Assembly: GCF_020622065.1 (NCBI RefSeq)
Contig: NZ_JAHRYQ010000001.1
Location: forward strand, 62,001 to 126,000
Direction: 5' to 3'
Length of the DNA: 64,000 bases
Source of the DNA: Geothrix sp.
Lineage (GTDB): Bacteria; Acidobacteriota; Holophagae; Holophagales; Holophagaceae
The translations under genes were made by a program, and so were the position numbers. Shown piece by piece: positions 1 to 64,000 of the stretch. The notes under the pieces are model-generated. The model saw nothing but the letters and a program-made list of their open reading frames with translations, had not been told where the DNA came from and ran no database searches. The number at the start of each line of letters is the position of its first letter. Within the stretch, counting starts at the first letter, position 1.

Positions 1-36
1 GCTGACAGCGCCCGCGAAGCCGGGCTCCAGTTCTAG
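1..36 (+). CDS. rplR: 50S ribosomal protein L18, C-terminal end only
   Basis: The window opens inside a coding frame that ends at a TAG at 34-36. The last residues read ADSAREAGLQF, which fits the conserved C-terminus of ribosomal protein L18 (AREAGL-F). The next gene is rpsE, the usual neighbour of rplR in the spc operon, which supports the call. Only eleven codons are visible, so nothing can be said about the rest of the protein. Confidence 0.8.
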   Translation, partial: ADSAREAGLQF

Positions 37-45
37 GGGATGACC

Positions 46-570
46 ATGGCGACTGCAGAGCTCAAAGACAACAAGGAAACCCGCAACTCCGAATCCGGGG
101 AATTCAAGGACCAGGTCATTTATGTCGGCCGCGTCACCAAGGTGGTGAAGGGGGGCAAGAACTTCTCCTTCTCCGCGCTGGTGGTCGTCGGCGACGGCAA
201 CGGCAAGGTCGGCTTCGGCCTCGGCAAGGCCCTCGAAGTGCCTTCGGCCATCAAGAAGGGCATCGAGAGCGCCAAGCGCAACATGATCAAGGTTCCCCTC
301 ACCCCGAACGGCAGCCTGCCGCACCCGGTGACGGGCATCTTCGGCTCCGGCAGCGTGCTGCTGAAGCCGGCTCCCGAGGGCACCGGCATCATCGCCGGCG
401 CCGCGGTGCGCGCCATCATGGAAGCGGCCGGCGTCCACAATGTGATGACGAAGAGCCTGGGCTCCTCCAACCCCCACAATGTGGTTCGCGCCACATTCGA
501 GGGTCTGAAGGACCTCATGGATCCCTACACGGTCCTGACCAATCGGGGCCTGGATCAGGCGGAGGTTTAA
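46..570 (+). CDS. rpsE: 30S ribosomal protein S5
   Basis: S5 is a small-subunit protein at the back of the 30S body; it contributes to decoding accuracy. The N-terminal double-stranded RNA-binding domain ([20 protein letters not shown] region) and the C-terminal S5 fold with [18 protein letters not shown] are both clear. The product is about 174 residues, normal for the family. I prefer the ATG at 46 because AGGGG at 35-39 lies 6 nt upstream; the ATG at 40 directly abuts that site. It follows rplR by 9 nt and precedes rpmD by one base, as in the canonical spc operon. Confidence 0.96.
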
Positions 571-571
571 C

Positions 572-769
572 ATGTCGCAGTTCATCGGCAAGCAGGTGGT
601 GCTGACCCTCAAGCGCTCCATCATCTGCACCACTCCCAAGCACCGTGCCTTCATGCAGACCCTCGGTCTGAAGCGGCCCGGCGATACCCGCGAATGCGAA
701 TACACCCCCAATGTCCATGGGATGGTCAAGCTGGTCCCCCATCTCATCGGCGTTCAGGTGAAGGGGTAG
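572..769 (+). CDS. rpmD: 50S ribosomal protein L30
   Basis: This 65-residue protein has the L30 signature in which a conserved GKQVVLTLKRS strand is followed by KHRAFMQTLGLKRPG and ends with VPHLIGVQVKG. L30 is a small ribosomal protein of the large subunit, present in many but not all bacteria. The length and the position between rpsE and rplO are the standard spc operon arrangement. The start codon comes one base after the rpsE stop, so the two are probably translationally coupled. Confidence 0.95.
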   Translation: MSQFIGKQVVLTLKRSIICTTPKHRAFMQTLGLKRPGDTRECEYTPNVHGMVKLVPHLIGVQVKG

Positions 770-772
770 ATC

Positions 773-1234
773 ATGAAGCTCAACGAACTCCGGCCCGCAG
801 AGGGCGCCACCAAGTCCCGCAAGCGCCTCGGCCGCGGCAAGGGCTCCGGCCTGGGCAAGACCTCCGGTCGCGGTGAAAAGGGCCAGAAGTCCCGGTCCGG
901 CTACCGCAGCAAGCGCGGCTTCGAGGGTGGCCAGATGCCCCTCGTCCGCCGTCTGCCCAAGCGCGGCTTCACCAACATCTTCGCTCCCGAAACCAAGGAG
1001 ATCACCCTCAGTCTCATCTCCATCCACTTCAAGGATGGCGAGACGGTCACGCTCGAGGCCCTCCGCGAGAGGAAGCTCGTCAACTCCCGCGTGGAGAAGA
1101 TCGTGGTGCTGGCCAGTGGCGAGCTCACCGCCAAGGTGAATGTCGTCGCCGATCGCATCACCAAGGGCGCCCGGGAAGCCATCCTGGCCAAGGGCGGCAC
1201 CATTCAGGAGCCCGTCGCGAAGTCTGCCGAGTAA
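773..1234 (+). CDS. rplO: 50S ribosomal protein L15
   Basis: L15 is a late-assembling large-subunit protein that bridges 23S rRNA domains. The 153-residue product starts with the typical MKLNELRPAEGA and has the very basic glycine-rich N-terminal extension (residues about 15-50, with RGEKGQKSRSG and GGQMPLVRRLPKRGF) that threads into rRNA. The globular C-terminal half shows the usual LVNSRVEKIVVLASGELT pattern. It starts 3 nt after rpmD and ends 6 nt before secY, as expected. Confidence 0.96.
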   Translation: MKLNELRPAEGATKSRKRLGRGKGSGLGKTSGRGEKGQKSRSGYRSKRGFEGGQMPLVRRLPKRGFTNIFAPETKEITLSLISIHFKDGETVTLEALRERKLVNSRVEKIVVLASGELTAKVNVVADRITKGAREAILAKGGTIQEPVAKSAE

Positions 1235-1240
1235 CGGCCG

Positions 1241-2596
1241 ATGAACCGCCTCAGGAACCTCTTCGCCATCCCGGAGCTGCGCAAGCGGCTCCTCTTCACC
1301 CTGATCCTCCTGGCCATCTACCGCCTGGGGGTGCACGTCAGCGTGCCCGGGGTGAACGCCGAGAACCTGTCCGCCGCGCTGAAGCGCGGCGGTGGCGGGC
1401 TCTTCGACGTCGTTGACCTGTTCTCCGGTGGTGCGTTCAAGAAGTTCTCGGTCTTTGCCCTCGGCATCGCTCCCTACATCACGGCCAGCATCGTGCTGCA
1501 GTTGATGGGGGCCGTGGTGCCCTATCTGGAGAACCTCCAGAAGAAGGAAGGCGAAGCCGGCCGCCAGAAGATCAACCAGTGGACCCGCTACCTGACGGTA
1601 TTCCTGGCCTTCGTCCAGGGCATGGGCATCGCCTCCCTAGCCCAGAGCCAGAACGCCCCCGGCCTCGAAGTCGTGACCTCCTCGATGTCCCCGACGGCCT
1701 TCCGGCTGCTGGCGGCCTTCACGCTCTCTGTCGGCACGCTCTTCGTCATGTGGATCGGCGAGCAGATCACCGAGCGCGGCATCGGCAACGGCATCTCCCT
1801 GCTGATCTTCGCCGGCATCGTGGCGGGTCTACCCCAGGCCGTCACCACCCTGACCGTGATGATCTCCCAGTCCCTGAGGAACGCCCCGAATGTCCCGCCC
1901 CCGGGCATCTTCATCCTGCTCATCGCGGCGATGATCGTGGTGCTGCTGGCCGTGGTGCTGGTGGAAAACGCCTACCGGCGCATCCCCATCCACTACGCCC
2001 GCCGGGCCGATTCGGCCGGCATGTCCAGCCAGCGCAGTTCCTACATGCCCCTGAAGCTGAACACCGCGGGCGTGATGCCCGTCATCTTCGCCAGTTCGGT
2101 GATCTTCTTCCCCGCCACCATCGCCCAGTTCACCCGCTGGGAGTGGCTGGCCAAGGTCGCGGCCTACCTCAGCCCGCAGACCCACTTCTGGATCTACACG
2201 CCGGTCTTCGTGGGCGTGGTGATCTTCTTCGCCTTCTTCTACACCAGCATCGTCTTCAATCCCGATGAGACCGCCGAGAACATGAAGCGGTCCGGGGGTT
2301 ACATCCCCGGCATCCGACCGGGCAAGGAAACCAGCATCTTCATGGATAGCATCCTGTCGAAGCTGACCTTCGTGGGCGCCATCTACCTCGCCCTCGTCTC
2401 CCTGGTGCCCCTGCTCATCACCAACAACATCCAGGGCCTCAACTTCTACTTTGGCGGCACCAGCCTGCTGATCGTGGTGGGTGTGGCCATGGACAGCGCG
2501 GCCCAGTTGGAAAGCCTGCTGGTCATGCGCCGCTACGACGGATTCCTCGAGAAGGGCCGCATTCGCGGCCGCTCCACTCGCCGGGGTGAGGCATGA
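1241..2596 (+). CDS. secY: Preprotein translocase subunit SecY
   Basis: SecY is the channel-forming core of the Sec translocon in the cytoplasmic membrane. The 451-residue product has about ten hydrophobic segments and conserved family stretches: [11 protein letters not shown] in the first segment and plug region, [15 protein letters not shown] in TM2, [20 protein letters not shown]-type sequence in TM4, and [13 protein letters not shown] in TM7-8. The C-terminal cytosolic tail ends in the basic [10 protein letters not shown]. Gene order rplO-secY-adk is canonical. The adk start overlaps its stop codon. Confidence 0.96.
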
Positions 2597-3252
2597 GCCT
2601 CACCGCGAACATCCTCCTCGGGGCCCCCGGCTCCGGGAAGGGCACCCAGGCCAAACGCCTGGTGGAAACATTCTCTTTGACTCACCTGTCAACCGGTGAC
2701 ATTCTGAGAGATGCCGTCTCGAAAGGGACGGAGATCGGCCTGAGGGCGAAAGCCATCATGGCCGAAGGAAAACTGGTGGACGACGACACCGTCAACGGCC
2801 TTGTCTTCGCGCGGCTGCTGGACGAGACCTCTGATGTGTTGTTCGACGGCTACCCACGAACCTTGCAACAAGCTCAAGCTCTGGAAGACTTCCTCTCCTC
2901 CAAGGGCATGGCGCTGGGCTCCGTGGTGCTGGTCGATGTCCCCCAGGAGGTCTTGGAAGCCCGTGTGGTGGGCCGACGCGTATGCAGCAACAATGCCTGC
3001 GGCGCCATCTACCACCTGGAATCCAAGCCCCCCAAGCAAGCCGGTGTCTGCGACCTGTGCGGAAGTCCCCTGAAGCACCGTTCCGACGACACCTCCGAGG
3101 CCTTCCAGAGCCGGATGGGCGAGTTCCACTCGACCTTCCAGCCCCTTCTGGGCTTCTACAAGCATCGGCCGAACTTCCGGAGCGTGGATGGCAATCGCGC
3201 GCCGGAGCTGGTGTTTGAATCGCTGCGTCACGTCTTCGGAGAACGCGCTTGA
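2593..3252 (+). CDS. adk: Adenylate kinase with a zinc-type LID
   Basis: Adenylate kinase converts ATP plus AMP to two ADP in the cytosol. The P-loop GAPGSGKGT lies at residues 10-18 and the AMP/core motif DGYPRT at 85-90. The LID domain carries four cysteines, C131, C136, C153 and C156, which in this family bind a structural zinc; many Gram-negative enzymes lack them. The 219-residue length is normal. It overlaps secY by 4 nt (ATGA) and infA by 4 nt. The methionine aminopeptidase gene often found between adk and infA is absent. Confidence 0.96.
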
Positions 3253-3467
3253 GCAAAGAAGAAGCCATTGAGCTCGAAGCCACAGTGGTCGAGGCCTTGC
3301 CGAACGCGGTGTTCCGGGTCGAACTGGAGAACAAACACCAGGTGCTGGCGCACATCAGCGGAAAGATGCGCAAGAACTTCATCCGCATCCTTCCCGGTGA
3401 CCGGGTTCTCGTCGAGGTGACCCCTTACGACCTCACCCGTGGCCGCATCATCTACCGATTCAAGTAA
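3249..3467 (+). CDS. infA: Translation initiation factor IF-1
   Basis: IF-1 is a single S1/OB-fold protein that binds the A site of the 30S subunit during initiation. The 72-residue product shows the family sequence [20 protein letters not shown], then [28 protein letters not shown] and a terminal GRIIYRFK, all strongly conserved. Translation starts at a TTG (3249) that overlaps the adk stop; no ATG is available in frame upstream. Length and position before rpmJ are typical. Confidence 0.96.
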
Positions 3468-3480
3468 ACGAGAGGACACC

Positions 3481-3597
3481 ATGAAAGTACGGCCCTCCAT
3501 CAAGAAGCTGTGCGAGCACTGCAAAGTGGTCCGGCGCGAAGGCATCAACCGGATCATCTGCAAGAAGAACCCCAAGCACAAGCAGCGTCAGGGTTAA
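3481..3597 (+). CDS. rpmJ: 50S ribosomal protein L36
   Basis: This 38-residue reading frame starts [15 protein letters not shown] and ends [10 protein letters not shown], the classic L36 sequence. The zinc ribbon residues C11, C14, C27 and H33 are intact, so this is the zinc-binding C+ form. A ribosome binding site GAGAGGA precedes the ATG. It sits between infA and rpsM, the usual position at the head of the alpha operon. Confidence 0.97.
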
Positions 3598-3606
3598 GGA
3601 GACACG

Positions 3607-3975
3607 ATGGCACGCATCTCAGGTATTGATCTGCCCATCGGCAAGCGCATCGAGATCGCGCTCACCTACATTTTCGGCATCGGGCGCGCCAAGGCGCACA
3701 GCATCCTGACCCGCGCCAAGGTCGATTTCGGCACCAAGGTGCGCGATCTGACCGAGGACGAGGTCGGCCGCATCCGCCGCGTCATCACCGCCGAGGAGAC
3801 GGTGGAGGGCGACCTCCGCAAGAACATCTCCCTCGACATCAAGCGGCTCATGGACATCGGCTGCTATCGCGGCCTGCGCCACCGGAAGGGCCTCCCCGTC
3901 CGTGGTCAGCGCACGCATACCAACGCCCGCACCCGCAAGGGCAAGCGACGCACCGTAGCCGGCAAGAAGAAGTAA
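3607..3975 (+). CDS. rpsM: 30S ribosomal protein S13
   Basis: S13 sits in the head of the small subunit and contacts the P-site tRNA and the inter-subunit bridge B1. The 122-residue protein begins [26 protein letters not shown] and ends with the basic tail [11 protein letters not shown] that reaches the tRNA site. The motif [24 protein letters not shown] is diagnostic. AGGAGACACG lies upstream of the ATG. It is the second gene of the rpmJ-rpsM-rpsK-rpsD-rpoA-rplQ block. Confidence 0.97.
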
Positions 3976-3987
3976 GGCGAGGAGCAC

Positions 3988-4395
3988 ATGGCCAAGACTC
4001 AGACCCGGACCGCCGGTAAAAAGGTGGTCAAGAAGAAGGAAAAGAAGAACGTTCCCCATGGCGTGGCTCACGTCCAGGCGTCCTTCAACAACACGATCAT
4101 CTCCATCTCCGATCCGATGGGGAACATGCTCTGCTGGGCTTCCAGCGGCAACCAGAACTTCCGCGGGACCCGCAAGGGCACGCCCTTCGCCGCCCAGGTG
4201 GCCGCCGGCATCGCTGCCGAGGCCGCCAAGGAGCAGGGCGTCCGTTCGGTCGATGTCCGCGTCAAGGGCCCCGGTGCCGGCCGTGAGAGCGCGATCCGCG
4301 CCCTCAACGCCGCAGGCATCCAGGTGACCAGCATCCGCGACGTCACCCCCATCCCCCACAACGGCTGCCGGCCGCCCAAGCGGCGCCGGGTTTAA
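3988..4395 (+). CDS. rpsK: 30S ribosomal protein S11
   Basis: S11 forms part of the 30S platform next to the mRNA exit. The 135-residue product has a lysine-rich N-terminus (about 25 residues, longer than the E. coli one) and then the conserved [57 protein letters not shown] pattern in two blocks. The [12 protein letters not shown] ending is the family hallmark. Spacing to rpsM is 12 nt. Confidence 0.97.
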
Positions 4396-4410
4396 GAGAG
4401 GAGGAGAGAC

Positions 4411-5043
4411 ATGGCACGTTACACAGACGCCGTTTGCCGCCTCTGCCGCCGCGAGGGCATGAAGCTTTATCTCAAGGGCGAGCGCTGCTTCAAGGAGAAG
4501 TGCTCGTTCGAAACCCGCAAGGGCAAGCTCCCCGGCCAGCACGGCGCGGGGAAGATCAAGAAGCCCACCGGCTACGCCCTCCAGCTTCGCGAGAAGCAGA
4601 AGGTGAAGCGCATCTACGGGGTGCTCGAGAAGCAGTTCCGTCACTACTTCGAGAAGGCCGATGCCAAGAAGGGCGTCACCGGCCACAACCTGCTCGGGTT
4701 CCTCGAGTGCCGCCTGGACAATGTGGTCTATCGCCTGGGCTTCGCGTCCAGCCGGTCTGCCGCGCGCCAGATGGTCATGCACGGTCATGTGCTGGTCGGC
4801 GGCAAGCGGGTGGACATCCCCTCCTTCCAGGTGAAGCCTGGCCAGGCGGTGGAGCTGGGCACCCGCGCCAAGGAGAACGACGGCGTCAAGTCCTCCGTCG
4901 AAACCTCCGCCGGCCGCGGCATTCCGAAGTGGCTTTCCCTGGACGCCACCGCCTTCAAGGGCCAGGTGCTTGCCGCGCCGACCCGCGAGGACATCACTCT
5001 GGACATCAACGAGCAGCTGATCGTTGAACTGTATTCCAAGTAA
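4411..5043 (+). CDS. rpsD: 30S ribosomal protein S4, zinc-binding form
   Basis: S4 is a primary 16S rRNA binder, and in many bacteria it also acts as translational repressor of the alpha operon. The 210-residue protein has the N-terminal cysteine cluster C9, C12, C26, C31 (C+ paralogue type, likely binding zinc) and a C-terminal S4 RNA-binding domain with RLDNVVYRLGFASSRSAARQMV and HGHVLVGGKRVDIPS. AGGAGGAG precedes the start. Whether autoregulation exists here cannot be read from the sequence. Confidence 0.97.
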   Translation: MARYTDAVCRLCRREGMKLYLKGERCFKEKCSFETRKGKLPGQHGAGKIKKPTGYALQLREKQKVKRIYGVLEKQFRHYFEKADAKKGVTGHNLLGFLECRLDNVVYRLGFASSRSAARQMVMHGHVLVGGKRVDIPSFQVKPGQAVELGTRAKENDGVKSSVETSAGRGIPKWLSLDATAFKGQVLAAPTREDITLDINEQLIVELYSK

Positions 5044-5052
5044 GGGGGCAGG

Positions 5053-6024
5053 ATGCTGAACCTCAGCGATTTCCAGAGGCCGCGATTCGCGGAGGTGACC
5101 CCCGGGTCCCTCACCGACTCCTACGGGGAGTTCGTGGCCTACCCCTTCGAGCGTGGCTTCGCCACGACCGTCGGGCACAGCCTGCGTCGGGTGCTGCTCA
5201 GCAGCATCCAGGGCGCGGCCGTGACGAATGTCCGGATCAAGGGCGTCATGCACGAGTTCACGACCCTTCCCGGGGTCTGGGAGGACATCACTCATGTCCT
5301 TCTGAACCTCAAGGAAGTGCCCTTCAAGCTGCACAGCAGCGAGCCCCAGACGGTGACCATCTCCGCCAAGGGTGAGGGCGCGGTGACTTCCGCCGCCATC
5401 CGCTGCAACCAGAATGTGGAGGTCGTGGATCCCAACATCCACATCGCCACCCTGGGCGAGGAAGGCGAGCTGGAGATCGAGATGGTGGTCCGCCTGGGCC
5501 GCGGTTTCGTCACTGCGGACCGCAACCACGATGAGAGCCTGGGCCTCGGGTTCATCCCCATGGATGCCAACCACAGCCCCATCATCCGGGTGAACTACAT
5601 CGTCGAACCCGCCCGCGTGGGCCAGAGCACCGACTACGAGAAGCTCACGCTCCAGGTGTGGACCAACGGCGCCGTCAACCCCAAGGAAGCCGTTTCCGAC
5701 GCGGCCCTCATCCTGCGCGACCACTTCCTCGTGTTCGCCCGCCAGGACGAGGACTTCACCGAGATGGAGATGGGCACCGCGACCCTGGGTGCCGAAGCCG
5801 CCAACACCTGGCTGGGCAAGTCCGTCGAGGAGCTCGAGCTCTCCGTCCGGGCGAACAACTGCCTCCGCAACGCGAACATCACCACCATCGGCGAGCTGGT
5901 CCAGCGGACCGAGGCTGAGCTGATGAAAACCAAGAACTTCGGCAAGAAGTCGCTCCAGGAGATCAAGGACGAGCTCGCTCGTATCGGCCTCTCCCTCGGC
6001 ATGCGGCTCGAGCAGGAAGTGTAA
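5053..6024 (+). CDS. rpoA: DNA-directed RNA polymerase subunit alpha
   Basis: The alpha subunit dimerises to nucleate RNA polymerase assembly, and its C-terminal domain contacts UP elements and activators. The 323-residue product has the N-terminal assembly domain ([26 protein letters not shown] near residues 24-50) and a C-terminal domain with [43 protein letters not shown] in consecutive blocks. The helix-hairpin-helix residues that bind DNA are conserved. It starts 9 nt after rpsD and is followed after 9 nt by rplQ. Confidence 0.97.
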
Positions 6025-6033
6025 GGAGCCCCC

Positions 6034-6426
6034 ATGCGTCACAACGTTTCCGGCAAGCGCCTGGGCCGCACCACCAACCAGCGCAAGGCCCTCATGAAGA
6101 ACCTCGCGACCGCTCTCATCGAGAGCGAGCGCATCGAAACCACCCTCGTGAAGGCGAAGGAACTCCGCAGCTATGTGGAGCCCTTCATCACCCTCGCGAA
6201 GACGGACTCCGTGGCCAACCGTCGTCTGGCGATGGCCCGTCTCGGAAGCAAGGACGCCGTCCAGAAGCTCTTCGGCGCCGACTTCCGCAAGCGTTTCGAA
6301 AGCCGCCCCGGCGGCTACACCCGCATCCTCAAGATGGCCCATCGCCTCGGCGATGCGGCTGACATGGCCCTCATCGAGTTCGTGGACTACACCCTCCCCG
6401 AGCCCAAGGCCGAGGACGGCGAGTAG
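6034..6426 (+). CDS. rplQ: 50S ribosomal protein L17
   Basis: L17 lies near the polypeptide exit tunnel. The 130-residue product starts [25 protein letters not shown] and contains [18 protein letters not shown], both diagnostic of the family, and ends with an acidic tail PEPKAEDGE. It is the last gene of the ribosomal block; a 15-bp perfect hairpin begins 15 nt after its stop. Confidence 0.97.
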
Positions 6427-6441
6427 CTTGCTGCTCAACCC

Positions 6442-6475
6442 ATGACGACGCCCCGGACTGCCGGGGCGTCGTCAT
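6442..6475. terminator. Hairpin terminator between rplQ and the kinase gene
   Basis: A perfect inverted repeat has arms at 6442-6456 and 6461-6475 around the loop ACTG, a 15-bp GC-rich stem. It lies between the convergent rplQ and kinase genes, so it can stop transcription from both sides. No T-run follows, so release may need Rho or simply the strong stem. Confidence 0.75.
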
Positions 6476-6490
6476 GTACGGACGGGAGCC

Positions 6491-7948
6491 TCAGCCCACG
6501 GTCCAGGGGACATCGGGCTTCTCTTCGGCTTCCTGACCGGGATCCGCCCTCCGCAGGCGGCGGGAGCGGGCCACGGTCACGGTGCAGGGCGCCTGGGCTG
6601 CCACCTGGCTGGAGACGCTGCCGAGCAGCGTGCGCCGCAGGGAGCTGGCCCGGGCGCCGATCAGCAGGTGATCCACGAGGTTGGCGCTCACATACTGCAG
6701 GATGGCGGCCGCCGGATCCGTCGATTCCAGCACATGGAAGCTGATTCGGCCGTCCTCCAGCTCCAGGGGCGTGGCCCAGCCCCGGAGCTCGGCCAGGCGC
6801 TGGAGGTGGATGTTGCGGCCCTGGTCATCCAGGGTCTGGTCCAGGGTGATCCGGCCCTGCTTGAGCACATTCACGCAGGCCACGCGCGCGCCGGGCAGGG
6901 CGGGAAGCATGCGGGCCACCATGGTGCGGAGCGTCTCAGCGATGGGGGCGGCCTCGGGGGACAGGTCGATGGCCACGGCGAGGATCGGGGCGTCCCCGTC
7001 ATGCCGCACCGGCGTCTTGGCCTTGGGGATGGCGAGTTGGTGGTCGGCGAAACGGCGCCGGAGGACGGTGGCGAAGGGATCCTGCCTCCGTTTTTCCGAG
7101 CGGGCGGTCAGGGTGATCTGATCGGGGTGCTGCAGGGCCAGGGCGAGGTGGGCGGCCGTGGGGTAGCGCCAGGCCGGGTGCACTTCGAGGCAGCGCAGGA
7201 TGACCTCCTGCAGCCAGGCGGGGCAATCCGGGCGCAGCCGGCGGGGCGGGACGGGATCGCGCCACAGCCGCCGCTTCAGGCCGGAGAGGCGCTGCGGATC
7301 TCCGAAGGGGCGCACGCCGGTCAGGAAGAAATACAGCAACACCCCCAGGGCGAACTGGTCGCTCCGGGGATCCCGGCGCAGGCCCAGCACCTGTTCCGGG
7401 GCCATGTAGGGGGCGGTGCCGTACGGGAGGCGGAACTCCTCGCCCATCAGGTCCGGCAGCTCATCGTGGTGGGAGAGGCCGAAGTCCACCAACACCAGGT
7501 CGCCCGTGGGGCGGGTGAGCAGGTTGGAGGGCTTCACATCGAGGTGGATGACATGCTGCCGATGGAGGTCGTCGAGGGCCACGGCGATGCGGATGCCCAG
7601 GGCCGCGACCTCTTCCCAGGGCAGGGGAAGGTGCTCCAGCATGGGCAGCAGCGAAGGGCCGGGAATCCGCTCCATGACGAGGTAGGGCTGGAGCCCCGCA
7701 TCGCCCTGGGCGATGAAGCGGGGCACATGGAGGCCCGACAGCCGCGGAAGGATCATCCGCTCCATCTCGAAGCCGACGATGGCGGCGGGATCCACGCCTT
7801 CGCTGAGCACCGGCAGCTTCACCAGCAAGGGGAAGTCCAGGTCAGGCCGGGACGCGGTCCAGAGTTCCGCCATGCCGCCCCGGTGGAGGCGCTCCCCGAT
7901 GTGGAAGCCATCCAGGATGAGGCCAGGCCGGATCCGCATGGGCGCCAT
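6491..7948 (-). CDS. Ser/Thr protein kinase fused to a universal-stress (Usp) domain
   Basis: The 485-residue protein joins an N-terminal Hanks-type kinase (about residues 12-275) to a C-terminal UspA-like domain (about 320-460). Visible kinase motifs are the glycine loop RLHRGGMAELW (20-30), K44, the catalytic loop HLDVKPSN (135-142) with D137, K139 and N142, DFG at 155-157 and APE at 183-185. The usual HRD arginine is replaced by leucine (L136), which removes the phospho-activation-loop clamp but keeps catalysis possible. The Usp part ends with GARASSLRRTLLGSVSSQVA, close to the G-2x-G-9x-G(S/T) nucleotide motif with Ala for the second Gly. No membrane segment is seen, so it is probably soluble. 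It starts 3 nt after the phosphoesterase gene and is likely co-expressed with it. Confidence 0.87.
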   Translation of the reverse strand: MAPMRIRPGLILDGFHIGERLHRGGMAELWTASRPDLDFPLLVKLPVLSEGVDPAAIVGFEMERMILPRLSGLHVPRFIAQGDAGLQPYLVMERIPGPSLLPMLEHLPLPWEEVAALGIRIAVALDDLHRQHVIHLDVKPSNLLTRPTGDLVLVDFGLSHHDELPDLMGEEFRLPYGTAPYMAPEQVLGLRRDPRSDQFALGVLLYFFLTGVRPFGDPQRLSGLKRRLWRDPVPPRRLRPDCPAWLQEVILRCLEVHPAWRYPTAAHLALALQHPDQITLTARSEKRRQDPFATVLRRRFADHQLAIPKAKTPVRHDGDAPILAVAIDLSPEAAPIAETLRTMVARMLPALPGARVACVNVLKQGRITLDQTLDDQGRNIHLQRLAELRGWATPLELEDGRISFHVLESTDPAAAILQYVSANLVDHLLIGARASSLRRTLLGSVSSQVAAQAPCTVTVARSRRLRRADPGQEAEEKPDVPWTVG

Positions 7949-7951
7949 GGT

Positions 7952-8692
7952 TCAGTGTCCCTTCAGGAGGCGGGTCGCGAGGGCCGGCGGGAGGCCGGCG
8001 TCCAGGATGGCGGTCGCGGCGGCCTGGACATCGTAGGGCACGCGCAGATGCGTGATCTCGGACCGGGTGGTGTCCAGCAGGGCATAGGCAGCGGCCGGAT
8101 TGCCATCCCGCGACTGGCCCACCGCGCCCACCACGGTCAGCCAGCGGCGGTGGCGGGGCAGGGGAATGGGAACGCCGGGAACGGGATCGAAGGAGACCAG
8201 TTGACCGGTGGCGGTGATCCCATGAAGGGCGGGCAGATGGGTGTGGCCGCAGAAAACGGTTTGAGAGCGGCTGGCCTCCAGGGCGCGCCGGGCATCCCGC
8301 CCCTCACGGATGTAGATCCAGGGCGGGTAGGTCTGGGGGCTGGCGTGGACATAGAGGCGGGATTCGTCCTCGAAGCGCAGCGGCAGGCTCGACAGGAACT
8401 CCCGCGCCTCGGGGCCCAGCTGGCCGCGGGTCCAGGCCATGGCCGTCTCGGCATCCGGGACCATGGATTCGCGCTCCTCCGCCACGGCCTGGTCGTGATT
8501 GCCCGCCACGGCGATGGCCCCGCGCGCCGTTTCCACCATGAGCCGATCCAGGACCGCGTTCGGTTCGGCACCGTAACCCACATAGTCGCCCAGAAACACG
8601 AGGCGATCCGCGCCAGCCGAGCGGGCGTGAACCAGGCAGGCCTCGAGCGCGCGCCGGTTGGCGTGGATGTCGGCCAGGAGGGCGATGCGCAT
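7952..8692 (-). CDS. Metallophosphoesterase, YfcE/diadenosine-type calcineurin-like fold
   Basis: The 246-residue product begins MRIALLADIHANRRALEACL, carrying the first metal motif D-x-H (D8, H10), followed by FLGDYVGYGAEPN (GD), AGNHDQA (GNH[DE]) and FCGHTHLP (GHTH). These are the five metal-binding blocks of calcineurin-like phosphoesterases with dinuclear Mn/Fe/Zn centres. I start it at the ATG of MRIALL (8692); an upstream in-frame ATG at 8731 would only add 13 proline-rich residues. Substrate is unknown: cyclic nucleotides, dinucleoside polyphosphates and phosphoproteins are all possible. The tight coupling to the downstream protein kinase suggests, as inference, a kinase/phosphatase pair. 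Confidence 0.85.
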   Translation of the reverse strand: MRIALLADIHANRRALEACLVHARSAGADRLVFLGDYVGYGAEPNAVLDRLMVETARGAIAVAGNHDQAVAEERESMVPDAETAMAWTRGQLGPEAREFLSSLPLRFEDESRLYVHASPQTYPPWIYIREGRDARRALEASRSQTVFCGHTHLPALHGITATGQLVSFDPVPGVPIPLPRHRRWLTVVGAVGQSRDGNPAAAYALLDTTRSEITHLRVPYDVQAAATAILDAGLPPALATRLLKGH

Positions 8693-9268
8693 GGGCGTTC
8701 CGGGGGCTGGGGGGGTGGGGCTGGATCCCATGATAGGGGGTTGCGGGGCCCCGGGGGCAGGACCCGGTGGGAGGGGGCGAAGGTCCCCGACAGGGAGATC
8801 CGCTCGAGGGCCGTCGGGGTCGTTTGAAGGCGACTCGCCGGAAATATGCTATGAGCGGCACGGCGGACCCGGGAGTAGGAGCGAATGGATAAAAATCGAC
8901 CCTCAAAGACGAGTTGAAGGTCATGAAGAATCAGCAACCGAGCGGTTCTTGCCGGTCGAAGAGAAAGCTTCACTCCCGGTAGGAAGCTGCTTGACCCGCC
9001 GAGTCGGAAGGCGTTAGCTAGGTGCAGCCAATCCATCCAACCAGTTCCGCACGATGGTCCGTCCATCGCGGTTTCCATAACGCATCAGCTTCGCCGTATC
9101 CGGTCTGGAATCCTCCAGGCAAGTCGTCCAACTCGTCCGGCCCTCGCCGAGCCGGCATCCAGAAGGGGGAGATGAAGGTTCCGCATTCGATGTGTCGCAC
9201 GGCTCGACTGCGCAGGATTCCTGAGCATCCAGGTTCAACGAAAGGAACTTCCAAGGAGGCAACACGAC
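8693..9268. other. 576-bp leader/intergenic region, no gene recognised
   Basis: This spacer separates the divergent phosphoesterase and transporter genes and is the longest gap in the window. Its right half (about 8880-9260) is less GC-rich than its surroundings. I see no convincing coding frame; the short frames inside lack good ribosome sites or run into the transporter gene. A candidate promoter is listed separately. The transporter start is preceded by CAAGGAGG. The length leaves room for a long 5' leader, a small RNA or activator sites, but I recognise no known riboswitch. Confidence 0.6.
8991..9019 (+). promoter_or_regulatory. Candidate sigma-70-type promoter for the transporter/acs region
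   Basis: TTGACC at 8991-8996 is a near-consensus -35 element, and TTAGCT at 9014-9019 lies 17 nt downstream as a poor -10. If used, the leader of the transporter mRNA would be about 240 nt. The -10 match is weak, so this is only a candidate. Confidence 0.25.
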
Positions 9269-10930
9269 ATGGCAATCGCAACTGAACAAGTCGCAACGAG
9301 GACCCCACTCACCAAGGAAGAACGCATGGTGATCGTGGCATCGTCCGTGGGGACGGTGTTCGAGTGGTACGACTTCTACCTCTATGCAACCCTGGCCCCC
9401 TTCTTCGCGACCCTCTTCTTCCCCAAGGGAAACGATACGGCGGCCCTGCTCTCGGCCTTTGCGGCCTACGCCGCGGGCTTCCTGGTGCGTCCCTTCGGCG
9501 CGCTGGTATTCGGGCGCATCGGTGATCTGATCGGCCGCAAGTACACCTTCCTCGTGACCATCGTCGTGATGGGCCTCTCCACCTTCGGCGTCGGCCTCCT
9601 GCCGACCTTCGCGAGCATCGGTTGGCTGGCTCCCATCATCATGGTCACCCTGCGCCTGCTGCAGGGCCTGGCCCTGGGGGGGGAATACGGGGGCGCGGCC
9701 ACCTATGTGGCGGAACACTCCGCTCACGACCGCCGTGGCTACAACACCAGCTGGATCCAGACCACGGCCACCGTGGGCTTCTTCCTCTGCCTCGGGATCA
9801 TCCTCGCCTGCCGCATGTCCATGGCCAAGGAGGCCTTCGCTTCCTGGGGCTGGCGCATCCCCTTCTGGATGTCCATCTTCCTCCTCGGCGTGTCCGTCTG
9901 GATCCGCCTGAAGCTGCACGAGTCCCCCGTCTTCACCAAGATGAAGGCCGAAGGCAAGACCTCCAAGGCACCCCTGAGCGACAGCTTCCTGAAGTACCCC
10001 AACAACAAGTACGCGCTGCTGGCCCTTCTCGGCGCCACCGCGGGCCAGGGTGTGGTGTGGTACACCGGCCAGTTCTACGCGCTGTTCTTCATGCAGATCA
10101 CCCTGAAGCTGGACTTCGCCACGACCTACCTCCTCATCGGCGCGTCGCTGGCCCTGGGAACGCCCTTCTTCATCTTCTTCGGCTGGTTGTCGGACAAGAT
10201 CGGCCGCCTGAAGATCATCCTGGCGGGCTGCCTCATCGGTGCGCTCACCTTCTTCCCCCTGTTCAAGGCCCTCACCCACTATGTGAACCCGGCCCTGGAG
10301 ACCTTCCAGAACACCACCGTCATCACCGTGGCCGGCGATCCCAAGGACGAGACCTTCAACCTCTTCGTCGGGCCCTGGAGCAAGTTCTCCGAGCTGGACC
10401 GGGTGAACGACTTCTTCGGCAAGCAGGGCCTCAACTTCACCAAGGTCGCCCCTGAGCCCGGGAAGAAGGTTGTCGCCAGCATCCAGGGCAAGAATCCCAG
10501 CACCGGGGAAGTCACCACCACCCGCGTCGAGGGCTGGAGCGCCACTTCGGAAGGGGCTCTAAAGAAGGCCCTGACGGACCTCGGCTATCCCAAGGAAGCG
10601 GACAAGTCCAAGGTCAACTATCCGATGACCCTCCTGATCCTGTTCGTCATGCTCATCTATGTGACGATGGTCTACGGGCCCATCGCGGCGTTCCTGGTGG
10701 AGCTTTTCCCCACGAACATCCGCTACACCTCCATGTCGCTGCCCTACCACATCGGCAACGGCTGGTTCGGCGGCATGCTGCCCCTTATCGCCACGGCCAT
10801 CGTGGCCCTGAAGGGCAACATCTACTACGGACTCTGGTATCCCGTCATCGTCGCCCTCATGACGGTGGTGATCGGCTTCCTCTTCCTCAAGGAAACCAAG
10901 GACCGGGATATCAGCACCTATCAGCACTGA
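9269..10930 (+). CDS. MFS transporter, metabolite:H+ symporter (MHS) type, with large insert
   Basis: The 553-residue membrane protein has the MHS-family opening [20 protein letters not shown] and the signature loop [14 protein letters not shown] between TM2 and TM3, then [22 protein letters not shown] in two adjoining blocks. Transporters of this group carry small carboxylates, betaines or shikimate with protons. Residues about 334-449 form a long non-membrane stretch between TM segments, much larger than in classical members. It lies directly upstream of acetyl-CoA synthetase, so acetate, propionate or another monocarboxylate is the plausible substrate. A perfect intrinsic terminator follows the stop, so acs may depend partly on read-through or its own promoter. 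Confidence 0.85.
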
Positions 10931-10972
10931 AGGTCCGCTGCCCGCTCGATCTGAGGTCGAGCAGGCCTGTTC

Positions 10973-11005
10973 ACCCGGCGGATGGCATCCCATCCGCCGG
11001 GTTTT
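10973..11005 (+). terminator. Intrinsic terminator or attenuator between transporter and acs
   Basis: Arms at 10973-10985 and 10990-11002 form a 13-bp GC-rich stem with loop CATC, followed at once by TTTT. This is a textbook Rho-independent terminator after the transporter gene. It lies 40 nt before the acs start, so it could set the ratio of the two products. Confidence 0.75.
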
Positions 11006-11045
11006 CCCACTCACCACCCAAGCTCTTTCGCCAAGGAGTCCTTTG

Positions 11046-12998
11046 ATGTCCCAGGACCTCTTTCCCGTGAAGCCCGACATCCGGGAGCGGGCGCACATCA
11101 AAACCATGGAGGAGTACCAGCGCCTCTACCGCCTGTCCCTGGACAATCCGGAATGGTTCTGGGGCGAGCAGGCGAAGATGCTCACCTGGTTCCACCCCTG
11201 GCAGTCCGTCTTCGACGCCGACTACAAGGAAGTGGATTTCTCCTGGTTCATGGGCGGGCGCATCAACGCCTCCTTCAACTGCATCGACCGGCACCTGCCC
11301 CACCTGGGGGACAAGACCGCCCTCATCTGGGCGCAGGACGAGCCGGGCGTCTACACCCACATCACCTACCGCGACCTCAAGCATAATGTCGCCCGCGTGG
11401 CCAATGTCCTGCTGCATAACGGCGTGAAGAAGGGCGATCGGGTCTGCATCTACCTCACGATGATCCCGGAGCTCGTCTACACCATGCTGGCCTGCGCCCG
11501 GATCGGCGCCGTCCACTCGGTGGTGTTCGGCGGCTTCTCTGCGGAGTCCCTGCGCGACCGCATCGTGGACGCCCGCTGCAAGGTGGTGGTGACGGCCAAC
11601 GAGGGGCTGCGCGGCGGCAAGAAGGTGCCCCTCAAACGCACCGTGGACCGCGCCATCGAAGGCATGTCCCTGGTGGAATGCGTGCTGGTGGCCCGCCGGA
11701 CCGACAGCGAGGTGCCTATGCAGCCGGGCCGTGACCTGTGGCTGGATGAGGAGACGGCCAAGCAGCGCTCCACCTGCACCAACGAGTGGATGGGCGCGGA
11801 GGATCCGCTCTTCATCCTCTACACCTCCGGCAGTACCGGGAAACCCAAAGGCCTGCTGCACACCACGGGCGGCTATCTGACCTACGCGGCCTTCACGCAC
11901 AAGCTGGTCTTCGACTACCACCCCGATGACATCTACTTCTGCGCGGCCGACATCGGCTGGGTGACGGGGCACAGCTACATTGTCTATGGGCCCCTGGCCA
12001 ACGGAGCCACCACCGTCATCTTCGAATCCACACCCCTCTACCCCGATCCGGGGCGCTACTGGCAGATCATCGACGACCTGGGCGTGAGCATCTTCTACAC
12101 CGCGCCCACGGCCCTGCGGGCCCTGGCCCAGGCGGGTGACGACTGGATCAAGAAATACAGCCGCAAGTCGCTCCGCATCCTCGGCACCGTGGGTGAACCC
12201 ATCAACCCCGAGGTTTGGCGCTGGTATCACGATGTGGTGGGTGAGGCCCGCTGCACCATCGTCGATACCTGGTGGCAGACGGAGACCGGCGGCATCCTCA
12301 TCACGCCCCTGCCCGGCGTGACGCCCACCAAGCCGGGCTCGGCGACGCTGCCCTTCTTCGGCGTGAAGCCGGTCATCGTGGATCCGGCCACGGGCATTCC
12401 CATCGAGGGCAACGATGTCTCCGGTGCCCTCTGCCTCGGGGCCCCGTGGCCGGGCCAGGCCCGCACGGTGCATGGGGATCACAAGCGGTTCCGGGAGACC
12501 TATTTCACCCAGTACCCGGGCTACTACTTCACGGGCGATGGCGCCCGCCGCGACGAGGACGGCTACTACTGGATCACGGGCCGCATCGACGATGTGATCA
12601 ATGTGTCCGGCCATCGATTGGGCACGGCCGAGGTGGAAAGCGCCCTCGTGGCCCACGAGGCCGTGGCCGAGGCGGCGGTGGTGGGCTACCCGCACCCCAT
12701 CAAGGGTCAGGGCATCTACTGCTATGTCCTTTTGAACTCGGGCTTCTCCGAGGGCAACCAGGATCAGCTCATCGGCGCCCTCAAGGAGCAGGTGCGGCAG
12801 GCCATCGGCGCCTTCGCCGCCCCGGATGTCATCCACATCGCGGCGGGCCTGCCCAAGACCCGCAGTGGGAAGATCATGCGCCGCATCCTGCGCAAGATCG
12901 CCTCGGCCGAGTACGACGGCATGGGCGACATCTCCACCTTGGCCGAACCGGATGTGGTCAACAAGCTCATCGAGGAGCACCAAAAAAGCCAGCATTAG
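11046..12998 (+). CDS. acs: Acetyl-CoA synthetase (AMP-forming)
   Basis: Acs converts acetate, ATP and CoA to acetyl-CoA through acetyl-AMP in the cytosol. The 650-residue product has the adenylate-forming signature [11 protein letters not shown], the [10 protein letters not shown] substrate-pocket block, the [17 protein letters not shown] hinge region and the C-terminal [17 protein letters not shown] block, whose lysine is the known acetylation switch of this family. I start at the ATG at 11046, with AAGGAG at 11033-11038 seven nt upstream; an in-frame TTG just before it is less likely. The preceding MHS transporter probably supplies the substrate. Propionyl-CoA synthetase is a close alternative, but length and motifs favour acetate. 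Confidence 0.93.
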
Positions 12999-13011
12999 GC
13001 TTTCCCCGATG

Positions 13012-13046
13012 CGCAGAAGAGCCCGGCAACACCGGGCTCTTCTGCG
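13012..13046. terminator. Bidirectional hairpin terminator between acs and punA
   Basis: A perfect 15-bp stem has arms at 13012-13026 and 13032-13046 around the loop CAACA. It lies between the convergent acs and purine nucleoside phosphorylase genes and can serve both strands. Confidence 0.75.
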
Positions 13047-13063
13047 TATCGGAAAGGGGGGAG

Positions 13064-13879
13064 CTACAGCGAAAGGTCCCGCACGAAGGCCCGGACCAGG
13101 GCCTCGAAGCGGCCGGCGGCGGCGGCCCCGGCCTCGAGCACTTCCTGGTGGGTGAGGGCCTGGGGCAGGATGCCGGCAGCCATGTTGCACAGGCAGGAGA
13201 TCCCCGCCACGCGCATTCCCTCGTGCCGGGCCACAATGGCCTCGGGCACGGTGCTCATGCCCACCGCGTCCGCGCCCAGGACGCGGAAGGCACGGATCTC
13301 GGCGGGCGTTTCATAGCTGGGGCCCGTCAATCCCAGGTAGACGCCCTGACGGAGGGTCTGGCCGAGGGCGGCAGCGCAGGCCGCGAGGCGCTGGCGGAAG
13401 GCCGGGTCGTAGACCGCCGTCATGTCCGGGAAGCGGGGGCCGGGCTCCACATTGGGCCCGATGAGGGGATTGGTGCCGAAGAGGTTGATGTGGTCGGTGA
13501 GGGCCATGAGCTCGCCCACGCCGAATTCGGGATTGAGGGCTCCCGCGGCGTTCGTCAGCAGCACCGCCTTCGCACCCAGTCGCCCGTAGAGGCGCATGGG
13601 CGTAACGACGAGGGACATGGGATGGCCCTCGTAGAAGTGGAAGCGGCCCGCCTGGAGCACCACCTTCCGGCCTTCGAATTCGCAGAAGACGAGCTTGCCG
13701 CCGTGGCCGGCCACGGTGGGCGCCGGGAAGCCGGGCAGGTCCGTGAAGGAAATGCTCACGCCAGCCCGGGCCTCGGCGCTGTCGGCCAGGGCCCCGAGGC
13801 CGGAGCCGAGGACGATGGCGAGGTCAGGCACGAAGGGCGCCCGGGCCTGAAGGGCCTGGAGGGCGGCGGAGGCGGTCAT
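13064..13879 (-). CDS. punA: Purine nucleoside phosphorylase, trimeric type
   Basis: PNP splits purine nucleosides with phosphate to base and ribose-1-phosphate for purine salvage. The 271-residue product shows the family blocks IVLGSGLGALAD (phosphate loop, near residue 22), GRFHFYEGHP, LLTNAAGALNPEF, GLTGPSYETPAEIRA and VGMSTVPEAIVARHEGM. The STVPE and AIVARH stretch is typical of guanosine/inosine-specific PNP rather than MTA phosphorylase. AGGAG stands 5 nt before the ATG. It is transcribed toward acs and separated from it by a terminator. Confidence 0.93.
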   Translation of the reverse strand: MTASAALQALQARAPFVPDLAIVLGSGLGALADSAEARAGVSISFTDLPGFPAPTVAGHGGKLVFCEFEGRKVVLQAGRFHFYEGHPMSLVVTPMRLYGRLGAKAVLLTNAAGALNPEFGVGELMALTDHINLFGTNPLIGPNVEPGPRFPDMTAVYDPAFRQRLAACAAALGQTLRQGVYLGLTGPSYETPAEIRAFRVLGADAVGMSTVPEAIVARHEGMRVAGISCLCNMAAGILPQALTHQEVLEAGAAAAGRFEALVRAFVRDLSL

Positions 13880-13898
13880 GGCGGCTCCTGGATCGGGG

Positions 13899-15836
13899 CT
13901 AGAGGCTCGGCGTGAAACTCACGGTCACGGACACATCCGGCTGGATGGCCGTGGGGCTCTTCAACCGCACTCGGACCGGGTGGTAGAAGGGCGCCGTGTT
14001 GGCGACGGGAAGCGTGAGGGCCGCCGTCGAGCCACCGGCTCCCGTGAAGGAGAAGGTCCGGCTGAGCTGAGGCAGGTCCAGGTCGATCTGGCTGGTCGCA
14101 TCCAGGGCGGGCGAGACGGCCACGGAGAGGATGTAGCGTTTATCGGCGCTCAGGCTGAAGCCGCTGTAGAACACCTCACCCTCGGAGGCGTTCGGGTAGC
14201 TTCCGCGCACCTGCACGGCCTTGGCCATGCTGAGGGTGAAGGGGGCCAGCGGGGTGGTCAGGGCGTTGGGATCGGTGCCCCAGCTGGAGACGAACACCGC
14301 GGTGGCGCCGGTGGTGGGCCGCGGCCAGGGCACGCCGAAGGGCGTGGTCAGGCTCGTGAGGGTGGCATCGGTGAAGATGGTGACGAGGTCCGCGGGCTCC
14401 CCGAGGTTCTTGGATTCCTTGAGCCGGGCGAGCTGGCTGTAGATGTTGAGGGGCTCGGTATCGCGGCCTGTGGCATCGGTGGCGCCGTTGGTGAACCCGA
14501 CGGGGGCCTGAAAGAACCGGGCGGCCGCGAGGGGGTTGATGCTGTTGGTCCAGGTGGTGGGATTGCCGGGGCTGGCCACGCTGCTGGCCTTGAGGATGAT
14601 CTCCCAGGCGAGGGCGCGGATGGCCGGCGCGGAATAGGGCGAGAGCTGCGCGGCGCTGAGGCCGGTGATGTTCCGGATGTCGACCGCGGGCGCGGCCAGG
14701 GCGGTGCCCTGGGTATCCGCCAAATAGGGGGTCTTCAGGACATTGGCGGCCATGGCCTCGGCCAGCCCTTCGATGCGGGCCATGTCGGGGCTCAGGTCCG
14801 TGAGGGCGGCGGCCACGGGGAACAGGGGCGCGAGGGGGGTGGAGAAGGTGCGGGCGTTGTTGCCGGCCCAGAGCAGGTTCCGGGCGAGGAGGGGCAGGAT
14901 CACCCCTTCGTCGAAGGCATCATCGTTGGCTGGCCCGCCCTGGATCGATCCGAAGTAATGGAGGCTCGAGAGGTAGGCATCAAAGGCCAGGGGGTAGACC
15001 GTGCGGTCGTACTCGATGAAGGAGCCGCGCGTCGACGAGACACCCGGGACATAGTGGAGATCCAGCGTGGCGCCGGGGGTGGCCGTTCCATACACGCCCT
15101 TGAAGCTGGCGACGGTATCGCCGATGGCAAGGACGCGGCTGCCCGTGCCGGTGGTGCGGCCGGCCAGGGTGGTCTCGTCCACCGGACTGGCGGCGGCGGT
15201 GGCCACGAGGCTGCCGCGGTCGTAGGTCGGATTGACCAGCCACCACTTGTCCGAGAGGCCCACGGTGAAATTGACGATGCCGTCCCCGGCGGGGAGGGAG
15301 GCGGGGGTGGGGTTGCCCGCGGGGGCGGTGCCATCGAAGGCCTTCCGCATGGCGTAGCGGTACCGGTCGGACTGGGGGACGGTGCTGGCGATGCCGGCGG
15401 GGTCCCCGATGAGGTTGACGGAATGGCCGCCTCCGCCATCGAAGGTGCTCATCAGCTCGACCATCAGGGGCTTGTCCTTGGGGACTGCCAGGAGGTAGAG
15501 TCCGTTGGCATCCGTGAAGCCGGAGCTCTTAAGGAGCCAGACCGGAGTCTTGGTGACGCCGTCCGGCCCGAGCTGGTCATTGAGCTGGTAGACGCGGATC
15601 AACACGCCCCGGGCGGGCTTCGTCTGCAGGTTGGCCGCCACGGAACTGTCCACCAGGCCGGTGGGGACGCCGTTGGCGTCGTTGGCCAGGGGCACCCTCA
15701 CATAGGTGACGGTGCCGGCGATGTTCACGCTATTGGCCGATGCAGCGTCCTCCTTCTTCTTTCCTCCACAGGCCAGCGCCACGGCCAGAAGGGCAACGGC
15801 CCCCAGGGCCCGGAGGGAAGCTCGGTACAGCGGCAT
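13899..15836 (-). CDS. Large lipoprotein of unknown function
   Basis: The 645-residue product starts with a lipoprotein signal peptide: basic N-terminus, hydrophobic core and the lipobox LAVALAC followed by GGKKKEDA, so the cysteine is probably lipidated. After it comes a carboxypeptidase-regulatory-like stretch (about residues 35-130, with GVLIRVYQLND and SGFTDANGLYLLAVPKDKP) and a long mostly beta region with many Ala, Thr and Pro, ending in a strand-rich tail DVSVTVSFTPSL. I choose the ATG at 15836, with GAGG 5 nt upstream, over the GTG at 15842. I recognise no enzymatic motif. It may be a surface or periplasmic adhesion or transport component. Confidence 0.75.
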   Translation of the reverse strand: MPLYRASLRALGAVALLAVALACGGKKKEDAASANSVNIAGTVTYVRVPLANDANGVPTGLVDSSVAANLQTKPARGVLIRVYQLNDQLGPDGVTKTPVWLLKSSGFTDANGLYLLAVPKDKPLMVELMSTFDGGGGHSVNLIGDPAGIASTVPQSDRYRYAMRKAFDGTAPAGNPTPASLPAGDGIVNFTVGLSDKWWLVNPTYDRGSLVATAAASPVDETTLAGRTTGTGSRVLAIGDTVASFKGVYGTATPGATLDLHYVPGVSSTRGSFIEYDRTVYPLAFDAYLSSLHYFGSIQGGPANDDAFDEGVILPLLARNLLWAGNNARTFSTPLAPLFPVAAALTDLSPDMARIEGLAEAMAANVLKTPYLADTQGTALAAPAVDIRNITGLSAAQLSPYSAPAIRALAWEIILKASSVASPGNPTTWTNSINPLAAARFFQAPVGFTNGATDATGRDTEPLNIYSQLARLKESKNLGEPADLVTIFTDATLTSLTTPFGVPWPRPTTGATAVFVSSWGTDPNALTTPLAPFTLSMAKAVQVRGSYPNASEGEVFYSGFSLSADKRYILSVAVSPALDATSQIDLDLPQLSRTFSFTGAGGSTAALTLPVANTAPFYHPVRVRLKSPTAIQPDVSVTVSFTPSL

Positions 15837-15945
15837 GACCACCTCAAAACGGCGAAAGGATCAAGTCTAGCATGGCGCCCAGAGCCGATCCCGCGCCGGG
15901 ATGGGGGCGGGCGCTTCCTTCCAGTGCCGCAGGCGGGATGGAAGT

Positions 15946-17031
15946 TCAGCGCCGTGCGCCGGCTCCGATCAGCGTGTTCTGGGCGGCGAGTTCGGAGGAG
16001 ATCTCCTCTTCATCGTTGAGGACCGGCAGGGGGTTCCGCTGGAGGCCGTCCACCTTGAGCTCGAAGTGGAGGTGGGGACCCGTGGCGTTCCCGGTCCGGC
16101 CGACTTCCGCGATCTTCTGGCCCCGACGGACGATGTCGCCTTCCTGGACCAGGTTCAGCTTGTGGTGGGCATACAGGGTGGCGACGCCGTTGCCGTGATC
16201 GACCACCACATAGTTGCCGTACTGCTTGTGCCGGCCGGCCATGATCACCTGCCCGTCGAGGGCGGCGAAGACGGCGGCGCCGACGGGGGCGGTCAGGTCG
16301 ATGCCCCGGTGGCGGCCCTTGTAGCGGACCCGCTTCTTGCGCTGGTTCTTCACCCGCACGGTCTTGGTGCGCATCCGGGGACCCCAGGCGGAGCTGATTG
16401 TCCGGGTCTCCACGGGCCAGAGCAGGTCCAGGCGCTCCGGATCGGCCGGGGCGAAGGTGGGCAGCAGGGCCTTCAGCTCGGCCTCGCTGACCGGGGGGAG
16501 GACGGACTGCATGCGGGCGAGGAGCTGGGAGGGCGTTCCGGGGGTCTGATGGGTCTCGTCGTGGACGGAGGCCACGGGTCCCGGGGCCGGGACCGCAGCC
16601 CGCACCTGATAGGGCAGAAGCCGCTCAAGGTGCGGCATGGGGGCGGGGGGGACCACCGGGGAGAGGGGCAGGGCCGCCAGAGCTGGCCGGGACACGAGCG
16701 CGGGAGCCACCGGGACCTCTGAGGGCCCGGCTTCCGCCAGGGTCGGCGTCGCCGGCCGGGCGGCCGGCACCTTCAGGCGGTCCCCGACGGCAAGCTTGCC
16801 GAGGTTCCGGCCGGGGTTCAGGGCCTTCAACTCCGCCAGGCTCAAGCCCGTGGCCCGGGCGACCGCGGCGGCGGTCTCACCCTTGCGCATCACATGCACC
16901 GAACCCTCTTCCAGGCGGGCTGCCTGGCGGGCGGGGGGTCGCGGAGAAGTCTTCTTGGAGGTCCGCTTCGGTGCGGCCTGAAGGCCGAGGCTGAGGGACG
17001 CGAGAACGAGGGTCAGGGCGGCAAGACGCAT
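15946..17031 (-). CDS. LysM and M23 (LytM) peptidoglycan endopeptidase
   Basis: The 361-residue protein has a signal peptide (residues 1-20, cleavage near LQAAP), a LysM peptidoglycan-binding motif (about 45-92, HVMRKGETAAAVARATG to VGDRLKVP) and a C-terminal M23 metallopeptidase domain. The zinc and catalytic residues are visible in GRHRGIDLTAP (H and D) and GPHLHFELKVDG (HxH). It probably cleaves cell-wall crosslinks in the periplasm. Spacing places it alone, with a 221-bp spacer before moaC. Unlike the EnvC-like protein at 43475, this domain keeps its catalytic residues. Confidence 0.9.
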   Translation of the reverse strand: MRLAALTLVLASLSLGLQAAPKRTSKKTSPRPPARQAARLEEGSVHVMRKGETAAAVARATGLSLAELKALNPGRNLGKLAVGDRLKVPAARPATPTLAEAGPSEVPVAPALVSRPALAALPLSPVVPPAPMPHLERLLPYQVRAAVPAPGPVASVHDETHQTPGTPSQLLARMQSVLPPVSEAELKALLPTFAPADPERLDLLWPVETRTISSAWGPRMRTKTVRVKNQRKKRVRYKGRHRGIDLTAPVGAAVFAALDGQVIMAGRHKQYGNYVVVDHGNGVATLYAHHKLNLVQEGDIVRRGQKIAEVGRTGNATGPHLHFELKVDGLQRNPLPVLNDEEEISSELAAQNTLIGAGARR

Positions 17032-17252
17032 GGGGGTAACTCCCGGCTGGAACGGAAAAGCCTGCTTCGCTAGGCCTCCTTGGGGGGGTCGTGACCCCGG
17101 GTCAGTGATGAATAGGAACAGTCAAGACTCATCCTACCGGGTCGAGGCGGCCTTGAACATGCAAATGTTTTCCAACTGGCTCGGGTGCCAGGCCCGATAT
17201 GGGGAGGGTCGAGGGGGGAGGGACCTGGAATGCCCGACCTGGCAGGCCCGGT

Positions 17253-17753
17253 TCAGGGCGCCCAGGGGCACCCCTCCCAGGGCAGGGTGACGGTGCCCCG
17301 GCGTCCCCCCTCTTTCCGGAGGAGCCGGGCCGGGCCGACGGCCATGCCGTGGCTCACGGCCTTGAGCATGTCGTAGAGCACCAACAGGCCCACGGTGACG
17401 CCGGCCAGGGCTTCCATCTCGATGCCCGTCCGGCCCTCGCAGCTCACGGACACCCGGAGCCAGGCGCGGCGGGTGGCGGGGTCCCAGTGGTGAGTCACCT
17501 CCACCGCCTCGATGGCCAGGGGGTGGGCCAGGGGGATCAGGTCCGAGGTGCGCTTGACCCCCCCCACCGCACCCATGCGGGCCACGGACCAGGGGTCGCC
17601 CTTGGGGCCACCGCCCCTGGACAAGGCTTCGGCAGCCGGGGCATCCAGCTCCAGGTAGCCGGCCGCCACCGCCATCCGCCGGGTCACGGCCTTGGCGGAG
17701 ACATCCACCATCTGGGGGCGGCCTTCGGGATCGAGGTGCGTGAGGTCAGCCAT
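17253..17753 (-). CDS. moaC: Cyclic pyranopterin monophosphate synthase MoaC
   Basis: MoaC converts the cyclic dihydro-GTP made by MoaA to cPMP in molybdenum-cofactor synthesis. The 166-residue product has PQMVDVSAKAVTRRMAVAAG, the GGVKRTSDLIPLAHPLAIEAVEV active-site block and GIEMEALAGVTVGLLVLYDMLKA, all diagnostic. I start at the ATG at 17753 because GGAGG lies 7 nt upstream; the in-frame TTG at 17759 is too close to that site. It is coupled to the HAD phosphatase gene, whose stop codon lies 2 nt before the start. Other moa genes are not in the window. Confidence 0.94.
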   Translation of the reverse strand: MADLTHLDPEGRPQMVDVSAKAVTRRMAVAAGYLELDAPAAEALSRGGGPKGDPWSVARMGAVGGVKRTSDLIPLAHPLAIEAVEVTHHWDPATRRAWLRVSVSCEGRTGIEMEALAGVTVGLLVLYDMLKAVSHGMAVGPARLLRKEGGRRGTVTLPWEGCPWAP

Positions 17754-17755
17754 CG

Positions 17756-18409
17756 TCAATCCTCCACCCAGGCCAGGAGGATGTCCCTCAAGGCAGCCGT
17801 GTCCGGTGCGAAGGCCCGGGGACCACAGGCGGCCAGCGCCTCCTCGGGGTAGAAGCCGTGGCCCACGGCCAGGCTCGGCACCCCGGCGGCCTTGGCCATG
17901 TCCAGGTCGAAGGGGGTGTCGCCCACCATGAGAATGTCCTCGGCGGCGAGGCCCGTCCGAGTCTGCATCAGCTGCAGGGACTCAGGATGGGGTTTACCGT
18001 GGGTGACATCGTCGGGGGTGATGATGGGGTCGAAGTAGGCCTCCCAGCCCCACCGGCCCATCTGGCGCAGAAGAGGAACCGTCCGCTTGGAGGTGGCCAC
18101 GCCCATGCGCTGGCCCCGGGCCCGGAGCTCGTCCAGCAGCTCGGGAATGCCCTCGAAGGGCTGGAGCAGATGCTCGTGCTCGAGGTGGCCGAAGCTGCGA
18201 TAGGCCTTCAGGACGGTCTCGTTGTCCAGTCCCAGGGGACCGAAGGTGTTCCGGATGCCGGCCTCCACGGGCAGGCCGACATACTTCAGCCACTCGGCCA
18301 TGACCGACCGGGGCTGACCCAGGGCGTCCAGGGCGTGGGCCATGCCGGCCTCGATGAGGGGGCGGCTGTCCACCAGCGTGCCGTCGAAGTCCCAGGCGAT
18401 GAGTTTCAA
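17756..18409 (-). CDS. HAD-family hydrolase, phosphoglycolate-phosphatase-like
   Basis: The 217-residue protein carries the HAD motifs WDFDGTLVDS (nucleophile D7 and acid D9), ATSKR (motif II Thr/Ser), the lysine in HGKPHPE (motif III) and MVGDTPFDLDMAKAAG (motif IV). A helical cap lies between residues 15 and 90. This is the Gph/PGP subfamily that removes phosphate from small metabolites such as 2-phosphoglycolate; the real substrate is unknown. The start is a TTG at 18409 with GGGAGG 4 nt upstream and no ATG nearby. It overlaps the region in front of moaC and is separated from serA by a very strong hairpin. Confidence 0.85.
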   Translation of the reverse strand: MKLIAWDFDGTLVDSRPLIEAGMAHALDALGQPRSVMAEWLKYVGLPVEAGIRNTFGPLGLDNETVLKAYRSFGHLEHEHLLQPFEGIPELLDELRARGQRMGVATSKRTVPLLRQMGRWGWEAYFDPIITPDDVTHGKPHPESLQLMQTRTGLAAEDILMVGDTPFDLDMAKAAGVPSLAVGHGFYPEEALAACGPRAFAPDTAALRDILLAWVED

Positions 18410-18428
18410 AGAAACCTCCCAGGCTCCA

Positions 18429-18479
18429 TGATGCCAGACCGGGTGGCAGGGCTTGGCCCTGCCACCCGGTCTGGCATCA
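18429..18479 (-). terminator. 24-bp perfect hairpin terminator after serA
   Basis: Arms at 18429-18452 and 18456-18479 are exact reverse complements around a 3-nt loop. The serA stop codon (18477-18479) lies inside the stem, so the hairpin starts at the very end of the gene and probably both terminates transcription and protects the mRNA 3' end. No long T-run follows. Confidence 0.75.
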
Positions 18480-20072
18480 GGCGGAAGGCAGGTGCAGGGC
18501 CTGGATGAAGGTGGCTTCCGTCGCCTTCTGGAGTTCGGTCAGCACGGGGGCTGGCACGGGGGAGTCCACCGAGAGCACCACCATGGCCTCGCCCTTCCGC
18601 TCGCGGCGACCCAGGTTCATGAAAGCGATATTGATGTCGTGCTGGCCCAGAACGGTGCCGATCCGTCCGATCATGCCGGGGCGGTCCGTGTAGCTCAGCA
18701 GGAGCATGTGCTCCTCGGGCATGAAGTCCATGGCGTAATCCCGGAGCCCCACGATGCGGGGGGTGCCTTCGAAGAGTGTGCCGGACACGGTCCGGGCGCC
18801 GTCCGGGCCCTCCAGGGTCAGGGTCACCAGGTTGGAGAAGGCCCCGCCCAGGGTGGACTTGCGCTCTTCCACGACCAGGCCCATGCGCTCGGCCACCAGG
18901 CCCGCGTTGACCATGTTCACGGGCTGGTCCGCCACGCGGCCCAGCAGGGCGGCCAGGCCGCTCACCGTGAGCGGGGAGCAGTCGAGGTGGGCGATGGCCC
19001 CGCTGAACCCGAAGGTGACCCGGTCCAGGTTGCCCTTCATGAGCTGGAGGCCGAACTCGCCGAGGACAGCCATGAGCTTGAAGTAGGGGCGCATCTGGTC
19101 CATGACGGCCGGATCGAAGCGCGGCAGGTTCACGGCGTTCTCCAGGGGGGCGCGGTCCAGGTAGGCGAGGATCTCCTTCGACACATCGATGGCCACATTG
19201 ACCTGGGCCTCCTGGGTGTTGGCGCCGAGGTGCGGCGTCACCACCAGGCGCTCCTGGGCGATGAGGGCCTTGAGCACCTCGGACTTGGGGGGCTCCTCGG
19301 ACCACACATCCACGGCCGCCAGGCTCACCTTGCCGGACTGGAGGGCCGCCAGCAGGGCCGGCTCGTCCAGGATGCCGCCCCGGGCCACATTGAGGAGGAT
19401 GACGCCGTCCTTCATGAGGGCCAGCTGGTCGGGGCCGATCATGCCCCTGGTCTCCTCGTTCAGGGGCGTGTGCACGGTGAGGATGTCGCAGCTGCGGCAG
19501 AGGTCGGCCAGGTCCACCAGGCGCACCCCCAGGTCATGGGCCCGCTTGGCGCTGATGTAGGGATCGCAGCCCAGCACCTCGCACTCGAAGGCCTTGAGCC
19601 GCGTGGCCACCCGGCCGCCCACCTTGCCCAGGCCGATGACGCCCGCGACCTTGCCCTTCAATTCGACGCCGGTGAACTTCGCCCGCTTCCACTCGCCGCC
19701 CTTCAGGCTGGCGTTGGCCGCAGGCACATGCCGGCAGGCGGAGAGGAGGAGGGCCAGGGTGTGCTCGGCTGCGCTGTTGGTGTTGCCGAAGGGGGCATTC
19801 ACCACGATCACGCCCTTGGAGCTGGCGTAGTCCACATCCACATTGTCGATGCCGACGCCGGCCCGGGCCACGATCTTCAGGTTCGTGGCGGCGTCCAGCA
19901 GGGCCTTGTCCACGGTGGTGCCGCTGCGGGTGATGATGGCGTCGTACCCGCCGATGCAGGCATGGAGGGCCTCGACGGACAGGCCCAGGCGGACATCGAG
20001 GCTGATGCGCGGGTCCTCCCTCAGGAGGGCTAGACCCTCGCCGGTCACCTCGTCGGTCACGATGATCTTCAT
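18477..20072 (-). CDS. serA: D-3-phosphoglycerate dehydrogenase
   Basis: SerA oxidises 3-phosphoglycerate with NAD, the first step of serine synthesis. The 531-residue product is the long form: substrate and nucleotide domains (residues 1-310, with VIGLGKVGGRVATRLKAF as the Rossmann GxGxxG and the catalytic R, E and H in RGGILDEPALL and VVTPHLGANTQEAQ), an intervening domain (about 320-450) and a C-terminal ACT domain (about 455-531) that normally senses serine. I start at the ATG of MKIIVTDEV (20072). The reading frame runs further upstream but that extension is unlike the family. Confidence 0.95.
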   Translation of the reverse strand: MKIIVTDEVTGEGLALLREDPRISLDVRLGLSVEALHACIGGYDAIITRSGTTVDKALLDAATNLKIVARAGVGIDNVDVDYASSKGVIVVNAPFGNTNSAAEHTLALLLSACRHVPAANASLKGGEWKRAKFTGVELKGKVAGVIGLGKVGGRVATRLKAFECEVLGCDPYISAKRAHDLGVRLVDLADLCRSCDILTVHTPLNEETRGMIGPDQLALMKDGVILLNVARGGILDEPALLAALQSGKVSLAAVDVWSEEPPKSEVLKALIAQERLVVTPHLGANTQEAQVNVAIDVSKEILAYLDRAPLENAVNLPRFDPAVMDQMRPYFKLMAVLGEFGLQLMKGNLDRVTFGFSGAIAHLDCSPLTVSGLAALLGRVADQPVNMVNAGLVAERMGLVVEERKSTLGGAFSNLVTLTLEGPDGARTVSGTLFEGTPRIVGLRDYAMDFMPEEHMLLLSYTDRPGMIGRIGTVLGQHDINIAFMNLGRRERKGEAMVVLSVDSPVPAPVLTELQKATEATFIQALHLPSA

Positions 20073-20173
20073 GGCGTCCCCCGTCGGGTTCGGATCCAAG
20101 TCGGCGTAAAGGGAATCCCTCACCATAGCGGTGAGGGCCCCACGGGACAAGGACGGTTCGGGGGAGGCCGGGC

Positions 20174-20629
20174 CTATTTCTTGTAGATGCCGGCGCCGAA
20201 GATCAGGCCGTCCCAGACCTCGATGTAGCTGGCCTTGGTTTCCTTCTTGCCCGTCTTGGGATTCAGGTACTTGTATTCGTGCCAACCCTTGCCCTTGGTC
20301 TTGGCCAGCTTGATCCGTTCCTGCATGTACTCCACGCCATCGGGATCCTTCGCCTTCGACTGGTCGGCGCCCACGAACCTCGCCCCCATGCCGTGAGCAA
20401 GGTTCTTCCCATCCATGGTGTTGACAAAGACATAGAGCTCACCGCCATGTTTGCGCAACGAGCCGTCGGGTCGGGTGATCTCCTTGCAGGCGGCGTCCTT
20501 GCCGTGAGCCTTGGCGTAGGCGATGGCCTCCTTCACCAGGGCTTCCGCCTCGGCGGGAGTGGCGTTCTGGGCGACCATGGGCATGCACATCACGGGCAGG
20601 CAGAGCAGGGCGGCGAGGTTTGGTCGCAT
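20174..20629 (-). CDS. Secreted single-Cache-type protein, paralogue 1
   Basis: The 151-residue product has a signal peptide (about residues 1-21, ending VAQN) and one compact domain with EAEALVKEAIAYAKAHG, ITRPDG, GELYVFVNTMDGKNLAHG, KAKDPDGVEYMQERIKLAK and KASYIEVWDGLIFGAGIYKK. That pattern matches small single-Cache domains, extracytoplasmic modules that bind small organic ligands. There is no membrane anchor or output domain, so it would be a free periplasmic protein. AAGGAGG lies 4 nt before the ATG at 20629. It is a close tandem relative of the gene at 20754-21209. Confidence 0.82.
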   Translation of the reverse strand: MRPNLAALLCLPVMCMPMVAQNATPAEAEALVKEAIAYAKAHGKDAACKEITRPDGSLRKHGGELYVFVNTMDGKNLAHGMGARFVGADQSKAKDPDGVEYMQERIKLAKTKGKGWHEYKYLNPKTGKKETKASYIEVWDGLIFGAGIYKK

Positions 20630-20753
20630 GGGACCTCCTTGGATGAGATTCATCTTTCGGCAGGATTCTATGGAAGTTTAAGGATGTCGGCGCCCCCCCC
20701 GGGAGGGGCTACCCGCCCAGGTGCGGCGGGGCCAGATCGAAAAGGGACCGGGC

Positions 20754-21209
20754 CTATTTCTTGTAGATGCCGGCGCCGAAGATCAGGCCGTCCCAGACCT
20801 CGATATAGCTGGTCTTGGGCTCCTTCTTCCCATCCTTGGGATTCATGTATTTGTAGTCGTGCCAGCCCTTGCCCTTGGTCTTGGCCAGCTTGACGCGGTC
20901 CTCGACGAAGGCCACGCCGTCCGGGTCCTTGGCCTTCATCTGGTTGACCCCGACCTTCGAGGCCCCCTGGCCGTGGGCGAGCACCTTCCCGTCCATGTCG
21001 TAGACGAAGACATAGAGTTCGCCGCCGTGCTTGTGGAACCGGCCGCCGACCCGGGTGATCTCCTTGAAGGCCGCCTCCCGGCCGTTGGCCTTGGCGAAGG
21101 CGATGGCCTCCTTCACGAGGCTTTCCGTTTCGGCCGGGGTGGCCTCCTGGGCGGCCAGGGTCAGGCAGAGGGCGGGGAGAAGGAGGGCAGAGAGGAAGCG
21201 ACGGTTCAT
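20754..21209 (-). CDS. Secreted single-Cache-type protein, paralogue 2
   Basis: This 151-residue protein matches its neighbour at 20174 in length, signal peptide (MNRRFLSALLLPALCLTLAAQ) and nearly every conserved block, for example GKGWHDYKYMNPKDGKK and the C-terminal WDGLIFGAGIYKK. The last 51 coding bases plus 6 bases beyond the stop are identical in the two genes, while the 5' parts differ more, which points to duplication with later gene conversion. Role is unknown; a periplasmic ligand-binding or sensing function is inferred from the Cache fold. The next gene upstream is a dicarboxylate symporter, a possible functional link. Confidence 0.82.
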   Translation of the reverse strand: MNRRFLSALLLPALCLTLAAQEATPAETESLVKEAIAFAKANGREAAFKEITRVGGRFHKHGGELYVFVYDMDGKVLAHGQGASKVGVNQMKAKDPDGVAFVEDRVKLAKTKGKGWHDYKYMNPKDGKKEPKTSYIEVWDGLIFGAGIYKK

Positions 21210-21271
21210 GACTGCTCCTTGGAAGGATGCGATTCCTTTCGGTCGATTCCGCTGAATCTTGATTGTGGCGC

Positions 21272-22609
21272 CTAGGTCTCCTGGTCGGGGAGGGGCTCGG
21301 GGTCCGTACCGAACACACCTTCCCACCGGGCCACGACCACGCTGGCGAGGCCGTTGCCGATGACATTCACCGTGGTGCGGGCCATGTCCATGATCTCGTC
21401 CACGGCCAGCAGCATGGCGATGCCCGCCTCGCCGGGCAGGCCGAAGCTGCCGCAGGTGGCCGCGATGATGACGAGGGTGGCCCGGGGCACGCCGGCCACG
21501 CCCTTGCTGGTGAGCATGAAGGTGAAGACCATCAGTAATTGTTGGCCCAGGCTCATGTGGATGCCGGCCGCCTGGGCGATGGTGAGGCTGGCCAGCACCA
21601 GGTAGAGGGTGGAGCCGTCCAGGTTGAAGCTGTAGCCCGTGGGGATGACGAAGCTGGCCACCTGGCGCGGGACTCCGAAGCGCACCACCTCCTCCAGGAG
21701 CTTGGGCAGGGCGGCCTCGCTGCTGGCGGTGCTGAAGGCGGTCAGCGCCGGGTCCTTGATGGCCTTCACGAAGCCGAGCACCCGGATGCCCGCCAGCCAG
21801 GCCACGGGCACGAAGACCAGGACGAACAGCAGGGTCAGGGCCAGGTAGAGGCTCCCCACCAGGAGGCTGTACTGCTTGAGGAGGTGGAACACGGCAGGCC
21901 AGCCCTTGATCAGGGCGCCGTTGACGGTGTGGCCTGCCGCCATATGGCTCACATTGTAGGCCATGGCGCCGAAGACACCCAGGGGCGTGAGTTTCATGAC
22001 GAAGTCCGTGTACTTGAACATGGTCTGCGCCACGCCATCGAAGAAGGCCAGCACCGGCTTGCCGCGTTCGCCCACCTTGGTGAGGGCGATGCCGAAGATC
22101 GTCGCGAAGATCACCACGGGGAGGATGTCCCCCTCCGCCGCATGCTGGATGAGGTTCGACGGGAACATGTGGAGGGCGATCTCCCAGCCCGTTTTCGCCT
22201 TGGTCGCCGCCACGGCCGCGTGGGCGCCCATGTCCATGGGCAGATGGGCGCCGGGCTTCAGCCAGTTGGCCACGCCCAGGCCGATGAACAGGGCCAGGGT
22301 GGTGACGACTTCGAAATAGAGGAGGGCCTTCGCGCCCATGCGGCCCACGGCCCGGATGTCACCGGTTTGTGCGATGCCCACGATGATGGTGGAGAGCAGC
22401 AGGGGCACGATCAGGCCCTTGATGAGGCTGATGAAGGCCTTCGACAGGAAGCGGAACGCGTCGTAGGCCCAGGGGTACTGGTCCTGGGGCAGGAACCCGC
22501 CCAGCACCACGCCCATGAGCAGACCCACGAAGATCCAGAAGGTGCTGGAGCGGTACCAGGGGCGCTTGACGGTCACAGAAACCTCATGGGAATGGGGCAA
22601 GTTTGGCAT
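21272..22609 (-). CDS. Dicarboxylate/amino acid:cation symporter (DAACS family)
   Basis: The 445-residue membrane protein belongs to the DctA/GltP family, which imports C4-dicarboxylates, glutamate or aspartate with protons or sodium. It shows the first helix WIFVGLLMGVVLGGFLP, PLLLSTIIVGIAQTGD, the hairpin serine motif AFSTASSEAALPKLLEEV and the substrate/Na motif FVIPTGYSFNLDGSTLYLVL. About eight membrane helices plus two re-entrant loops fit the fold. Substrate cannot be fixed from sequence; C4-dicarboxylate use is plausible. It is divergent from the desaturase gene with only 55 bp between the starts. Confidence 0.88.
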   Translation of the reverse strand: MPNLPHSHEVSVTVKRPWYRSSTFWIFVGLLMGVVLGGFLPQDQYPWAYDAFRFLSKAFISLIKGLIVPLLLSTIIVGIAQTGDIRAVGRMGAKALLYFEVVTTLALFIGLGVANWLKPGAHLPMDMGAHAAVAATKAKTGWEIALHMFPSNLIQHAAEGDILPVVIFATIFGIALTKVGERGKPVLAFFDGVAQTMFKYTDFVMKLTPLGVFGAMAYNVSHMAAGHTVNGALIKGWPAVFHLLKQYSLLVGSLYLALTLLFVLVFVPVAWLAGIRVLGFVKAIKDPALTAFSTASSEAALPKLLEEVVRFGVPRQVASFVIPTGYSFNLDGSTLYLVLASLTIAQAAGIHMSLGQQLLMVFTFMLTSKGVAGVPRATLVIIAATCGSFGLPGEAGIAMLLAVDEIMDMARTTVNVIGNGLASVVVARWEGVFGTDPEPLPDQET

Positions 22610-22639
22610 GGGACATCCCTTCCTAACCTCCGGTAGAAT
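22610..22639 (+). promoter_or_regulatory. Candidate promoter for the desaturase gene
   Basis: TAGAAT at 22634-22639 is a good -10 element, and GGGACA at 22610-22615 lies 18 nt upstream as a 4-of-6 match to the -35 consensus. The ATG at 22665 follows, with GGAG 8 nt before it. The element lies in the 55-bp gap shared with the divergent symporter gene. Confidence 0.4.
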
Positions 22640-22664
22640 TGAGCTTCATTTTGGAGTCAATGGA

Positions 22665-23816
22665 ATGCCCCAACCCAAGCAATGGAATCTGCTCAACACG
22701 CTTTTCCTGACGGGCACGCTGGCCGCGGCGCTGGTGCTGGTGCCCTGGCGGCTGGCCACCTCCGGCCTGGCGTGGAGCGAGGCTCTGGTCTTCCTGGCCA
22801 TGATCTTCCTCGTGGGCACCTCCATCAGCGGGGGCTACCACCGGCTCTTCAGCCACCGGGCCTACAAGGCCTCCTGGCCCGTGCGCTTCCTCTTCCTGTG
22901 CTTCGGCGCCGCCGCTTTCGAGAACTCGGCCCTGAAGTGGGCCAGCGATCACCGGGTGCACCACCAGCATGTGGACACCGAGAGAGACCCCTACCAGATT
23001 GGCAAGGGCTTCTGGTACGCCCACTGGACCTGGGTGATGGAGGCCAAGAGCCTGCCGTTGGCCGGGGTGGCGGACCTGGAGAAGGATCCCCTGGTGCGCT
23101 GGCAGCACCGGAACCACTTCCTCATCGGGGCCGTGGTGGCTTCGATCCCGCTGGCCATCGGACTGGCCACCGGCAACCTCCTCGGCCACCTGGTCTTCGG
23201 CGTGGCGCTGCGCATCGTCATGACGCACCACACCACCTTCTTCATCAACAGCGCGGCCCACATGTTCGGGAGCCGGCCCTACACCGATGCCAACACCGCC
23301 CGGGACAACTGGCTGCTGGCGCCCCTCACCTACGGCGAGGGCTACCACAACTTCCACCATCTCTGGCAGTGGGACTACCGCAACGGGGCCCTCTGGTACC
23401 AGTGGGACAGCACCAAGTGGCTGCTCAATGTCCTGGCCTGGTTCGGCCTGGTGGGACAGTTCCGGCGCGTTTCCGCGGCGGCCATGACCCGGGCCCGGCT
23501 CCACATGGAGGAGAAGCGCCTCCACGAGCGGCTCAGCCTGGCCAGCCCCGGCAGCGCCACCCCCATGCAGGCCCGCCTGGTGGCGGCCCGCCTGAAGCTG
23601 GATGCCGCCCTGGCCGCCCTGCACGACCGCCACGAGGCCTGGAACCAGAAGAAGGTGGAATGGCGGGCGAAGGGACTGGCCAAGGCCGAAGTCTGGCGCG
23701 AGGCCAAGGCGGAATGGCGGGATTCCATGGCCACCCATCGGGCAGAGCTGAAGGCCGCCTGGGCGGAGTGGCGGGCGGCCCGGCTCGAAGTGCGGTCTGC
23801 GCTGGTGTACGCCTAG
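22665..23816 (+). CDS. Membrane fatty acid desaturase with charged C-terminal extension
   Basis: The 383-residue protein has the three histidine boxes of the acyl-CoA/acyl-lipid delta-9 desaturases: HRLFSH (59-64), HRVHHQH (96-102) and GYHNFHH (H228, H231, H232), which hold the di-iron centre. Four membrane helices surround them. It would introduce a double bond into saturated acyl chains and adjust membrane fluidity. Residues from about 275 to the end form a charged, Trp- and Ala-rich helical extension not found in typical enzymes of this family. Start choice: GGAG 8 nt before the ATG at 22665. Confidence 0.9.
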   Translation: MPQPKQWNLLNTLFLTGTLAAALVLVPWRLATSGLAWSEALVFLAMIFLVGTSISGGYHRLFSHRAYKASWPVRFLFLCFGAAAFENSALKWASDHRVHHQHVDTERDPYQIGKGFWYAHWTWVMEAKSLPLAGVADLEKDPLVRWQHRNHFLIGAVVASIPLAIGLATGNLLGHLVFGVALRIVMTHHTTFFINSAAHMFGSRPYTDANTARDNWLLAPLTYGEGYHNFHHLWQWDYRNGALWYQWDSTKWLLNVLAWFGLVGQFRRVSAAAMTRARLHMEEKRLHERLSLASPGSATPMQARLVAARLKLDAALAALHDRHEAWNQKKVEWRAKGLAKAEVWREAKAEWRDSMATHRAELKAAWAEWRAARLEVRSALVYA

Positions 23817-23874
23817 GCCCGACAGGCCCCCCCGGGCTGTGGGATCATGAATTCCCCGTTCTTTGGAGCGCAGC

Positions 23875-25278
23875 ATGGCTTCCTTCGATCTCATCGTCAT
23901 CGGTTCCGGCCCCGGCGGGTACATCGCCGCCATCCGCGCGGCGCAGCTGGGCCTGAACACGGCCTTGGTGGAGAAGGATCCCGCGCTGGGGGGCACCTGC
24001 CTGCACCGCGGCTGCATCCCGGCCAAGACCTGGCTGGAAAGCGCCCACCGTTTCGAGCAGATGCAGGTGGCCGATGACTATGGCATCGACGGTGTGGACA
24101 CCAAGGCGCTGAAGCCCAACCTCTCGACCATCGTGAAGCGCAAGGGCCGCATCGTCCTGAAGAACGCCAAGGGCATCGAGTTCCTCATGAAGAAGAACAA
24201 GGTGACCGTGCTCAAGGGCCTCGGGAAGCTGCTGGGCGGCGGCAAGGTGGAGGTGGCGGGCGAGGTCCACGAGGCCAAGCGCATCATCCTGGCCACGGGT
24301 TCGGCCCCCAAGGACATCCCCGGCCTGGAAACGGATGGCGTTCGAGTGCTCAACAGCGATCACATCCTGGATATGACCGAGCTGCCGAGCCACCTCGTGA
24401 TCCTGGGCGCGGGCGCCATCGGCGTGGAGTTCGCCTCGGTGTTCAGCCGCCTGGGCTCCAAGGTGACGCTGGTGGAGTTCATGGACACGATCCTGCCCCT
24501 CGAAGACGAGGACATCGGCCTCGAGCTGACCAAGATCTTCCGCAAGACCTACAAGATCGATGTGCGCACCAAGACCAAGATCACCCGCATCGAGAAGCGG
24601 GCGGACGGCGTGGTGTGCCACCTGGAGGGCGAGACGCCGGGCGAGGTGGTGGGCAGCCACCTGCTGGTGGCCGTGGGCCGCGCCCCCCGCGTGGAGGGCA
24701 TCGGTCTGGAGAAGACCAAGGCCCAGGTGGACCGCGGCTGCGTCGTGATCGACAAGTTCATGCAGACCGGCGAGCCCGGCCTCTACGCCATCGGCGACAT
24801 CGTGCGCACCCCCTGGCTGGCCCATGTGGCCAGCGACGAGGGCATCGTGGCCGCCGAGCATGCGGCCCAGAGCCTGGGCAAGGACGCGCATCCCCATCCG
24901 GTGCGCTACGACCGCTTCCCCGCCTGCACCTACTGCGATCCCGAGGTGGGCACCGTGGGGCTCAGCGAGAAGGCCGCCAAGGCCAAGGGCCATGAGGTGC
25001 AGGTGGGCACCTTCCCCTTCGCGCCCATGGCCAAGGCCAACATCGTGGGCGAGCCCCACGGCTTCATCAAGATCGTGGCCGACAAGAAGTACGGCGAGAT
25101 CCTCGGCATCCACATCCTGGGCCCCAAGGCCACGGAGCTGGTGGCCTCCAGCGTGGCCCTCATGGGCGGCGAGTTCACCGTGAACGAGCTGATCAACACC
25201 ATGTACCCCCACCCCAGCCTCAACGAGGTGTTCCCCGAGGCGGCGCGGGCCGTCTACGGGCGCGCCCTGAACATGTAG
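23875..25278 (+). CDS. lpdA: Dihydrolipoyl dehydrogenase
   Basis: LpdA is the FAD-dependent E3 component that reoxidises lipoyl groups of 2-oxoacid dehydrogenases or the glycine cleavage system. The 467-residue product has the FAD motif IGSGPGGYIAAIRAAQ, the redox disulfide GGTCLHRGCIPAKT (C42, C47), the NAD motif GAGAIGVEFASVF, the second FAD block LYAIGDIV and the active-site MYPHPSLNE with the His-Glu pair. Start: ATG at 23875 with GGAG 6 nt upstream. No E1 or E2 genes lie nearby, so its partner complex is not shown here. Confidence 0.94.
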   Translation: MASFDLIVIGSGPGGYIAAIRAAQLGLNTALVEKDPALGGTCLHRGCIPAKTWLESAHRFEQMQVADDYGIDGVDTKALKPNLSTIVKRKGRIVLKNAKGIEFLMKKNKVTVLKGLGKLLGGGKVEVAGEVHEAKRIILATGSAPKDIPGLETDGVRVLNSDHILDMTELPSHLVILGAGAIGVEFASVFSRLGSKVTLVEFMDTILPLEDEDIGLELTKIFRKTYKIDVRTKTKITRIEKRADGVVCHLEGETPGEVVGSHLLVAVGRAPRVEGIGLEKTKAQVDRGCVVIDKFMQTGEPGLYAIGDIVRTPWLAHVASDEGIVAAEHAAQSLGKDAHPHPVRYDRFPACTYCDPEVGTVGLSEKAAKAKGHEVQVGTFPFAPMAKANIVGEPHGFIKIVADKKYGEILGIHILGPKATELVASSVALMGGEFTVNELINTMYPHPSLNEVFPEAARAVYGRALNM

Positions 25279-25282
25279 GGGC

Positions 25283-25312
25283 GAAGCCCGGAGGACTGGC
25301 CTGCCGGGCTTC
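25283..25312 (+). terminator. Hairpin terminator after lpdA
   Basis: Arms GAAGCCCGG (25283-25291) and CCGGGCTTC (25304-25312) form a 9-bp stem with a 12-nt loop right after the lpdA stop. The stem is GC-rich; only a short T-poor tail follows. Confidence 0.5.
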
Positions 25313-25450
25313 TGTCGGCTCCCTGCCGGAGATTGGTCGGCCAGGTAGTCCTTTATACCTAGAACTCCCTGCATCAATGGGTGGGACTCCCCATGGGCTG
25401 GGGAGGGATGGGCCCGTAACTTAAGGCTCCATCCCCCCGAGGAGGCTGCC

Positions 25451-27241
25451 GTGAATAGGCCTCGACCCCAATCCATCCTCCGGACCGCCCTGCTTGCGGC
25501 AGGCCTTGCCGCGGGACCCTCGACGGTCCCCCTGGGGGCGGAGCCCCCCATGCTGGGCGTCAGTCCCGCCCTGACCAAGTATGTGGATCCGCTGCCGGTT
25601 CCCCCCGCCGCGACACCCCGATTCGTGCGCGGGTTCTCGGAACGGGCGGACTTCTACGAGATCGCCATGACCCAGCACCAGCACCAGTTCCACTCGGAAC
25701 TCGGGCCGGCGACGGTGTGGACCTATGGCATGAAGGGCCAGCCCGGCATCTACCTGGGACCCACGATCGTGGCCCACCGGGACCGTCCGGTGATCGTGAA
25801 GTGGATCAACCAGCTTCCCAACGACCCGGACACCTTCCCGCTCAAAGACTCCATCGACCCGACGATCATGGGCGCGGACCTGCCGACCGGCCGCGCCATC
25901 CCCCATCTCCACGGCGGCAAGACCGCGGCCCGCTTCGACGGCACCCCCGGCCAGTGGTGGACCGCCACGGGACAAAAGGGACCGGATTTCGTCACGGACA
26001 CCTTCACCTACACGAACGAGCAGCCCGCGGCCCTTCTCTGGTACCACGACCATTCCATGGGCGCCACCCGGTTCAACCCCTACCTGGGGCTTGCGGCGGC
26101 GTACCTGATCTTCGACAAGATCGATACGGGGACGACCATCAACGGCCAGAAGGTGCCCTCCGGCAACTACCACCTCCCGATCGTCCTCCAGGACAAGGTC
26201 TTCAACCCGGACGGCACGCTGTTCTACCCCACCCAGGGCAACAACGCCGTCCACCCGATCTGGGTGCCCGAATTCTTCGGTGATACCCCCGTGATCAACG
26301 GCAAGGCCTATCCGCGCCTGGATGCCGAGCCGCGGCGCTACCGGCTCCGGCTCCTGAACGGCTCCCAGGCCCGGTTCTACGACCTGACCTTCGACCATGA
26401 CGGAACCGCGCTGCCCTTCCATGTGATCGGCTCCGAGCAGGGTCTGCTGCCCGCGGCGGTCCAGAAGACGAACCTGCTGATCGCGCCCGGGGAGCGCTTC
26501 GATGTCATCGTGGACTTCACAGGTCTTCCGCTGGGCACCAAGATCACGGTGAAGAACTCGGCCCTGGCGCCCTATCCCGACGGCGGGATGTCCGACATCC
26601 CGGAGCTGATGCAGATCGCGGTCAACACCCCGCTGGCGGGCGCCGATCTCAGCGTGCCCGGGGCCGCCCTGAAGCTGCCGGCGGTGCCCCGCCTGATCCC
26701 CACCCCCCACCTGGCGCACCGGGAAGTGGTGGGCCAGGAGACCGCCGACCCTGCCACGGACACGCCGATCGGGGTGAAGTTCAACGGCTACGGCTCCATG
26801 GATCCGACCACCGATTTCATCAAGGCCGGATCGACGGAGACCTGGGAGTGGATCAACCTCACCGGGGACGCGCACCCCATGCACATCCACCTGGTGTCCT
26901 TCCAGGTCCTGGACCGGCAGCCCTTCGATGTGGATGGCTACGAAGCCGCCTGGAACGCCTATCTGGCGTCGGGGCGCCTGCCCGCCCTGAAGCCGGTCCT
27001 CAGCACCTTCCTCACCCTGGGCCCGCCCGTCCCTCCGGCCCCCGAGGAGATGGGCGGCAAGGACACCGTGAAGGCCTACCCGGGTTTCGTCACGAGGGTC
27101 CGGGCCAAGTTCGAGCTCCCCTGGACTTCGGCGCTGGACATGGATTTCAGGACCCGGTCCTTCGGCACCTATGTGTACCACTGCCACATCCTCGAGCACG
27201 AGGAGAACGACATGATGCGGCCGTTCGAGATCACCTTCTGA
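25451..27241 (+). CDS. Multicopper oxidase, CotA/bilirubin-oxidase-like
   Basis: The 596-residue product has a signal peptide (about 1-30) and three cupredoxin domains. All four copper motifs are intact: HLHGG (H152, H154), WYHDHSMG (H199, H201), HPMHIHL (H475, H478, H480) and HCHILEHEENDMM (H577, C578, H579, H583, M588), so type 1 copper with Met axial ligand and the trinuclear centre are expected. It oxidises phenols, metals or other one-electron donors with oxygen. The start is a GTG at 25451 with GGAGG 5 nt upstream. It stands alone between two terminators. No copper chaperone or sensor gene is adjacent. Confidence 0.92.
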   Translation: MNRPRPQSILRTALLAAGLAAGPSTVPLGAEPPMLGVSPALTKYVDPLPVPPAATPRFVRGFSERADFYEIAMTQHQHQFHSELGPATVWTYGMKGQPGIYLGPTIVAHRDRPVIVKWINQLPNDPDTFPLKDSIDPTIMGADLPTGRAIPHLHGGKTAARFDGTPGQWWTATGQKGPDFVTDTFTYTNEQPAALLWYHDHSMGATRFNPYLGLAAAYLIFDKIDTGTTINGQKVPSGNYHLPIVLQDKVFNPDGTLFYPTQGNNAVHPIWVPEFFGDTPVINGKAYPRLDAEPRRYRLRLLNGSQARFYDLTFDHDGTALPFHVIGSEQGLLPAAVQKTNLLIAPGERFDVIVDFTGLPLGTKITVKNSALAPYPDGGMSDIPELMQIAVNTPLAGADLSVPGAALKLPAVPRLIPTPHLAHREVVGQETADPATDTPIGVKFNGYGSMDPTTDFIKAGSTETWEWINLTGDAHPMHIHLVSFQVLDRQPFDVDGYEAAWNAYLASGRLPALKPVLSTFLTLGPPVPPAPEEMGGKDTVKAYPGFVTRVRAKFELPWTSALDMDFRTRSFGTYVYHCHILEHEENDMMRPFEITF

Positions 27242-27258
27242 GAGCTCGAAGCCCTGGA

Positions 27259-27286
27259 CCGGAAGGCCGCACCAGCGGCCTTCCGG
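27259..27286. terminator. Bidirectional hairpin terminator after the multicopper oxidase
   Basis: Arms at 27259-27270 and 27275-27286 form a perfect 12-bp stem with loop ACCA, 18 nt after the oxidase stop. The convergent gene at 27335 on the other strand can also use it. Confidence 0.75.
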
Positions 27287-27334
27287 CCGTTCGGAGGGTG
27301 TCGGGCCCCAGGGACCCTTCCGCCGATTGGATCC

Positions 27335-28156
27335 TCAGCAGCGCGCACAGAAATGGGGCGGCGCGGGCAGCTGTGCCAGCCGCTCGAAGGCCAGCTCCCA
27401 GGCCCCCACAGGCCCGCGGAAGGCGGCGGCCTCCCGCGTGAGGGTCCGCAGCGCATGCAGCGGCGTGGGATCTCCGGGCATGGGCAGGACGGGGATGGGC
27501 TGGCCCAGGGCTGTCCGCAGCGCTGATCGGAGGGCTTCGGTGAGCGGCGTGGATTCCGGCAGCACCAGGGGCGGTACGCGCAGCTCCGCTCCGGCGGGCA
27601 CGGGCACGCCGGGCCAAAGGTCCACTTCGAAGCCGCCGCGCTCGGCGTGATCCGGCGTCTCGCGCCACTCCGGCCGCCGGAAGGTCATCTTGCGGCGGGC
27701 CTTGTCCCAGTCCGGCAGGAAGCGCTTCAGATCCGTCTTCTCGAGGGGTCCCATGGGGGCCTTCTCCAGGGCCACGGGGACGGGCCGCGCCAGACGGCCC
27801 GGCAGGCGCCGTACGAGCATGGGCTTCCCCGCCAGCCAGGGCAGGCCCGCGTCGAGGGCGCAGACCAGGGCGCCCAGGCGGCGGCGGTGGAGGGCCAGGG
27901 CTGCCGCCAGGTCCGGATCCGCCATGTCCGAGTCCGACAGCGGGAGCAGGCCGAGGACATTCAGGGCCACGCCCCGGGCCTGGACGGCGTCCGCCGCCTC
28001 CAGCGGCTCCCGCAGGTCGGCCGCCGTCCGCCCCAGCACCAGGACCTGGGGCAGGCCGTGGCCCTGGATCCGTTCCGCCAAGACGAGACTCCCTCCTGGG
28101 GCGGTGAGCAGGGACCCCCCTAGGTCGGCGGCAAGCTGCAGGGCCTGGGGGTTCAT
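27335..28156 (-). CDS. Unknown protein, third gene of the SPFH-Arc operon
   Basis: The 273-residue product matches no family I recognise. It has no signal peptide or membrane helix and looks soluble, alpha/beta, rich in Leu, Ala, Pro and Arg. Visible stretches are [20 protein letters not shown], a [21 protein letters not shown] helix near residue 80, a basic patch [16 protein letters not shown] near 155 and a C-terminal FCARC with two cysteines. Its ATG overlaps the stop of the Arc-type gene (ATGA), so it is translationally coupled to the SPFH-Arc pair and probably works with it. Confidence 0.7.
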
Positions 28157-28332
28157 TCGGGGGCCTTTCGGGGAGGCTTCTCGGGGCCGAGGCGCCCCTC
28201 CCGCTGGAGGGCCTGCCGCAGCAGGAATTCGATGTGCCCGTTGAGGCTGCGCAGATCCTCGCTGGCCCAGCTCTGCAGCTTGGCCAGCAGCTCCGGATCC
28301 ATCCGGAGGAGGAAGGGTTTGCGTTCAGCCAC
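28153..28332 (-). CDS. Arc-type ribbon-helix-helix DNA-binding protein
   Basis: This short 59-residue frame reads [20 protein letters not shown], continues [23 protein letters not shown] and ends with a charged Pro-rich tail. A beta strand with KPFLLR followed by two helices is the Arc/MetJ ribbon-helix-helix fold; the strand enters the DNA major groove of a dimer-bound palindrome. It starts at a GTG (28332) with GAGG 7 nt upstream. It sits between the SPFH gene (9 nt) and the unknown gene (ATGA overlap). Autoregulation through the palindrome at 29231-29248 is the likely role. Confidence 0.85.
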
Positions 28333-28341
28333 TTCGGAACC

Positions 28342-29211
28342 TCAATGGTACAGAGTGCCCGCATTCACCACGGGATTGGCCGCGCGCTCGCTGCAGAGCA
28401 CCACCAGCAGGTTGGACACCATGGCGGCCTTGCGCTCCTCGTCGAGGCGCACGGTGCCCTTCTGCTCGAGCAGTTCCAGGGCCATCTCGACCATGCCCAC
28501 AGCCCCCTCCACGATCTTCTGGCGGGCGGCGATGATGGCCGAGGCCTGCTGGCGCTGCAGCATGGCCTGGGCGATCTCCGGCGCGTAGGCCAGGTGGCTG
28601 ATGCGGGCGTCCTGCACCTCGACGCCGGCCTGCGAAAGGACGCGCTGGAGTTCCTGCTTCAGCTTGGCAGCCACCTCGTCCATGCTGCCGCGCAGGGAGC
28701 GCTGCCCCTCCTCGTGGGCATCGTAGGGGAAGTGGGAGGCCAGGGCCCGCAACGCCGCCTCGCTCTGGACCGTCACATACTTCTCGCAGTCCTCCACCTC
28801 GAACAGGGCCTCCGCCGTGTCCACCACCCGCCAGACGACGATGGCGGCGATCTCCACGGGGTTGCCGTCCAAGTCGTTCACCTTCAGACGCTGGCTCTCG
28901 AAGCTGCGCACCTTGGTGCTGATCTTCCGTTTGGTGAGGAACGGGTTGGCCCAGGCCATGCCCGCCGAGCGCACGGTGCCGCGGTAGGCCCCGAACAGCT
29001 GCAGGGCGGCTGCATCGTTGGGGTTCACCACGAACAAGCCCGTCAGTACGAAGAGGCCGAGCACCAGTACGGGCACGGTGTAGAAAAAGCGACCGGAGTC
29101 GTTCTGCAGACCGCCCTGGATCGTCAGGGCCAAGGCCCCCAGGACCACCAGCAGATCCAGCAGCAGGATGGGCAGGCCGGGAAAGGCAAACGCCGGGCGT
29201 TCCTTGAGCAT
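28342..29211 (-). CDS. SPFH/Band 7 (prohibitin-stomatin-like) membrane protein
   Basis: The 289-residue protein has two N-terminal hydrophobic segments (about 14-35 and 45-65) and a Band 7 domain ([21 protein letters not shown] onward), then a long helical region with [41 protein letters not shown] in successive blocks. SPFH proteins oligomerise into ring scaffolds in the membrane and often work with proteases or membrane-remodelling partners. Start: ATG at 29211 with GGAGG 5 nt upstream; an upstream in-frame TTG is less likely. It leads an operon with the Arc regulator and an unknown protein, an arrangement I recall from several other bacteria. Confidence 0.9.
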
Positions 29212-29230
29212 GGGATCCTCCAAGAGATCT

Positions 29231-29248
29231 CAATGTGATATCACATTG
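29231..29248. promoter_or_regulatory. Perfect 18-bp palindrome, probable Arc-family operator
   Basis: CAATGTGATATCACATTG is an exact palindrome centred between 29239 and 29240, 20 bp before the SPFH start codon and overlapping the predicted -10 region. Ribbon-helix-helix repressors bind such short palindromes as dimers, and one is encoded two codons beyond the SPFH gene. TGATATCA at its core is the most conserved-looking part. Confidence 0.75.
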
Positions 29249-29260
29249 GTATCGTGTCAA
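29232..29260 (-). promoter_or_regulatory. Promoter of the SPFH-Arc operon
   Basis: On the minus strand a perfect -35 hexamer TTGACA (29260-29255) is followed after 16-17 nt by TCACAT or CACATT as a weak -10, inside the palindrome. A repressor on the palindrome would block RNA polymerase. The divergent SDR gene starts at 29320, 60 bp away. Confidence 0.55.
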
Positions 29261-29319
29261 GCCCTGCCCGGACCCCGGGGCGGATCCCTCCGCCTATGCT
29301 GGGGGGTCAGGAGGACGAC

Positions 29320-30108
29320 ATGGATCTGGGCATTCGCGGCAAGGTGGCCATGGTGGCGGCGGGCAGCAAGGGATTGGGCCGGGCCGCAGCCCTGGCCCTG
29401 GGGGCCGAGGGCTGCGCCGTGTCGATCTGCGGACGCAGTGCCGAGGCGCTGCAGGCGGCGAAGACCGAGCTGGAGGCGCTGGGGGTGCCTGCCCTGGCGG
29501 TGGTGGCGGATGTCGCCAAGGCGGAGGACCTGGCCCGGTGGCATCAGGCCACGGCTTCGGTCCTGGGCGCCGTGGACATCCTGGTCACCAACACGGGCGG
29601 TCCCAAGGCGGCCACCTTCGAGGGGCTTACCGATGCAGACTGGGCCGATGGGGTGGAATCCACCCTCCTGAACGCGGTGCGCATGACCCGCCTGGTGCTG
29701 CCCGGGATGAAGGCCCGGAAGTGGGGGCGCATCATCCACATCACCAGCCTGGTGGCCAAGCAGCCCTATCCCCTGCTCACCATCAGCTCCACCCTGCGGG
29801 CTGGGCTGTCCGGCCTGACGCGCACCCTCGCCATGGAAACCGCCGCCGACGGCATCACCGTCAACGCCCTGCTCCCGGGCCACATCATGACGGATCGGCA
29901 GCATCATCTGGCCGAGGTGAAATCCAAGGCCGAGGGCATCACCGTGTCCGAGCACTTCGCCCGCCAGGCGGCCGCCATCCCCGCGAAGCGCATCGGGGAA
30001 CCCGCCGAGATCGGAGCCGTCATCGCCTTCCTGTGCAGCGGCCCCGCGAGCTATGTCACGGGTCAGAGCCTGCTGGTGGACGGCGGGCTGGTGCAAGGGA
30101 CCTTCTGA
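29320..30108 (+). CDS. Short-chain dehydrogenase-like protein lacking the catalytic Tyr and Lys
   Basis: The 262-residue product has the SDR fold: nucleotide loop [16 protein letters not shown] (13-28), NTGG (91-94) and the end [12 protein letters not shown]. The catalytic serine S143 is present ([13 protein letters not shown]), but the positions 13 and 17 residues later, normally Tyr and Lys of YxxxK, are S156 and R160 ([12 protein letters not shown]). A group of SDRs annotated as 3-oxoacyl-ACP reductases shares this STLRAG-like sequence; their chemistry is not known to me. Start: ATG at 29320 after AGGAGG. It is divergent from the SPFH operon and followed by a terminator. Confidence 0.85.
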
Positions 30109-30112
30109 CGCG

Positions 30113-30140
30113 AGAACGCCGGCCTGAAGGCCGGCGTTCT
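30113..30140. terminator. Bidirectional hairpin terminator between SDR and dipeptidase genes
   Basis: Arms at 30113-30124 and 30129-30140 form a 12-bp stem with loop TGAA between the convergent genes. The stem starts only 4 nt after the SDR stop codon. Confidence 0.7.
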
Positions 30141-30155
30141 TAGGAAGGAAACAGC

Positions 30156-31532
30156 TCAGCGCTTGATTCCGCTCACCGTCTCGAAGTAGTGGGCGAAGGC
30201 CGCCATGCCGCCGGAGGCCTGCTCCCAGTCGTAGTTCTCGTTGGGGGCGTGGTAGCCGTGGCTGGGCAGGCTGAGGCCCAGGAAGAACACCTCGCAGCCC
30301 AGGATGTCCTCCATGGTCTTCACGGCGCCGATGCTGCCGCCTTCGCGGGTGAAGGAACAGGGCGCGTCGAAGGCGAAGCGGTAGGCGTCCTTGATGGCCT
30401 CGGCGTAGGGGCCCGTGACATGGCCCTTGAAGGGGGCCAAGCCGTGCTCCTCGTGGAACTGCACATCGGGGAAGTGTTTGGTCACGAAGGCGCGGATCAG
30501 GTCGATGGTCTTGTGCTCATCCATGTCCGGCACCAGCCGGCAGCTCAGCTTCACCTCGGCGCGGGGCGGCACGGCGCTCTTGATGCCGGGGCCCGTGTAG
30601 CCGCCCACCACGCCGTGGACTTCCATCGTGGGCCGGCCCCACACGCGCTTCATGACCTTGATGGGATCCTCCGTGCGCATGCCGGTGATCATGTGGTCCT
30701 TCTTGAAGGTCTCCACGCTGAAGCCTGCATGGGCCCACTCTTCCAGCTCCTGCTTGGAGGGCTTCACCACATCGTCGTAGAAGCCGGGGATCAGCACCTT
30801 GCCCGTCTCGCCGTCCATCATGGTGGCCACCACCTTGATGAGCTCGGCCAGGGGGTTGCGGGCCGCACCGCCCACCACGCCGCTGTGCAGATCGTGGTCG
30901 GCGGTCTCCAGGGTCAGGCGGAAGCCTTTGAGGCCCCGCAGGCCCGCGGGGGTGCTGGGCTTGCCGCGGGTGATCCAGACCGTGTCGCTCACCACGATGG
31001 CATCGGTCTTCAAGCGGTCCTTATGACGGTTCAGGCCGCCCTCGAAACTGGGGGATCCGATTTCCTCTTCCAGTTCCCACAGGAAGTGGATGTTGAGGGG
31101 CACGCCCGCCCGTCGGGCCGCCAGGGCGCCGAAGAGGGCCGTCACCGCAGGACCCTTGTCGTCCGTGCTGCCGCGGCCCCGGTAGGTGTCCCCGTCCACC
31201 ACGAAGGTGAAGGGCTCCGCCGTCCACTCGGGCTCGTTGGCGGGCTGGACATCCATGTGATTGTAGACGGTGATGGTGGACTGGCTGGGGTCCTCGCCGA
31301 ACCAGCCGTGGATGAGCGGATTGCCGCTGGTCTCAAGGATCTCGGCCTTGCCGCCGTGCCGCTCGAAGAGGGCGCGGGCGGCCTCGGCGCAGCGCCGCAC
31401 ATCGCCCTGGCGGGCCGGGTCCGCGCTGATGGAGGGGATCTCCACCAGGGTTTTCAGCTCCGCCTCGAAAGCCGCACGGCTTTCGCTGGCGAACTGGCCC
31501 AGGGCCTCGCGGGTGAGAAGGGAAGGATTCAT
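30156..31532 (-). CDS. M20-family dipeptidase
   Basis: The 458-residue protein belongs to the M20 zinc peptidases of the carnosinase-like dipeptidase group. Metal and catalytic residues lie in VYNHMDVQP (H and catalytic D), YRGRGSTDDKGPA (bridging D), LWELEEEIGSP (catalytic E and metal E) and the C-terminal SLPSHGYHAPNENYDWEQ (metal H). A dimerisation lid occupies the middle (about 205-330). It would hydrolyse short peptides in the cytosol. Start: ATG at 31532 with GGAG 5 nt upstream. It lies 92 bp after argC on the same strand and may be the last gene of the arginine cluster or separately expressed. Confidence 0.88.
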   Translation of the reverse strand: MNPSLLTREALGQFASESRAAFEAELKTLVEIPSISADPARQGDVRRCAEAARALFERHGGKAEILETSGNPLIHGWFGEDPSQSTITVYNHMDVQPANEPEWTAEPFTFVVDGDTYRGRGSTDDKGPAVTALFGALAARRAGVPLNIHFLWELEEEIGSPSFEGGLNRHKDRLKTDAIVVSDTVWITRGKPSTPAGLRGLKGFRLTLETADHDLHSGVVGGAARNPLAELIKVVATMMDGETGKVLIPGFYDDVVKPSKQELEEWAHAGFSVETFKKDHMITGMRTEDPIKVMKRVWGRPTMEVHGVVGGYTGPGIKSAVPPRAEVKLSCRLVPDMDEHKTIDLIRAFVTKHFPDVQFHEEHGLAPFKGHVTGPYAEAIKDAYRFAFDAPCSFTREGGSIGAVKTMEDILGCEVFFLGLSLPSHGYHAPNENYDWEQASGGMAAFAHYFETVSGIKR

Positions 31533-31624
31533 GGATGCTCCGGAGATTAGGGATCCCATCATCCCACGGCCCGAAGTGTTGTCTATAAATGGACCTACGG
31601 GTCGCCCATCCCCCGCCTAGCCCC

Positions 31625-32623
31625 CTAGACCGGCCAGCCTCCCGCGGCCTTCAGCCCGGTCCATTCCGGCAGGCCCAGGGCCAGGTTCAGGTTCTGCACG
31701 GCCTGGGCGGCCATGCCCTTGCCGAGGTTGTCCAGGGCGACCATCACGGCGCCGTGGCCATGGCGGGCGGCGACGCCAAGGTCGGCGAAGGCACTGCCGG
31801 TGGTGGCGGCCACGCGGGGAGAGCCCTCCACGGTGCGCACGAAGAAACGGTCCCGGTAGAAGGTTTCGTAATGGGCTTTGAGGGCAGCTTCATCCATGCC
31901 TGCAGGCAGGGGGAACTGAGCCGTGGCGAAGATGCCGCGCACCATGGGCGCGCTCTGGGGGACGAAGCTGAGAGGAGCCTCCCAGCCTTCCGCCGCGAGG
32001 GTGCGCAGGACCTCGGCCTCGTGCTGGTGGCCGAGCATCTTGTAGGCGCGGAAGTCGTTGGCGCGGGTGGGGTGGTGGGCGGTGTCCGAAGGCGCCGCGC
32101 CAGACCCGCTTGATCCGGTGGCCGCGGTGACGGCGATGAAGGCGGGCTTCCACTGCGCCAGCGGCAGCAGGGCCAGCTGGAGGGCCGTGGCGAAGCAGCC
32201 GGGGTTGGCGATGCGGGTGGCACCCGTCATGCGCTCCGGCTTCCAGTCCACCAGCCCATAGATCCAGGCGGGATCCAGGCGGAAATCCGCCGAGAGGTCG
32301 ATGACCGTGAGCCGGTCCGCCAGTCCGTGAGCTTCCCACGCCGCTTCGAATTCGGACCATTGCTTGCGCAGTTCGCCGTGGGGCAGGGCGGAAAAGAGCA
32401 CCGGATGCGGGCTCTCGGCCAAGGCCGCCCAGTCCGGCGCGGCCTCGAAGGTGCCTTCGACGAGCCCCCGCAGGTTCGGGTGCTGGGCATGGAAGGGTTT
32501 GCCCGCATGGCTGCGGGCCGTGCCCCGGATCGTCATCACGGCCGGGTGGAGGGAGAGCCAACGCAGCAGCTCCCCCCCGCCGTAGCCCGATGCGCCGAGA
32601 ATGAGGACATCAACTGGGGTCAT
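31625..32623 (-). CDS. argC: N-acetyl-gamma-glutamyl-phosphate reductase
   Basis: ArgC reduces N-acetylglutamyl phosphate to the semialdehyde with NADPH, the third step of arginine synthesis. The 332-residue product has the Rossmann start VLILGASGYGGGELLRWL, the active-site cysteine in ANPGCFATALQLAL and the histidine region FVPQSAPMVRGIFAT. It lies at the distal end of the arg cluster, 114 bp after the P-loop NTPase gene; that gap contains a degenerate inverted repeat. Confidence 0.93.
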   Translation of the reverse strand: MTPVDVLILGASGYGGGELLRWLSLHPAVMTIRGTARSHAGKPFHAQHPNLRGLVEGTFEAAPDWAALAESPHPVLFSALPHGELRKQWSEFEAAWEAHGLADRLTVIDLSADFRLDPAWIYGLVDWKPERMTGATRIANPGCFATALQLALLPLAQWKPAFIAVTAATGSSGSGAAPSDTAHHPTRANDFRAYKMLGHQHEAEVLRTLAAEGWEAPLSFVPQSAPMVRGIFATAQFPLPAGMDEAALKAHYETFYRDRFFVRTVEGSPRVAATTGSAFADLGVAARHGHGAVMVALDNLGKGMAAQAVQNLNLALGLPEWTGLKAAGGWPV

Positions 32624-32646
32624 GGGAAGTTCCGGGAAAGGGGTCC

Positions 32647-32729
32647 AACCACCGAGAACGGAGAGGGCGCAGAGACTGGCAAAAGGCGCCTTGATGATCT
32701 CCTCTGCGGTCTTTGTGGGCTCTGGGGTT
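32647..32729. repeat. Degenerate extragenic inverted repeat between the NTPase gene and argC
   Basis: Arms of 28 nt at 32647-32674 (starting AACCACCGAGAACGGAGAGG) and 32702-32729 (ending CTCTGGGGTT) pair at 19 of 28 positions around a 27-nt middle. The sequence resembles a decayed copy of the AACCACAGAG...CTCTGTGGTT type of inverted repeat that I recall from spacers of many genomes; that link is from memory and not checked. Confidence 0.5.
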
Positions 32730-32737
32730 AGAACCAG

Positions 32738-33793
32738 TTAGACCTTGGCCGATATCTTGGGTTCGACGAGGCCGAGCACGAACTTGCCGAGGGCATCCGC
32801 GTCGGCGCGGGCGTTGCGGGCGGGCAGGCCCAGCGTGGCCACGAACCGTTCGCCCACCCGGTTGTCCGTGGCGGGGCCGGCGATGAGATCGGCCTGGATG
32901 CCGAAGGCGGCCTTCAGGTTGGCCACACCGCCCGCGGCCCCGACGGGATCGTTGGCGCAGAGGATGAAGGTGCCGCTCAGCGCCTTCAGGTCCGGGTCCT
33001 GGAGGATGGCCTGGACACCGTATTCCCCCATGATGCCGTCGCCGGTCTCGGCCACGATGACATCCACGCCGTGGGCCGCCAGCTCCGAGAAGATGATCCG
33101 GGACACGCCCGCGGCGCTGCCCGCGTCCGTGCACACGATGCCCGCGTCCGTGAAGTCCAGGGCCACTTCCGCGCCATAGTCGCGCATGGCCAGGGCGTCG
33201 CGCATGAGCGATACCCCCGTGAGCTTGCAGGCGCCCACCCGGTAGCCCGCGCGGCTCAGCTGACGGATGACGGCGCAGGCGGCGGCGGTCTTGCCCGCGT
33301 TCATGCAGGTGCCCGCGACATAGACCACGGGGCAGTGGGCCGAGAGGCCCGTACCCTTGAGCGCACCCATGCGGATGTGGGCGGGCTGGCCAGCGCGCGA
33401 CTGGAATTCCGGGAAGACCAGCACCTGGCCCAGCACCTCGAGGTCGAAGGGCTTGCCCACATCGGGATTGTGCGAGAGGCACTGGCCGATGACGCCGCCC
33501 ATATTAAGCAGGTTCACGGTGTCGCCGGGTTTCAGGGCCTTGGGCATGACGCCCTCGTAGCCCTGCAGCGCGTTGCGGTGGCCCAGGGCCCCCACGAGGA
33601 TGTCGCCGTCGTGCAGGGTGCTCATGCGGCCGTGGGGATCCTCCAGCTGGTTGTAGGTGCTCTTCTCGCCCTTCACCCGGCAGGCGAGGACGGAGCCCTC
33701 CTCCAGCAGGATCTCGGGAGAGAGGGTCAGCGTGCGGCCCAGCCGCAGGTTGCGGGTGACCGAGGCCAGCTTGTCGACATGGATGCGCATCAT
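32738..33793 (-). CDS. P-loop NTPase of unknown function in the arginine cluster
   Basis: The 351-residue protein has an N-terminal beta-rich domain (about 1-150, with DGDILVGALGHRNALQGYEG and NLLNMGGVIGQC) and a C-terminal NTPase domain starting VVYVAGTCMNAGKTAAA. The Walker A GTCMNAGKT (161-169) resembles the GTxxxxGKT loop of dethiobiotin synthetase and cobyric-acid-synthase-like enzymes, followed by GACKLTGVS and an acidic AETGDGIMGEYG (248-259). I cannot name a family. It sits 12 nt after argG and before argC inside the arg operon, so a role in arginine synthesis, its regulation or a linked amide/ligase reaction is inferred. Start: first of two tandem ATGs, GAGG 5 nt upstream. Confidence 0.75.
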   Translation of the reverse strand: MMRIHVDKLASVTRNLRLGRTLTLSPEILLEEGSVLACRVKGEKSTYNQLEDPHGRMSTLHDGDILVGALGHRNALQGYEGVMPKALKPGDTVNLLNMGGVIGQCLSHNPDVGKPFDLEVLGQVLVFPEFQSRAGQPAHIRMGALKGTGLSAHCPVVYVAGTCMNAGKTAAACAVIRQLSRAGYRVGACKLTGVSLMRDALAMRDYGAEVALDFTDAGIVCTDAGSAAGVSRIIFSELAAHGVDVIVAETGDGIMGEYGVQAILQDPDLKALSGTFILCANDPVGAAGGVANLKAAFGIQADLIAGPATDNRVGERFVATLGLPARNARADADALGKFVLGLVEPKISAKV

Positions 33794-33805
33794 GGGAACC
33801 TCGGG

Positions 33806-34993
33806 TCAGTTGGACTTGGCTTTGAGGGTGAGGGTCTGCTGGACGCCGAAGACCTTGGCGAAGCCCGCGGCCTCGGCGCCGGTCCAGAGCTTGTTGGCTT
33901 CGCCGTAGGTGGCGATGCGGGGATCCATCAGCGAGTAGGGCGACTGCACGCCCTCCACCACGAAGGTCCGGGGGTGCAGGGTGAGGCGCACCTCGCCGCG
34001 GACGCGGTCCTGGCTGGATTCCAGGAAGGCCTCCAGGTCGCGGGCCAGGGGATCGAAGAAGTGCCCTTCATGGAGCAGGCTGCCGTAGAGGTTACCCAGG
34101 CTTTCCTTCCAGAAGAGCTGCTTGCCGCTGAGGACCAGCTTCTCCAGCTCCCGGTGCGCGCCGATGAGCAGGTGCGCGGCCGGGGCCTCAAAGCCCACCC
34201 GGCCCTTGATGCCGAGGATGGTGTCGCCGAGATGCACGCCGCGCCCGATGCCGTAGGGCCGGCCCATGGCGTTGAGCTGGGCGATGAGGGTGACGGGGTC
34301 CATGGCGTTGCCGTCCAGGGCCACGGGCACGCCGCCATCAAAGCTGATGGTCAATGTCTTCGGAACGAGGGATCCGATGACACCGCCCGGGAAGGCCGCT
34401 TCGGGCAGGGTGGTCCAGGCATCCAGGGTCTCGCGGCCGCCCACGCTGGTGCCCCACATGCCCTCATTGATGGAGTAGTCCTTGGTCTTTTCCGGGAACA
34501 CCACGCCACGCTCGGCGCAATAGGCCATCTCCTCGGCGCGGGACAGCCCCAGATCACGGATGGGGGTCAGGATCTCGAGCTCCGGTGCCAGAGCCCGGAA
34601 GGCCACATCGAACCGCACCTGGTCGTTGCCCGCGCCCGTGGAGCCATGGGTGATGGCGGCCGCCCCCATCTCCTTGGCCAGTTCCGCCACGGCCCGGGCC
34701 TGGCAGACCCGCTCGGCCGAGACGGACAGCGGGTACATCTGGCCGCGCAGCACATTGCCGTAGACCAGGTAGCGCAGGTAGCCCTCGAAGAGACCGGCGC
34801 GGGCGTCCACCGTGGTGTGGCTCACGGCGCCCAAGCGGGGCGAGGCGGCCTCGATGCGGGCCAGCTCCTCGGGCGAGAAGCCGCCGGTGTTGACGGTGAC
34901 CGTGGCCACCTCGTAGCCCTGCTCCTTGAGGTAGAGGACGCAGAAGGAGGTGTCGAGGCCGCCGGAGAAGGCGAGAACGGCGAGCTTGCTCAT
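33806..34993 (-). CDS. argG: Argininosuccinate synthase
   Basis: ArgG ligates citrulline and aspartate with ATP to argininosuccinate. The 395-residue product has the PP-loop VLAFSGGLDTSFCVLYLKEQ (residues 7-26), ITHGSTGAGNDQVRFD and the KDYSINEGMWGTSVGGRE block that binds aspartate and citrulline. Start: ATG at 34993 with AAGGA upstream; the open frame continues further but with no family similarity. The gap to argH (62 bp) contains a hairpin that may modulate expression. Confidence 0.94.
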   Translation of the reverse strand: MSKLAVLAFSGGLDTSFCVLYLKEQGYEVATVTVNTGGFSPEELARIEAASPRLGAVSHTTVDARAGLFEGYLRYLVYGNVLRGQMYPLSVSAERVCQARAVAELAKEMGAAAITHGSTGAGNDQVRFDVAFRALAPELEILTPIRDLGLSRAEEMAYCAERGVVFPEKTKDYSINEGMWGTSVGGRETLDAWTTLPEAAFPGGVIGSLVPKTLTISFDGGVPVALDGNAMDPVTLIAQLNAMGRPYGIGRGVHLGDTILGIKGRVGFEAPAAHLLIGAHRELEKLVLSGKQLFWKESLGNLYGSLLHEGHFFDPLARDLEAFLESSQDRVRGEVRLTLHPRTFVVEGVQSPYSLMDPRIATYGEANKLWTGAEAAGFAKVFGVQQTLTLKAKSN

Positions 34994-35022
34994 GGGAGAT
35001 CCTTCAAGGGAAATGCGAAAGG

Positions 35023-35050
35023 ATTCACCGCCAATACTTTGGTGGTGAAT
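35023..35050 (-). promoter_or_regulatory. Hairpin in the argH-argG gap
   Basis: Arms ATTCACCGCCA (35023-35033) and TGGTGGTGAAT (35040-35050) form an 11-bp stem with one G-T pair and a 6-nt loop. On the transcript it lies between the argH stop and the argG ribosome site, followed by a weakly T-rich CCTTTCGCATTT. It could be a partial terminator or an RNA-processing or stabilising hairpin. Confidence 0.45.
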
Positions 35051-35055
35051 GTTTT

Positions 35056-36414
35056 TCAGTTCGCCCATAGCGCAGCCTCGGCCTGGGCGTGGGCCTGCCG
35101 CTTGGCCTCGATCCAGCCGCGGGCGGTGGCGAGGTCGGCGGCCAGGTCATCCAGGGCCAGGTTGCCGGCGCCGCCGAGATGGGTGGCGGTGAGGGCGGCG
35201 CGGTCGGGTGCGAAGGTGCCGTCCTGGAGCTGCTGGGCCACCTTGCGATAGGCCTCCCGGAAGGGCAGGCCCTCCTGCACGAAGACATAGGCCTGGTGGG
35301 CGGCGTAGAGGTCATCGCTGGAGGCTGCTGCGGCGGCCTCGGCCTGCACCTGGAGGGCGGGCAGGAGGGGCTTGAGCACGGCGAAGAGGTCGTCGGCGCT
35401 GCGCAGCCCGTGGACGAGGGGCTTCTTCAGCAGCTGCAGGTCGCGGTGGTAGCTGGAGGGCAGCCCCGCGGCGATCTGGTCGATGAGGCCGGCGGTGCCG
35501 CGCAGCTCCCGACAGCGGCCCCGGGCCAGCTCCACCACATCGGGGTTCTTCTTCTGGGGCATGATGCTGGACCCGGTGGTGAAGGCGTCCGGCAGCTTGA
35601 GGAAGCCGAACTCCTCGGTGCTGAAGAGCGAGACATCCCACAGGAACTTCTCGAGCACACCGCCGACGGAGGCCGCCCATTGGAGCACGGCGGTCTCATG
35701 GCGGCCCCGGCTGTTCTGGACATCGATGGGGCTGCGCTGGACCTTCGAGAAGCCCAGCAGGCGGGCGGTGAGTTCGCGGTCGATGGGCAGGGGCACGCCG
35801 AACCCGGCGGCCGATCCCAGCGGGCAGCGGTCCAGGCGGCCGTAGACGCCCTGCAGGGCCTCGAGTTCCTCCAGGAGACCCTCGGCGAAGGCCGCGCCCC
35901 AGAGACCGAAGGTGCTGGGCATGGCCCGCCGCAGGTGGGTGTAGCCCGGCAGGGGCGTGTCCTGGTGGGCGCGGGCGAAGGCGAGGAAGCCCTCGGCCAG
36001 ATCGGCCACGCGGAGGCCGAGGGTCACCAGAGCGTTCCGCAAGTAGAGGCGCAGGGCCAGGATCACCTGGTCGTTCCGGGACCGGCCCAGGTGGATGCGG
36101 GCGCCCGCGAGTCCCAGGTTGCGCGTGAGGTCGGCCTCGATGGCCGTGTGGCCGTCCTCCATGTGGGGCGGGATGGGGAAGGCCCCCTGGCGGGCCAGGT
36201 TGGCGATGCGCCGCAGGCCCCGCACCAGGGAGACGGCATCGGCCTCGGGGATGAGTCCCTGGGCCGCCAGCATCTTCGCGTGCGCGGCGCTGCCCAGGGC
36301 ATCCCAGGCCAGGAGGGACAGGTCCGTGTCGGGATCTTCACCGACGGTGAAGCGGTGGATGGCCGCGTCCAGGGGCAGGTCCTTGGCCCAGAGGGTGGTG
36401 GCTTCAGGCCTCAT
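35056..36414 (-). CDS. argH: Argininosuccinate lyase
   Basis: ArgH splits argininosuccinate to arginine and fumarate, the last step of the pathway. The 452-residue protein belongs to the fumarase/aspartase superfamily: HMEDGHTAIEADLT (catalytic His region), GRSRNDQVILALRLYLR, GYTHLRRAMPST and the signature GSSIMPQKKNPDVVELARG. The C-terminal part is acidic and alanine-rich. I start at the ATG at 36414 with GAGGCAGG upstream; a GTG at 36420 is an alternative. It overlaps argE by 11 nt, so translation is likely coupled. Confidence 0.94.
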   Translation of the reverse strand: MRPEATTLWAKDLPLDAAIHRFTVGEDPDTDLSLLAWDALGSAAHAKMLAAQGLIPEADAVSLVRGLRRIANLARQGAFPIPPHMEDGHTAIEADLTRNLGLAGARIHLGRSRNDQVILALRLYLRNALVTLGLRVADLAEGFLAFARAHQDTPLPGYTHLRRAMPSTFGLWGAAFAEGLLEELEALQGVYGRLDRCPLGSAAGFGVPLPIDRELTARLLGFSKVQRSPIDVQNSRGRHETAVLQWAASVGGVLEKFLWDVSLFSTEEFGFLKLPDAFTTGSSIMPQKKNPDVVELARGRCRELRGTAGLIDQIAAGLPSSYHRDLQLLKKPLVHGLRSADDLFAVLKPLLPALQVQAEAAAAASSDDLYAAHQAYVFVQEGLPFREAYRKVAQQLQDGTFAPDRAALTATHLGGAGNLALDDLAADLATARGWIEAKRQAHAQAEAALWAN

Positions 36415-37489
36415 GGGCACCTGCCTCAGGGTTGGTCATGTGCATCTTGAAGAAGGCGGGCACCAGCGCGGTGTAGAAGGCCGCGCCGGACTCGAGTTCG
36501 GGAAGGGTCAAGTATTCGTTGGGTCGGTGGCTGCGGAAGGTGTCGCCGGGCCCCGCCTTCACGGCTGGGATGTGGCCGAGGAAGGCCCAGTCCGAGGTCG
36601 TGCCCGAGCCCACGGGCCCCGCTTTGCCGGCGGCTTGCAGGGCCGCGCGGACGATGGGGTGGTTGGGGTCGGTGCCCTTGGGGAGGTAGCGCTTGGAGTG
36701 CAGGGTCACTTCGCTTTCCAGCTGCCGCTGGAAGTCGGCGGCCAGCTCGTCGTGGTCCTGGTCGGGGCCCGTGCGAAGGTCGATGAAGAACTCGCAGGCG
36801 TCCGGCACCTGGTTGCGCCGCAACCCGCCCTGGATCTGCGTGACCTGGGCCTTCTGGGATCCCAGCAGCGGGTGGGGCGGGAAGTCCATGGCGGCGATCC
36901 TGGAGATGTCCCGGGCCGCCTTGTGGATGGCGTTTTCGGCGCCCAGCATCTGGGCGTGGGCCACATGGCCGCTCTGGCCCCGGGCCGTGCACTTCAGCAC
37001 CAGCAGGCCCCGCTGGGCGGCGCAGATGCGCAGACCCGTGGGTTCGCCCACCACGGCACCGTCGAGGGGGCCCAGCTGATCGAGGATGGTGGCGATGCCC
37101 TGGCCGCCGGTTTCCTCTTCGGCGCTGAGGGCCACCACGACTTCGCCCTCCAGCGGCTGTTTCGCAAGTTCGAAGGCCGCCAGCAGGATGGCCGCCACGC
37201 AGCCCTTGGCATCGTTGGCGCCCAGGCCCTGGAGCCGTGGGCCGTGCCAGACGGGCGTGAAGGGATCACCCTCCCAGCCGGCGCTGGGGGGCACCGTGTC
37301 GAGGTGCGAGTTGAGCAGCAGGCGCGACCCGCCCGGCTTTCCGAAAGTGAACCAGAGGTTGTTCCCCTGCCGGTGGACCTCGAAACCCTGCGCCGCGACC
37401 AGGCTCTGCACCAGGTCGGCCAGGGGGCCCTCCTCGCCGGACACGCTGGGCGTGCCGACCAGGAGCGTCAGCAGTTCGGCGGGGCTCAT
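36404..37489 (-). CDS. argE: M20 deacetylase, probable N-acetylcitrulline/N-acetylornithine deacetylase
   Basis: The 361-residue M20 enzyme has LLLNSHLDTVPPS (metal His and catalytic Asp), GANDAKGCVAAIL (bridging Asp), VALSAEEETGGQG (catalytic and metal Glu), VGEPTGLRICAAQRG and SHRPNEYLTLPELESG near the end. In this cluster the carbamoyltransferase looks specific for acetylornithine, so the substrate here is most likely N-acetylcitrulline, as in Xanthomonas; that is inference. It starts 4 nt inside the end of argB (ATGA) and overlaps argH. Confidence 0.88.
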   Translation of the reverse strand: MSPAELLTLLVGTPSVSGEEGPLADLVQSLVAAQGFEVHRQGNNLWFTFGKPGGSRLLLNSHLDTVPPSAGWEGDPFTPVWHGPRLQGLGANDAKGCVAAILLAAFELAKQPLEGEVVVALSAEEETGGQGIATILDQLGPLDGAVVGEPTGLRICAAQRGLLVLKCTARGQSGHVAHAQMLGAENAIHKAARDISRIAAMDFPPHPLLGSQKAQVTQIQGGLRRNQVPDACEFFIDLRTGPDQDHDELAADFQRQLESEVTLHSKRYLPKGTDPNHPIVRAALQAAGKAGPVGSGTTSDWAFLGHIPAVKAGPGDTFRSHRPNEYLTLPELESGAAFYTALVPAFFKMHMTNPEAGAHEA

Positions 37490-38433
37490 GGCTTGGCTCC
37501 GCCGGCGGCAGGCGCCGCCAAAGATCCAGTGGCAGGCTGGGCGGCGACGATCATCGTCCCGCTGCCCTCGTTGGTGAAGACTTCCGCCAGCAGGGCGTCC
37601 GGCGCGAGGCCGCTGACCAGGTGGACGCTGGGGACGCCGCCCTGGATGGCCGCCTTCACCGCCGCCGCCTTGGGGCGCATGCCGCCGCTGATGATGCCCT
37701 TGGCCTCGAAGGCGGCGAGCTGGTCCAGCGTGGCATGGGGAATGAGGGAGGAGGCCTTGGCGACATCCTTCAGCAGGCCCGGCACGGAAAGCAGGAAGAA
37801 GAGCTTCTCGGCGCCCAGAGCCGAGGCCAGGCTCGATGCGATGGTGTCGGCATTGGTGTTGTAGATGGCGCCGTCTTCGCCGCCGGACAGGGGCGCCACC
37901 ACGGGCACGAACCCGCCGTCCAGCAGATGGCTGAGGACATGGGGATCCACGGCGTCGATGTCACCCACCAGGCCGAAGTCCACCAGCTGGGGCTCGGTGG
38001 CGCCGTCCGGCACCACGGCCACCGGGGGCCGCTTGCTGGCTTTCAGCAGACCGGCGTCAAGACCCGTGAGGCCCACGGCGGGCACGCCCGCGGCCTGCAG
38101 ATCCGCCAGGAGGTCCATGTGGACCTGGCCCGCAAAGACCATCTTGGCGGCATCCAGCACCTCGGGGCTCGTCACGCGGCGCCCCGCCACCTTCTGCACG
38201 GGGATGTGCATGGCCTTGCAGACGGCATCCAGCTCGGCCCCGCCCCCGTGCACCACCACCACGCGGATGGAGAAGGACCAGAGCAGGGCGATCTGCTCAC
38301 AGAGGGCCTTGCGGATCTTGGGTTCCGTCAGCACCTCGCCGCCCACCTTCACCACGAAGGTCTTGCCGCGGAACAGGCGGACATATCGGGAGGCTTCCTT
38401 GAGGGCGGCGTAGGGATTGGGGGAAAGGGGCAT
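37486..38433 (-). CDS. argB: Acetylglutamate kinase
   Basis: ArgB phosphorylates N-acetylglutamate, usually the arginine-feedback step. The 315-residue product has the amino-acid-kinase glycine loop TFVVKVGGEVL, VVVVHGGGAELD, the substrate region GLTGLDAGLL and NTNADTIASSLASALGAEKLFFLLSVPGLL in adjoining blocks. It carries a short N-terminal extension (about 22 residues, SPNPYAALKEASRYVRLF) like the helix found in arginine-sensitive hexameric enzymes; that link is tentative. No acetyltransferase domain is fused to it. Start: ATG at 38433, GAGG 5 nt upstream. Confidence 0.93.
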   Translation of the reverse strand: MPLSPNPYAALKEASRYVRLFRGKTFVVKVGGEVLTEPKIRKALCEQIALLWSFSIRVVVVHGGGAELDAVCKAMHIPVQKVAGRRVTSPEVLDAAKMVFAGQVHMDLLADLQAAGVPAVGLTGLDAGLLKASKRPPVAVVPDGATEPQLVDFGLVGDIDAVDPHVLSHLLDGGFVPVVAPLSGGEDGAIYNTNADTIASSLASALGAEKLFFLLSVPGLLKDVAKASSLIPHATLDQLAAFEAKGIISGGMRPKAAAVKAAIQGGVPSVHLVSGLAPDALLAEVFTNEGSGTMIVAAQPATGSLAAPAAGGAKP

Positions 38434-38469
38434 CACAACCTCGGGAATCGATGACTGAAGACTGAAGAC

Positions 38470-39462
38470 TCAGGACTGCGACAGCAGGGAGTGGATGGTG
38501 GCCCGCTGCACATGGAAGCGGTTCTCGGCCTCATCCACGACGCGGCTCCAGGGCCCGTCGAGGACGCTGTCGTGGACTTCCAGGTTGCGGCGCACGGGCA
38601 GGCAGTGGATGAAGATGGCCTCCTTCGAGGCCTTCCGCAGGTGGGCAGCGGTGGGCATCCAGGCCGCCAGATCGGCCATGGGGGCCGCCTCGATTCCGGA
38701 GCTGGTGGAGGGGCCCCAGGCCTTGGCATAGACGGCGGCGCTGCCCTCCAGGGCGGCATCCTGGTCGTTCGTGTAGGTGATCTTCCCGCCGGTGACCGCG
38801 GCATAGGCCTCGGCCTCGGCGCGGACCTCCGGCGCCAGCTCGTAGCCCTTGGGGTGGGCCACGCGGATCTCGGCCCCGCAGGCCGCGGCCGTCAGGAGGA
38901 AGGAGTTGGGCACCGCCTTGGGCAGGGGCTTGATGTGGGGCGCCCAGGTGAGGGTGACGGGCACCTTCGTGCTGCCGTGGGTCTCCTGGATGGTGAGCAG
39001 GTCCGCCAGGCCCTGATGGGGATGTTCCCGGGCGCTCTCCATGCTCAGCACGGGCACCGTGGAGAAGCGCCGGAAGGCGTTGATGACGGGATCGGTCTCA
39101 TCCACCGCATCGCCCTCGCCGCCGCTGAAGGTGCGCACGGCCAGCAGGTCGGCGTAGCGGCCCAGCACGGGCACGCCCTCGCGCACATGTTCCGCCCGGT
39201 CCCCATTCATGATGGCGCCGTCGCGGTCCTCCAGCTTCCAGGTGCCCGCGCCCACTTCCAGCACGATGGCGTGGCCGCCGTGGCGCAGCATGGCGGCCTC
39301 GAAACTGGCCCGGGTGCGCAGGCTGGGGTTGAAGAAGACCATGCCCAGGATGCGGTCCGTGAAGATGGCGCCGGGCCGCTCGCGCTTCCAGGTCGCGGCC
39401 TTGGCGAGGATCTGCTGGACCCCTTCAGGCCCGAGGTCCGAGATGCGGGTGAAGTGCTTCAT
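38470..39462 (-). CDS. argF': N-acetylornithine carbamoyltransferase
   Basis: The 330-residue transcarbamylase resembles the Xanthomonas acetylornithine enzyme more than ordinary ArgF. It has the carbamoyl-phosphate loop SLRTR (47-51), a WKLE stretch (75-78) that aligns with WPIE of the Xanthomonas protein, LTWAPHIKPLPKAVPNS, AVYAKAWG and HCLPVRRNLEVHDSVLD. E78 matches the Glu (E92 in Xanthomonas) that selects acetylornithine; Pro at that position gives the succinylornithine enzyme of Bacteroides. E295 replaces the lysine reported to be carboxylated (K302). The product would be N-acetylcitrulline. It sits between argD and argB. These alignments are from memory. Confidence 0.85.
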   Translation of the reverse strand: MKHFTRISDLGPEGVQQILAKAATWKRERPGAIFTDRILGMVFFNPSLRTRASFEAAMLRHGGHAIVLEVGAGTWKLEDRDGAIMNGDRAEHVREGVPVLGRYADLLAVRTFSGGEGDAVDETDPVINAFRRFSTVPVLSMESAREHPHQGLADLLTIQETHGSTKVPVTLTWAPHIKPLPKAVPNSFLLTAAACGAEIRVAHPKGYELAPEVRAEAEAYAAVTGGKITYTNDQDAALEGSAAVYAKAWGPSTSSGIEAAPMADLAAWMPTAAHLRKASKEAIFIHCLPVRRNLEVHDSVLDGPWSRVVDEAENRFHVQRATIHSLLSQS

Positions 39463-39477
39463 GGTTGCTCCCAGGGT

Positions 39478-40620
39478 TCAGGGCTTGGCGAAGGCATGGA
39501 TGGCGGTGATGAGGGCGATGAGGGCTTCTCCGCTGATGTTGAGGGGCGGCATGAGGCGCAGCACCGTGGGGTCGCCCGAGCCGCCCACGAGGATGCGGCG
39601 GGCCAGCAGGTGCTTCTTGAGGGCGGCGGCGTGGGGGCTGCGGAGGCCCAGCAGCAGGCCTTCTCCGAGCACCTCTGTCACCACGGAGCCCTTCAGCTCC
39701 TGCCGCAGGCGCGCGGCGGCGGCCGTGGCGTTCTTCATCAGGCCCTCGTCCTCGATCACGCTCAGCGTGGCGATCAGGGCGGCGCAGGCCAGGGGGCCTC
39801 CACCGAAGGTGCTGCCCAGATCTCCGCCCTTGAGCCTCGATGCCACGGCGGCCGTCATGAGCAGGGCACCCATGGGCACGCCGGACGCGAGGCCTTTGGC
39901 AGAGGTGATGAGGTCGGGGCGGGCGCCGTAGAACTGGGCGGCGAATGGGGTGCCGAGGCGACCCATGCCGGTCTGCACTTCGTCGAAGATGAGCAGGGTG
40001 CCGGCCGCATCGCACTTGGCCCGGAGGGCCCAGAACCAGTCAGCGGCCGCGGTCTTCACGCCCGCCATGCTCTGGATGGGCTCGAGGATGACGCCGGCGA
40101 TGTCCGAGAAATCGGCCGCTTCGAGCGCGGCGAGATCCCCGAAGGGCAGGCGCAGGCAGGGCACAAGCTGATCGGCAAAGGGCGCGGTGATCTTCGGATC
40201 GTCCGTGACGGACAGGGCCAGGAGGGTGCGCCCATGCCAGCCGCCCTCGAAGGCCGCCAGCTTCTTCCGGCCCGTGAGGAGCAGCGCCATCTTCAGGGCG
40301 TTCTCGTTGGCCTCGGCGCCGCTGTTGCAGAAGAAGACGGAATCCATGCCGGCGAACGCGGTGATCTGCGCGGCGGCCGCGTCCCGCACCGGCAGGGCCG
40401 CCGCGGCTGAATAGAAGAGCAGTGAGGCGGCCTGATCGGCCACGGCCTTCACGACGGCGGGGTGGCTGTGACCCGTGGCGCAGACGCAGTGGCCGCCGTA
40501 GAAGTCCCACCAGGCCTGCCCCTGGTCGTCGAAGACCCGGTCGCCCTCGCCCCGGATCAGGAGGAAGGGATAGGGGGCGTAGGTGGGGAGCAGGGCGGGG
40601 ACTGAAACGGGGGTGGTCAT
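39478..40620 (-). CDS. argD: Acetylornithine aminotransferase
   Basis: ArgD is a PLP enzyme that transaminates N-acetylglutamate semialdehyde to N-acetylornithine. The 380-residue class III aminotransferase shows VFFCNSGAEANENALKMA, GGWHGRTLLALSVT, ILEPIQSMAGV, LLIFDEVQTGMGRLG and the PLP lysine in ITSAKGLASGVPMGALL. It is the first gene of the arg cluster, starting at the ATG at 40620; a longer in-frame extension into the operator region is unlikely to be translated. The divergent argR and the repeat-rich spacer suggest ArgR control. Confidence 0.93.
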   Translation of the reverse strand: MTTPVSVPALLPTYAPYPFLLIRGEGDRVFDDQGQAWWDFYGGHCVCATGHSHPAVVKAVADQAASLLFYSAAAALPVRDAAAAQITAFAGMDSVFFCNSGAEANENALKMALLLTGRKKLAAFEGGWHGRTLLALSVTDDPKITAPFADQLVPCLRLPFGDLAALEAADFSDIAGVILEPIQSMAGVKTAAADWFWALRAKCDAAGTLLIFDEVQTGMGRLGTPFAAQFYGARPDLITSAKGLASGVPMGALLMTAAVASRLKGGDLGSTFGGGPLACAALIATLSVIEDEGLMKNATAAAARLRQELKGSVVTEVLGEGLLLGLRSPHAAALKKHLLARRILVGGSGDPTVLRLMPPLNISGEALIALITAIHAFAKP

Positions 40621-40630
40621 GCGGGAATCC

Positions 40631-40784
40631 TGTGCATATGCGCGCATGGGGTGTGCATATCCAAACACTCGAATGCATAATATGCAAGATTCGCAAATTT
40701 GAATCAAGCATTATTTCCATGAATTTCAGAAACATGTTTGTGAAGAGCTTGCAAATCCATGCAATTTCATGCAATCTTCATGCA
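40631..40784. promoter_or_regulatory. ArgR operator array between argD and argR
   Basis: The 163-bp AT-rich spacer holds TGTGCATAT at 40631 and again at 40652 (21 bp apart), the near-perfect inverted repeat TGCATA-A-TATGCA (40674-40686), the palindrome CAAATTTG (40694-40701) and three CATGCA copies at 40758, 40768 and 40779, spaced 10 and 11 bp. The last overlaps the argR start codon. Helical phasing on one DNA face and its place between argR and argD make it a likely ArgR control region, though the half-site differs from the E. coli TGAAT type. Confidence 0.6.
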
Positions 40785-41188
40785 TGGACTTGGACCAGCT
40801 CATCCTCCGGCTCCTGGAGGCCCACCCCATCGCGGATCAGACGGACCTGCTGCTGCGGCTGTCCGCCGAGGGCCACGACCTCACGCAGTCCACCCTGTCC
40901 CGCCGCCTGAAGCGGCTGGGGATCCTCAAGGTCCAGGGCCGCTACCGCCGGGTGGAGGGCTCCGCCCAGATCCTGCCGGAGGTCACCCTCACCGAGGTGC
41001 CGCCCAACCTGCTGGTGCTGCGCACGGCCCCCGGCTTCGCCCAGGCCCTGGGGCTCACCCTCGATGCCGAACCTGTTCCCGGGCAGATGGGCACCCTCGC
41101 CGGCGACGACACGGTGTTCGTGGCGGTCCTGCCGGAGCGCCTGGCCGAGGTGAAGGCGCATCTGGCGCAGGTGCTGGCGGCGCGCTAG
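40784..41188 (+). CDS. argR: Arginine repressor
   Basis: ArgR hexamers bind arginine and repress or activate arginine genes. The 134-residue product has an N-terminal winged helix (about 1-60; the recognition part is TQSTLSRRLKRLGILKV) and a C-terminal trimerisation domain ending in QMGTLAGDDTVFVAVLPE, where the GDD aspartates bind arginine. I start at MDLDQL (ATG at 40784); no clear ribosome site precedes it, and a CATGCA repeat overlaps it. It is divergent from the arg operon. Its last bases overlap the convergent gene at 41185 by 4 nt. Confidence 0.93.
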   Translation: MDLDQLILRLLEAHPIADQTDLLLRLSAEGHDLTQSTLSRRLKRLGILKVQGRYRRVEGSAQILPEVTLTEVPPNLLVLRTAPGFAQALGLTLDAEPVPGQMGTLAGDDTVFVAVLPERLAEVKAHLAQVLAAR

Positions 41189-41514
41189 GCTTCGGCCTCC
41201 ATCAGGATCCAGAGGCTCCGGCCCAGCAGGCCGAGGCTGAACAAGGGCGGGAGCACCAGGAGCGGGGCCTGGAGGACCGTGGCCCAGCCCCCGGGAGGCC
41301 AACCGGACCCAAGGCCTGCGGCTCCTGCGGCAGCAGCCAGCATCCAGGTCCCCCGCTCGATGCGGCGCACCAGATTCACATGGTCCTGGCGCCGGGCCAG
41401 CCAAGCCCTCAACTGCAGGAACTCGGGGGTCCAACGGACAGCCGTGAGCTGGATCTCCTCACGGCCCCAGGCCTCCACTCGCTGGGCCAGCGGATCGGAT
41501 GTAGGTCGATTCAT
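41185..41514 (-). CDS. Small membrane protein, probable anti-sigma partner
   Basis: The 109-residue product has a soluble charged N-terminal half (to about residue 52, with RRQDHVNLVRRIERG) and two C-terminal membrane helices (about 55-75 and 80-104). It starts inside the end of the ECF sigma gene (ATGA), the position where membrane anti-sigma factors are usually encoded. I see no zinc-binding HxxxCxxC motif, so it is not a classic ZAS anti-sigma; the role is inferred only from position and topology. Confidence 0.7.
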   Translation of the reverse strand: MNRPTSDPLAQRVEAWGREEIQLTAVRWTPEFLQLRAWLARRQDHVNLVRRIERGTWMLAAAAGAAGLGSGWPPGGWATVLQAPLLVLPPLFSLGLLGRSLWILMEAEA

Positions 41515-42047
41515 GCTCCACCTCCCATGAAGGGGCTTTCGAGTGCCACGAGGATTCCCTGCATGCGCTGGCGGGCCCGGTGGAGCAGCACCTTCACGCT
41601 GCCCTGGCGCAAGCCCAAGGCCCGGGCGAGTTCAGCGTGGTCCAGGCCTTCCACATAGGCCAGCCAGAGGAGGCTGCGCTGGCGTGGGCTGAGGCCTGAG
41701 AAGCCACGGGCCACCAGTTGCCTTTCCTGGGCTTGAAGGTCCGCGGGGGGCTCCAGGGAGGCTGGTTCCGCAGGCCCTGCCTCGTCACCTTCGTCGGGGC
41801 CCCAAGGCCACCACTGGAGGCAGCGGTGCCGCCTCCAGTGGTCCCGCAGCAGGCGCGTGGCGGTCGTGAGGAGCCAGCCGCGCAGGGCCTCGGGGCGGAG
41901 ATCCCGGGGGGAGGCATTCAGCAAGCGCACATAGGCCTCCTGAAGCACCTCTTCCGCCAGGTCCGGATTTCCCGAGACCCGTACCAGGTACGCCAGAAGG
42001 GGCGCACGGGAGGTCTCGAAACAGGTCTTGAAGGCAGAGGGGTCCAT
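41511..42047 (-). CDS. ECF-type RNA polymerase sigma factor
   Basis: The 178-residue protein has sigma region 2 (about 8-75; ISPDLAEEVLQEAYVRL-type sequence at 28-43 and GWLLTTATRLLRDHWRR) and sigma region 4 (about 112-165; LSPRQRSLLWLAYVEGLDHAELARALGLRQGSVKVLLHRAR in adjoining blocks). The linker (80-108) is rich in Asp, Glu and Pro. It is the middle gene of a trio with an upstream membrane protein (6-nt gap) and a downstream small membrane protein (overlap). Target promoter motifs cannot be deduced from the window. Confidence 0.9.
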   Translation of the reverse strand: MDPSAFKTCFETSRAPLLAYLVRVSGNPDLAEEVLQEAYVRLLNASPRDLRPEALRGWLLTTATRLLRDHWRRHRCLQWWPWGPDEGDEAGPAEPASLEPPADLQAQERQLVARGFSGLSPRQRSLLWLAYVEGLDHAELARALGLRQGSVKVLLHRARQRMQGILVALESPFMGGGA

Positions 42048-42053
42048 CCGGGA

Positions 42054-42557
42054 TCAGGGTTTGGGTTCCGGCCTCGCGCCCCGGTGGGCCAGGAGGGCGG
42101 CGAGGGCACCGCCGAGGATGAGGGCCGATCCCAGCCAGATGCCGATCTGGCCCCACTGGGCGAAGGTCAGGGCCCGCCTCCAGGCCTCCGTCTCGTTGAG
42201 GGTCAGGTTGGCCGCCCTCCAGTTCATGGCGATGTAGTAGGTCGACCGGAGCCCGAGGCCCAAGAAGAGGGAGGCCAGGCCCGTCTGGATGAGCAGGAGC
42301 CCTTCCCGCCGGGGCCGGGGGGCCAGGAGCGGGGCGGGCGCTGGCGGGCCGAGAAGGGTCTGGCCCACCTCGGTGGCGGCGAAGTCCAGAAGGGCCTGGT
42401 GCGATTCGAAGCTCTCCAGAAGATGGTTGCGGCCCAGGAGGTGGAGCCGGTGCAGCTCCATCTGGCGCTGGGCGCGCTGGGCCCAGAGCCAGGCCAGAAA
42501 GCCCATGAAGCAGAGGGTTGCGACGATCTGGAGGGTTTCGTAGAGCAGGTGCAGCAT
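42054..42557 (-). CDS. Membrane protein upstream of the ECF sigma gene
   Basis: The 167-residue product begins MLHLLYETLQIVATLCFMGFLAWLW, a membrane helix, followed by a charged helical segment (RQMELHRLHLLGRNHLLESFESH) and two more hydrophobic segments near residues 85-105 and 135-155. I do not recognise a family. ATG at 42557 with AAGGA upstream is the likely start; the longer open frame has no supporting features. It probably forms an operon with the sigma factor and the small membrane protein and may feed the same envelope signal. Confidence 0.7.
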   Translation of the reverse strand: MLHLLYETLQIVATLCFMGFLAWLWAQRAQRQMELHRLHLLGRNHLLESFESHQALLDFAATEVGQTLLGPPAPAPLLAPRPRREGLLLIQTGLASLFLGLGLRSTYYIAMNWRAANLTLNETEAWRRALTFAQWGQIGIWLGSALILGGALAALLAHRGARPEPKP

Positions 42558-42726
42558 GGGGATCCTTCCCGGGAATTGGCCCGTCCCCATGCAGACATCC
42601 GGAGGGGTGGACCGGTTAACAGGATTGAACCCGGCCCGGGAACTGGCAACGATGCCCGCCTGCCTCCCCCGGCCTTTCACGGCTCCCGGGCGCCTGCCGT
42701 AGACTGGACGCTCCTCGGGAGCTTTC

Positions 42727-43470
42727 ATGGATCGGTTCGGGAGTTCGAAGCTGCGCATCGGCTGGACGCTGGTCTGCCTGTTCCTCGCGGGGCTGGTGGC
42801 CATGGGCGTCCGGGGACAGCAGGGGCCGGAAGGCTCGCAGATCATCGCCTTCGGGACGCAGGTGCCCCTGGGCGCGGACTCGCTGAGGTCCTATGTTCTG
42901 GGCAACCTCCAGGGCGTGATGTACTGGGTGGTGTCGCTGGTGGTGCTGCTGGGCGCCTTCGGCCCCGTGAGCCAGTGGACGGCGGCCGCGGCGCGGGGGG
43001 AGCGCCTCAAGGGCTTCTTTGCGGGCACGGGCCTGGGGTTCGTCCACGGGCTGTTCCTGTCCCAGGTGGCGCTGATCCCGGTGTGGGTCCTGAGCTGGCG
43101 CCTCATCGGCGAAGCCTGGCCGCCGGAGTTGCTGCGGGCGGACCTGCACGGCCTGCTGCTGGGTCTCCAGATGCTGCTGTGGGCGGTGCTGCTCTCGCGG
43201 CTGCTGAAGTCCAGCGCGGGCTTGGCCCTGCTGCTCACGCTGCTGCTCCGCGAGCTGGGACCGAAGCTGAGCTTCTTCCTGGATTTCGGCCAGGATCTGG
43301 GCTGGAGCACCGGCCAGGTGAAGGTGCTGGAGGTCTTCGTCCGCCTGCTGCCCATGGCCCAGCTGCCGTCGGATCCCTTCTCCCCGCTGGCCCTGCCCCT
43401 TTCCATCGGTGGCCCGCTGGTGCTGGGGGCGCTGGCCATGATGCTTCCCGTGGGCGGTGGGCGGAAGTAG
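42727..43470 (+). CDS. Integral membrane protein of unknown function, upstream of the EnvC-like gene
   Basis: The 247-residue protein has about six hydrophobic segments (near 11-29, 63-84, 97-125, 138-158, 162-180 and 225-243) and a short polar loop after the first. It looks like an ABC-2 or exporter-type permease but I see no family signature and no ATPase gene nearby. FtsX, the usual partner of EnvC, has a large periplasmic loop that is missing here. The EnvC-like gene starts within 5 nt of its stop. Confidence 0.7.
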   Translation: MDRFGSSKLRIGWTLVCLFLAGLVAMGVRGQQGPEGSQIIAFGTQVPLGADSLRSYVLGNLQGVMYWVVSLVVLLGAFGPVSQWTAAAARGERLKGFFAGTGLGFVHGLFLSQVALIPVWVLSWRLIGEAWPPELLRADLHGLLLGLQMLLWAVLLSRLLKSSAGLALLLTLLLRELGPKLSFFLDFGQDLGWSTGQVKVLEVFVRLLPMAQLPSDPFSPLALPLSIGGPLVLGALAMMLPVGGGRK

Positions 43471-43474
43471 CTCG

Positions 43475-44614
43475 GTGCGCCGCAGCCTCGGGCTCCTTCT
43501 CCCGGCGCTCCTCGTGGCGCAGAGCGCCCAGGATCCGGCGGAGCTGCGCCAGAAGCTGGCGGCGATCCAGGGCCGGCTGGGACAGGTGGACCGGCAGCTG
43601 GAGGTCCTGAAGAAGCGACGCAAGGGCGTGCTGGTGGAGATCCAGGGCATCTCCCTGCAGCGGGACCGGGCCAAAGCCCAGGTGGAGGGCGCCCGGCTGC
43701 GCCGGGACCAGGCCCAGAGCGAAGTCCAGACCATCAGCCGGGAACAGACGCGCATCCAGGGCGAGGTGCTGAAGCTCCAGGGTGACCTGCGCAAACAGGT
43801 GCGGTGGATGCAGGCCCTGGGACCCATGGGGGACCTGGGGTTCTATTCGACCTTCCGGGACCTGGAGGCGTGGCTGGTGGAAGGCCGCATGCTGGCCTGG
43901 GTGCGCCTGCAGGAGCGCAAGCGTCTGGACCACATCCATCGCCTGCAGGGTGACCTCAGCGCCAAGGAAAAGGCCCTTAAGGAGGTCCTGACGCGCCTGG
44001 CCAGCGAGGAGCGCGAGGCCGCCCAGCTCCAGGCCGCCCTGCGGCTCCAGGAGGAGAAGCTCAACGGTTTTCTCGACGGCCTGCAGAAGGACGAGGTCGC
44101 CCAGAAACAGGCCCAGGCCGAGCTGGCGGAAGAGGCCGTGCAGCTGGAGCGCCTGCTGGCCGGCCTGCTGGCCAAGCCCAAGGGCGAGGCCTTCGAGGCG
44201 GCCGTGGCCTTCGCCAACCTTCGCGGGGAGTTGCCGCAGCCCGTGGAAGGGACCCTGGCCCAGGGGTTCGGCGAGCACCTGCATCCCCGGTTCCGCACCA
44301 AGACCCTGCAGAGCGGCCTGCTCATCGCGGCCAACGGCGGCGCCCCGGTGAACGCGGTGGCCGATGGCAAGGTGGCCTTCGCCGACTACTACCAGAGCTA
44401 CGGGCCCATGGTGATCCTCGACCACGGCGGCGGCTGGTTCAGCCTCTACACCCACCTCCTGGGCCTCCAGGTCGCCAAGGGCCAGGTGCTGAAGGGCGGC
44501 GAGGCCGTGGGCGCCGTGGGCGACACCGTGGACGGCCCCCGCCTCGGATTCGAGATCCGCCACCAGGCCCAGCCCCAGGATCCGCAGAAGTGGCTGAAGA
44601 AGCGGTACCGGTAG
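43475..44614 (+). CDS. EnvC-like murein hydrolase activator (coiled coil plus degenerate LytM)
   Basis: The product (about 379 residues) has a signal peptide (LGLLLPALLVAQSAQD), two long coiled-coil blocks (about 17-105 and 150-235, rich in Leu, Gln, Arg and Glu) and a C-terminal LytM/M23 domain. The peptidase His and Asp are replaced: LQSGLLIAANG stands where HxGxDI is normal and PRLGFEIRHQ where HLHFE is, so it cannot cleave; EnvC-type proteins instead activate amidases at division sites. The order of blocks (EGTLAQGFGEHL, VADGKVAFADYYQSYG, QPQDPQKWL) matches EnvC. The start is either the GTG at 43475, with GGAAG 7 nt upstream, or the GTG at 43457. Confidence 0.85.
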   Translation: MRRSLGLLLPALLVAQSAQDPAELRQKLAAIQGRLGQVDRQLEVLKKRRKGVLVEIQGISLQRDRAKAQVEGARLRRDQAQSEVQTISREQTRIQGEVLKLQGDLRKQVRWMQALGPMGDLGFYSTFRDLEAWLVEGRMLAWVRLQERKRLDHIHRLQGDLSAKEKALKEVLTRLASEEREAAQLQAALRLQEEKLNGFLDGLQKDEVAQKQAQAELAEEAVQLERLLAGLLAKPKGEAFEAAVAFANLRGELPQPVEGTLAQGFGEHLHPRFRTKTLQSGLLIAANGGAPVNAVADGKVAFADYYQSYGPMVILDHGGGWFSLYTHLLGLQVAKGQVLKGGEAVGAVGDTVDGPRLGFEIRHQAQPQDPQKWLKKRYR

Positions 44615-44618
44615 TTAG

Positions 44619-44643
44619 TCCGGGGGTTCCGTGCTCGACGCGG
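44619..44643. repeat. Partial copy of the GC-rich hairpin repeat after the EnvC-like gene
   Basis: TCCGGGGGTTCCGTGCTCG starts at 44619, close to the reverse complement of the repeat at 61739-61772 (TCCGGGGGTTCCGCGCTTCG). The following CGCGGC-TCA-GCCGCG (44639-44653) forms a short stem and a T-rich tail follows. It lies right after the EnvC-like stop codon and may act as a terminator. Confidence 0.4.
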
Positions 44644-44705
44644 CTCAGCCGCGCCTTGCTTTCATTCCTCTGAAGGATTCACCCAGCGCGACTTGGCCGG
44701 GGGCC

Positions 44706-45893
44706 TTATCGCACCACGCTGCTGGCGTTGAAGAGCGGCACATAGATGGCGAGCAGCAGGGCGAGGACGATGACGCCCATGAAGAGGATGAGCACGGGAC
44801 CGATGAGGCTGGTGACCACCGTGGTGGCCTTCTCGACCTCCTGATCGAAGAAGTCGGCCACATGGTCGAGCATCTCGGGAAGGGCGCTGCTCTGCTCGCC
44901 CACCCGGACCATCTCGACGGCCAGGGGATCCAGCAGCTTCGCCTGCTCCAGAGCCTGGTGCAGGCTGCTGCCTGCGCGGACCTTGTCGGTGACCAGGCGC
45001 AGGCCGGTCTTCATGCGTTCGCTGGGGCTGGTGCGCTGCACCACCTCCAGGGCCTGCACGGCGGGCATGCCGCCGGCGAGCAGCACGCCCAGCGTGCGGG
45101 AAAAGACGCTGGAGCTGTACATGCGGTACAGGGTGCCGATCTTGGGCAGCATCAGCAGCAGCCGCTCCGCCAGCTTGCGGCCGGCCTCGGAGGCCACCAT
45201 CCAGCGGATGAGCACGACGAGCCCGATCACGGCCAGGCCCTGGAGCCACAGGGTGGAGCTGATCACCTTGCCCATGCCGAGCAGCACGCGGGTGAACAGG
45301 GGCATCTCGATGTCGCCGCCGGCGTAGAACTCGGCGAAGCGGGGCAGCACCACATTGAAAATCACGCCCATGGCGAGGATCAGCACCATCACCAGGAAGG
45401 CCGGGTAGAAGAGGGCCTCGATGATGCGGCGGCGGCTGGTCTGCGCGAACTTCTGGAAGGCCAGCCACCGGGCCAGGACCTCGGGCATGGTGCCGCTGCG
45501 CTCGCCGGCCACCACATTGCTTCGGTAGACCGCCGGGAAGGTGCCGGCCTGCTCCAGGGCGTCGGAGAAGGACATGCCCTCCCGGACCAGTTCCACCACC
45601 TGGGTCAGGCTGCGGCGCAGCAGGGGATCCTTGCCGTGGCCCACCAGCAATTCCAGGGACTGGAGCAGGGGGATGCCCGCCTTCAGCAGGGCCAGCAGTT
45701 CCTGGTTGAACAGCACCAACGACTCGGTCTTCAGCTGGGCGCGGCTTCGGAAGGCCGTGTCCGTGCGGGTGATGTCCAGCGGGAAGCCGCCTTCGGCCAG
45801 CACGCGGGCCCGCAGGGCTTCGGCGCTATCGGCCTCGAAGTCCCGGGTCAGGACCTCGCCGTTGGAATGGGTGAGCCGGACCGTGAATCGCAT
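44706..45893 (-). CDS. GspF/PilC-type inner membrane platform protein
   Basis: The 395-residue product matches the inner-membrane platform of type II secretion and type IV pili: two repeats of the T2SF domain (TESLVLFNQELLALLKAGIPLLQSLELLV and SSVFSRTLGVLLAGGMPAVQALEVV) with helices near residues 165-190, 215-240 and 370-393. The repeats face the cytosol and meet the assembly ATPase. Start: ATG at 45893. No other pilus or secretion gene lies beside it, so the assignment to pilus or secretion is open. Confidence 0.88.
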   Translation of the reverse strand: MRFTVRLTHSNGEVLTRDFEADSAEALRARVLAEGGFPLDITRTDTAFRSRAQLKTESLVLFNQELLALLKAGIPLLQSLELLVGHGKDPLLRRSLTQVVELVREGMSFSDALEQAGTFPAVYRSNVVAGERSGTMPEVLARWLAFQKFAQTSRRRIIEALFYPAFLVMVLILAMGVIFNVVLPRFAEFYAGGDIEMPLFTRVLLGMGKVISSTLWLQGLAVIGLVVLIRWMVASEAGRKLAERLLLMLPKIGTLYRMYSSSVFSRTLGVLLAGGMPAVQALEVVQRTSPSERMKTGLRLVTDKVRAGSSLHQALEQAKLLDPLAVEMVRVGEQSSALPEMLDHVADFFDQEVEKATTVVTSLIGPVLILFMGVIVLALLLAIYVPLFNASSVVR

Positions 45894-45990
45894 GGGCACC
45901 TGGACAGACTTTGAGGATAGCTGGAACTCCGCCCGCCCCCCTAAGCCCAGTTCCCTGGGAAAGTAGTCTTGGTCATCACCTGGAGGCCGC

Positions 45991-48528
45991 GTGCCGCGCC
46001 GTTCGTTCGCCTTGCTCCCCGTTCTCGCCATCACCCTGCCCCTGACCCTGCCCCTGACCCTGCCATTGCCCCTCGTGGCCCAGGCGCTTCCTCAGGGCGC
46101 ACCCGGGGCCCCCCTTCGCAGCGCGGTTCCAGAGCCCGTTTCCCTCGACCTCCGCGGGGTGGACGGCACCCAGCTGGTACCGAAGGACAACCGGGATGCC
46201 GCCCAGGCTGAGATCGTCCGCCAACGCTGGGTGCCCCTGGTCGCGGGGCTGAAGGGGGCCCCGGCGGTGCGCCTGCTGCTGCCGACGGGCGAGGGGCGGC
46301 TCCCCCTGCTGCTGGCCGCGGCCCAGGCCCTGAAGGCCCAGGCCCCGACCCAGCGGATCTATGTCGCGTTCGATCCCCAGGCGATGCCCCTGCTGGAGGA
46401 GACGGCCTGGGGCGCCGTGGACGGTGGCGCCCTGGTGGCCGCGGACCTGAATCCGGATCCGGAGGCCTGGCGGGGCCAGCTCACCCGGGCCCAGGACACC
46501 TTCCCCGGGCGCCCCTGGACCTTGTGGCTGCCCTCGGACCCCGGGCCCCTGCTCTCCGTCCTCATGGGCGATGGCGGGCGGGTGGTGGTGCCCGCGGGGG
46601 GCCCGGCCGCCCGGCTGGCGGAGGCCCTGCCGCCAGGGTTCACCGAGGTGGAAGGGGGACCGGGTGACCTGACCCTCCGGAGCCGCAAAGGCGAATCCCG
46701 GCGCTGGGTGTTCGCAGAGGGGGCCTGGTCTCCGGCCCCCCTGCCGAAGGATCGCCATGAAGTGGCCGTGACGGCCGCCGAAGCCTACGATGTGGGCGCT
46801 CTGCTGGCGAAGGTGCGGGCGACCCAACTGCGGTCCCGGGCCGCGGTGAGGACCGTGCAGGCGAAGGCCGATCTGGACCTGCACCTGCAGGGGGGCCGGG
46901 GGCCGGGCGGAGACCTGGGTTTCCGCTTCGCCTACTTCGAGACGGCCGGGGAATGGCCCGAGCTGCTGCAGAAGGAGGTGCGCTTCAATGGTGTCACCGC
47001 GAAGCTCGACGGCGAGGTGCAGCTGCCCCTCATCGAAAGCCGCCAGTCCATGTCCCTGCCCGTGGCGCTGGGCCTGACGGAGCGCTACCGTTACCGCGAC
47101 GGCGGCCCGGCGAGCCCCGGACGCCGCCGATTGCGCTTCGAGCCCGTGGGGGCGGACCCCCTGCTGTACTCGGGCGAGCTGGAAGTGGACGAGGCCACGG
47201 GGCGGATCCTGATCGAGCGGCGCGAGCGGACCAACCTGCCGGGCACGGTGAAGAGCGAGCGGGAGATCCTGACTTATGGCCAGGTGGCGCCGGATGCCTG
47301 GCGGCCGACCTCGGTGCAGACTTTCGAGCGCTGGGTGAGCGCCGATGGCGTGGTGCAGGTCCAGCGGCGCTTCACCTACCGCGATTTCGAGGTGAATGGC
47401 GACGGCTTCGAGACCGCCCGCACGGCGGCGCGGACCTCCGGTTCCACCATGCTGAAGGTGACGCCGGAGGGGGCCCGCTACTTCACGCGGCAGGGCGACG
47501 GCACGCGGAAGATCGAGGAGAAGCCCAAGAGCAGCGGCCGGGCCCTGGCGGCGGTGGTGCTCGTGGATCCGGGCCTGACGCCGCCCGTGGCACCCCTGGG
47601 GGGCTTCCTCTACTTCGACTACAACGCCTTCGGCAAGGGCATCCAGCTCAACGCCCTCACGGCGATCCTCTTCAACACCGCGAGCCTGGCCATTCCGCGG
47701 GGCCTGGGCAGCTTCGATGTGAGCGCCGACGCCACGGCCCTGCTGATCAAGGGCACCGAGCGCCCGGTGGAGAAGGGGCGGCTGGCCGACAAGGATGGCG
47801 TGGGCCGGCGCTTCGGCAAGGTGGGCCTGGAGCTGGGACGCGACCTGGGGCTGGGCTTCCGCCTGGAAGGGCGGGGGGACTTCGAGTACGACGACTTCAG
47901 CGAAGGTGACAGCAAGTACCGCACCCCGGGCTACCTCCTGCCGTCTTCGGGTCTGACGCGCGTGGGCACCCTCCAGGGCTCCTGGCTCTACCGGGGTTTC
48001 CAGGTGCGGGCCTTTCATGGGTGGGGCCGCCGTCCCGATGGCACCTATGGCCTGGCGGCCGATCCCCAGTCGGTTCCGGAGGGGGGTGACTTCCGGCGCT
48101 GGGGCGGCAGCCTCGGCCTGGATCGCGAGGTGCGGCCGGGGTACTGGTTCCACGGCGAGGCCGGCTGGGCCTCGGGCCGCGCCTTCGACCGCTTCAAGGC
48201 CCTGGATGTGGGCGGTCTCGGGGGGGCCGTGCGCATCGCGGGCATCCGGGCCAACGCCATCACCGCGGATCGGCTGGTCTATGCGAAGACGGCCCTGGCC
48301 ATCCCCACGGGGCCGAACCTGCGCCTCTCGGTGAGCCTCGAGCACGCCCGGGCCCGCAGCCTGGATGACCAGAAGACCTATGGCATGAGCGGCGTGGGAC
48401 TCGCCGGGGACCTGCCGGGGTTCTGGCTTTTCACCGCCGTGCGCGTGGACCTGGGCCTCGGCGTCCAGAGCGACATCGCGGGGGTCAAGACCGTGAACGG
48501 CTTCATCGCGCTGCTCAGGGTGTTCTGA
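45991..48528 (+). CDS. Large outer-membrane/periplasmic protein of unknown function
   Basis: The 845-residue protein has a signal peptide, a soluble N-terminal half (about 35-330, with VPLVAGLKGAPAVRLLLPTG), a central mixed region and a C-terminal beta-rich part (about 560-845) made of alternating amphipathic strands ending LLRVF, which looks like an outer-membrane barrel with the usual aromatic C-terminus. I recognise no named family. GTG start at 45991 with GGAGG 4 nt upstream. The signal peptide is encoded by a 12-nt tandem repeat that gives LPLTLPLTLPLPL. Confidence 0.75.
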   Translation: MPRRSFALLPVLAITLPLTLPLTLPLPLVAQALPQGAPGAPLRSAVPEPVSLDLRGVDGTQLVPKDNRDAAQAEIVRQRWVPLVAGLKGAPAVRLLLPTGEGRLPLLLAAAQALKAQAPTQRIYVAFDPQAMPLLEETAWGAVDGGALVAADLNPDPEAWRGQLTRAQDTFPGRPWTLWLPSDPGPLLSVLMGDGGRVVVPAGGPAARLAEALPPGFTEVEGGPGDLTLRSRKGESRRWVFAEGAWSPAPLPKDRHEVAVTAAEAYDVGALLAKVRATQLRSRAAVRTVQAKADLDLHLQGGRGPGGDLGFRFAYFETAGEWPELLQKEVRFNGVTAKLDGEVQLPLIESRQSMSLPVALGLTERYRYRDGGPASPGRRRLRFEPVGADPLLYSGELEVDEATGRILIERRERTNLPGTVKSEREILTYGQVAPDAWRPTSVQTFERWVSADGVVQVQRRFTYRDFEVNGDGFETARTAARTSGSTMLKVTPEGARYFTRQGDGTRKIEEKPKSSGRALAAVVLVDPGLTPPVAPLGGFLYFDYNAFGKGIQLNALTAILFNTASLAIPRGLGSFDVSADATALLIKGTERPVEKGRLADKDGVGRRFGKVGLELGRDLGLGFRLEGRGDFEYDDFSEGDSKYRTPGYLLPSSGLTRVGTLQGSWLYRGFQVRAFHGWGRRPDGTYGLAADPQSVPEGGDFRRWGGSLGLDREVRPGYWFHGEAGWASGRAFDRFKALDVGGLGGAVRIAGIRANAITADRLVYAKTALAIPTGPNLRLSVSLEHARARSLDDQKTYGMSGVGLAGDLPGFWLFTAVRVDLGLGVQSDIAGVKTVNGFIALLRVF
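46036..46064 (+). repeat. 12-nt tandem repeat inside the signal peptide
   Basis: The unit CTGCCCCTGACC occurs twice in a row (46036-46047 and 46048-46059) followed by a diverged third start CTGCC. It encodes the hydrophobic core (PLTLPLT). Gain or loss of one unit would add or remove four residues and keep the frame. Confidence 0.7.
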
Positions 48529-48695
48529 ACGGCCTTAATCCGATGGATCTATATAAAAAATAAACACTTGGCGGTTCAACTGATCTCCTGATTGATCGGG
48601 GGCGGGCGCTACTGCAAGCATGGCTGCGGTTGGGCCCGGCAGTTGCGGGCGGTGGTCGGGAAGCTATGGTTTCGTCCTCTTGCCAAGGAGGTCCC

Positions 48696-49862
48696 ATGCT
48701 TCGATGGCGCACCACCCTTCTACTCGCAGCCACGCTCGTCGTCACGCTCGGAGGGATGCTCATCCTGGGTTGCGGCGGCTCTTCCTCGGGTTCCGGCAGT
48801 GGAACCATGACTGTGCACCTGGTCGACGGGCCCATCTCGGGCTACCAGGAGATCAATGTCAACATCCAGACCGTGCAGATCGCCGGCAATGGCGGCTGGA
48901 TCACCCTCGGTGCGCCCAACAAGACCCTGAACCTGCTCAACCTCGTGGGTGGCGTGGATGAGACGCTGGCGGCGGGCGCGACCCTGCCTGCGGGCCACTA
49001 TGGGCAGATGCGCCTGATCCTGGGGCCCGGCAACACCGTGAAGCTGGCGGATGGCACCGTCCATGACCTCACCGTGCCCTCAGGCCTGCAGACGGGCATC
49101 AAGCTCATCGTGAACTTCGAGGTGGCCGCGGGTACCACGAAGGATGTGTGGATCGACTTCGATGCGGCCCACTCCATCCAGGTGGTGCAGGCGGGGATGT
49201 CGGGCCAGTATCTCCTCCGTCCCACGGTCTGGGCCTACGACAAGCTCGTCACGGGCTCCATCCGCGGGACGCTGACCGACGCCGCGACCTCGGCGGCTCT
49301 GGCTGGAGTCATGGTTCATGCCGAGACCCTCGATGGTTCGGGGAATGCGGTTCTTGCGCGCAGCACGGTGACGGATGCCGCCGGTGCCTACACCCTGGAT
49401 CTGCTTCCCGTGGGCGCGACCTACTTCGTGGTGAGCCAACCCGTGACGGGGTCGGCACTCACCCTCAAGGCCTATGATGCCAAGGCCAGCGACGGTTTCG
49501 CCCTCACGGCGACGGCCCCGATGTTCACCTACAGCGCGGCCTTCACGGCCAACGCCGCCCTGGGCGGCGTGGGGGGCGGTCTCACGCCGGTCGCCACCAG
49601 CAGCCAGAGCGACCGCGTGAACCTGCTCCAGTCGCTGACCACGCCTTCGGGAAGCCACACCTTCATCGTGCAGACGACGATGGCCACCGTGGGCACGACC
49701 ACGGAGACCTATGGCTTCACGACCATTCCGGTGGGCGCCTACAGCGTTCAGGCCCTTCGCTTCACCGCCAATCCCGACGGAACCACCACCCAGTCCACCT
49801 CGGCGGTCCAGACCGCCACGGTCACTTCGAGCGCGACCGCGACCGTGAACCTGGGGTTCTGA
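48696..49862 (+). CDS. DUF4382-type lipoprotein with carboxypeptidase-regulatory-like domain
   Basis: The 388-residue product starts with a lipoprotein signal (MLRWRTTLLLAATLV then LILGCGGSSSG; Cys lipidated). The next about 150 residues, GTMTVHLVDGPISGYQEINV and QMRLILGPGNTV, are typical of DUF4382 proteins. A carboxypeptidase-regulatory-like beta domain follows (GSIRGTLTDAATSAALAGVMV, DAAGAYTLDLLPVG), then a Thr/Ser-rich C-terminal domain ending VTSSATATVNLGF. AAGGAGG lies 5 nt before the ATG. Function is unknown; a cell-surface role is inferred. The spacer before it (48529-48695) has an AT-rich patch with TATATAA and no clear -35. Confidence 0.85.
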   Translation: MLRWRTTLLLAATLVVTLGGMLILGCGGSSSGSGSGTMTVHLVDGPISGYQEINVNIQTVQIAGNGGWITLGAPNKTLNLLNLVGGVDETLAAGATLPAGHYGQMRLILGPGNTVKLADGTVHDLTVPSGLQTGIKLIVNFEVAAGTTKDVWIDFDAAHSIQVVQAGMSGQYLLRPTVWAYDKLVTGSIRGTLTDAATSAALAGVMVHAETLDGSGNAVLARSTVTDAAGAYTLDLLPVGATYFVVSQPVTGSALTLKAYDAKASDGFALTATAPMFTYSAAFTANAALGGVGGGLTPVATSSQSDRVNLLQSLTTPSGSHTFIVQTTMATVGTTTETYGFTTIPVGAYSVQALRFTANPDGTTTQSTSAVQTATVTSSATATVNLGF

Positions 49863-49876
49863 GGCCGTCCGCCCCG

Positions 49877-49912
49877 GATCCGGAAGGCCGCTACTTCGGG
49901 GCCTTCCGGATC
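49877..49912. terminator. Hairpin terminator between DUF4382 gene and sulP
   Basis: Arms GATCCGGAAGGCC (49877-49889) and GGCCTTCCGGATC (49900-49912) form a perfect 13-bp stem with a 10-nt loop. The sulP stop codon (49891-49893, minus strand) lies in the loop. The element sits between convergent genes and suits both. Confidence 0.7.
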
Positions 49913-51753
49913 TTGGCTTTCTCACGGTGCAGCACCTGGAAACGGATGGGTCCGAGCTCCAGGCGCCGGTAGGTGTGGAGCTTGGCTTTCATGATCCGGA
50001 AGGCATCGGTCATGGTGTCGCAGATGGCGAGCTCATCGGCCTTCCCCTGGATGCCGCCGCGCGCGAAGACCTCCCTGGCCTGGCCGTGGAGCCCCACGAT
50101 GATGGCCTTGATCCCCTGCCGCGCCATTTCTCGGAGCACGCCCTCCATGGCCACCAGGCCCGTCACATCGGCGCTGGGAACCTGCTCCATGCGGAAGATG
50201 ATGACGCGGACATCCGCGCCGATGGCCCGCATGGCGCCCATGGCGCGCTCCGCTGCCCCGAAGAAGAGGGGGCCGGCCAGGTCGTAGATCACCACGCCTT
50301 CAGGCAGGGGACCCGGCAGGGCGCGGTGGTCCGGATGGGTGACCTGGCCGCCGGACAGGCCGGCCATGCGGCGCATGAAGAGCAGTGAGGCCAGCATGAT
50401 GCCCACGGTCACGGCGATCACCATGTCGAAGACGACGGTGAGGAAATAGCAGGTCAGAAGGACCGCCACATCGCTCTTGGGGGCGACCTTGAGGGTGTGG
50501 AGGAAGTGCTCGGCCTCCGACATGTTCCAGGCCACCAGCAACAGGAGCGCGGCCAGGCTGGCCATGGGCAGGAAGCGGATGAGGGGGGCCAGCAGGAGGA
50601 TGGCCAGGAGGATCGTCAGGGCATGGGTCATGGCGGCGATGGGCGTGCGCCCGCCGTAACGGAAATTCGTGGCCGTCCGTGCGATGGCGCCCGTGGCGGG
50701 AATGCCGCCGAAGAAGGGCGCCAGCACATTGCCCACGCCGAGGGCCATCAACTCGGCATCGGGATCGTGGCGGGTGCGGGCCATGCCGTCGGCCACCACG
50801 GCCGACAGCAGCGACTCGATGGCGCCGAGCATGGCGACGGCGAAGGCGCTGGGCAGCAGCATCCGCAGGGTGCCCAGGTTCATCCCCAGGGGCTGACCGC
50901 CGGGGCCCGGCGCGTGCCAGGGCCACATGGGCAGGGGGGGGACCTGGGGGATGCCGTCCACCATCCGTCCGCCGATCAGGGTGTGGAACCGGGTGCCGAT
51001 GGTATCCACTGAAAATCCAGGGATGAGGTGGGGAAGGCCCCAGCCGACCACCGCCGCCAGGGGCAGGGCGATGAGGGGCGCCGGGATTTTGCGCAGGGGG
51101 CGGGGCAGCCGCACCAGCCAGCGCTTGGGCAGCCTTGGGAGGAGGAGGATCGCCAGGGTGCCCAGGCCCACCAGGAACTCCCAGGGTGAGGCGGTGCCCC
51201 GGGCCTGGATCATGGCACCGAGCCGCTCGAAGAAGTGGTCGGGGTTCCCTTCGAGCTTCAGGCCGAAAAGATCCTTGAGCTGCAGGGCGGCGATCACGGT
51301 GGCGATGCCCGTGGTGAAGCCGGTGGTCACGGGGAAGGGGATGTACTCGATGAGGCGGCCCAGGCGCATGGCACCCATGCCGATGAGGATCAGGCCCGCC
51401 ATGAGGCCGGACATGAGCAGCCCGGCCAGCCCGAAGCGGGCATAGAGCGGGGCGAGCACGACGATGAAGGCCGCGGTGGGCCCCGCCACCTGGATGCGCG
51501 ATCCGCCCAGCAGCGCCGTGAAGAACCCGGCGACGATGGCGGTGTAGAGCCCCTGCTGGGGCGGCACGCCCACGGCGATGGCCAGGGCCATGGCCAGGGG
51601 CAGGGCCACGATGCCCACCAGGAAACCCGCGGTGAGGTCCTGCCGGAACTGCCGCCCCGAGTAGCCCTCGCTCAGAACAGCGCGCAGCGCGGCAGCGGGA
51701 AGGGCCTTCAGCGGGAGACCGTCACCTGCATCCTGGAACCGCGTTCGGGCCAT
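49891..51753 (-). CDS. SulP-family inorganic anion transporter with STAS domain
   Basis: The 620-residue protein has the SulP transmembrane domain (about 30-445; LTAGFLVGIVALPLAMALAIAVGVPPQQGLYTAIVAGFF in the first helices) and a C-terminal STAS domain (about 470-590; VVIYDLAGPLFFGAAERAM and VRVIIFRMEQVPSADVTGLVAME). SulP proteins carry sulfate, bicarbonate or dicarboxylates; the substrate is not set by sequence. STAS domains can be phosphorylated, and the gene 3 nt upstream encodes a protein kinase, which makes phosphoregulation an inference worth noting. ATG at 51753. Confidence 0.92.
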   Translation of the reverse strand: MARTRFQDAGDGLPLKALPAAALRAVLSEGYSGRQFRQDLTAGFLVGIVALPLAMALAIAVGVPPQQGLYTAIVAGFFTALLGGSRIQVAGPTAAFIVVLAPLYARFGLAGLLMSGLMAGLILIGMGAMRLGRLIEYIPFPVTTGFTTGIATVIAALQLKDLFGLKLEGNPDHFFERLGAMIQARGTASPWEFLVGLGTLAILLLPRLPKRWLVRLPRPLRKIPAPLIALPLAAVVGWGLPHLIPGFSVDTIGTRFHTLIGGRMVDGIPQVPPLPMWPWHAPGPGGQPLGMNLGTLRMLLPSAFAVAMLGAIESLLSAVVADGMARTRHDPDAELMALGVGNVLAPFFGGIPATGAIARTATNFRYGGRTPIAAMTHALTILLAILLLAPLIRFLPMASLAALLLLVAWNMSEAEHFLHTLKVAPKSDVAVLLTCYFLTVVFDMVIAVTVGIMLASLLFMRRMAGLSGGQVTHPDHRALPGPLPEGVVIYDLAGPLFFGAAERAMGAMRAIGADVRVIIFRMEQVPSADVTGLVAMEGVLREMARQGIKAIIVGLHGQAREVFARGGIQGKADELAICDTMTDAFRIMKAKLHTYRRLELGPIRFQVLHREKAKIRKAPK

Positions 51754-51756
51754 GGC

Positions 51757-53346
51757 TCATCCTTGTGATAAAGACTCCAGCTGGAGGCGTTCGAGGACCT
51801 CGATCACCTCCGGGTCGTCGGGGCGCTCGTCTGGATCTTTCCGGCAGAGCCGTTCGATGAGGTCCACGAGTTCGGCGGGGAGATCCGGGCGGAGGGCCGC
51901 CAGGTCCGGCAGGGGGGCCCGCTGGTGCTGCTCGAGGATCTCGAAGGGGGTTTCGCCATCGAAGGGCGGGTGCCCGGCCAGCATCTCGAAGAGGATGATC
52001 CCGAAGGCGTAGCGATCGGCCGCTGAGGTCACCTGGGCCTTGAGCTGGGCCTCGGGCGCGGCGTACCGGGGCGTTCCGAGGAAGGCATAGGTGGTGGTCA
52101 GGGTATTGGAATCCACGATGCGGGAGATGCCGAAATCCATCACCTTGGCCTGATCCCCATCGAAGATCACATTGCCGGGCTTCAGGTCGCGGTGGACGAT
52201 GCCCAGGCGGTGGGCATGGGCCATGGCGCCGGCGATCTGGAGCGCGATGCGGAGGAACCAGGGCAGGGTGGGAGGTCCATCCTCCCTGAGCACCTGGTCG
52301 AGGCGCCGCCCGGCGATGTATTCCATGGCGAGCCAGGGGGGGCCCGTCTCAGGTCCGGGGTCCAGCATCCGCACCAGGTTGGGATGGCTCAGCATGGCGC
52401 CCAGTTTCGCCTCCTGCCGGAAGCGGCGGAGGAACTCGGGATCATCGTGGCGATAGGGGTGGAGCAGCTTGAGGGCCACGGGCGCCTTGGTCGCGGTGTG
52501 GTGGGCGAGGTAGGTGCTGGCGAACCCGCCCCGCCCCAGCAGGCGTTCGATCCGGTAGGGGCCAAGCTGCTCCGGATCCCGGAAGGAGGAGTCGTGGAGG
52601 GTGCGGTGCCGCCGCCGGTTGATCAGGACCGCCCCGACCAGGGCCAGGAAGGCCCCGAGGGGCCAGATCCACTTCCAGGCCGGGCCCGTTTCACTGAGCA
52701 CCCCGGAGGGCGCCGGAGGAGTGGGCGTGGTGGTGGGTGCCGGACCCGGTGCGGAGGGGGGGGCAGCTGCTTCGGCCGGGGTCCGGGGAGCCGCCTGGGA
52801 TTTGGCGGGAGCGGGCGAGACCGCGGCGGGTGTGGGGGAGGTCGGGATGGGTGCCTGGGCTGGCAATGGCGACGGGGCCGGCATCGGCGGGGGCTCCGCA
52901 GCTGGGGCCGGGGCCGGATGGCGGGGGCCGGGAACGGGCTCTGTGGGTTGGGCTGGGGAGAGGGCCTTGGGGGGCGCGACAGCCTGATCCCTCTGGCCGA
53001 TGGCGCGGGCCAAGGTCTCCCGTTCCGCTTTCGGCTCTCCGTAAAAAGCGGCCTTCTCAAGGGCTGTCCGGGCGCCGGCCGAGTCTCCGGATTCGAGGAG
53101 GCAGCGGGCCAGGTGGGTGTGGGGCGAATAGTCGGTGAGCAGGTTGTTTCCGTAGATGACCACGCGCGCCGCCGAGGCGGGCCTGAGCTCGATGGCCCGG
53201 CGGTAGGCCGCGGCAGCCGTCTTCCATTGCCCCTGGCGCTCGGCCTCGAGCCCATCCTGGTAGGCCGAATAGAAGGTGGAGTACGCCTGCGCCAGCAGCA
53301 GGGGCGCCATCCCCAGCCCCAGCACGGCACGAATCCGGGAACCCAC
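51757..53346 (-). CDS. Membrane-anchored Ser/Thr protein kinase with N-terminal periplasmic TPR/Pro-rich region
   Basis: The 529-residue protein begins with a signal-like hydrophobic helix (about 7-20), then TPR-like helices (about 28-118), a long Pro/Ala-rich linker (125-220), a membrane helix (about 226-243) and a C-terminal Hanks-type kinase. Kinase motifs are intact: GRGGFASTYLA (271-281), K293, HRDLKPGN (385-392), DFG (404-406) and APE (430-432). If the first helix is cleaved, the TPR part is periplasmic and the kinase cytosolic, the reverse order of PknB-type enzymes. Start is a GTG at 53346, 2 nt after the outer-membrane protein gene. Confidence 0.88.
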   Translation of the reverse strand: MGSRIRAVLGLGMAPLLLAQAYSTFYSAYQDGLEAERQGQWKTAAAAYRRAIELRPASAARVVIYGNNLLTDYSPHTHLARCLLESGDSAGARTALEKAAFYGEPKAERETLARAIGQRDQAVAPPKALSPAQPTEPVPGPRHPAPAPAAEPPPMPAPSPLPAQAPIPTSPTPAAVSPAPAKSQAAPRTPAEAAAPPSAPGPAPTTTPTPPAPSGVLSETGPAWKWIWPLGAFLALVGAVLINRRRHRTLHDSSFRDPEQLGPYRIERLLGRGGFASTYLAHHTATKAPVALKLLHPYRHDDPEFLRRFRQEAKLGAMLSHPNLVRMLDPGPETGPPWLAMEYIAGRRLDQVLREDGPPTLPWFLRIALQIAGAMAHAHRLGIVHRDLKPGNVIFDGDQAKVMDFGISRIVDSNTLTTTYAFLGTPRYAAPEAQLKAQVTSAADRYAFGIILFEMLAGHPPFDGETPFEILEQHQRAPLPDLAALRPDLPAELVDLIERLCRKDPDERPDDPEVIEVLERLQLESLSQG

Positions 53347-53348
53347 GC

Positions 53349-54770
53349 TCAGTCCCCCACGAAGAGATGGCGGAGAACCCGCTCGAGCGGGTGCCGGTCG
53401 AATTGGACGATGGTGGAGACATCAAGCCGGTGCTCCCGGATGTGTTCCGTCCCCACGGACGGAGTTCCGGTCCGCGTCAGGATCTGATCCACCTCCAGGG
53501 ACTGCGAGGCGCGCCGGCTGGACCAGCCGTACCGGTAGGCCACATCCACGCCGACGGCTCCCCGCTTGAAGCCGCTGCCCAGGGAGACATGGTTCATCAC
53601 CCTCTGGGTGCCGGTGATCGCATCGACCACCGGCTGGGGTTCCCGGCTCAGTCCGACCCGGAGGGGGATCACGGTGCCGTCCTGGGTGATCTTCAGAAAT
53701 TCGACGCCCAGGTGGACATCCGTGGCGTTCGGGGTCCGGTCCCCCTTGTCGAAATCGAAGAAGCTCTGGCCGTTGAGCCGCGGGGAGGTGGACATGTACC
53801 GGGTGGTGGACCAGAGGGTGTGGGACAGGTCCGCGGTGATCAGCCACAGGTCCGAGGGGCGGTAGGCGAAACCGAGGCCGGTCCCTGCGGGCCAGTGGAG
53901 CCCCGTGGTCATGGGCGCGCCGGTGAAGCCCCCCGAGCCGGAGCTGGTGGAGAGCTGCGTGGCGAAGGTGTAGTCGGCGTGGAACCCCGTGCGGTGGACA
54001 ATCCCGAAGCTCCAGGTGGGCCAGCGCCAGATGAGCCCCAGGTTGAGGTTCTCGCCATCCATGGCATTCGTCTGGCGGAAGGCCACGGCCGCCTGGGTCG
54101 TCCCGGTGGTGCGGAGGCTGGCTGAGGCGAGATCCCAGCGTCCGCGCCACTGGTTGTAGGAGAGGCCCAGCAGGATGCGCTGGGACACTTCGTAGGCCAT
54201 GGCCAGGGAGTAGAGATCGATCTGCCCGGTCTGGGTGATGTCCTGGGCCAGCTGGACCGGCAATCCGGAAGCGGTGGTGAGGGGCGATTCCGTGAGGGTC
54301 CGCTGGGTGTGGTCGGTCAGGGCGAAGGCGCGCTGGATGGACAGCTGGAGGACCAGGTTCCGGCCGCCCACCTGCAGCGGGGCGGTTGCGGAGATGAACA
54401 GGGGATCGAAGCGCGTGGAACTGACGAGGGCATCGCTCACGGCCAGGACGCGGCTCCGGCTCGAGGTCTCGAAGTCCTCGTAGCCCACGGACCGCTGGGT
54501 TCCGCGCGCCACGAAGCTCACCTCGGGATGGAGGAGCTGGGCCAGGCCGGCGGGGTTGAAGGAGACGGCGGTGGCGTCATCGGCCACCGCAATGAAGGCC
54601 CCACCCAGGCCCATGGCGCGGGCGCCGGCGCCCTGGACGGTGAAGTTGGTACGGGATTGCTCCGAAATCAAGGTCCCGATGGGGGTCTGGGCCGACAGCA
54701 TGGCCCCTCCCGCACTGGCAAGGAGGCACCCGAGCAGGCTCAGAGACGGATAGCGACGGAAGGGGCTCAC
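53349..54770 (-). CDS. FadL/PorV-type outer-membrane protein
   Basis: The 473-residue product has a signal peptide (about 1-28) and the sequence GARAMGLGGAFIAVADDATAVSFNPAGLAQL, typical of the outer-membrane protein transport (FadL/TodX/PorV) family. The rest is a strand-rich barrel of about 14 segments. The GTG start at 54770 is poorly supported: GGGAG lies only 1 nt upstream, and no better in-frame start exists. FadL members transport hydrophobic molecules and PorV members aid type IX secretion; the C-terminus ends FVGD, which is not an aromatic residue. It leads the operon with the kinase and SulP genes. Confidence 0.82.
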   Translation of the reverse strand: MSPFRRYPSLSLLGCLLASAGGAMLSAQTPIGTLISEQSRTNFTVQGAGARAMGLGGAFIAVADDATAVSFNPAGLAQLLHPEVSFVARGTQRSVGYEDFETSSRSRVLAVSDALVSSTRFDPLFISATAPLQVGGRNLVLQLSIQRAFALTDHTQRTLTESPLTTASGLPVQLAQDITQTGQIDLYSLAMAYEVSQRILLGLSYNQWRGRWDLASASLRTTGTTQAAVAFRQTNAMDGENLNLGLIWRWPTWSFGIVHRTGFHADYTFATQLSTSSGSGGFTGAPMTTGLHWPAGTGLGFAYRPSDLWLITADLSHTLWSTTRYMSTSPRLNGQSFFDFDKGDRTPNATDVHLGVEFLKITQDGTVIPLRVGLSREPQPVVDAITGTQRVMNHVSLGSGFKRGAVGVDVAYRYGWSSRRASQSLEVDQILTRTGTPSVGTEHIREHRLDVSTIVQFDRHPLERVLRHLFVGD

Positions 54771-54824
54771 GCTCCCATGATGCCTGCGATCCCGGCGGGC
54801 CGGGAATCGCGAAGTCGGAGGCTG

Positions 54825-55754
54825 CTAATGAGACCCCGAGGCCGTGAGCACGGTCCGGATCTGCCGGGAGAGGCCGTCCATCAAGGCGTAGCGTTTGGTG
54901 TACATGGACCGCTTGTTGGGCTTGATCTCCTCGGCGGGTCTCCGGGGGAGCTTCAGGGGCAGCTCGTACCAGCCATCTGGCTGGCGCTCACCCCCGGCCT
55001 CCAGCCACAGCTCGTCGTAGTCGAAGAGGATCTTCTTGGCGGGTCCCAGGACGCGGGCCCGGGCCACATGGATGTCGTTCCCCACACCCTTCAGGCTGGC
55101 CACGCGCAGGGATCGGGCGATCTCCTGGGCCACGAAGACCATCAGGGCCTTGGGTCGGAGGCCATGCATGGCCTTGGTCGCGAGCTTGATCGTGTCCTCG
55201 TCGCCGCCCTTCCGTCCCTGGAGGGCGCCGATGCAGCAGGACCAGCCGGCCGGCAGCCGCTCGAGGGAAAAAGCGAAGGAACTGATGGCTCCGGCGATGC
55301 CTTCGATCTCGAGGAAGACGCCGATCTCGCCCTCCTTGCGGAACTGGGCGTCGGCGCGCATCCGCAAGCTCATGGTTCCCGCCTTGTCCAGGGGTATCCG
55401 AGCCAGCAGGAGGCCCTCCTCCCGGAGCATGGCCGCCTGGAATTCGCCTCCTTTGGCATTCACGAACAGGTAGGTATCGCGGATGACCGTGAAGCGCCTG
55501 GACCAGTTCCACCGGCGGGACATGTAGGTGCCCATGGGGCGGAAGGCCAGGCGGGGATTGGCCTCCACAAAGGGGCGGATGACCGGGGCATCCAGGAAGG
55601 CGAACCAGCCCTGGACGGAGGCCTCCCGGAGGACGGCCAGGGCGGCCCAGCGCAGGTGCCGCTTGACCTTCTTCCGCTCGTCGGGGCCGGTCTCGTAGGC
55701 TTGGGTGCTGTAGTGCCAAGCCTTCCGGGAGACCCTGATGTAGCTTTGGATCAC
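54825..55754 (-). CDS. VirK/YbjX-family (DUF535) protein
   Basis: The 309-residue protein shows the DUF535 pattern: RFTVIRDTYLFV, EEGLLLARIPLD, SSFAFSLERLPAGWSCCIGALQG and the basic block KLATKAMHGLRPKALMVFVAQEIARSLRVA in two parts. E. coli YbjX and Shigella VirK are linked to envelope integrity, but the biochemistry is not established. The start is a GTG at 55754 that overlaps the gdhA stop (GTGA), so it is translated with the glutamate dehydrogenase. No signal peptide is present. Confidence 0.8.
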   Translation of the reverse strand: MIQSYIRVSRKAWHYSTQAYETGPDERKKVKRHLRWAALAVLREASVQGWFAFLDAPVIRPFVEANPRLAFRPMGTYMSRRWNWSRRFTVIRDTYLFVNAKGGEFQAAMLREEGLLLARIPLDKAGTMSLRMRADAQFRKEGEIGVFLEIEGIAGAISSFAFSLERLPAGWSCCIGALQGRKGGDEDTIKLATKAMHGLRPKALMVFVAQEIARSLRVASLKGVGNDIHVARARVLGPAKKILFDYDELWLEAGGERQPDGWYELPLKLPRRPAEEIKPNKRSMYTKRYALMDGLSRQIRTVLTASGSH

Positions 55755-57004
55755 GCGTAGAATCCGCGGTATCGCATGGCCTGCGCCACGCGATCGAGGG
55801 CCAGGATGTAGGCGCCGATGCGGGGATTGGTCTTGTACTTGTCGGTGGTGGCGAAGGTGGCCTGGAAGGCGTGGGTCATGTAGTCCACCAGGCGCTCGTT
55901 GACTTCGCGCTCCCGCCAGTAGAAGCCCTGGCGGTTCTGCACCCACTCGAAGTAGCTGACGGTGACGCCGCCGACATTGGCCAGGATGTCGGGCACCACG
56001 AGGACGCCGTGCTCCAGCAGGATGGGGTCAGCCTCGGGGGTGGTCGGGCCGTTGGCGCCCTCCACGATGACCTTGGCGCGCACCTGGGCGGCGTTGGCCT
56101 CGGTGATCTGGTTCTCCGACGCGGCGGGTACGAGGATGTCCACCGGGTGGGTCAGGAGGGTCTTGGGATCCAGGGGCTCGGCACCCCGGAACCCGGCGAC
56201 GGTGCGGGTCTCGGCCACATGCTTGAGCAGGGCGTGGATATCCAGGCCCCGGTCGTTCTTGACAGCGCCCTGGATATCGCTGATGGCCACGACGCGGGCC
56301 CCGGCCTCATGCAGCAGCCGCGCGGCCTGGCTGCCCACATTGCCGAAGCCCTGCACGGCCACGGTGGCCCCGGCCAGGGGCTTGCCCAGGCGCTGCATGG
56401 CCTCGCGGGCGGTGATGAGGATGCCGCGGCCCGTGGCTTCGGCGCGGCCCAGGCTGCCGCCCAGACCCAGGGGCTTGCCGGTGACGACGGCGTTCTCGGT
56501 GCGGCGGACATGCATGGAATAGGTGTCGAGGACCCAGGCCATGGTCTGGGCATCGGTGCCCATGTCCGGGGCCGGCACATCGCGGTCGGGGCCGATGATG
56601 TCCATGATCTCGGCGATGTAGCGGCGGGTGAGCCGCTCCTTCTCGCCCAGGCTCAGGCGGGTGGGATCGCAGACGATGCCGCCCTTGCCGCCGCCGAAGG
56701 GCACATCCACCACGGCGCACTTCCAGGTCATCCAGGCCGCGAGGGCCTTGACTTCGTCGAGGGTGACATTGAGGTCGTAGCGGATGCCGCCCTTGGCCGG
56801 CCCGCGTGCCACATTGTGCTGAACGCGGTAGCCGGTGAAGACCTCCCAGTGCCCGTTGTCCATGAGCACGGGCAGGCTGACGATCATGGAGCGGCTGGGC
56901 GCCATGAACACCTTGAAGAGCGCATCGTCCAGTCCGTAGAGCTGGGAGGCGACCCGCAGACGGGCCTGCATGGCCTCAAAGGCGTTGGTCTGGTCGATGG
57001 GCAT
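55751..57004 (-). CDS. gdhA: Glutamate dehydrogenase
   Basis: The 417-residue hexameric-type GDH interconverts glutamate and 2-oxoglutarate plus ammonia. It shows YRVQHNVARGPAKGGIRYD (substrate Lys), AAWMTWKCAVVDVPFGGGKGGI (catalytic Lys region), DVPAPDMGTDAQTMAW and the NAD Rossmann GFGNVGSQAARLLHEAGA. I prefer the ATG at 57004, with GGAG 9 nt upstream; the ATG at 57013 abuts that site. It follows rsfS by 12 nt and precedes the VirK/YbjX gene, an unusual position for gdhA inside the obgE-nadD cluster. Confidence 0.93.
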   Translation of the reverse strand: MPIDQTNAFEAMQARLRVASQLYGLDDALFKVFMAPSRSMIVSLPVLMDNGHWEVFTGYRVQHNVARGPAKGGIRYDLNVTLDEVKALAAWMTWKCAVVDVPFGGGKGGIVCDPTRLSLGEKERLTRRYIAEIMDIIGPDRDVPAPDMGTDAQTMAWVLDTYSMHVRRTENAVVTGKPLGLGGSLGRAEATGRGILITAREAMQRLGKPLAGATVAVQGFGNVGSQAARLLHEAGARVVAISDIQGAVKNDRGLDIHALLKHVAETRTVAGFRGAEPLDPKTLLTHPVDILVPAASENQITEANAAQVRAKVIVEGANGPTTPEADPILLEHGVLVVPDILANVGGVTVSYFEWVQNRQGFYWREREVNERLVDYMTHAFQATFATTDKYKTNPRIGAYILALDRVAQAMRYRGFYA

Positions 57005-57016
57005 GGAGGTCATCTC

Positions 57017-57394
57017 CTACGGGCGGGCATCGGAGGCGGGGTGGAGCTCGGCGGGCAATTCCAACTCGCGGCCGGCGTTCCAGAGTTCCTCGAGGTTGTA
57101 GTGGCGGCGGGTTTCCTCGTCCATGACATGGACGACCAGGTTGCCGAAGTCGAGCAGCACCCAGTTGCCGTTGGCCTCGCCTTCGCGGGAGATGGGGCGC
57201 TCTCCATCCGCCAGCTTCAGGGCGTCCTCGATGGCCTCGGCGATGGCGCGATTCTGGCGGTCGCTGCCGCCGCTCATGAAGGCGAAGGTGTCGGTGAAGC
57301 TGGCGATGTCCTTCACATCGAGGAGGCGGATGCGGAAGGCTTTCTTGGACCGGGCGGCGTCGACGACGGTCGCAAGCCGGGAATCAAGGGTCAT
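57017..57394 (-). CDS. rsfS: Ribosomal silencing factor RsfS
   Basis: RsfS binds L14 and blocks 50S-30S joining in starvation. The 125-residue product has DVKDIASFTDTFAFMSGGSDRQNRAIAEAIEDALK and WVLLDFGNLVVHVMDEETRRHYNLEELW, both family blocks in consecutive order. Start: ATG at 57394 with GGAG 5 nt upstream. It lies in the standard order obgE-nadD-rsfS. Confidence 0.94.
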   Translation of the reverse strand: MTLDSRLATVVDAARSKKAFRIRLLDVKDIASFTDTFAFMSGGSDRQNRAIAEAIEDALKLADGERPISREGEANGNWVLLDFGNLVVHVMDEETRRHYNLEELWNAGRELELPAELHPASDARP

Positions 57395-57411
57395 GCGGGC
57401 TCCAGAGCAGG

Positions 57412-58025
57412 CTAACGATACAGGTTTTCGGTGCGGATGGCAGCCATAACTTGGGGCGGAATGCCCCCCGGATCCTGGGCAGGATCCGCCGCCAGACGAA
57501 GGCGGAGATCGGTCGAGGCCAGGTCCAATTCGGTGGCGGGAAGCCAGACCAGCTCCCCGGGGTGGCCGGACCAGGACGCGGCGGGATGCAGGCCGGGGAC
57601 TTCGGGGATCGCGCCGGGCGCGCCGGGCCGGAGAGCCACCGCGGCGGAGGCGAGCTGGAACACCCGCTCGGGCCGCCGCCAACGGGGCAGGCCCGGCAGC
57701 TGATCGCTGCCCATGACGAGGATCCAGGCAGCGTCGGGCTCCCGGACCGCCAGGGTCTCGAGGGTGTCCACGGTGTAGCTGGTGCCGCCGCGATCCAGCT
57801 CGAGGCGCTCCACCCGACAGCGCGAGTCGAAGGCCCGGAGGGCCTCGGTCAACAGGTGCAGGCGGGCCTCGCCGCCGGGACCGCCGGGGTCGGGCTTGTG
57901 GGGGCTGACGAAGGTGGGCACGAAGCGCAGCTCATCCAGCTCGAGGTGATTCAGCGCGAGCCGGGCAAGTTTCAGATGACCCTCATGTGGGGGATTGAAC
58001 GCCCCCCCGAGCAGGCCGACGCGCA

Positions 58026-58026
<1 letters not shown>
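57412..58026 (-). CDS. nadD: Nicotinate-nucleotide adenylyltransferase
   Basis: NadD adenylates nicotinate mononucleotide with ATP in NAD synthesis. The 204-residue product starts MRVGLLGGAFNPPHEGHLKLA with the nucleotidyltransferase GGxFxPxHxGH motif, followed by FVPTFVSPHKP and a C-terminal STDLRLRL motif (SSTxxR type). Start is a GTG that overlaps the obgE stop by one base. The order rplU-rpmA-obgE-nadD-rsfS is widespread. Confidence 0.93.
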
Positions 58027-59069
<1,043 letters not shown>

Positions 59070-59095
59070 TCACTTCCTGTGAGGTGTGGAATAAG

Positions 59096-59122
59096 CACAG
59101 GCCGGGCTTTGCCCGGCCTGTG
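59096..59122. terminator. Hairpin downstream of rpmA
   Basis: Arms CACAGGCCGGGC (59096-59107) and GCCCGGCCTGTG (59111-59122) form a perfect 12-bp stem with a TTT loop between rpmA and obgE. It lies next to copy A of the dispersed GC-rich repeat. Since obgE is downstream, it could attenuate or process the transcript. Confidence 0.6.
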
Positions 59123-59130
59123 CGAGGGGG

Positions 59131-59170
59131 CTCCGGGGGGTGTGCGCGCAGCGCGGAACCCCCGGACAAC
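59131..59170. repeat. Dispersed GC-rich hairpin repeat, copy A
   Basis: This 40-bp stretch, CTCCGGGGGGTGTGCGCGCA then GCGCGGAACCCCCGGACAAC, closely matches positions 61738-61776 and ends 2 bp before the rpmA stop codon. Its ends CCGGGGG/CCCCCGG pair, with GCGC/GCGC inside, so it forms a strong hairpin at the 3' end of rpmA. Confidence 0.7.
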
Positions 59171-59171
59171 A

Positions 59172-59432
59172 TCAGCCCTCGATGGGGTCGATGTGGATGA
59201 AGCGGCCGCTCTGGCCCTTGTCCTGGAAGCGCACCTTGCCGTCGATGAGGGCGAACAGGGTGTGGTCCTTGCCCATGCCGACATTGATGCCGGCCTTGAA
59301 CTTGGTGCCGCGCTGACGGACGAGGATGGAGCCGCCGGGGACGACTTCGCCGCCGAACTCCTTCACGCCGAGGCGCTGGGAATGGGAATCACGACCGTTG
59401 CGGCTGGAACCGACGCCTTTTTTATGAGCCAT
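59172..59432 (-). CDS. rpmA: 50S ribosomal protein L27
   Basis: L27 reaches the peptidyl-transferase centre with its N-terminus. The 86-residue product starts [22 protein letters not shown] and continues [21 protein letters not shown], the family signature. It lacks the cleavable N-terminal extension seen in Firmicutes. It follows rplU by 82 nt and precedes obgE, as in most bacteria. Confidence 0.96.
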
Positions 59433-59514
59433 GGAAGTACCTCTTAAGCTTGATGTCGAATGGAATGAAAAGGCTTTTCTCTACCTGCGTTCGCCTGCGG
59501 CGAACACGGCTGGA

Positions 59515-59826
59515 CTAGGCCTTAATGCTCTTGATCCGAACTTCCGTGTAGCCCTGGCGGTGGCCCTGGGTGCGCTGGTAGGTGGTGGTCTTCTTCTTCT
59601 TGAAGATGATCACCTTCTTGGCGCGATCATGGGTGATGACCTCGGCCTCGACCTTGGCGCCCGCCACGGTGGGCTTGCCCACCTTCAGGTCGCCGTCGTT
59701 GTCGATGAGGAGGACTTCCTCAAAGGTCACGGCCTGCTTGGGATCCTTTTCGAGCAGCTCCACGCGGAGGATATCGCCCTCGGCGACGCGGTACTGCTTC
59801 CCGCCGGTCTTGATGATTGCGAACAT
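59515..59826 (-). CDS. rplU: 50S ribosomal protein L21
   Basis: L21 binds 23S rRNA and L20. The 103-residue product has MFAIIKTGGKQYRVAEGD, KVGKPTVAGAKVEAEVITH and the basic KKVIIFKKKKTTTYQRTQGHRQGYTEVRI pattern in two parts, which is diagnostic. Start: ATG at 59826. It is the first gene of the rplU-rpmA-obgE-nadD-rsfS-gdhA group. The 207-bp spacer to the divergent ubiD-family gene shows no clear promoter by eye. Confidence 0.96.
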   Translation of the reverse strand: MFAIIKTGGKQYRVAEGDILRVELLEKDPKQAVTFEEVLLIDNDGDLKVGKPTVAGAKVEAEVITHDRAKKVIIFKKKKTTTYQRTQGHRQGYTEVRIKSIKA

Positions 59827-60033
59827 GAAAACCTCTTCAGTTGGGGCGTGTGGGCGGCAGTCCATCGGACGCGCTTGGGAGCCCACGGCCAGGGCAAGGC
59901 CCATCAGTATGCGGGGAAAGCCCTGTCAGCTCAAGGGAAATTCCTGAAGCCAGGGGCGGTTGGCCTACCGCCCGGGGACATTGGGTTCCGGGGACCGGCC
60001 CGGGGATGGGATGATCGGGATCCGGAGATTCCC

Positions 60034-61503
60034 ATGGGCCGTGATTTCCAGACCTTCCTGAAGCAGCTCGAGGCCGCCGGCGAGCTGAGCCGCGTGGCTT
60101 CCGAAGTCGATCCATTCCTGGAGATGGGCGCCATCGCCGACCGGGTTTCCAAGGAACCCGGGGGGGGCAGGGCTCTGATCTTCGATCGACCCAAGGGCAA
60201 GGCCATGCCCGTGGCCATGAACGCCTTCGGGAGCCTGAAGCGCATGGAGATGGCCCTGGGCGTGGACCGGGAGCCCCGTGGCCTCGATGCCATCGCCGAC
60301 CGCATCGAGAAGCTGGTGCAGGAGGCCATGCCCAAGCCCGGCACGGGGTTCTTCGAGAAGCTGGCCAAGCTGCCGGTGCTGGCCGAGGTCTCCAACTGGA
60401 TGCCCAAGACCGTGCGGAAGGGGATCTGCCAGGAGATCGTGCTGAAGGGTGATCAGGTGAAACTCACCGATCTGCCCGTGCTCACCACCTGGCCCGAGGA
60501 TGGCGGCCCCTTCATCACGCTGGGCATGAGCCACACCCGGAACAAGCAGACGGGCCACCGCAACACGGGCCTCTACCGCCTGCAGGTCTTTGATGACCGC
60601 ACGCTGGGCTTCCACACTCAGCTGCACCACGATGGCGCGAGGAACCGCCACGGCTATTCGAAGGACGAGCGCATGCCCGTGGCCGTGAGCTTCGGCGGGG
60701 ATCCGGCCCTCACCTACGCGGCCACGGCGCCCCTGCCGCCCTTCCTCAGCGAGGTGATGTTCGCTGGCTTCCTGCGGGGCGAGGGCATCGAGATGGTGCC
60801 CTGCGTGACGAACGACCTGGAGGTGCCCGCCGATTCCGAGATCGTCATCGAGGGCTTCGTGAATCCCGGCGAGCTGCGCCGGGAGGGCCCCTTCGGCGAC
60901 CACACGGGCTATTACTCCCTGGCCGACGACTACCCCGTGCTGCATGTGGAAGCCATCACGATGCGGAAGAACCCGGTCTTCCCCGCCACCATCGTGGGCC
61001 GCCCGCCCCAAGAGGATGCCTACCTGGGCCTGGCCACGGAGCGCATCTTCCTGCCCCTGCTCCGCATGGTGCTGCCGGAGATCCGGGACATGCACCTGCC
61101 CGCCGCTGGCGCCTTCCACAACCTGGTGATTCTCTCCATCAAGAAGGAATACCCCGGCCACGCGCAGAAGGTCATGAACGCCATCTGGGGCACGGGCCAG
61201 ATCATGTTCACCAAGGGCATCGTGGTGGTGGACGAGGACATCGATCCCCATGACCTGAACGAGGTGCTCTTCCGCCTCACCAGCAATGTGGATCCCAAGC
61301 GCGACATGCTCTTCACCGAAGGGCCCCTGGATGTCCTGGATCACTCCGCCGACCGCTTCGCCTTCGGCTCCAAGGTGGGCATCGACGCCACCCGCAAGAA
61401 CCGCCCCTGGGACGGCTTCACCCGCGAGTGGCCGCGGGATCTGGTGTTCCCCGACGAGATCCTGGACCGCATCGGCAAGCGATGGAAGGAATACGGGCTC
61501 TGA
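60034..61503 (+). CDS. UbiD-family decarboxylase
   Basis: The 489-residue protein is a prenylated-FMN-dependent (de)carboxylase. Visible blocks are AAGELSRVASEVDPFLEMGAIADRV, MSHTRNKQTGHRNTGLYRLQV, the catalytic E(R)E region (EGFVNPGELRREGPFGDHTGYYS) and VLPEIRDMHLP. It could act in menaquinone (futalosine) or ubiquinone-type ring decarboxylation or on aromatic acids; no flavin prenyltransferase (UbiX) is in the window. Start: ATG at 60034 with GGAG 6 nt upstream; the long open frame upstream is only antisense of rplU. Confidence 0.92.
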   Translation: MGRDFQTFLKQLEAAGELSRVASEVDPFLEMGAIADRVSKEPGGGRALIFDRPKGKAMPVAMNAFGSLKRMEMALGVDREPRGLDAIADRIEKLVQEAMPKPGTGFFEKLAKLPVLAEVSNWMPKTVRKGICQEIVLKGDQVKLTDLPVLTTWPEDGGPFITLGMSHTRNKQTGHRNTGLYRLQVFDDRTLGFHTQLHHDGARNRHGYSKDERMPVAVSFGGDPALTYAATAPLPPFLSEVMFAGFLRGEGIEMVPCVTNDLEVPADSEIVIEGFVNPGELRREGPFGDHTGYYSLADDYPVLHVEAITMRKNPVFPATIVGRPPQEDAYLGLATERIFLPLLRMVLPEIRDMHLPAAGAFHNLVILSIKKEYPGHAQKVMNAIWGTGQIMFTKGIVVVDEDIDPHDLNEVLFRLTSNVDPKRDMLFTEGPLDVLDHSADRFAFGSKVGIDATRKNRPWDGFTREWPRDLVFPDEILDRIGKRWKEYGL

Positions 61504-61521
61504 CCCGCATCAGGTCAGAGC

Positions 61522-61579
61522 CCCCGGAGGGCTAAAGCGAGGCCCGGCTGTGCCGGGCGTCGCGCGGGGGCCCGGGGGG
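61522..61579. repeat. Dispersed GC-rich repeat, copy B
   Basis: From CCCCGGAGGGCTAAAGCGAG onward this 58-bp segment matches copy C at 61691-61748 with about four differences. Both contain GCCCGGCTGTGCCGGGC, a small hairpin. It begins 19 nt after the ubiD-family stop codon and may be part of its terminator. Confidence 0.65.
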
Positions 61580-61690
61580 AGGCTCCACCTCCGCGAGCTC
61601 AAAGAGCGAGTGGGAGCCACGCCCCGTGTGGCGTCAGGTGGAGGCGCGAAGCGCCCCTAGATCCCGGCCACGCATGCGTGGCCGGGGGAA

Positions 61691-61776
61691 CCCCGGAGAG
61701 TAAAGCGAAGCCCGGCTGTGCCGGGCGTCGCGCGGGGGTCCGGGGGTGTGCGCGAAGCGCGGAACCCCCGGAGAAC
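61691..61776. repeat. Dispersed GC-rich hairpin repeat, copy C
   Basis: This 86-bp copy joins the part shared with copy B (61691-61748) and the part shared with copy A (61738-61776). The latter folds TCCGGGGGT (61739-61747) on ACCCCCGGA (61764-61772) with GCGC-GAA-GCGC inside, a strong hairpin. It ends 1 bp before the stop codon of the outer-membrane gene on the minus strand. Confidence 0.7.
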
Positions 61777-61777
61777 A

Positions 61778-62311
61778 TTAAAACCGGACGGTCACGCCCG
61801 CCTGCAGGGCGTTGGCCTGGAAGCCCTTGGCGATGCGGGAATGGAGGAAGCGGGCCTCGGTACCCACAGTGGCATTCCACTGGTAGCCCACCCCGGCGGC
61901 CAGCCCGAACTTGGTGGTGTCGCTGGTCTCCTTGAGGGGGCCGAGCTTGGATTCAAAGGACCAGCGAACGACCGCGAGGCCGCCCGTAAGGTAGAGCCCC
62001 TCCGGCTTGCCGGCGACGAAGTAGAGATAGTCGCCGCCCAGGCTCAGGTTGGAGGCGGTCTGCTTCACGGAGCCGAAGGTGGCCTCGGGGTAGATGCTGT
62101 AGTCCAGCCGGGGCCGCACCATGTGGCCATCGCCCAGATCGAAGGTGCCGTGGACGCCGATGCCGGGGCCCGGCTTGTTGTCGACGAAGTCCTTCAGGTC
62201 GCCCAGGGGGAGGTTCACCAGGCCCTGCACGCCGTAGCGCGGGGCCTCGGCCCCGAGGGACAGGGCGGCAGCGGCCAGCGTGGCCAGGGTCAGACGGGGC
62301 AGGGTCAGCAT
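61778..62311 (-). CDS. Small outer-membrane beta-barrel protein
   Basis: The 177-residue protein has a signal peptide (MLTLPRLTLATLAAAALSLG, cut near AEA) and an eight-strand-like barrel: GVQGLVNLPLGDL, GHMVRPRLDYSIYP, NLSLGGDYLYFV, GLYLTGGLAVVRWSF, FGLAAGVGYQWN and the C-terminal strand ALQAGVTVRF with the terminal Phe that BAM recognises. It resembles OmpW/OmpX-like barrels but I cannot assign a family. GGAGG lies 4 nt before the ATG. Confidence 0.82.
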   Translation of the reverse strand: MLTLPRLTLATLAAAALSLGAEAPRYGVQGLVNLPLGDLKDFVDNKPGPGIGVHGTFDLGDGHMVRPRLDYSIYPEATFGSVKQTASNLSLGGDYLYFVAGKPEGLYLTGGLAVVRWSFESKLGPLKETSDTTKFGLAAGVGYQWNATVGTEARFLHSRIAKGFQANALQAGVTVRF

Positions 62312-62473
62312 GGTTCCTCCCGGGGGCTGGCCGACCCGGGGGATCGGCCATGGCGCGGGACCATGTTCGCATGGCCACGGCTTTGCCGCACCCTGCTCCG
62401 AATCCAAAAGAAGAGTTAGAATTAAAGGACCAGCTTGGGTTAGATCGTTCGTGATAGCTCTATTCTTTCCATG

Positions 62474-62499
62474 AAAAAGGCGCCCGGGTGGGCGCCTTT
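62474..62499 (-). terminator. Rho-independent terminator of rplS
   Basis: On the minus strand AAAGGCGCCC and GGGCGCCTTT (arms 62499-62490 and 62485-62476) form a 10-bp stem with an ACCC loop, and the right arm runs into TTTTT. It lies 18 nt after the rplS stop codon. Confidence 0.85.
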
Positions 62500-62517
62500 C
62501 CAAAGGGGAGATTCGAC

Positions 62518-62877
62518 TTACTGGGCGCTGTCCGCGCGGCGCTCCTTGAGGCGACCGGCCTTGCCGAGCTTCTCGCGCAGGAAGTAGAGCTTGGCGCGGC
62601 GGACCTTGCCGTGGCGCACGACTTCCAGCTTGTCGATGGTGGGGCTGTTCAGGGGGAAGATGCGCTCCACGCCCACGCCGCTCGCGACCTTGCGGACGGT
62701 GAAGGAGGTGCGCATGCCGCCGCCCTTGATGCCGATGACGATGCCCTGGAAGAGCTGGATGCGCTCCTTCTCACCTTCCTTCACCTTGACATGCACCTTG
62801 ACGGTGTCGCCGGGGGCGATGCGGGGAAGGTCGCTGCGAAGCAGGCTGGCTTCGAGTTGATCGATGATGTGGCTCAT
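62518..62877 (-). CDS. rplS: 50S ribosomal protein L19
   Basis: L19 lies at the 30S-50S interface. The 119-residue product shows PRIAPGDTVKVHVKVKEG, RIQLFQGIVIGIKGGGMRTSFTVRKVASGVGVERIFPLNSP in consecutive blocks and KVRRAKLYFLREKLGKAGRLKE, all typical. It follows trmD, as in the rpsP-rimM-trmD-rplS operon. AGGAGC lies before the ATG. Confidence 0.96.
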   Translation of the reverse strand: MSHIIDQLEASLLRSDLPRIAPGDTVKVHVKVKEGEKERIQLFQGIVIGIKGGGMRTSFTVRKVASGVGVERIFPLNSPTIDKLEVVRHGKVRRAKLYFLREKLGKAGRLKERRADSAQ

Positions 62878-62986
62878 GTGGGCTCCTGGGCCAGCGGTCC
62901 CAAGCCTACGATCAGGCGGACATGGCTCGAAAGTCCCCGGATGGGGAGTCAGTCAGTGTATCCGATAGGCCGGAAAAGGGAAGGGG

Positions 62987-63778
62987 TCATTCAAGGCGAT
63001 AGCCCTTCCAGCCCTTCGGTTTGGGTCGCTCCCAGTCCTCCGGATGCTCCACCTGCCAGGCGCACCACTGGGCGGGGCGGTCCAGATCCCGCAGGCGGTC
63101 CCTCAGGTAGAGGGTCCACAGGTCGGGCCGCAGGCGCTTCGTCCGGACCATGGCCTCCCGCAGGCGCCAGAGCCGGATGGCCCCGTGATCGCCTCCCTGG
63201 AGGACGGCCGGCACCTCCGCCCCTTCGAAGGTGGCCGGGCGCGTGAAGTGGGGATGGTCCAGCAGGCCGGTGGCAAAGCTGTCCTCCTCGGCGGAGGCCC
63301 CGTTCCCCAGCACGCCCGGCAGCCAGCGGCAGACGGCATCGATGAGGAAGAGGGCCGGCAGCTCGCCGCCGCTGAGGACGGCCTCGCCGATGCTGAGCTC
63401 CTCGTCCACGAGGGCCTCCACCGCCCGCTGGTCCAGACCCTCGTACCGGGTGCAGACCAGGATCAGCTGGTCGAGCCGGGCCAGCTCCAGCACCTTCGCG
63501 TGGGTGAGGGGCGGGGCCGCGGGGCTGAAGTGGATGATGCGCCCCGCGCCCTCCCGGGGCACGGACGCCAGGGTGTCCCGAAGCACCTCCGGCCGCAGCA
63601 CCATGCCCGGACCGCCGCCGAAGGGAGTGTCGTCCACATGGCCGAAGGGGTTGCCGGCGAAGGGCCGGTAGCTGTGGGTGTGCAGTCCATGTCCCAGCTC
63701 CCGGAAGGCCCGGCCGGTGATGCCGAGGCGGGCGGCCTCGAAGAACTCGGGGAAGAGGGTGAGGGCATCGACGCGCAT
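62987..63778 (-). CDS. trmD: tRNA (guanine37-N1)-methyltransferase TrmD
   Basis: TrmD methylates G37 of tRNAs reading CNN and prevents frameshifting. The 263-residue product has MRVDALTLFPEFFEAA, GDPFGHVDDTPFGGGPGMV-type sequence (NPFGHVDDTPFGGGPGM), LVCTRYEGLDQRAVEALVDEELSIGEAVLSGGELPAL in adjoining blocks, the trefoil-knot SAM site, and HPHFTRPATFEG. I start at the ATG at 63778; an in-frame TTG precedes it. The start shares one base with the stop of the upstream gene. Confidence 0.95.
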   Translation of the reverse strand: MRVDALTLFPEFFEAARLGITGRAFRELGHGLHTHSYRPFAGNPFGHVDDTPFGGGPGMVLRPEVLRDTLASVPREGAGRIIHFSPAAPPLTHAKVLELARLDQLILVCTRYEGLDQRAVEALVDEELSIGEAVLSGGELPALFLIDAVCRWLPGVLGNGASAEEDSFATGLLDHPHFTRPATFEGAEVPAVLQGGDHGAIRLWRLREAMVRTKRLRPDLWTLYLRDRLRDLDRPAQWCAWQVEHPEDWERPKPKGWKGYRLE

Positions 63779-64000
63779 CAATGCACCAGGGCGTGGAAGG
63801 CCTTCAGGAAGCCCCGGGCGATGAGGCCGAAGCTGGAGGCGAAGTAGACCGTGTTGCCGAGGGAGGCCGCCGCGCCGATCCAGGCCCAGGTGGGTCGTTC
63901 CTCCAGGAGGGCGGCGCCCAGGAGGCAGAGGATGGCCGCGGGAAGCTGGTTGCCGAAGGGCAGGGGCACGGGGATGGCCAGCAGGAAGCCGGTCCAGGCG
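63778..64000 (-). CDS. ExoD-like membrane protein, C-terminal part
   Basis: This frame runs off the window edge. The visible 73 residues read AWTGFLLAIPVPLPFGNQLP, then AAILCLLGAALLEERPTW and two more hydrophobic helices. The PLPFGNxLPA stretch next to helices resembles the exopolysaccharide synthesis ExoD family, but too little is present for certainty. It ends in a TGA that overlaps the trmD start by one base, so it takes the position usually held by rimM. Confidence 0.5.
   Translation of the reverse strand, partial: AWTGFLLAIPVPLPFGNQLPAAILCLLGAALLEERPTWAWIGAAASLGNTVYFASSFGLIARGFLKAFHALVH

Follow-up and report, generated by a model that had tools for sequence, protein, structure and literature searches.

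The outer-membrane barrel and the receptor kinase encoded by adjacent genes in Geothrix sp. form a conserved unit that is inherited together in Geothrix-type bacteria, and the SulP transporter gene that follows them appears to lie outside this unit. Our analysis started from a 64,000-nucleotide stretch of the Geothrix sp. genome (the window), in which the barrel, kinase, and SulP genes lie on the minus strand with intergenic gaps of 2 nt (barrel-kinase) and 3 nt (kinase-SulP), just as an earlier sequence-only reading had described. These genes are the end of a longer same-strand run that begins with genes recognized by their sequences as obgE, nadD, and rsfS, followed by genes for glutamate dehydrogenase and a DUF535 protein, and a common operon alone therefore says little. 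Scanning for promoters and terminators gave signals that were not above those in shuffled sequences. The relevant features are as follows.

49891..51753, minus strand: SulP gene, encoding a DauA-type SulP transporter with a STAS domain; a neighbor judged to lie outside the conserved module
51757..53346, minus strand: kinase gene, encoding a receptor kinase with a signal-like stretch, TPR-YGxN domain, Pro-rich linker, transmembrane helix, and Hanks-type kinase domain
51805..52557, minus strand: Hanks-type kinase domain with intact catalytic residues
52603..52677, minus strand: presumed transmembrane helix (residues 224-248) with an Arg-rich C-terminal end
52678..52977, minus strand: Pro-rich linker of 100 residues, 35% of them Pro, presumably crossing the periplasm
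52978..53283, minus strand: TPR-YGxN domain (residues 22-123), presumed periplasmic, placed by cross-phyla homology and an AF2 model
53128..53172, minus strand: predicted beta hairpin in the TPR domain with the conserved YGNN...Y motif
53349..54770, minus strand: barrel gene, encoding a FadL/BamG-fold outer-membrane barrel with an N-terminal signal-like stretch; the kinase's conserved partner
53352..53402, minus strand: barrel C-terminal tail (residues 457-473, predicted helix 459-470), found in fused-kinase-clade barrels only
54825..55754, minus strand: DUF535 (VirK/YbjX family) gene, a frequent but not constant neighbor of the pair

That barrel and kinase are linked, as the sequence-only reading had proposed, was supported by their conservation. 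Across 396 Acidobacteriota genomes, a TPR domain was located immediately 3' of the barrel, on the same strand and at a distance of 37 to 216 bp, in 36 of 41 close barrel homologs (E ≤ 3.5e-97), and three of the five exceptions end at a contig edge. Conversely, 36 of 40 TPR-domain matches at E ≤ 1e-25 in these genomes were paired with a barrel, and the Geothrix genome itself contains a single match of each kind, the two being adjacent. Pairs were defined by tblastn and HMM searches because the gene caller had missed or shortened some of the kinases. The pair is patchy even inside the genus, where G. oryzisoli SG189 (locus L153) and G. paludis SG195 (L165) are among its carriers, and its members are sometimes separated: one genome (G134) has one barrel and one TPR-kinase far apart, in another (G258) they lie 3.4 kb apart, and in Desulfonema magnum, with five barrels and five TPR domains, only one of each is adjacent, on opposite strands. 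The TPR profile is also broader than the pair, matching in 70 genomes (E ≤ 1e-6) versus 40 for the barrel (E ≤ 1e-20), and for only 38 of its 104 matches at E ≤ 1e-6 is there a barrel match no more than 1.5 kb away.

In other phyla, an HMM-based count found a TPR domain within 3 kb of the barrel, on the same strand and in a separate protein, at 28 of 57 barrel loci, and none within this distance on the same strand at the remaining 29. A clustering count that gave 50 of 57 loci was not used, as the TPR-domain cluster had also drawn in CHAT proteins. Barrel and TPR-domain copy numbers were equal in all six other-phyla genomes compared (1, 5, 1, 1, 1, and 1), five of which had been picked for having a nearby pair. 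The TPR domain beside these barrels often belongs to a kinase-free protein, and most of those scanned carry Ig-like and CsgG domains.

Two further neighbors were considered as partners. The convergent DUF4382 gene (48630-49862) was rejected because DUF4382 genes also occur in genus genomes that lack the barrel-kinase pair; the Geothrix genome under study and all 36 genus genomes searched carry at least one. Of the 17 genomes in which DUF535 was matched, 8 have it next to the barrel gene, as do further loci, but six genus genomes have the pair without DUF535, and it was thus discarded as an obligatory partner.

The third gene does encode a SulP transporter, as previously read: its product has Sulfate_transp and STAS domains and, at 649.8 bits, exceeds the curated DauA cutoff (NF008660, 614 bits). 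In this respect it resembles DauA, an SLC26/SulP C4-dicarboxylate transporter, and we saw nothing unusual in it. The sequence-only reading went on to suggest that a signal from the outer membrane or periplasm leads the kinase to phosphorylate this transporter's STAS domain, which would gate anion uptake; for a DauA-type protein the anion would be a C4-dicarboxylate. Kinase and SulP genes are indeed directly adjacent on the same strand in three genomes (G000, G032, and G237), but these account for only 3 of 31 family pair loci; at 4 loci SulP is near the pair but behind an opposite-strand gene, and at 24 it is absent from the fetched stretch. Moreover, SulP also occurs in the genus without the barrel-kinase pair alongside: at 4 of 11 close SulP loci it directly follows the glutamate dehydrogenase gene instead. 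The STAS region contains a conserved SADVT/SADVS stretch, a point in favor of this model, but a comparison of three trio sequences with six others found no S, T, or Y in this region particular to the trio genomes. Also in favor of gating, one genome (G040) has two other kinase genes immediately 5' of a SulP gene whose product is 41% identical, and excerpts of PMC5703999 describe an interaction between E. coli DauA and the DctA/DcuS sensor complex. Given the rarity of adjacency, gating of SulP by the kinase is unsupported and appears very improbable, and the neighborhood counts and STAS comparison led us to reject SulP as a functional third member. From the history of the locus, SulP, which lies outside the conserved pair, looks like a chance neighbor.

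The kinase matched Pkinase (PF00069) at residues 264-514 with 162 bits (cutoff, 31.7). It has the catalytic Lys, HRD, and DFG elements of Hanks-type Ser/Thr kinases, and K293, H385, R386, D387, D404, and G406 are invariant in all 19 family kinases. In the AF2 model, helices at residues 25-123 are followed by a Pro-rich region (approximately 128-220, confidence mostly below 50), a helix at 224-248, and the kinase domain, and Pfam detected a weak TPR at residues 32-57. Pfam and the model thus agree with the order previously given, namely, an N-terminal sensor part, a Pro-rich linker, and a C-terminal kinase. The signal peptide and transmembrane assignments come from hydrophobicity and AF2 alone, and the presumed membrane helix is moderately hydrophobic (Kyte-Doolittle, 1.67; family range, 0.86 to 2.53). 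The inverted topology had been called unusual; it is uncommon but not unique, since the kinase domain follows a membrane helix in 2 of 19 kinase open reading frames of this genome, counted from our own gene-caller predictions, some of which are cut by the locus edge or have an unsure start. It is not a PASTA receptor kinase of the PknB/Stk1 type, as it scored 265 bits against NF033483 (cutoff, 450), gave no PASTA match, and has its kinase domain at the C terminus.

The barrel was modeled by AF2 with a pLDDT of 84 and has a FadL/BamG fold, with the best VIA structure-comparison scores for BamG (Z 35.9) and, tied with it, FadL (2r4n_A; Z 35.0, rmsd 3.2, 356 residues aligned). Solved FadL structures overall gave Z values of 31 to 35, and the type 9 translocon barrel (8gl6_F and 6h3i_F) gave about 27. 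The sequence-only reading had called it a FadL/PorV-type barrel; despite the fold, its sequence falls below the cutoffs for FadL/TodX (PF03349; 23.4 versus 29.7 bits), PorV/PorQ (NF033709; 37.3 versus 90), and BamG (NF053685; 40.5 versus 250). UPF0164 (PF03687) was matched with 25.9 bits (gathering score, 21.4), the best stretch covering residues 23-87 only. Like FadL/TodX and PorV/PorQ, the barrel has an N-terminal hatch region, but it differs from them in its extra C-terminal helix. It could be a FadL/TodX-like transporter of a hydrophobic substrate, the kinase controlling only barrel expression or substrate metabolism with no contact between the two. The fold fits this, the pairing could reflect coregulation, and the partners are separated in G134 and mostly in D. 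magnum. We nonetheless consider it unlikely, because it leaves unexplained both the retention of the TPR domain beside the barrel in very different other-phyla proteins and the clade-specific periplasmic tail.

This tail, predicted by AF2 to be helical, comprises 15 to 24 residues and was present in all 53 barrel rows (40 nonredundant) with a fused TPR-kinase in reach and in three further barrels with fused TPR-kinases (L287-L289). By comparison, 71 of 76 closed rows without a fused TPR-kinase end near the last strand; 5 of the 81 unfused rows, with an open or gapped C terminus, were left out, as were the flanking loci L123-L152, most of which are the same places as scanned loci. Among the five closed long-tailed rows without a fused kinase in reach, the sequence stops after the TPR domain in L159 and L236 (one contig) and in L180, and at the barrel in L282; L238 belongs to G134, whose TPR-kinase stands unpaired elsewhere. 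The TPR-domain hairpin carries the motif YGxN...Y.P, which Pfam does not name, and at its fourth position 40 of 42 fused domains have N, while 33 of 45 unfused ones have H, R, or Q; L122 has YGNN without a tail. In a tree in which the window sequence stands twice (WIN and L090), all 45 leaves of the fused type grouped in a single clade with a support of 0.998; a weak barrel-like match in L277 (E 3e-16) was excluded from this test. Tail gains were accordingly not counted as independent events, and tail, N residue, and kinase fusion may all go back to a single origin. Pairing as such does not require the tail, since tailless barrels also stand beside the TPR domain in other phyla.

What the data show directly is conserved pairing, domain order, and a tail restricted to the fused-kinase clade; the pair probably senses a signal and relays it through both membranes. 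On balance we favor a two-protein trans-envelope receptor in which the barrel tail docks on the TPR domain, resembling FecA-FecR but with a kinase output. The kinase would be an inner-membrane protein whose catalytic part is predicted to be cytoplasmic, and its Pro-rich linker of about 100 residues would be long enough for the N-terminal TPR-YGxN domain to reach the outer membrane. We infer that this domain docks onto the barrel from the periplasmic side, in the fused clade probably via the C-terminal helical tail, and that a ligand or a change in barrel state would alter TPR-domain clustering or tension and thereby change kinase autophosphorylation. The earlier proposal of an outer-membrane or periplasmic signal feeding a C-terminal cytoplasmic kinase is consistent with the conserved pair.

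BamD is a TPR protein. BamG is a FadL-family barrel of Bacteroidota BAM complexes, and in that of F. johnsoniae the three residues at the very end of the BamG C-tail contact BamD (PMC12611786, in the excerpts available), a precedent for a barrel tail that reaches a periplasmic partner. The same contact would suit a role in outer-membrane biogenesis or quality control, with the barrel as a BamG-like accessory and the TPR-kinase reporting on outer-membrane protein assembly. BamG is the best structural match, on a par with FadL, and also ranks first among PDB sequences (9hiv_F, E = 2.4e-11), and DUF535, the VirK-family neighbor, is linked to envelope stress in abstracts. We regard this role as quite improbable, since the barrel falls below the BamG cutoff and the pair is patchy even in the genus, unlike an essential BAM part. 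The barrel also differs from BamG in having a receptor kinase as its partner.

The trans-envelope receptor that we favor has parallels in known systems. In FecA-FecR signaling, a barrel meets its inner-membrane partner in the periplasm. As far as the sources available describe FecA-FecR-FecI and its TonB-dependent transducers, an outer-membrane barrel likewise signals to an inner-membrane protein that relays inward. The barrel studied here differs in having a FadL/BamG fold and no TonB-dependent receptor domain (plug or N-terminal signaling domain) by Pfam, although it may still work alike, and its partner is a Ser/Thr kinase rather than an anti-sigma factor. PknS of Xanthomonas citri and TPR kinases of Planctomycetota also combine a cytoplasmic Ser/Thr kinase, a transmembrane helix, and a periplasmic TPR (excerpts of PMC13147305 and PMC11032199), but in these excerpts the TPR is C-terminal, whereas the Geothrix kinase carries it near the N terminus, between a signal-like stretch and a long linker; the latter kinase also has a conserved outer-membrane barrel partner. 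Among the matches listed in a literature search that reached few subscription journals, there was no paper on the barrel-kinase pair.

More tentatively, and with the odds somewhat against it, the FadL/BamG-fold barrel and the TPR-YGxN/H domain could be an ancient modular receptor pair whose output was exchanged between lineages: a transmembrane kinase fusion in Acidobacteriota and, in Desulfobacterota, Nitrospirota, and Hydrogenedentota, proteins of the Ig/CsgG type, some of which are encoded next to sigma-like and anti-sigma-like genes. Such a pair would be an undescribed class of cell-surface signaling, in which tail gain and the hairpin H-to-N change would have gone along with the barrel becoming coupled directly to a kinase. 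To our knowledge, how Gram-negative Ser/Thr receptor kinases learn of the outer membrane is largely open. The pair reveals a conserved domain for which Pfam gives here no more than a generic TPR match, and the barrel, with a tail specific to its clade, offers together with the kinase a concrete two-protein system in which signaling from the outer membrane to a kinase is testable by a 17-residue deletion.

The trio comprises three genes of the window:

53349-54770, minus strand, outer-membrane barrel
51757-53346, minus strand, receptor kinase
49891-51753, minus strand, SulP transporter

As claimed by the sequence-only reading, gaps of 2 and 3 nt separate barrel, kinase and SulP. Its domain assignments stand with one refinement, since the transporter scores above the curated cut-off for DauA (C4-dicarboxylate). 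The trio closes a longer row of genes on one strand, housekeeping genes among them, and operon membership alone is therefore a weak sign of joint function.

We searched 396 genomes of the Acidobacteriota with a barrel profile (A1) and a profile of the TPR domain of the kinase (A4). A TPR domain lay 37 to 216 bp downstream on the same strand at 36 of 41 barrel matches (E ≤ 3.5e-97). Three of the five remaining matches stood at a contig edge (genomes G077, G274, and G027), while barrel and TPR-kinase were 3.4 kb apart in G258 and far apart in G134 (loci L238 and L239), where the lone barrel retains its C-terminal tail (residues 457 to 473 in the window's barrel) and is followed by a kinase-domain protein of 1013 residues. 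Likewise, 36 of 40 TPR matches at E ≤ 1e-25 were paired. Over all 104 TPR matches, from 70 genomes, 38 lay within 1.5 kb of a barrel match; the weaker ones were mostly unpaired, indicating that profile A4 also picks up other TPR proteins or unpaired members. Weaker barrel matches had a TPR match within 1.5 kb in 2 of 11 cases, and the window's own genome holds one match to each profile. Judged from these sequence comparisons, the conserved unit is the barrel plus the kinase (the pair), whose patchy distribution inside the genus is as expected of an accessory system.

A DUF535 (VirK/YbjX) gene, at 54825-55754 in the window, also accompanies the pair outside the glutamate dehydrogenase locus (L237 and L242, in G134 and G416), and six genomes of the genus have the pair without it. 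Pairs of a second type occur at L103, L104, L105, and L243, with only the kinase present at L239. All five loci have a nearby gene of cluster c39 (DUF4382/DUF5666 in the member scanned), and at four of them a gene of cluster c47 (scanned member of GntR/aminotransferase type) is close by as well.

The proposal that the kinase acts on the STAS domain of the transporter fared poorly, because the two genes are rarely adjacent in relatives: among 31 family loci with a kinase after the barrel, SulP directly follows the kinase in three (G000, G032, and G237). A gene on the opposite strand (PMT_2 in the one member scanned) separates pair and SulP in four (G033, G036, G019, and G028), and no SulP was found in the fetched stretch of the other 24; at three of these (L280, L285, and L288), the contig breaks off 1.1 to 2.4 kb past the kinase. 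Moreover, 4 of 11 close SulP loci of the genus (at least 79% identity) have no pair beside SulP (G008, G012, G003, and G009, which was covered in two stretches); at these, SulP comes after glutamate dehydrogenase. Comparison of three trio and six other SulP proteins revealed no S, T, or Y exclusive to the trio in the STAS region. From gene order, the SulP transporter looks like a locus neighbor of the pair. Speaking against this, two other, large kinases immediately precede a SulP of 41% identity at L120 (G040).

To characterize the barrel tail, we compared 134 barrel rows, a redundant set in which some genomes occur twice. In 53 rows, a fused protein, carrying TPR domain and kinase together, was encoded on the same strand no more than 3 kb away, and all 53 barrels (40 non-redundant) had 15 to 24 residues past the last strand; FVG occurs close to the tail end in 32 of the 40. 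The other 81 rows comprised 5 with an open or gapped C-terminus and 76 closed ones, of which 71 had 1 to 7 residues past the last strand and five had a long tail. For three of these exceptions (L159 and L236, on the same contig, and L180) the contig ends just past the TPR domain, for L282 it ends at the barrel, and L238 is a barrel of G134, a genome that encodes an unpaired TPR-kinase elsewhere. The tail is also present in three additional barrels of the family that have a fused kinase (L287 to L289); barrels whose neighboring kinase is separate and unfused (L122, L186/L265, L271, and L273) lack it. Tailed barrels form one clade in the tree (45 of 45 leaves, support 0.998), so the Fisher test on tail and fusion treats the rows as more independent than they are, and a single gain is the fair count, with the tail retained down to about 30% identity. 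The AF2 model, moderately confident here (block means of 78 and 65), predicts a helical tail (residues 459 to 470). In fused TPR domains, the fourth position of the YGxN motif was N in 40 of 42, with one H and one domain without the motif. Among unfused domains, 33 of 45 had H, R, or Q at this position and three had N, two of them from cut contigs with tailed barrels; the motif was absent from nine.

Alignment of 19 kinases showed a hydrophobic N-terminus, invariant TPR-domain residues Y65, G66, N68, Y73, and P75, a presumed transmembrane helix (Kyte-Doolittle 0.86 to 2.53) followed by basic residues, and intact catalytic residues in all 19. The linker spans 88 to 115 residues with 21 to 38% proline in 16 kinases and 183 to 210 residues in three, whose inserted part we take to be PEGA-like from its look. 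In the AF2 model, the YGNN motif is predicted to form a beta hairpin between TPR helices. The topology, earlier called unusual, is uncommon but not unique: the kinase domain follows the transmembrane helix in 2 of 19 kinase ORFs called in the window's genome. The only other kinase called there with its kinase domain C-terminal to predicted transmembrane helices is L250 (C2). The TPR receptor kinases compared from the literature, in the accessible parts of their descriptions, differ in having the TPR C-terminal.

A scan of genome contigs gave 450 confirmed loci, of which the best 80 were kept; 57 of these 80 represent other phyla (L174 and higher, leaving out L180 and L186; several from one genome; by record title mostly Desulfobacterota, Nitrospirota, and Hydrogenedentota). 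At 28 of the 57 loci, this TPR domain is encoded on the barrel's strand no more than 3 kb away, before or after the barrel, and usually belongs to a protein of some 700 residues. Nine such proteins were scanned; Glucodextran_B (Ig-like) was present in eight, CsgG in seven, and a kinase match in none. Barrel and TPR domain were equal in number in six whole genomes (1, 5, 1, 1, 1, and 1), five of which were picked for a nearby pair at their locus. In the sixth, Desulfonema magnum (5 + 5), one barrel and one TPR domain face each other from opposite strands at a distance of about 1 kb, two are separated by 6 to 8 kb, and the rest are far apart.

A sigma-like then an anti-sigma-like gene occur at L183, L189, L190, L194, L195, L217, L221, L227, and L230, and a giant neighbor at L191 has LVIVD repeats. 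Recurring neighbors in the 57 loci were sigma-like (10) and anti-sigma-like (13), labels taken from three scanned members of either type, of which two scored above cut-off for sigma domains and two had zf-HC2, respectively; two further scanned neighbors (L189 and L217) have a CHAT domain, one also with CsgG. The sigma/anti-sigma loci are possibly a sigma-output version of the same receptor. At L122 and L186, a separate kinase gene, the barrel, and a separate TPR-domain protein form a three-gene arrangement, a possible forerunner of the TPR-kinase fusion.

A literature search with thin coverage of subscription journals did not turn up the barrel-kinase pair among the top-ranked papers, which is weak evidence of novelty. 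The proposed mode of working resembles FecA-FecR signaling, but the pair is not a member of that system, because its barrel has no TonB-dependent receptor domain. The barrel is folded like FadL and BamG, and in the Flavobacterium johnsoniae BAM complex BamG contacts BamD via its last three residues (PMC12611786); by analogy, this makes docking of the tail to the TPR domain credible. From sequence and model, we read the pair as a probable receptor: the barrel would sit in the outer membrane, the tail and hairpin would hold the TPR domain at its periplasmic face, and the proline-rich tether would cross the periplasm to the kinase inside.
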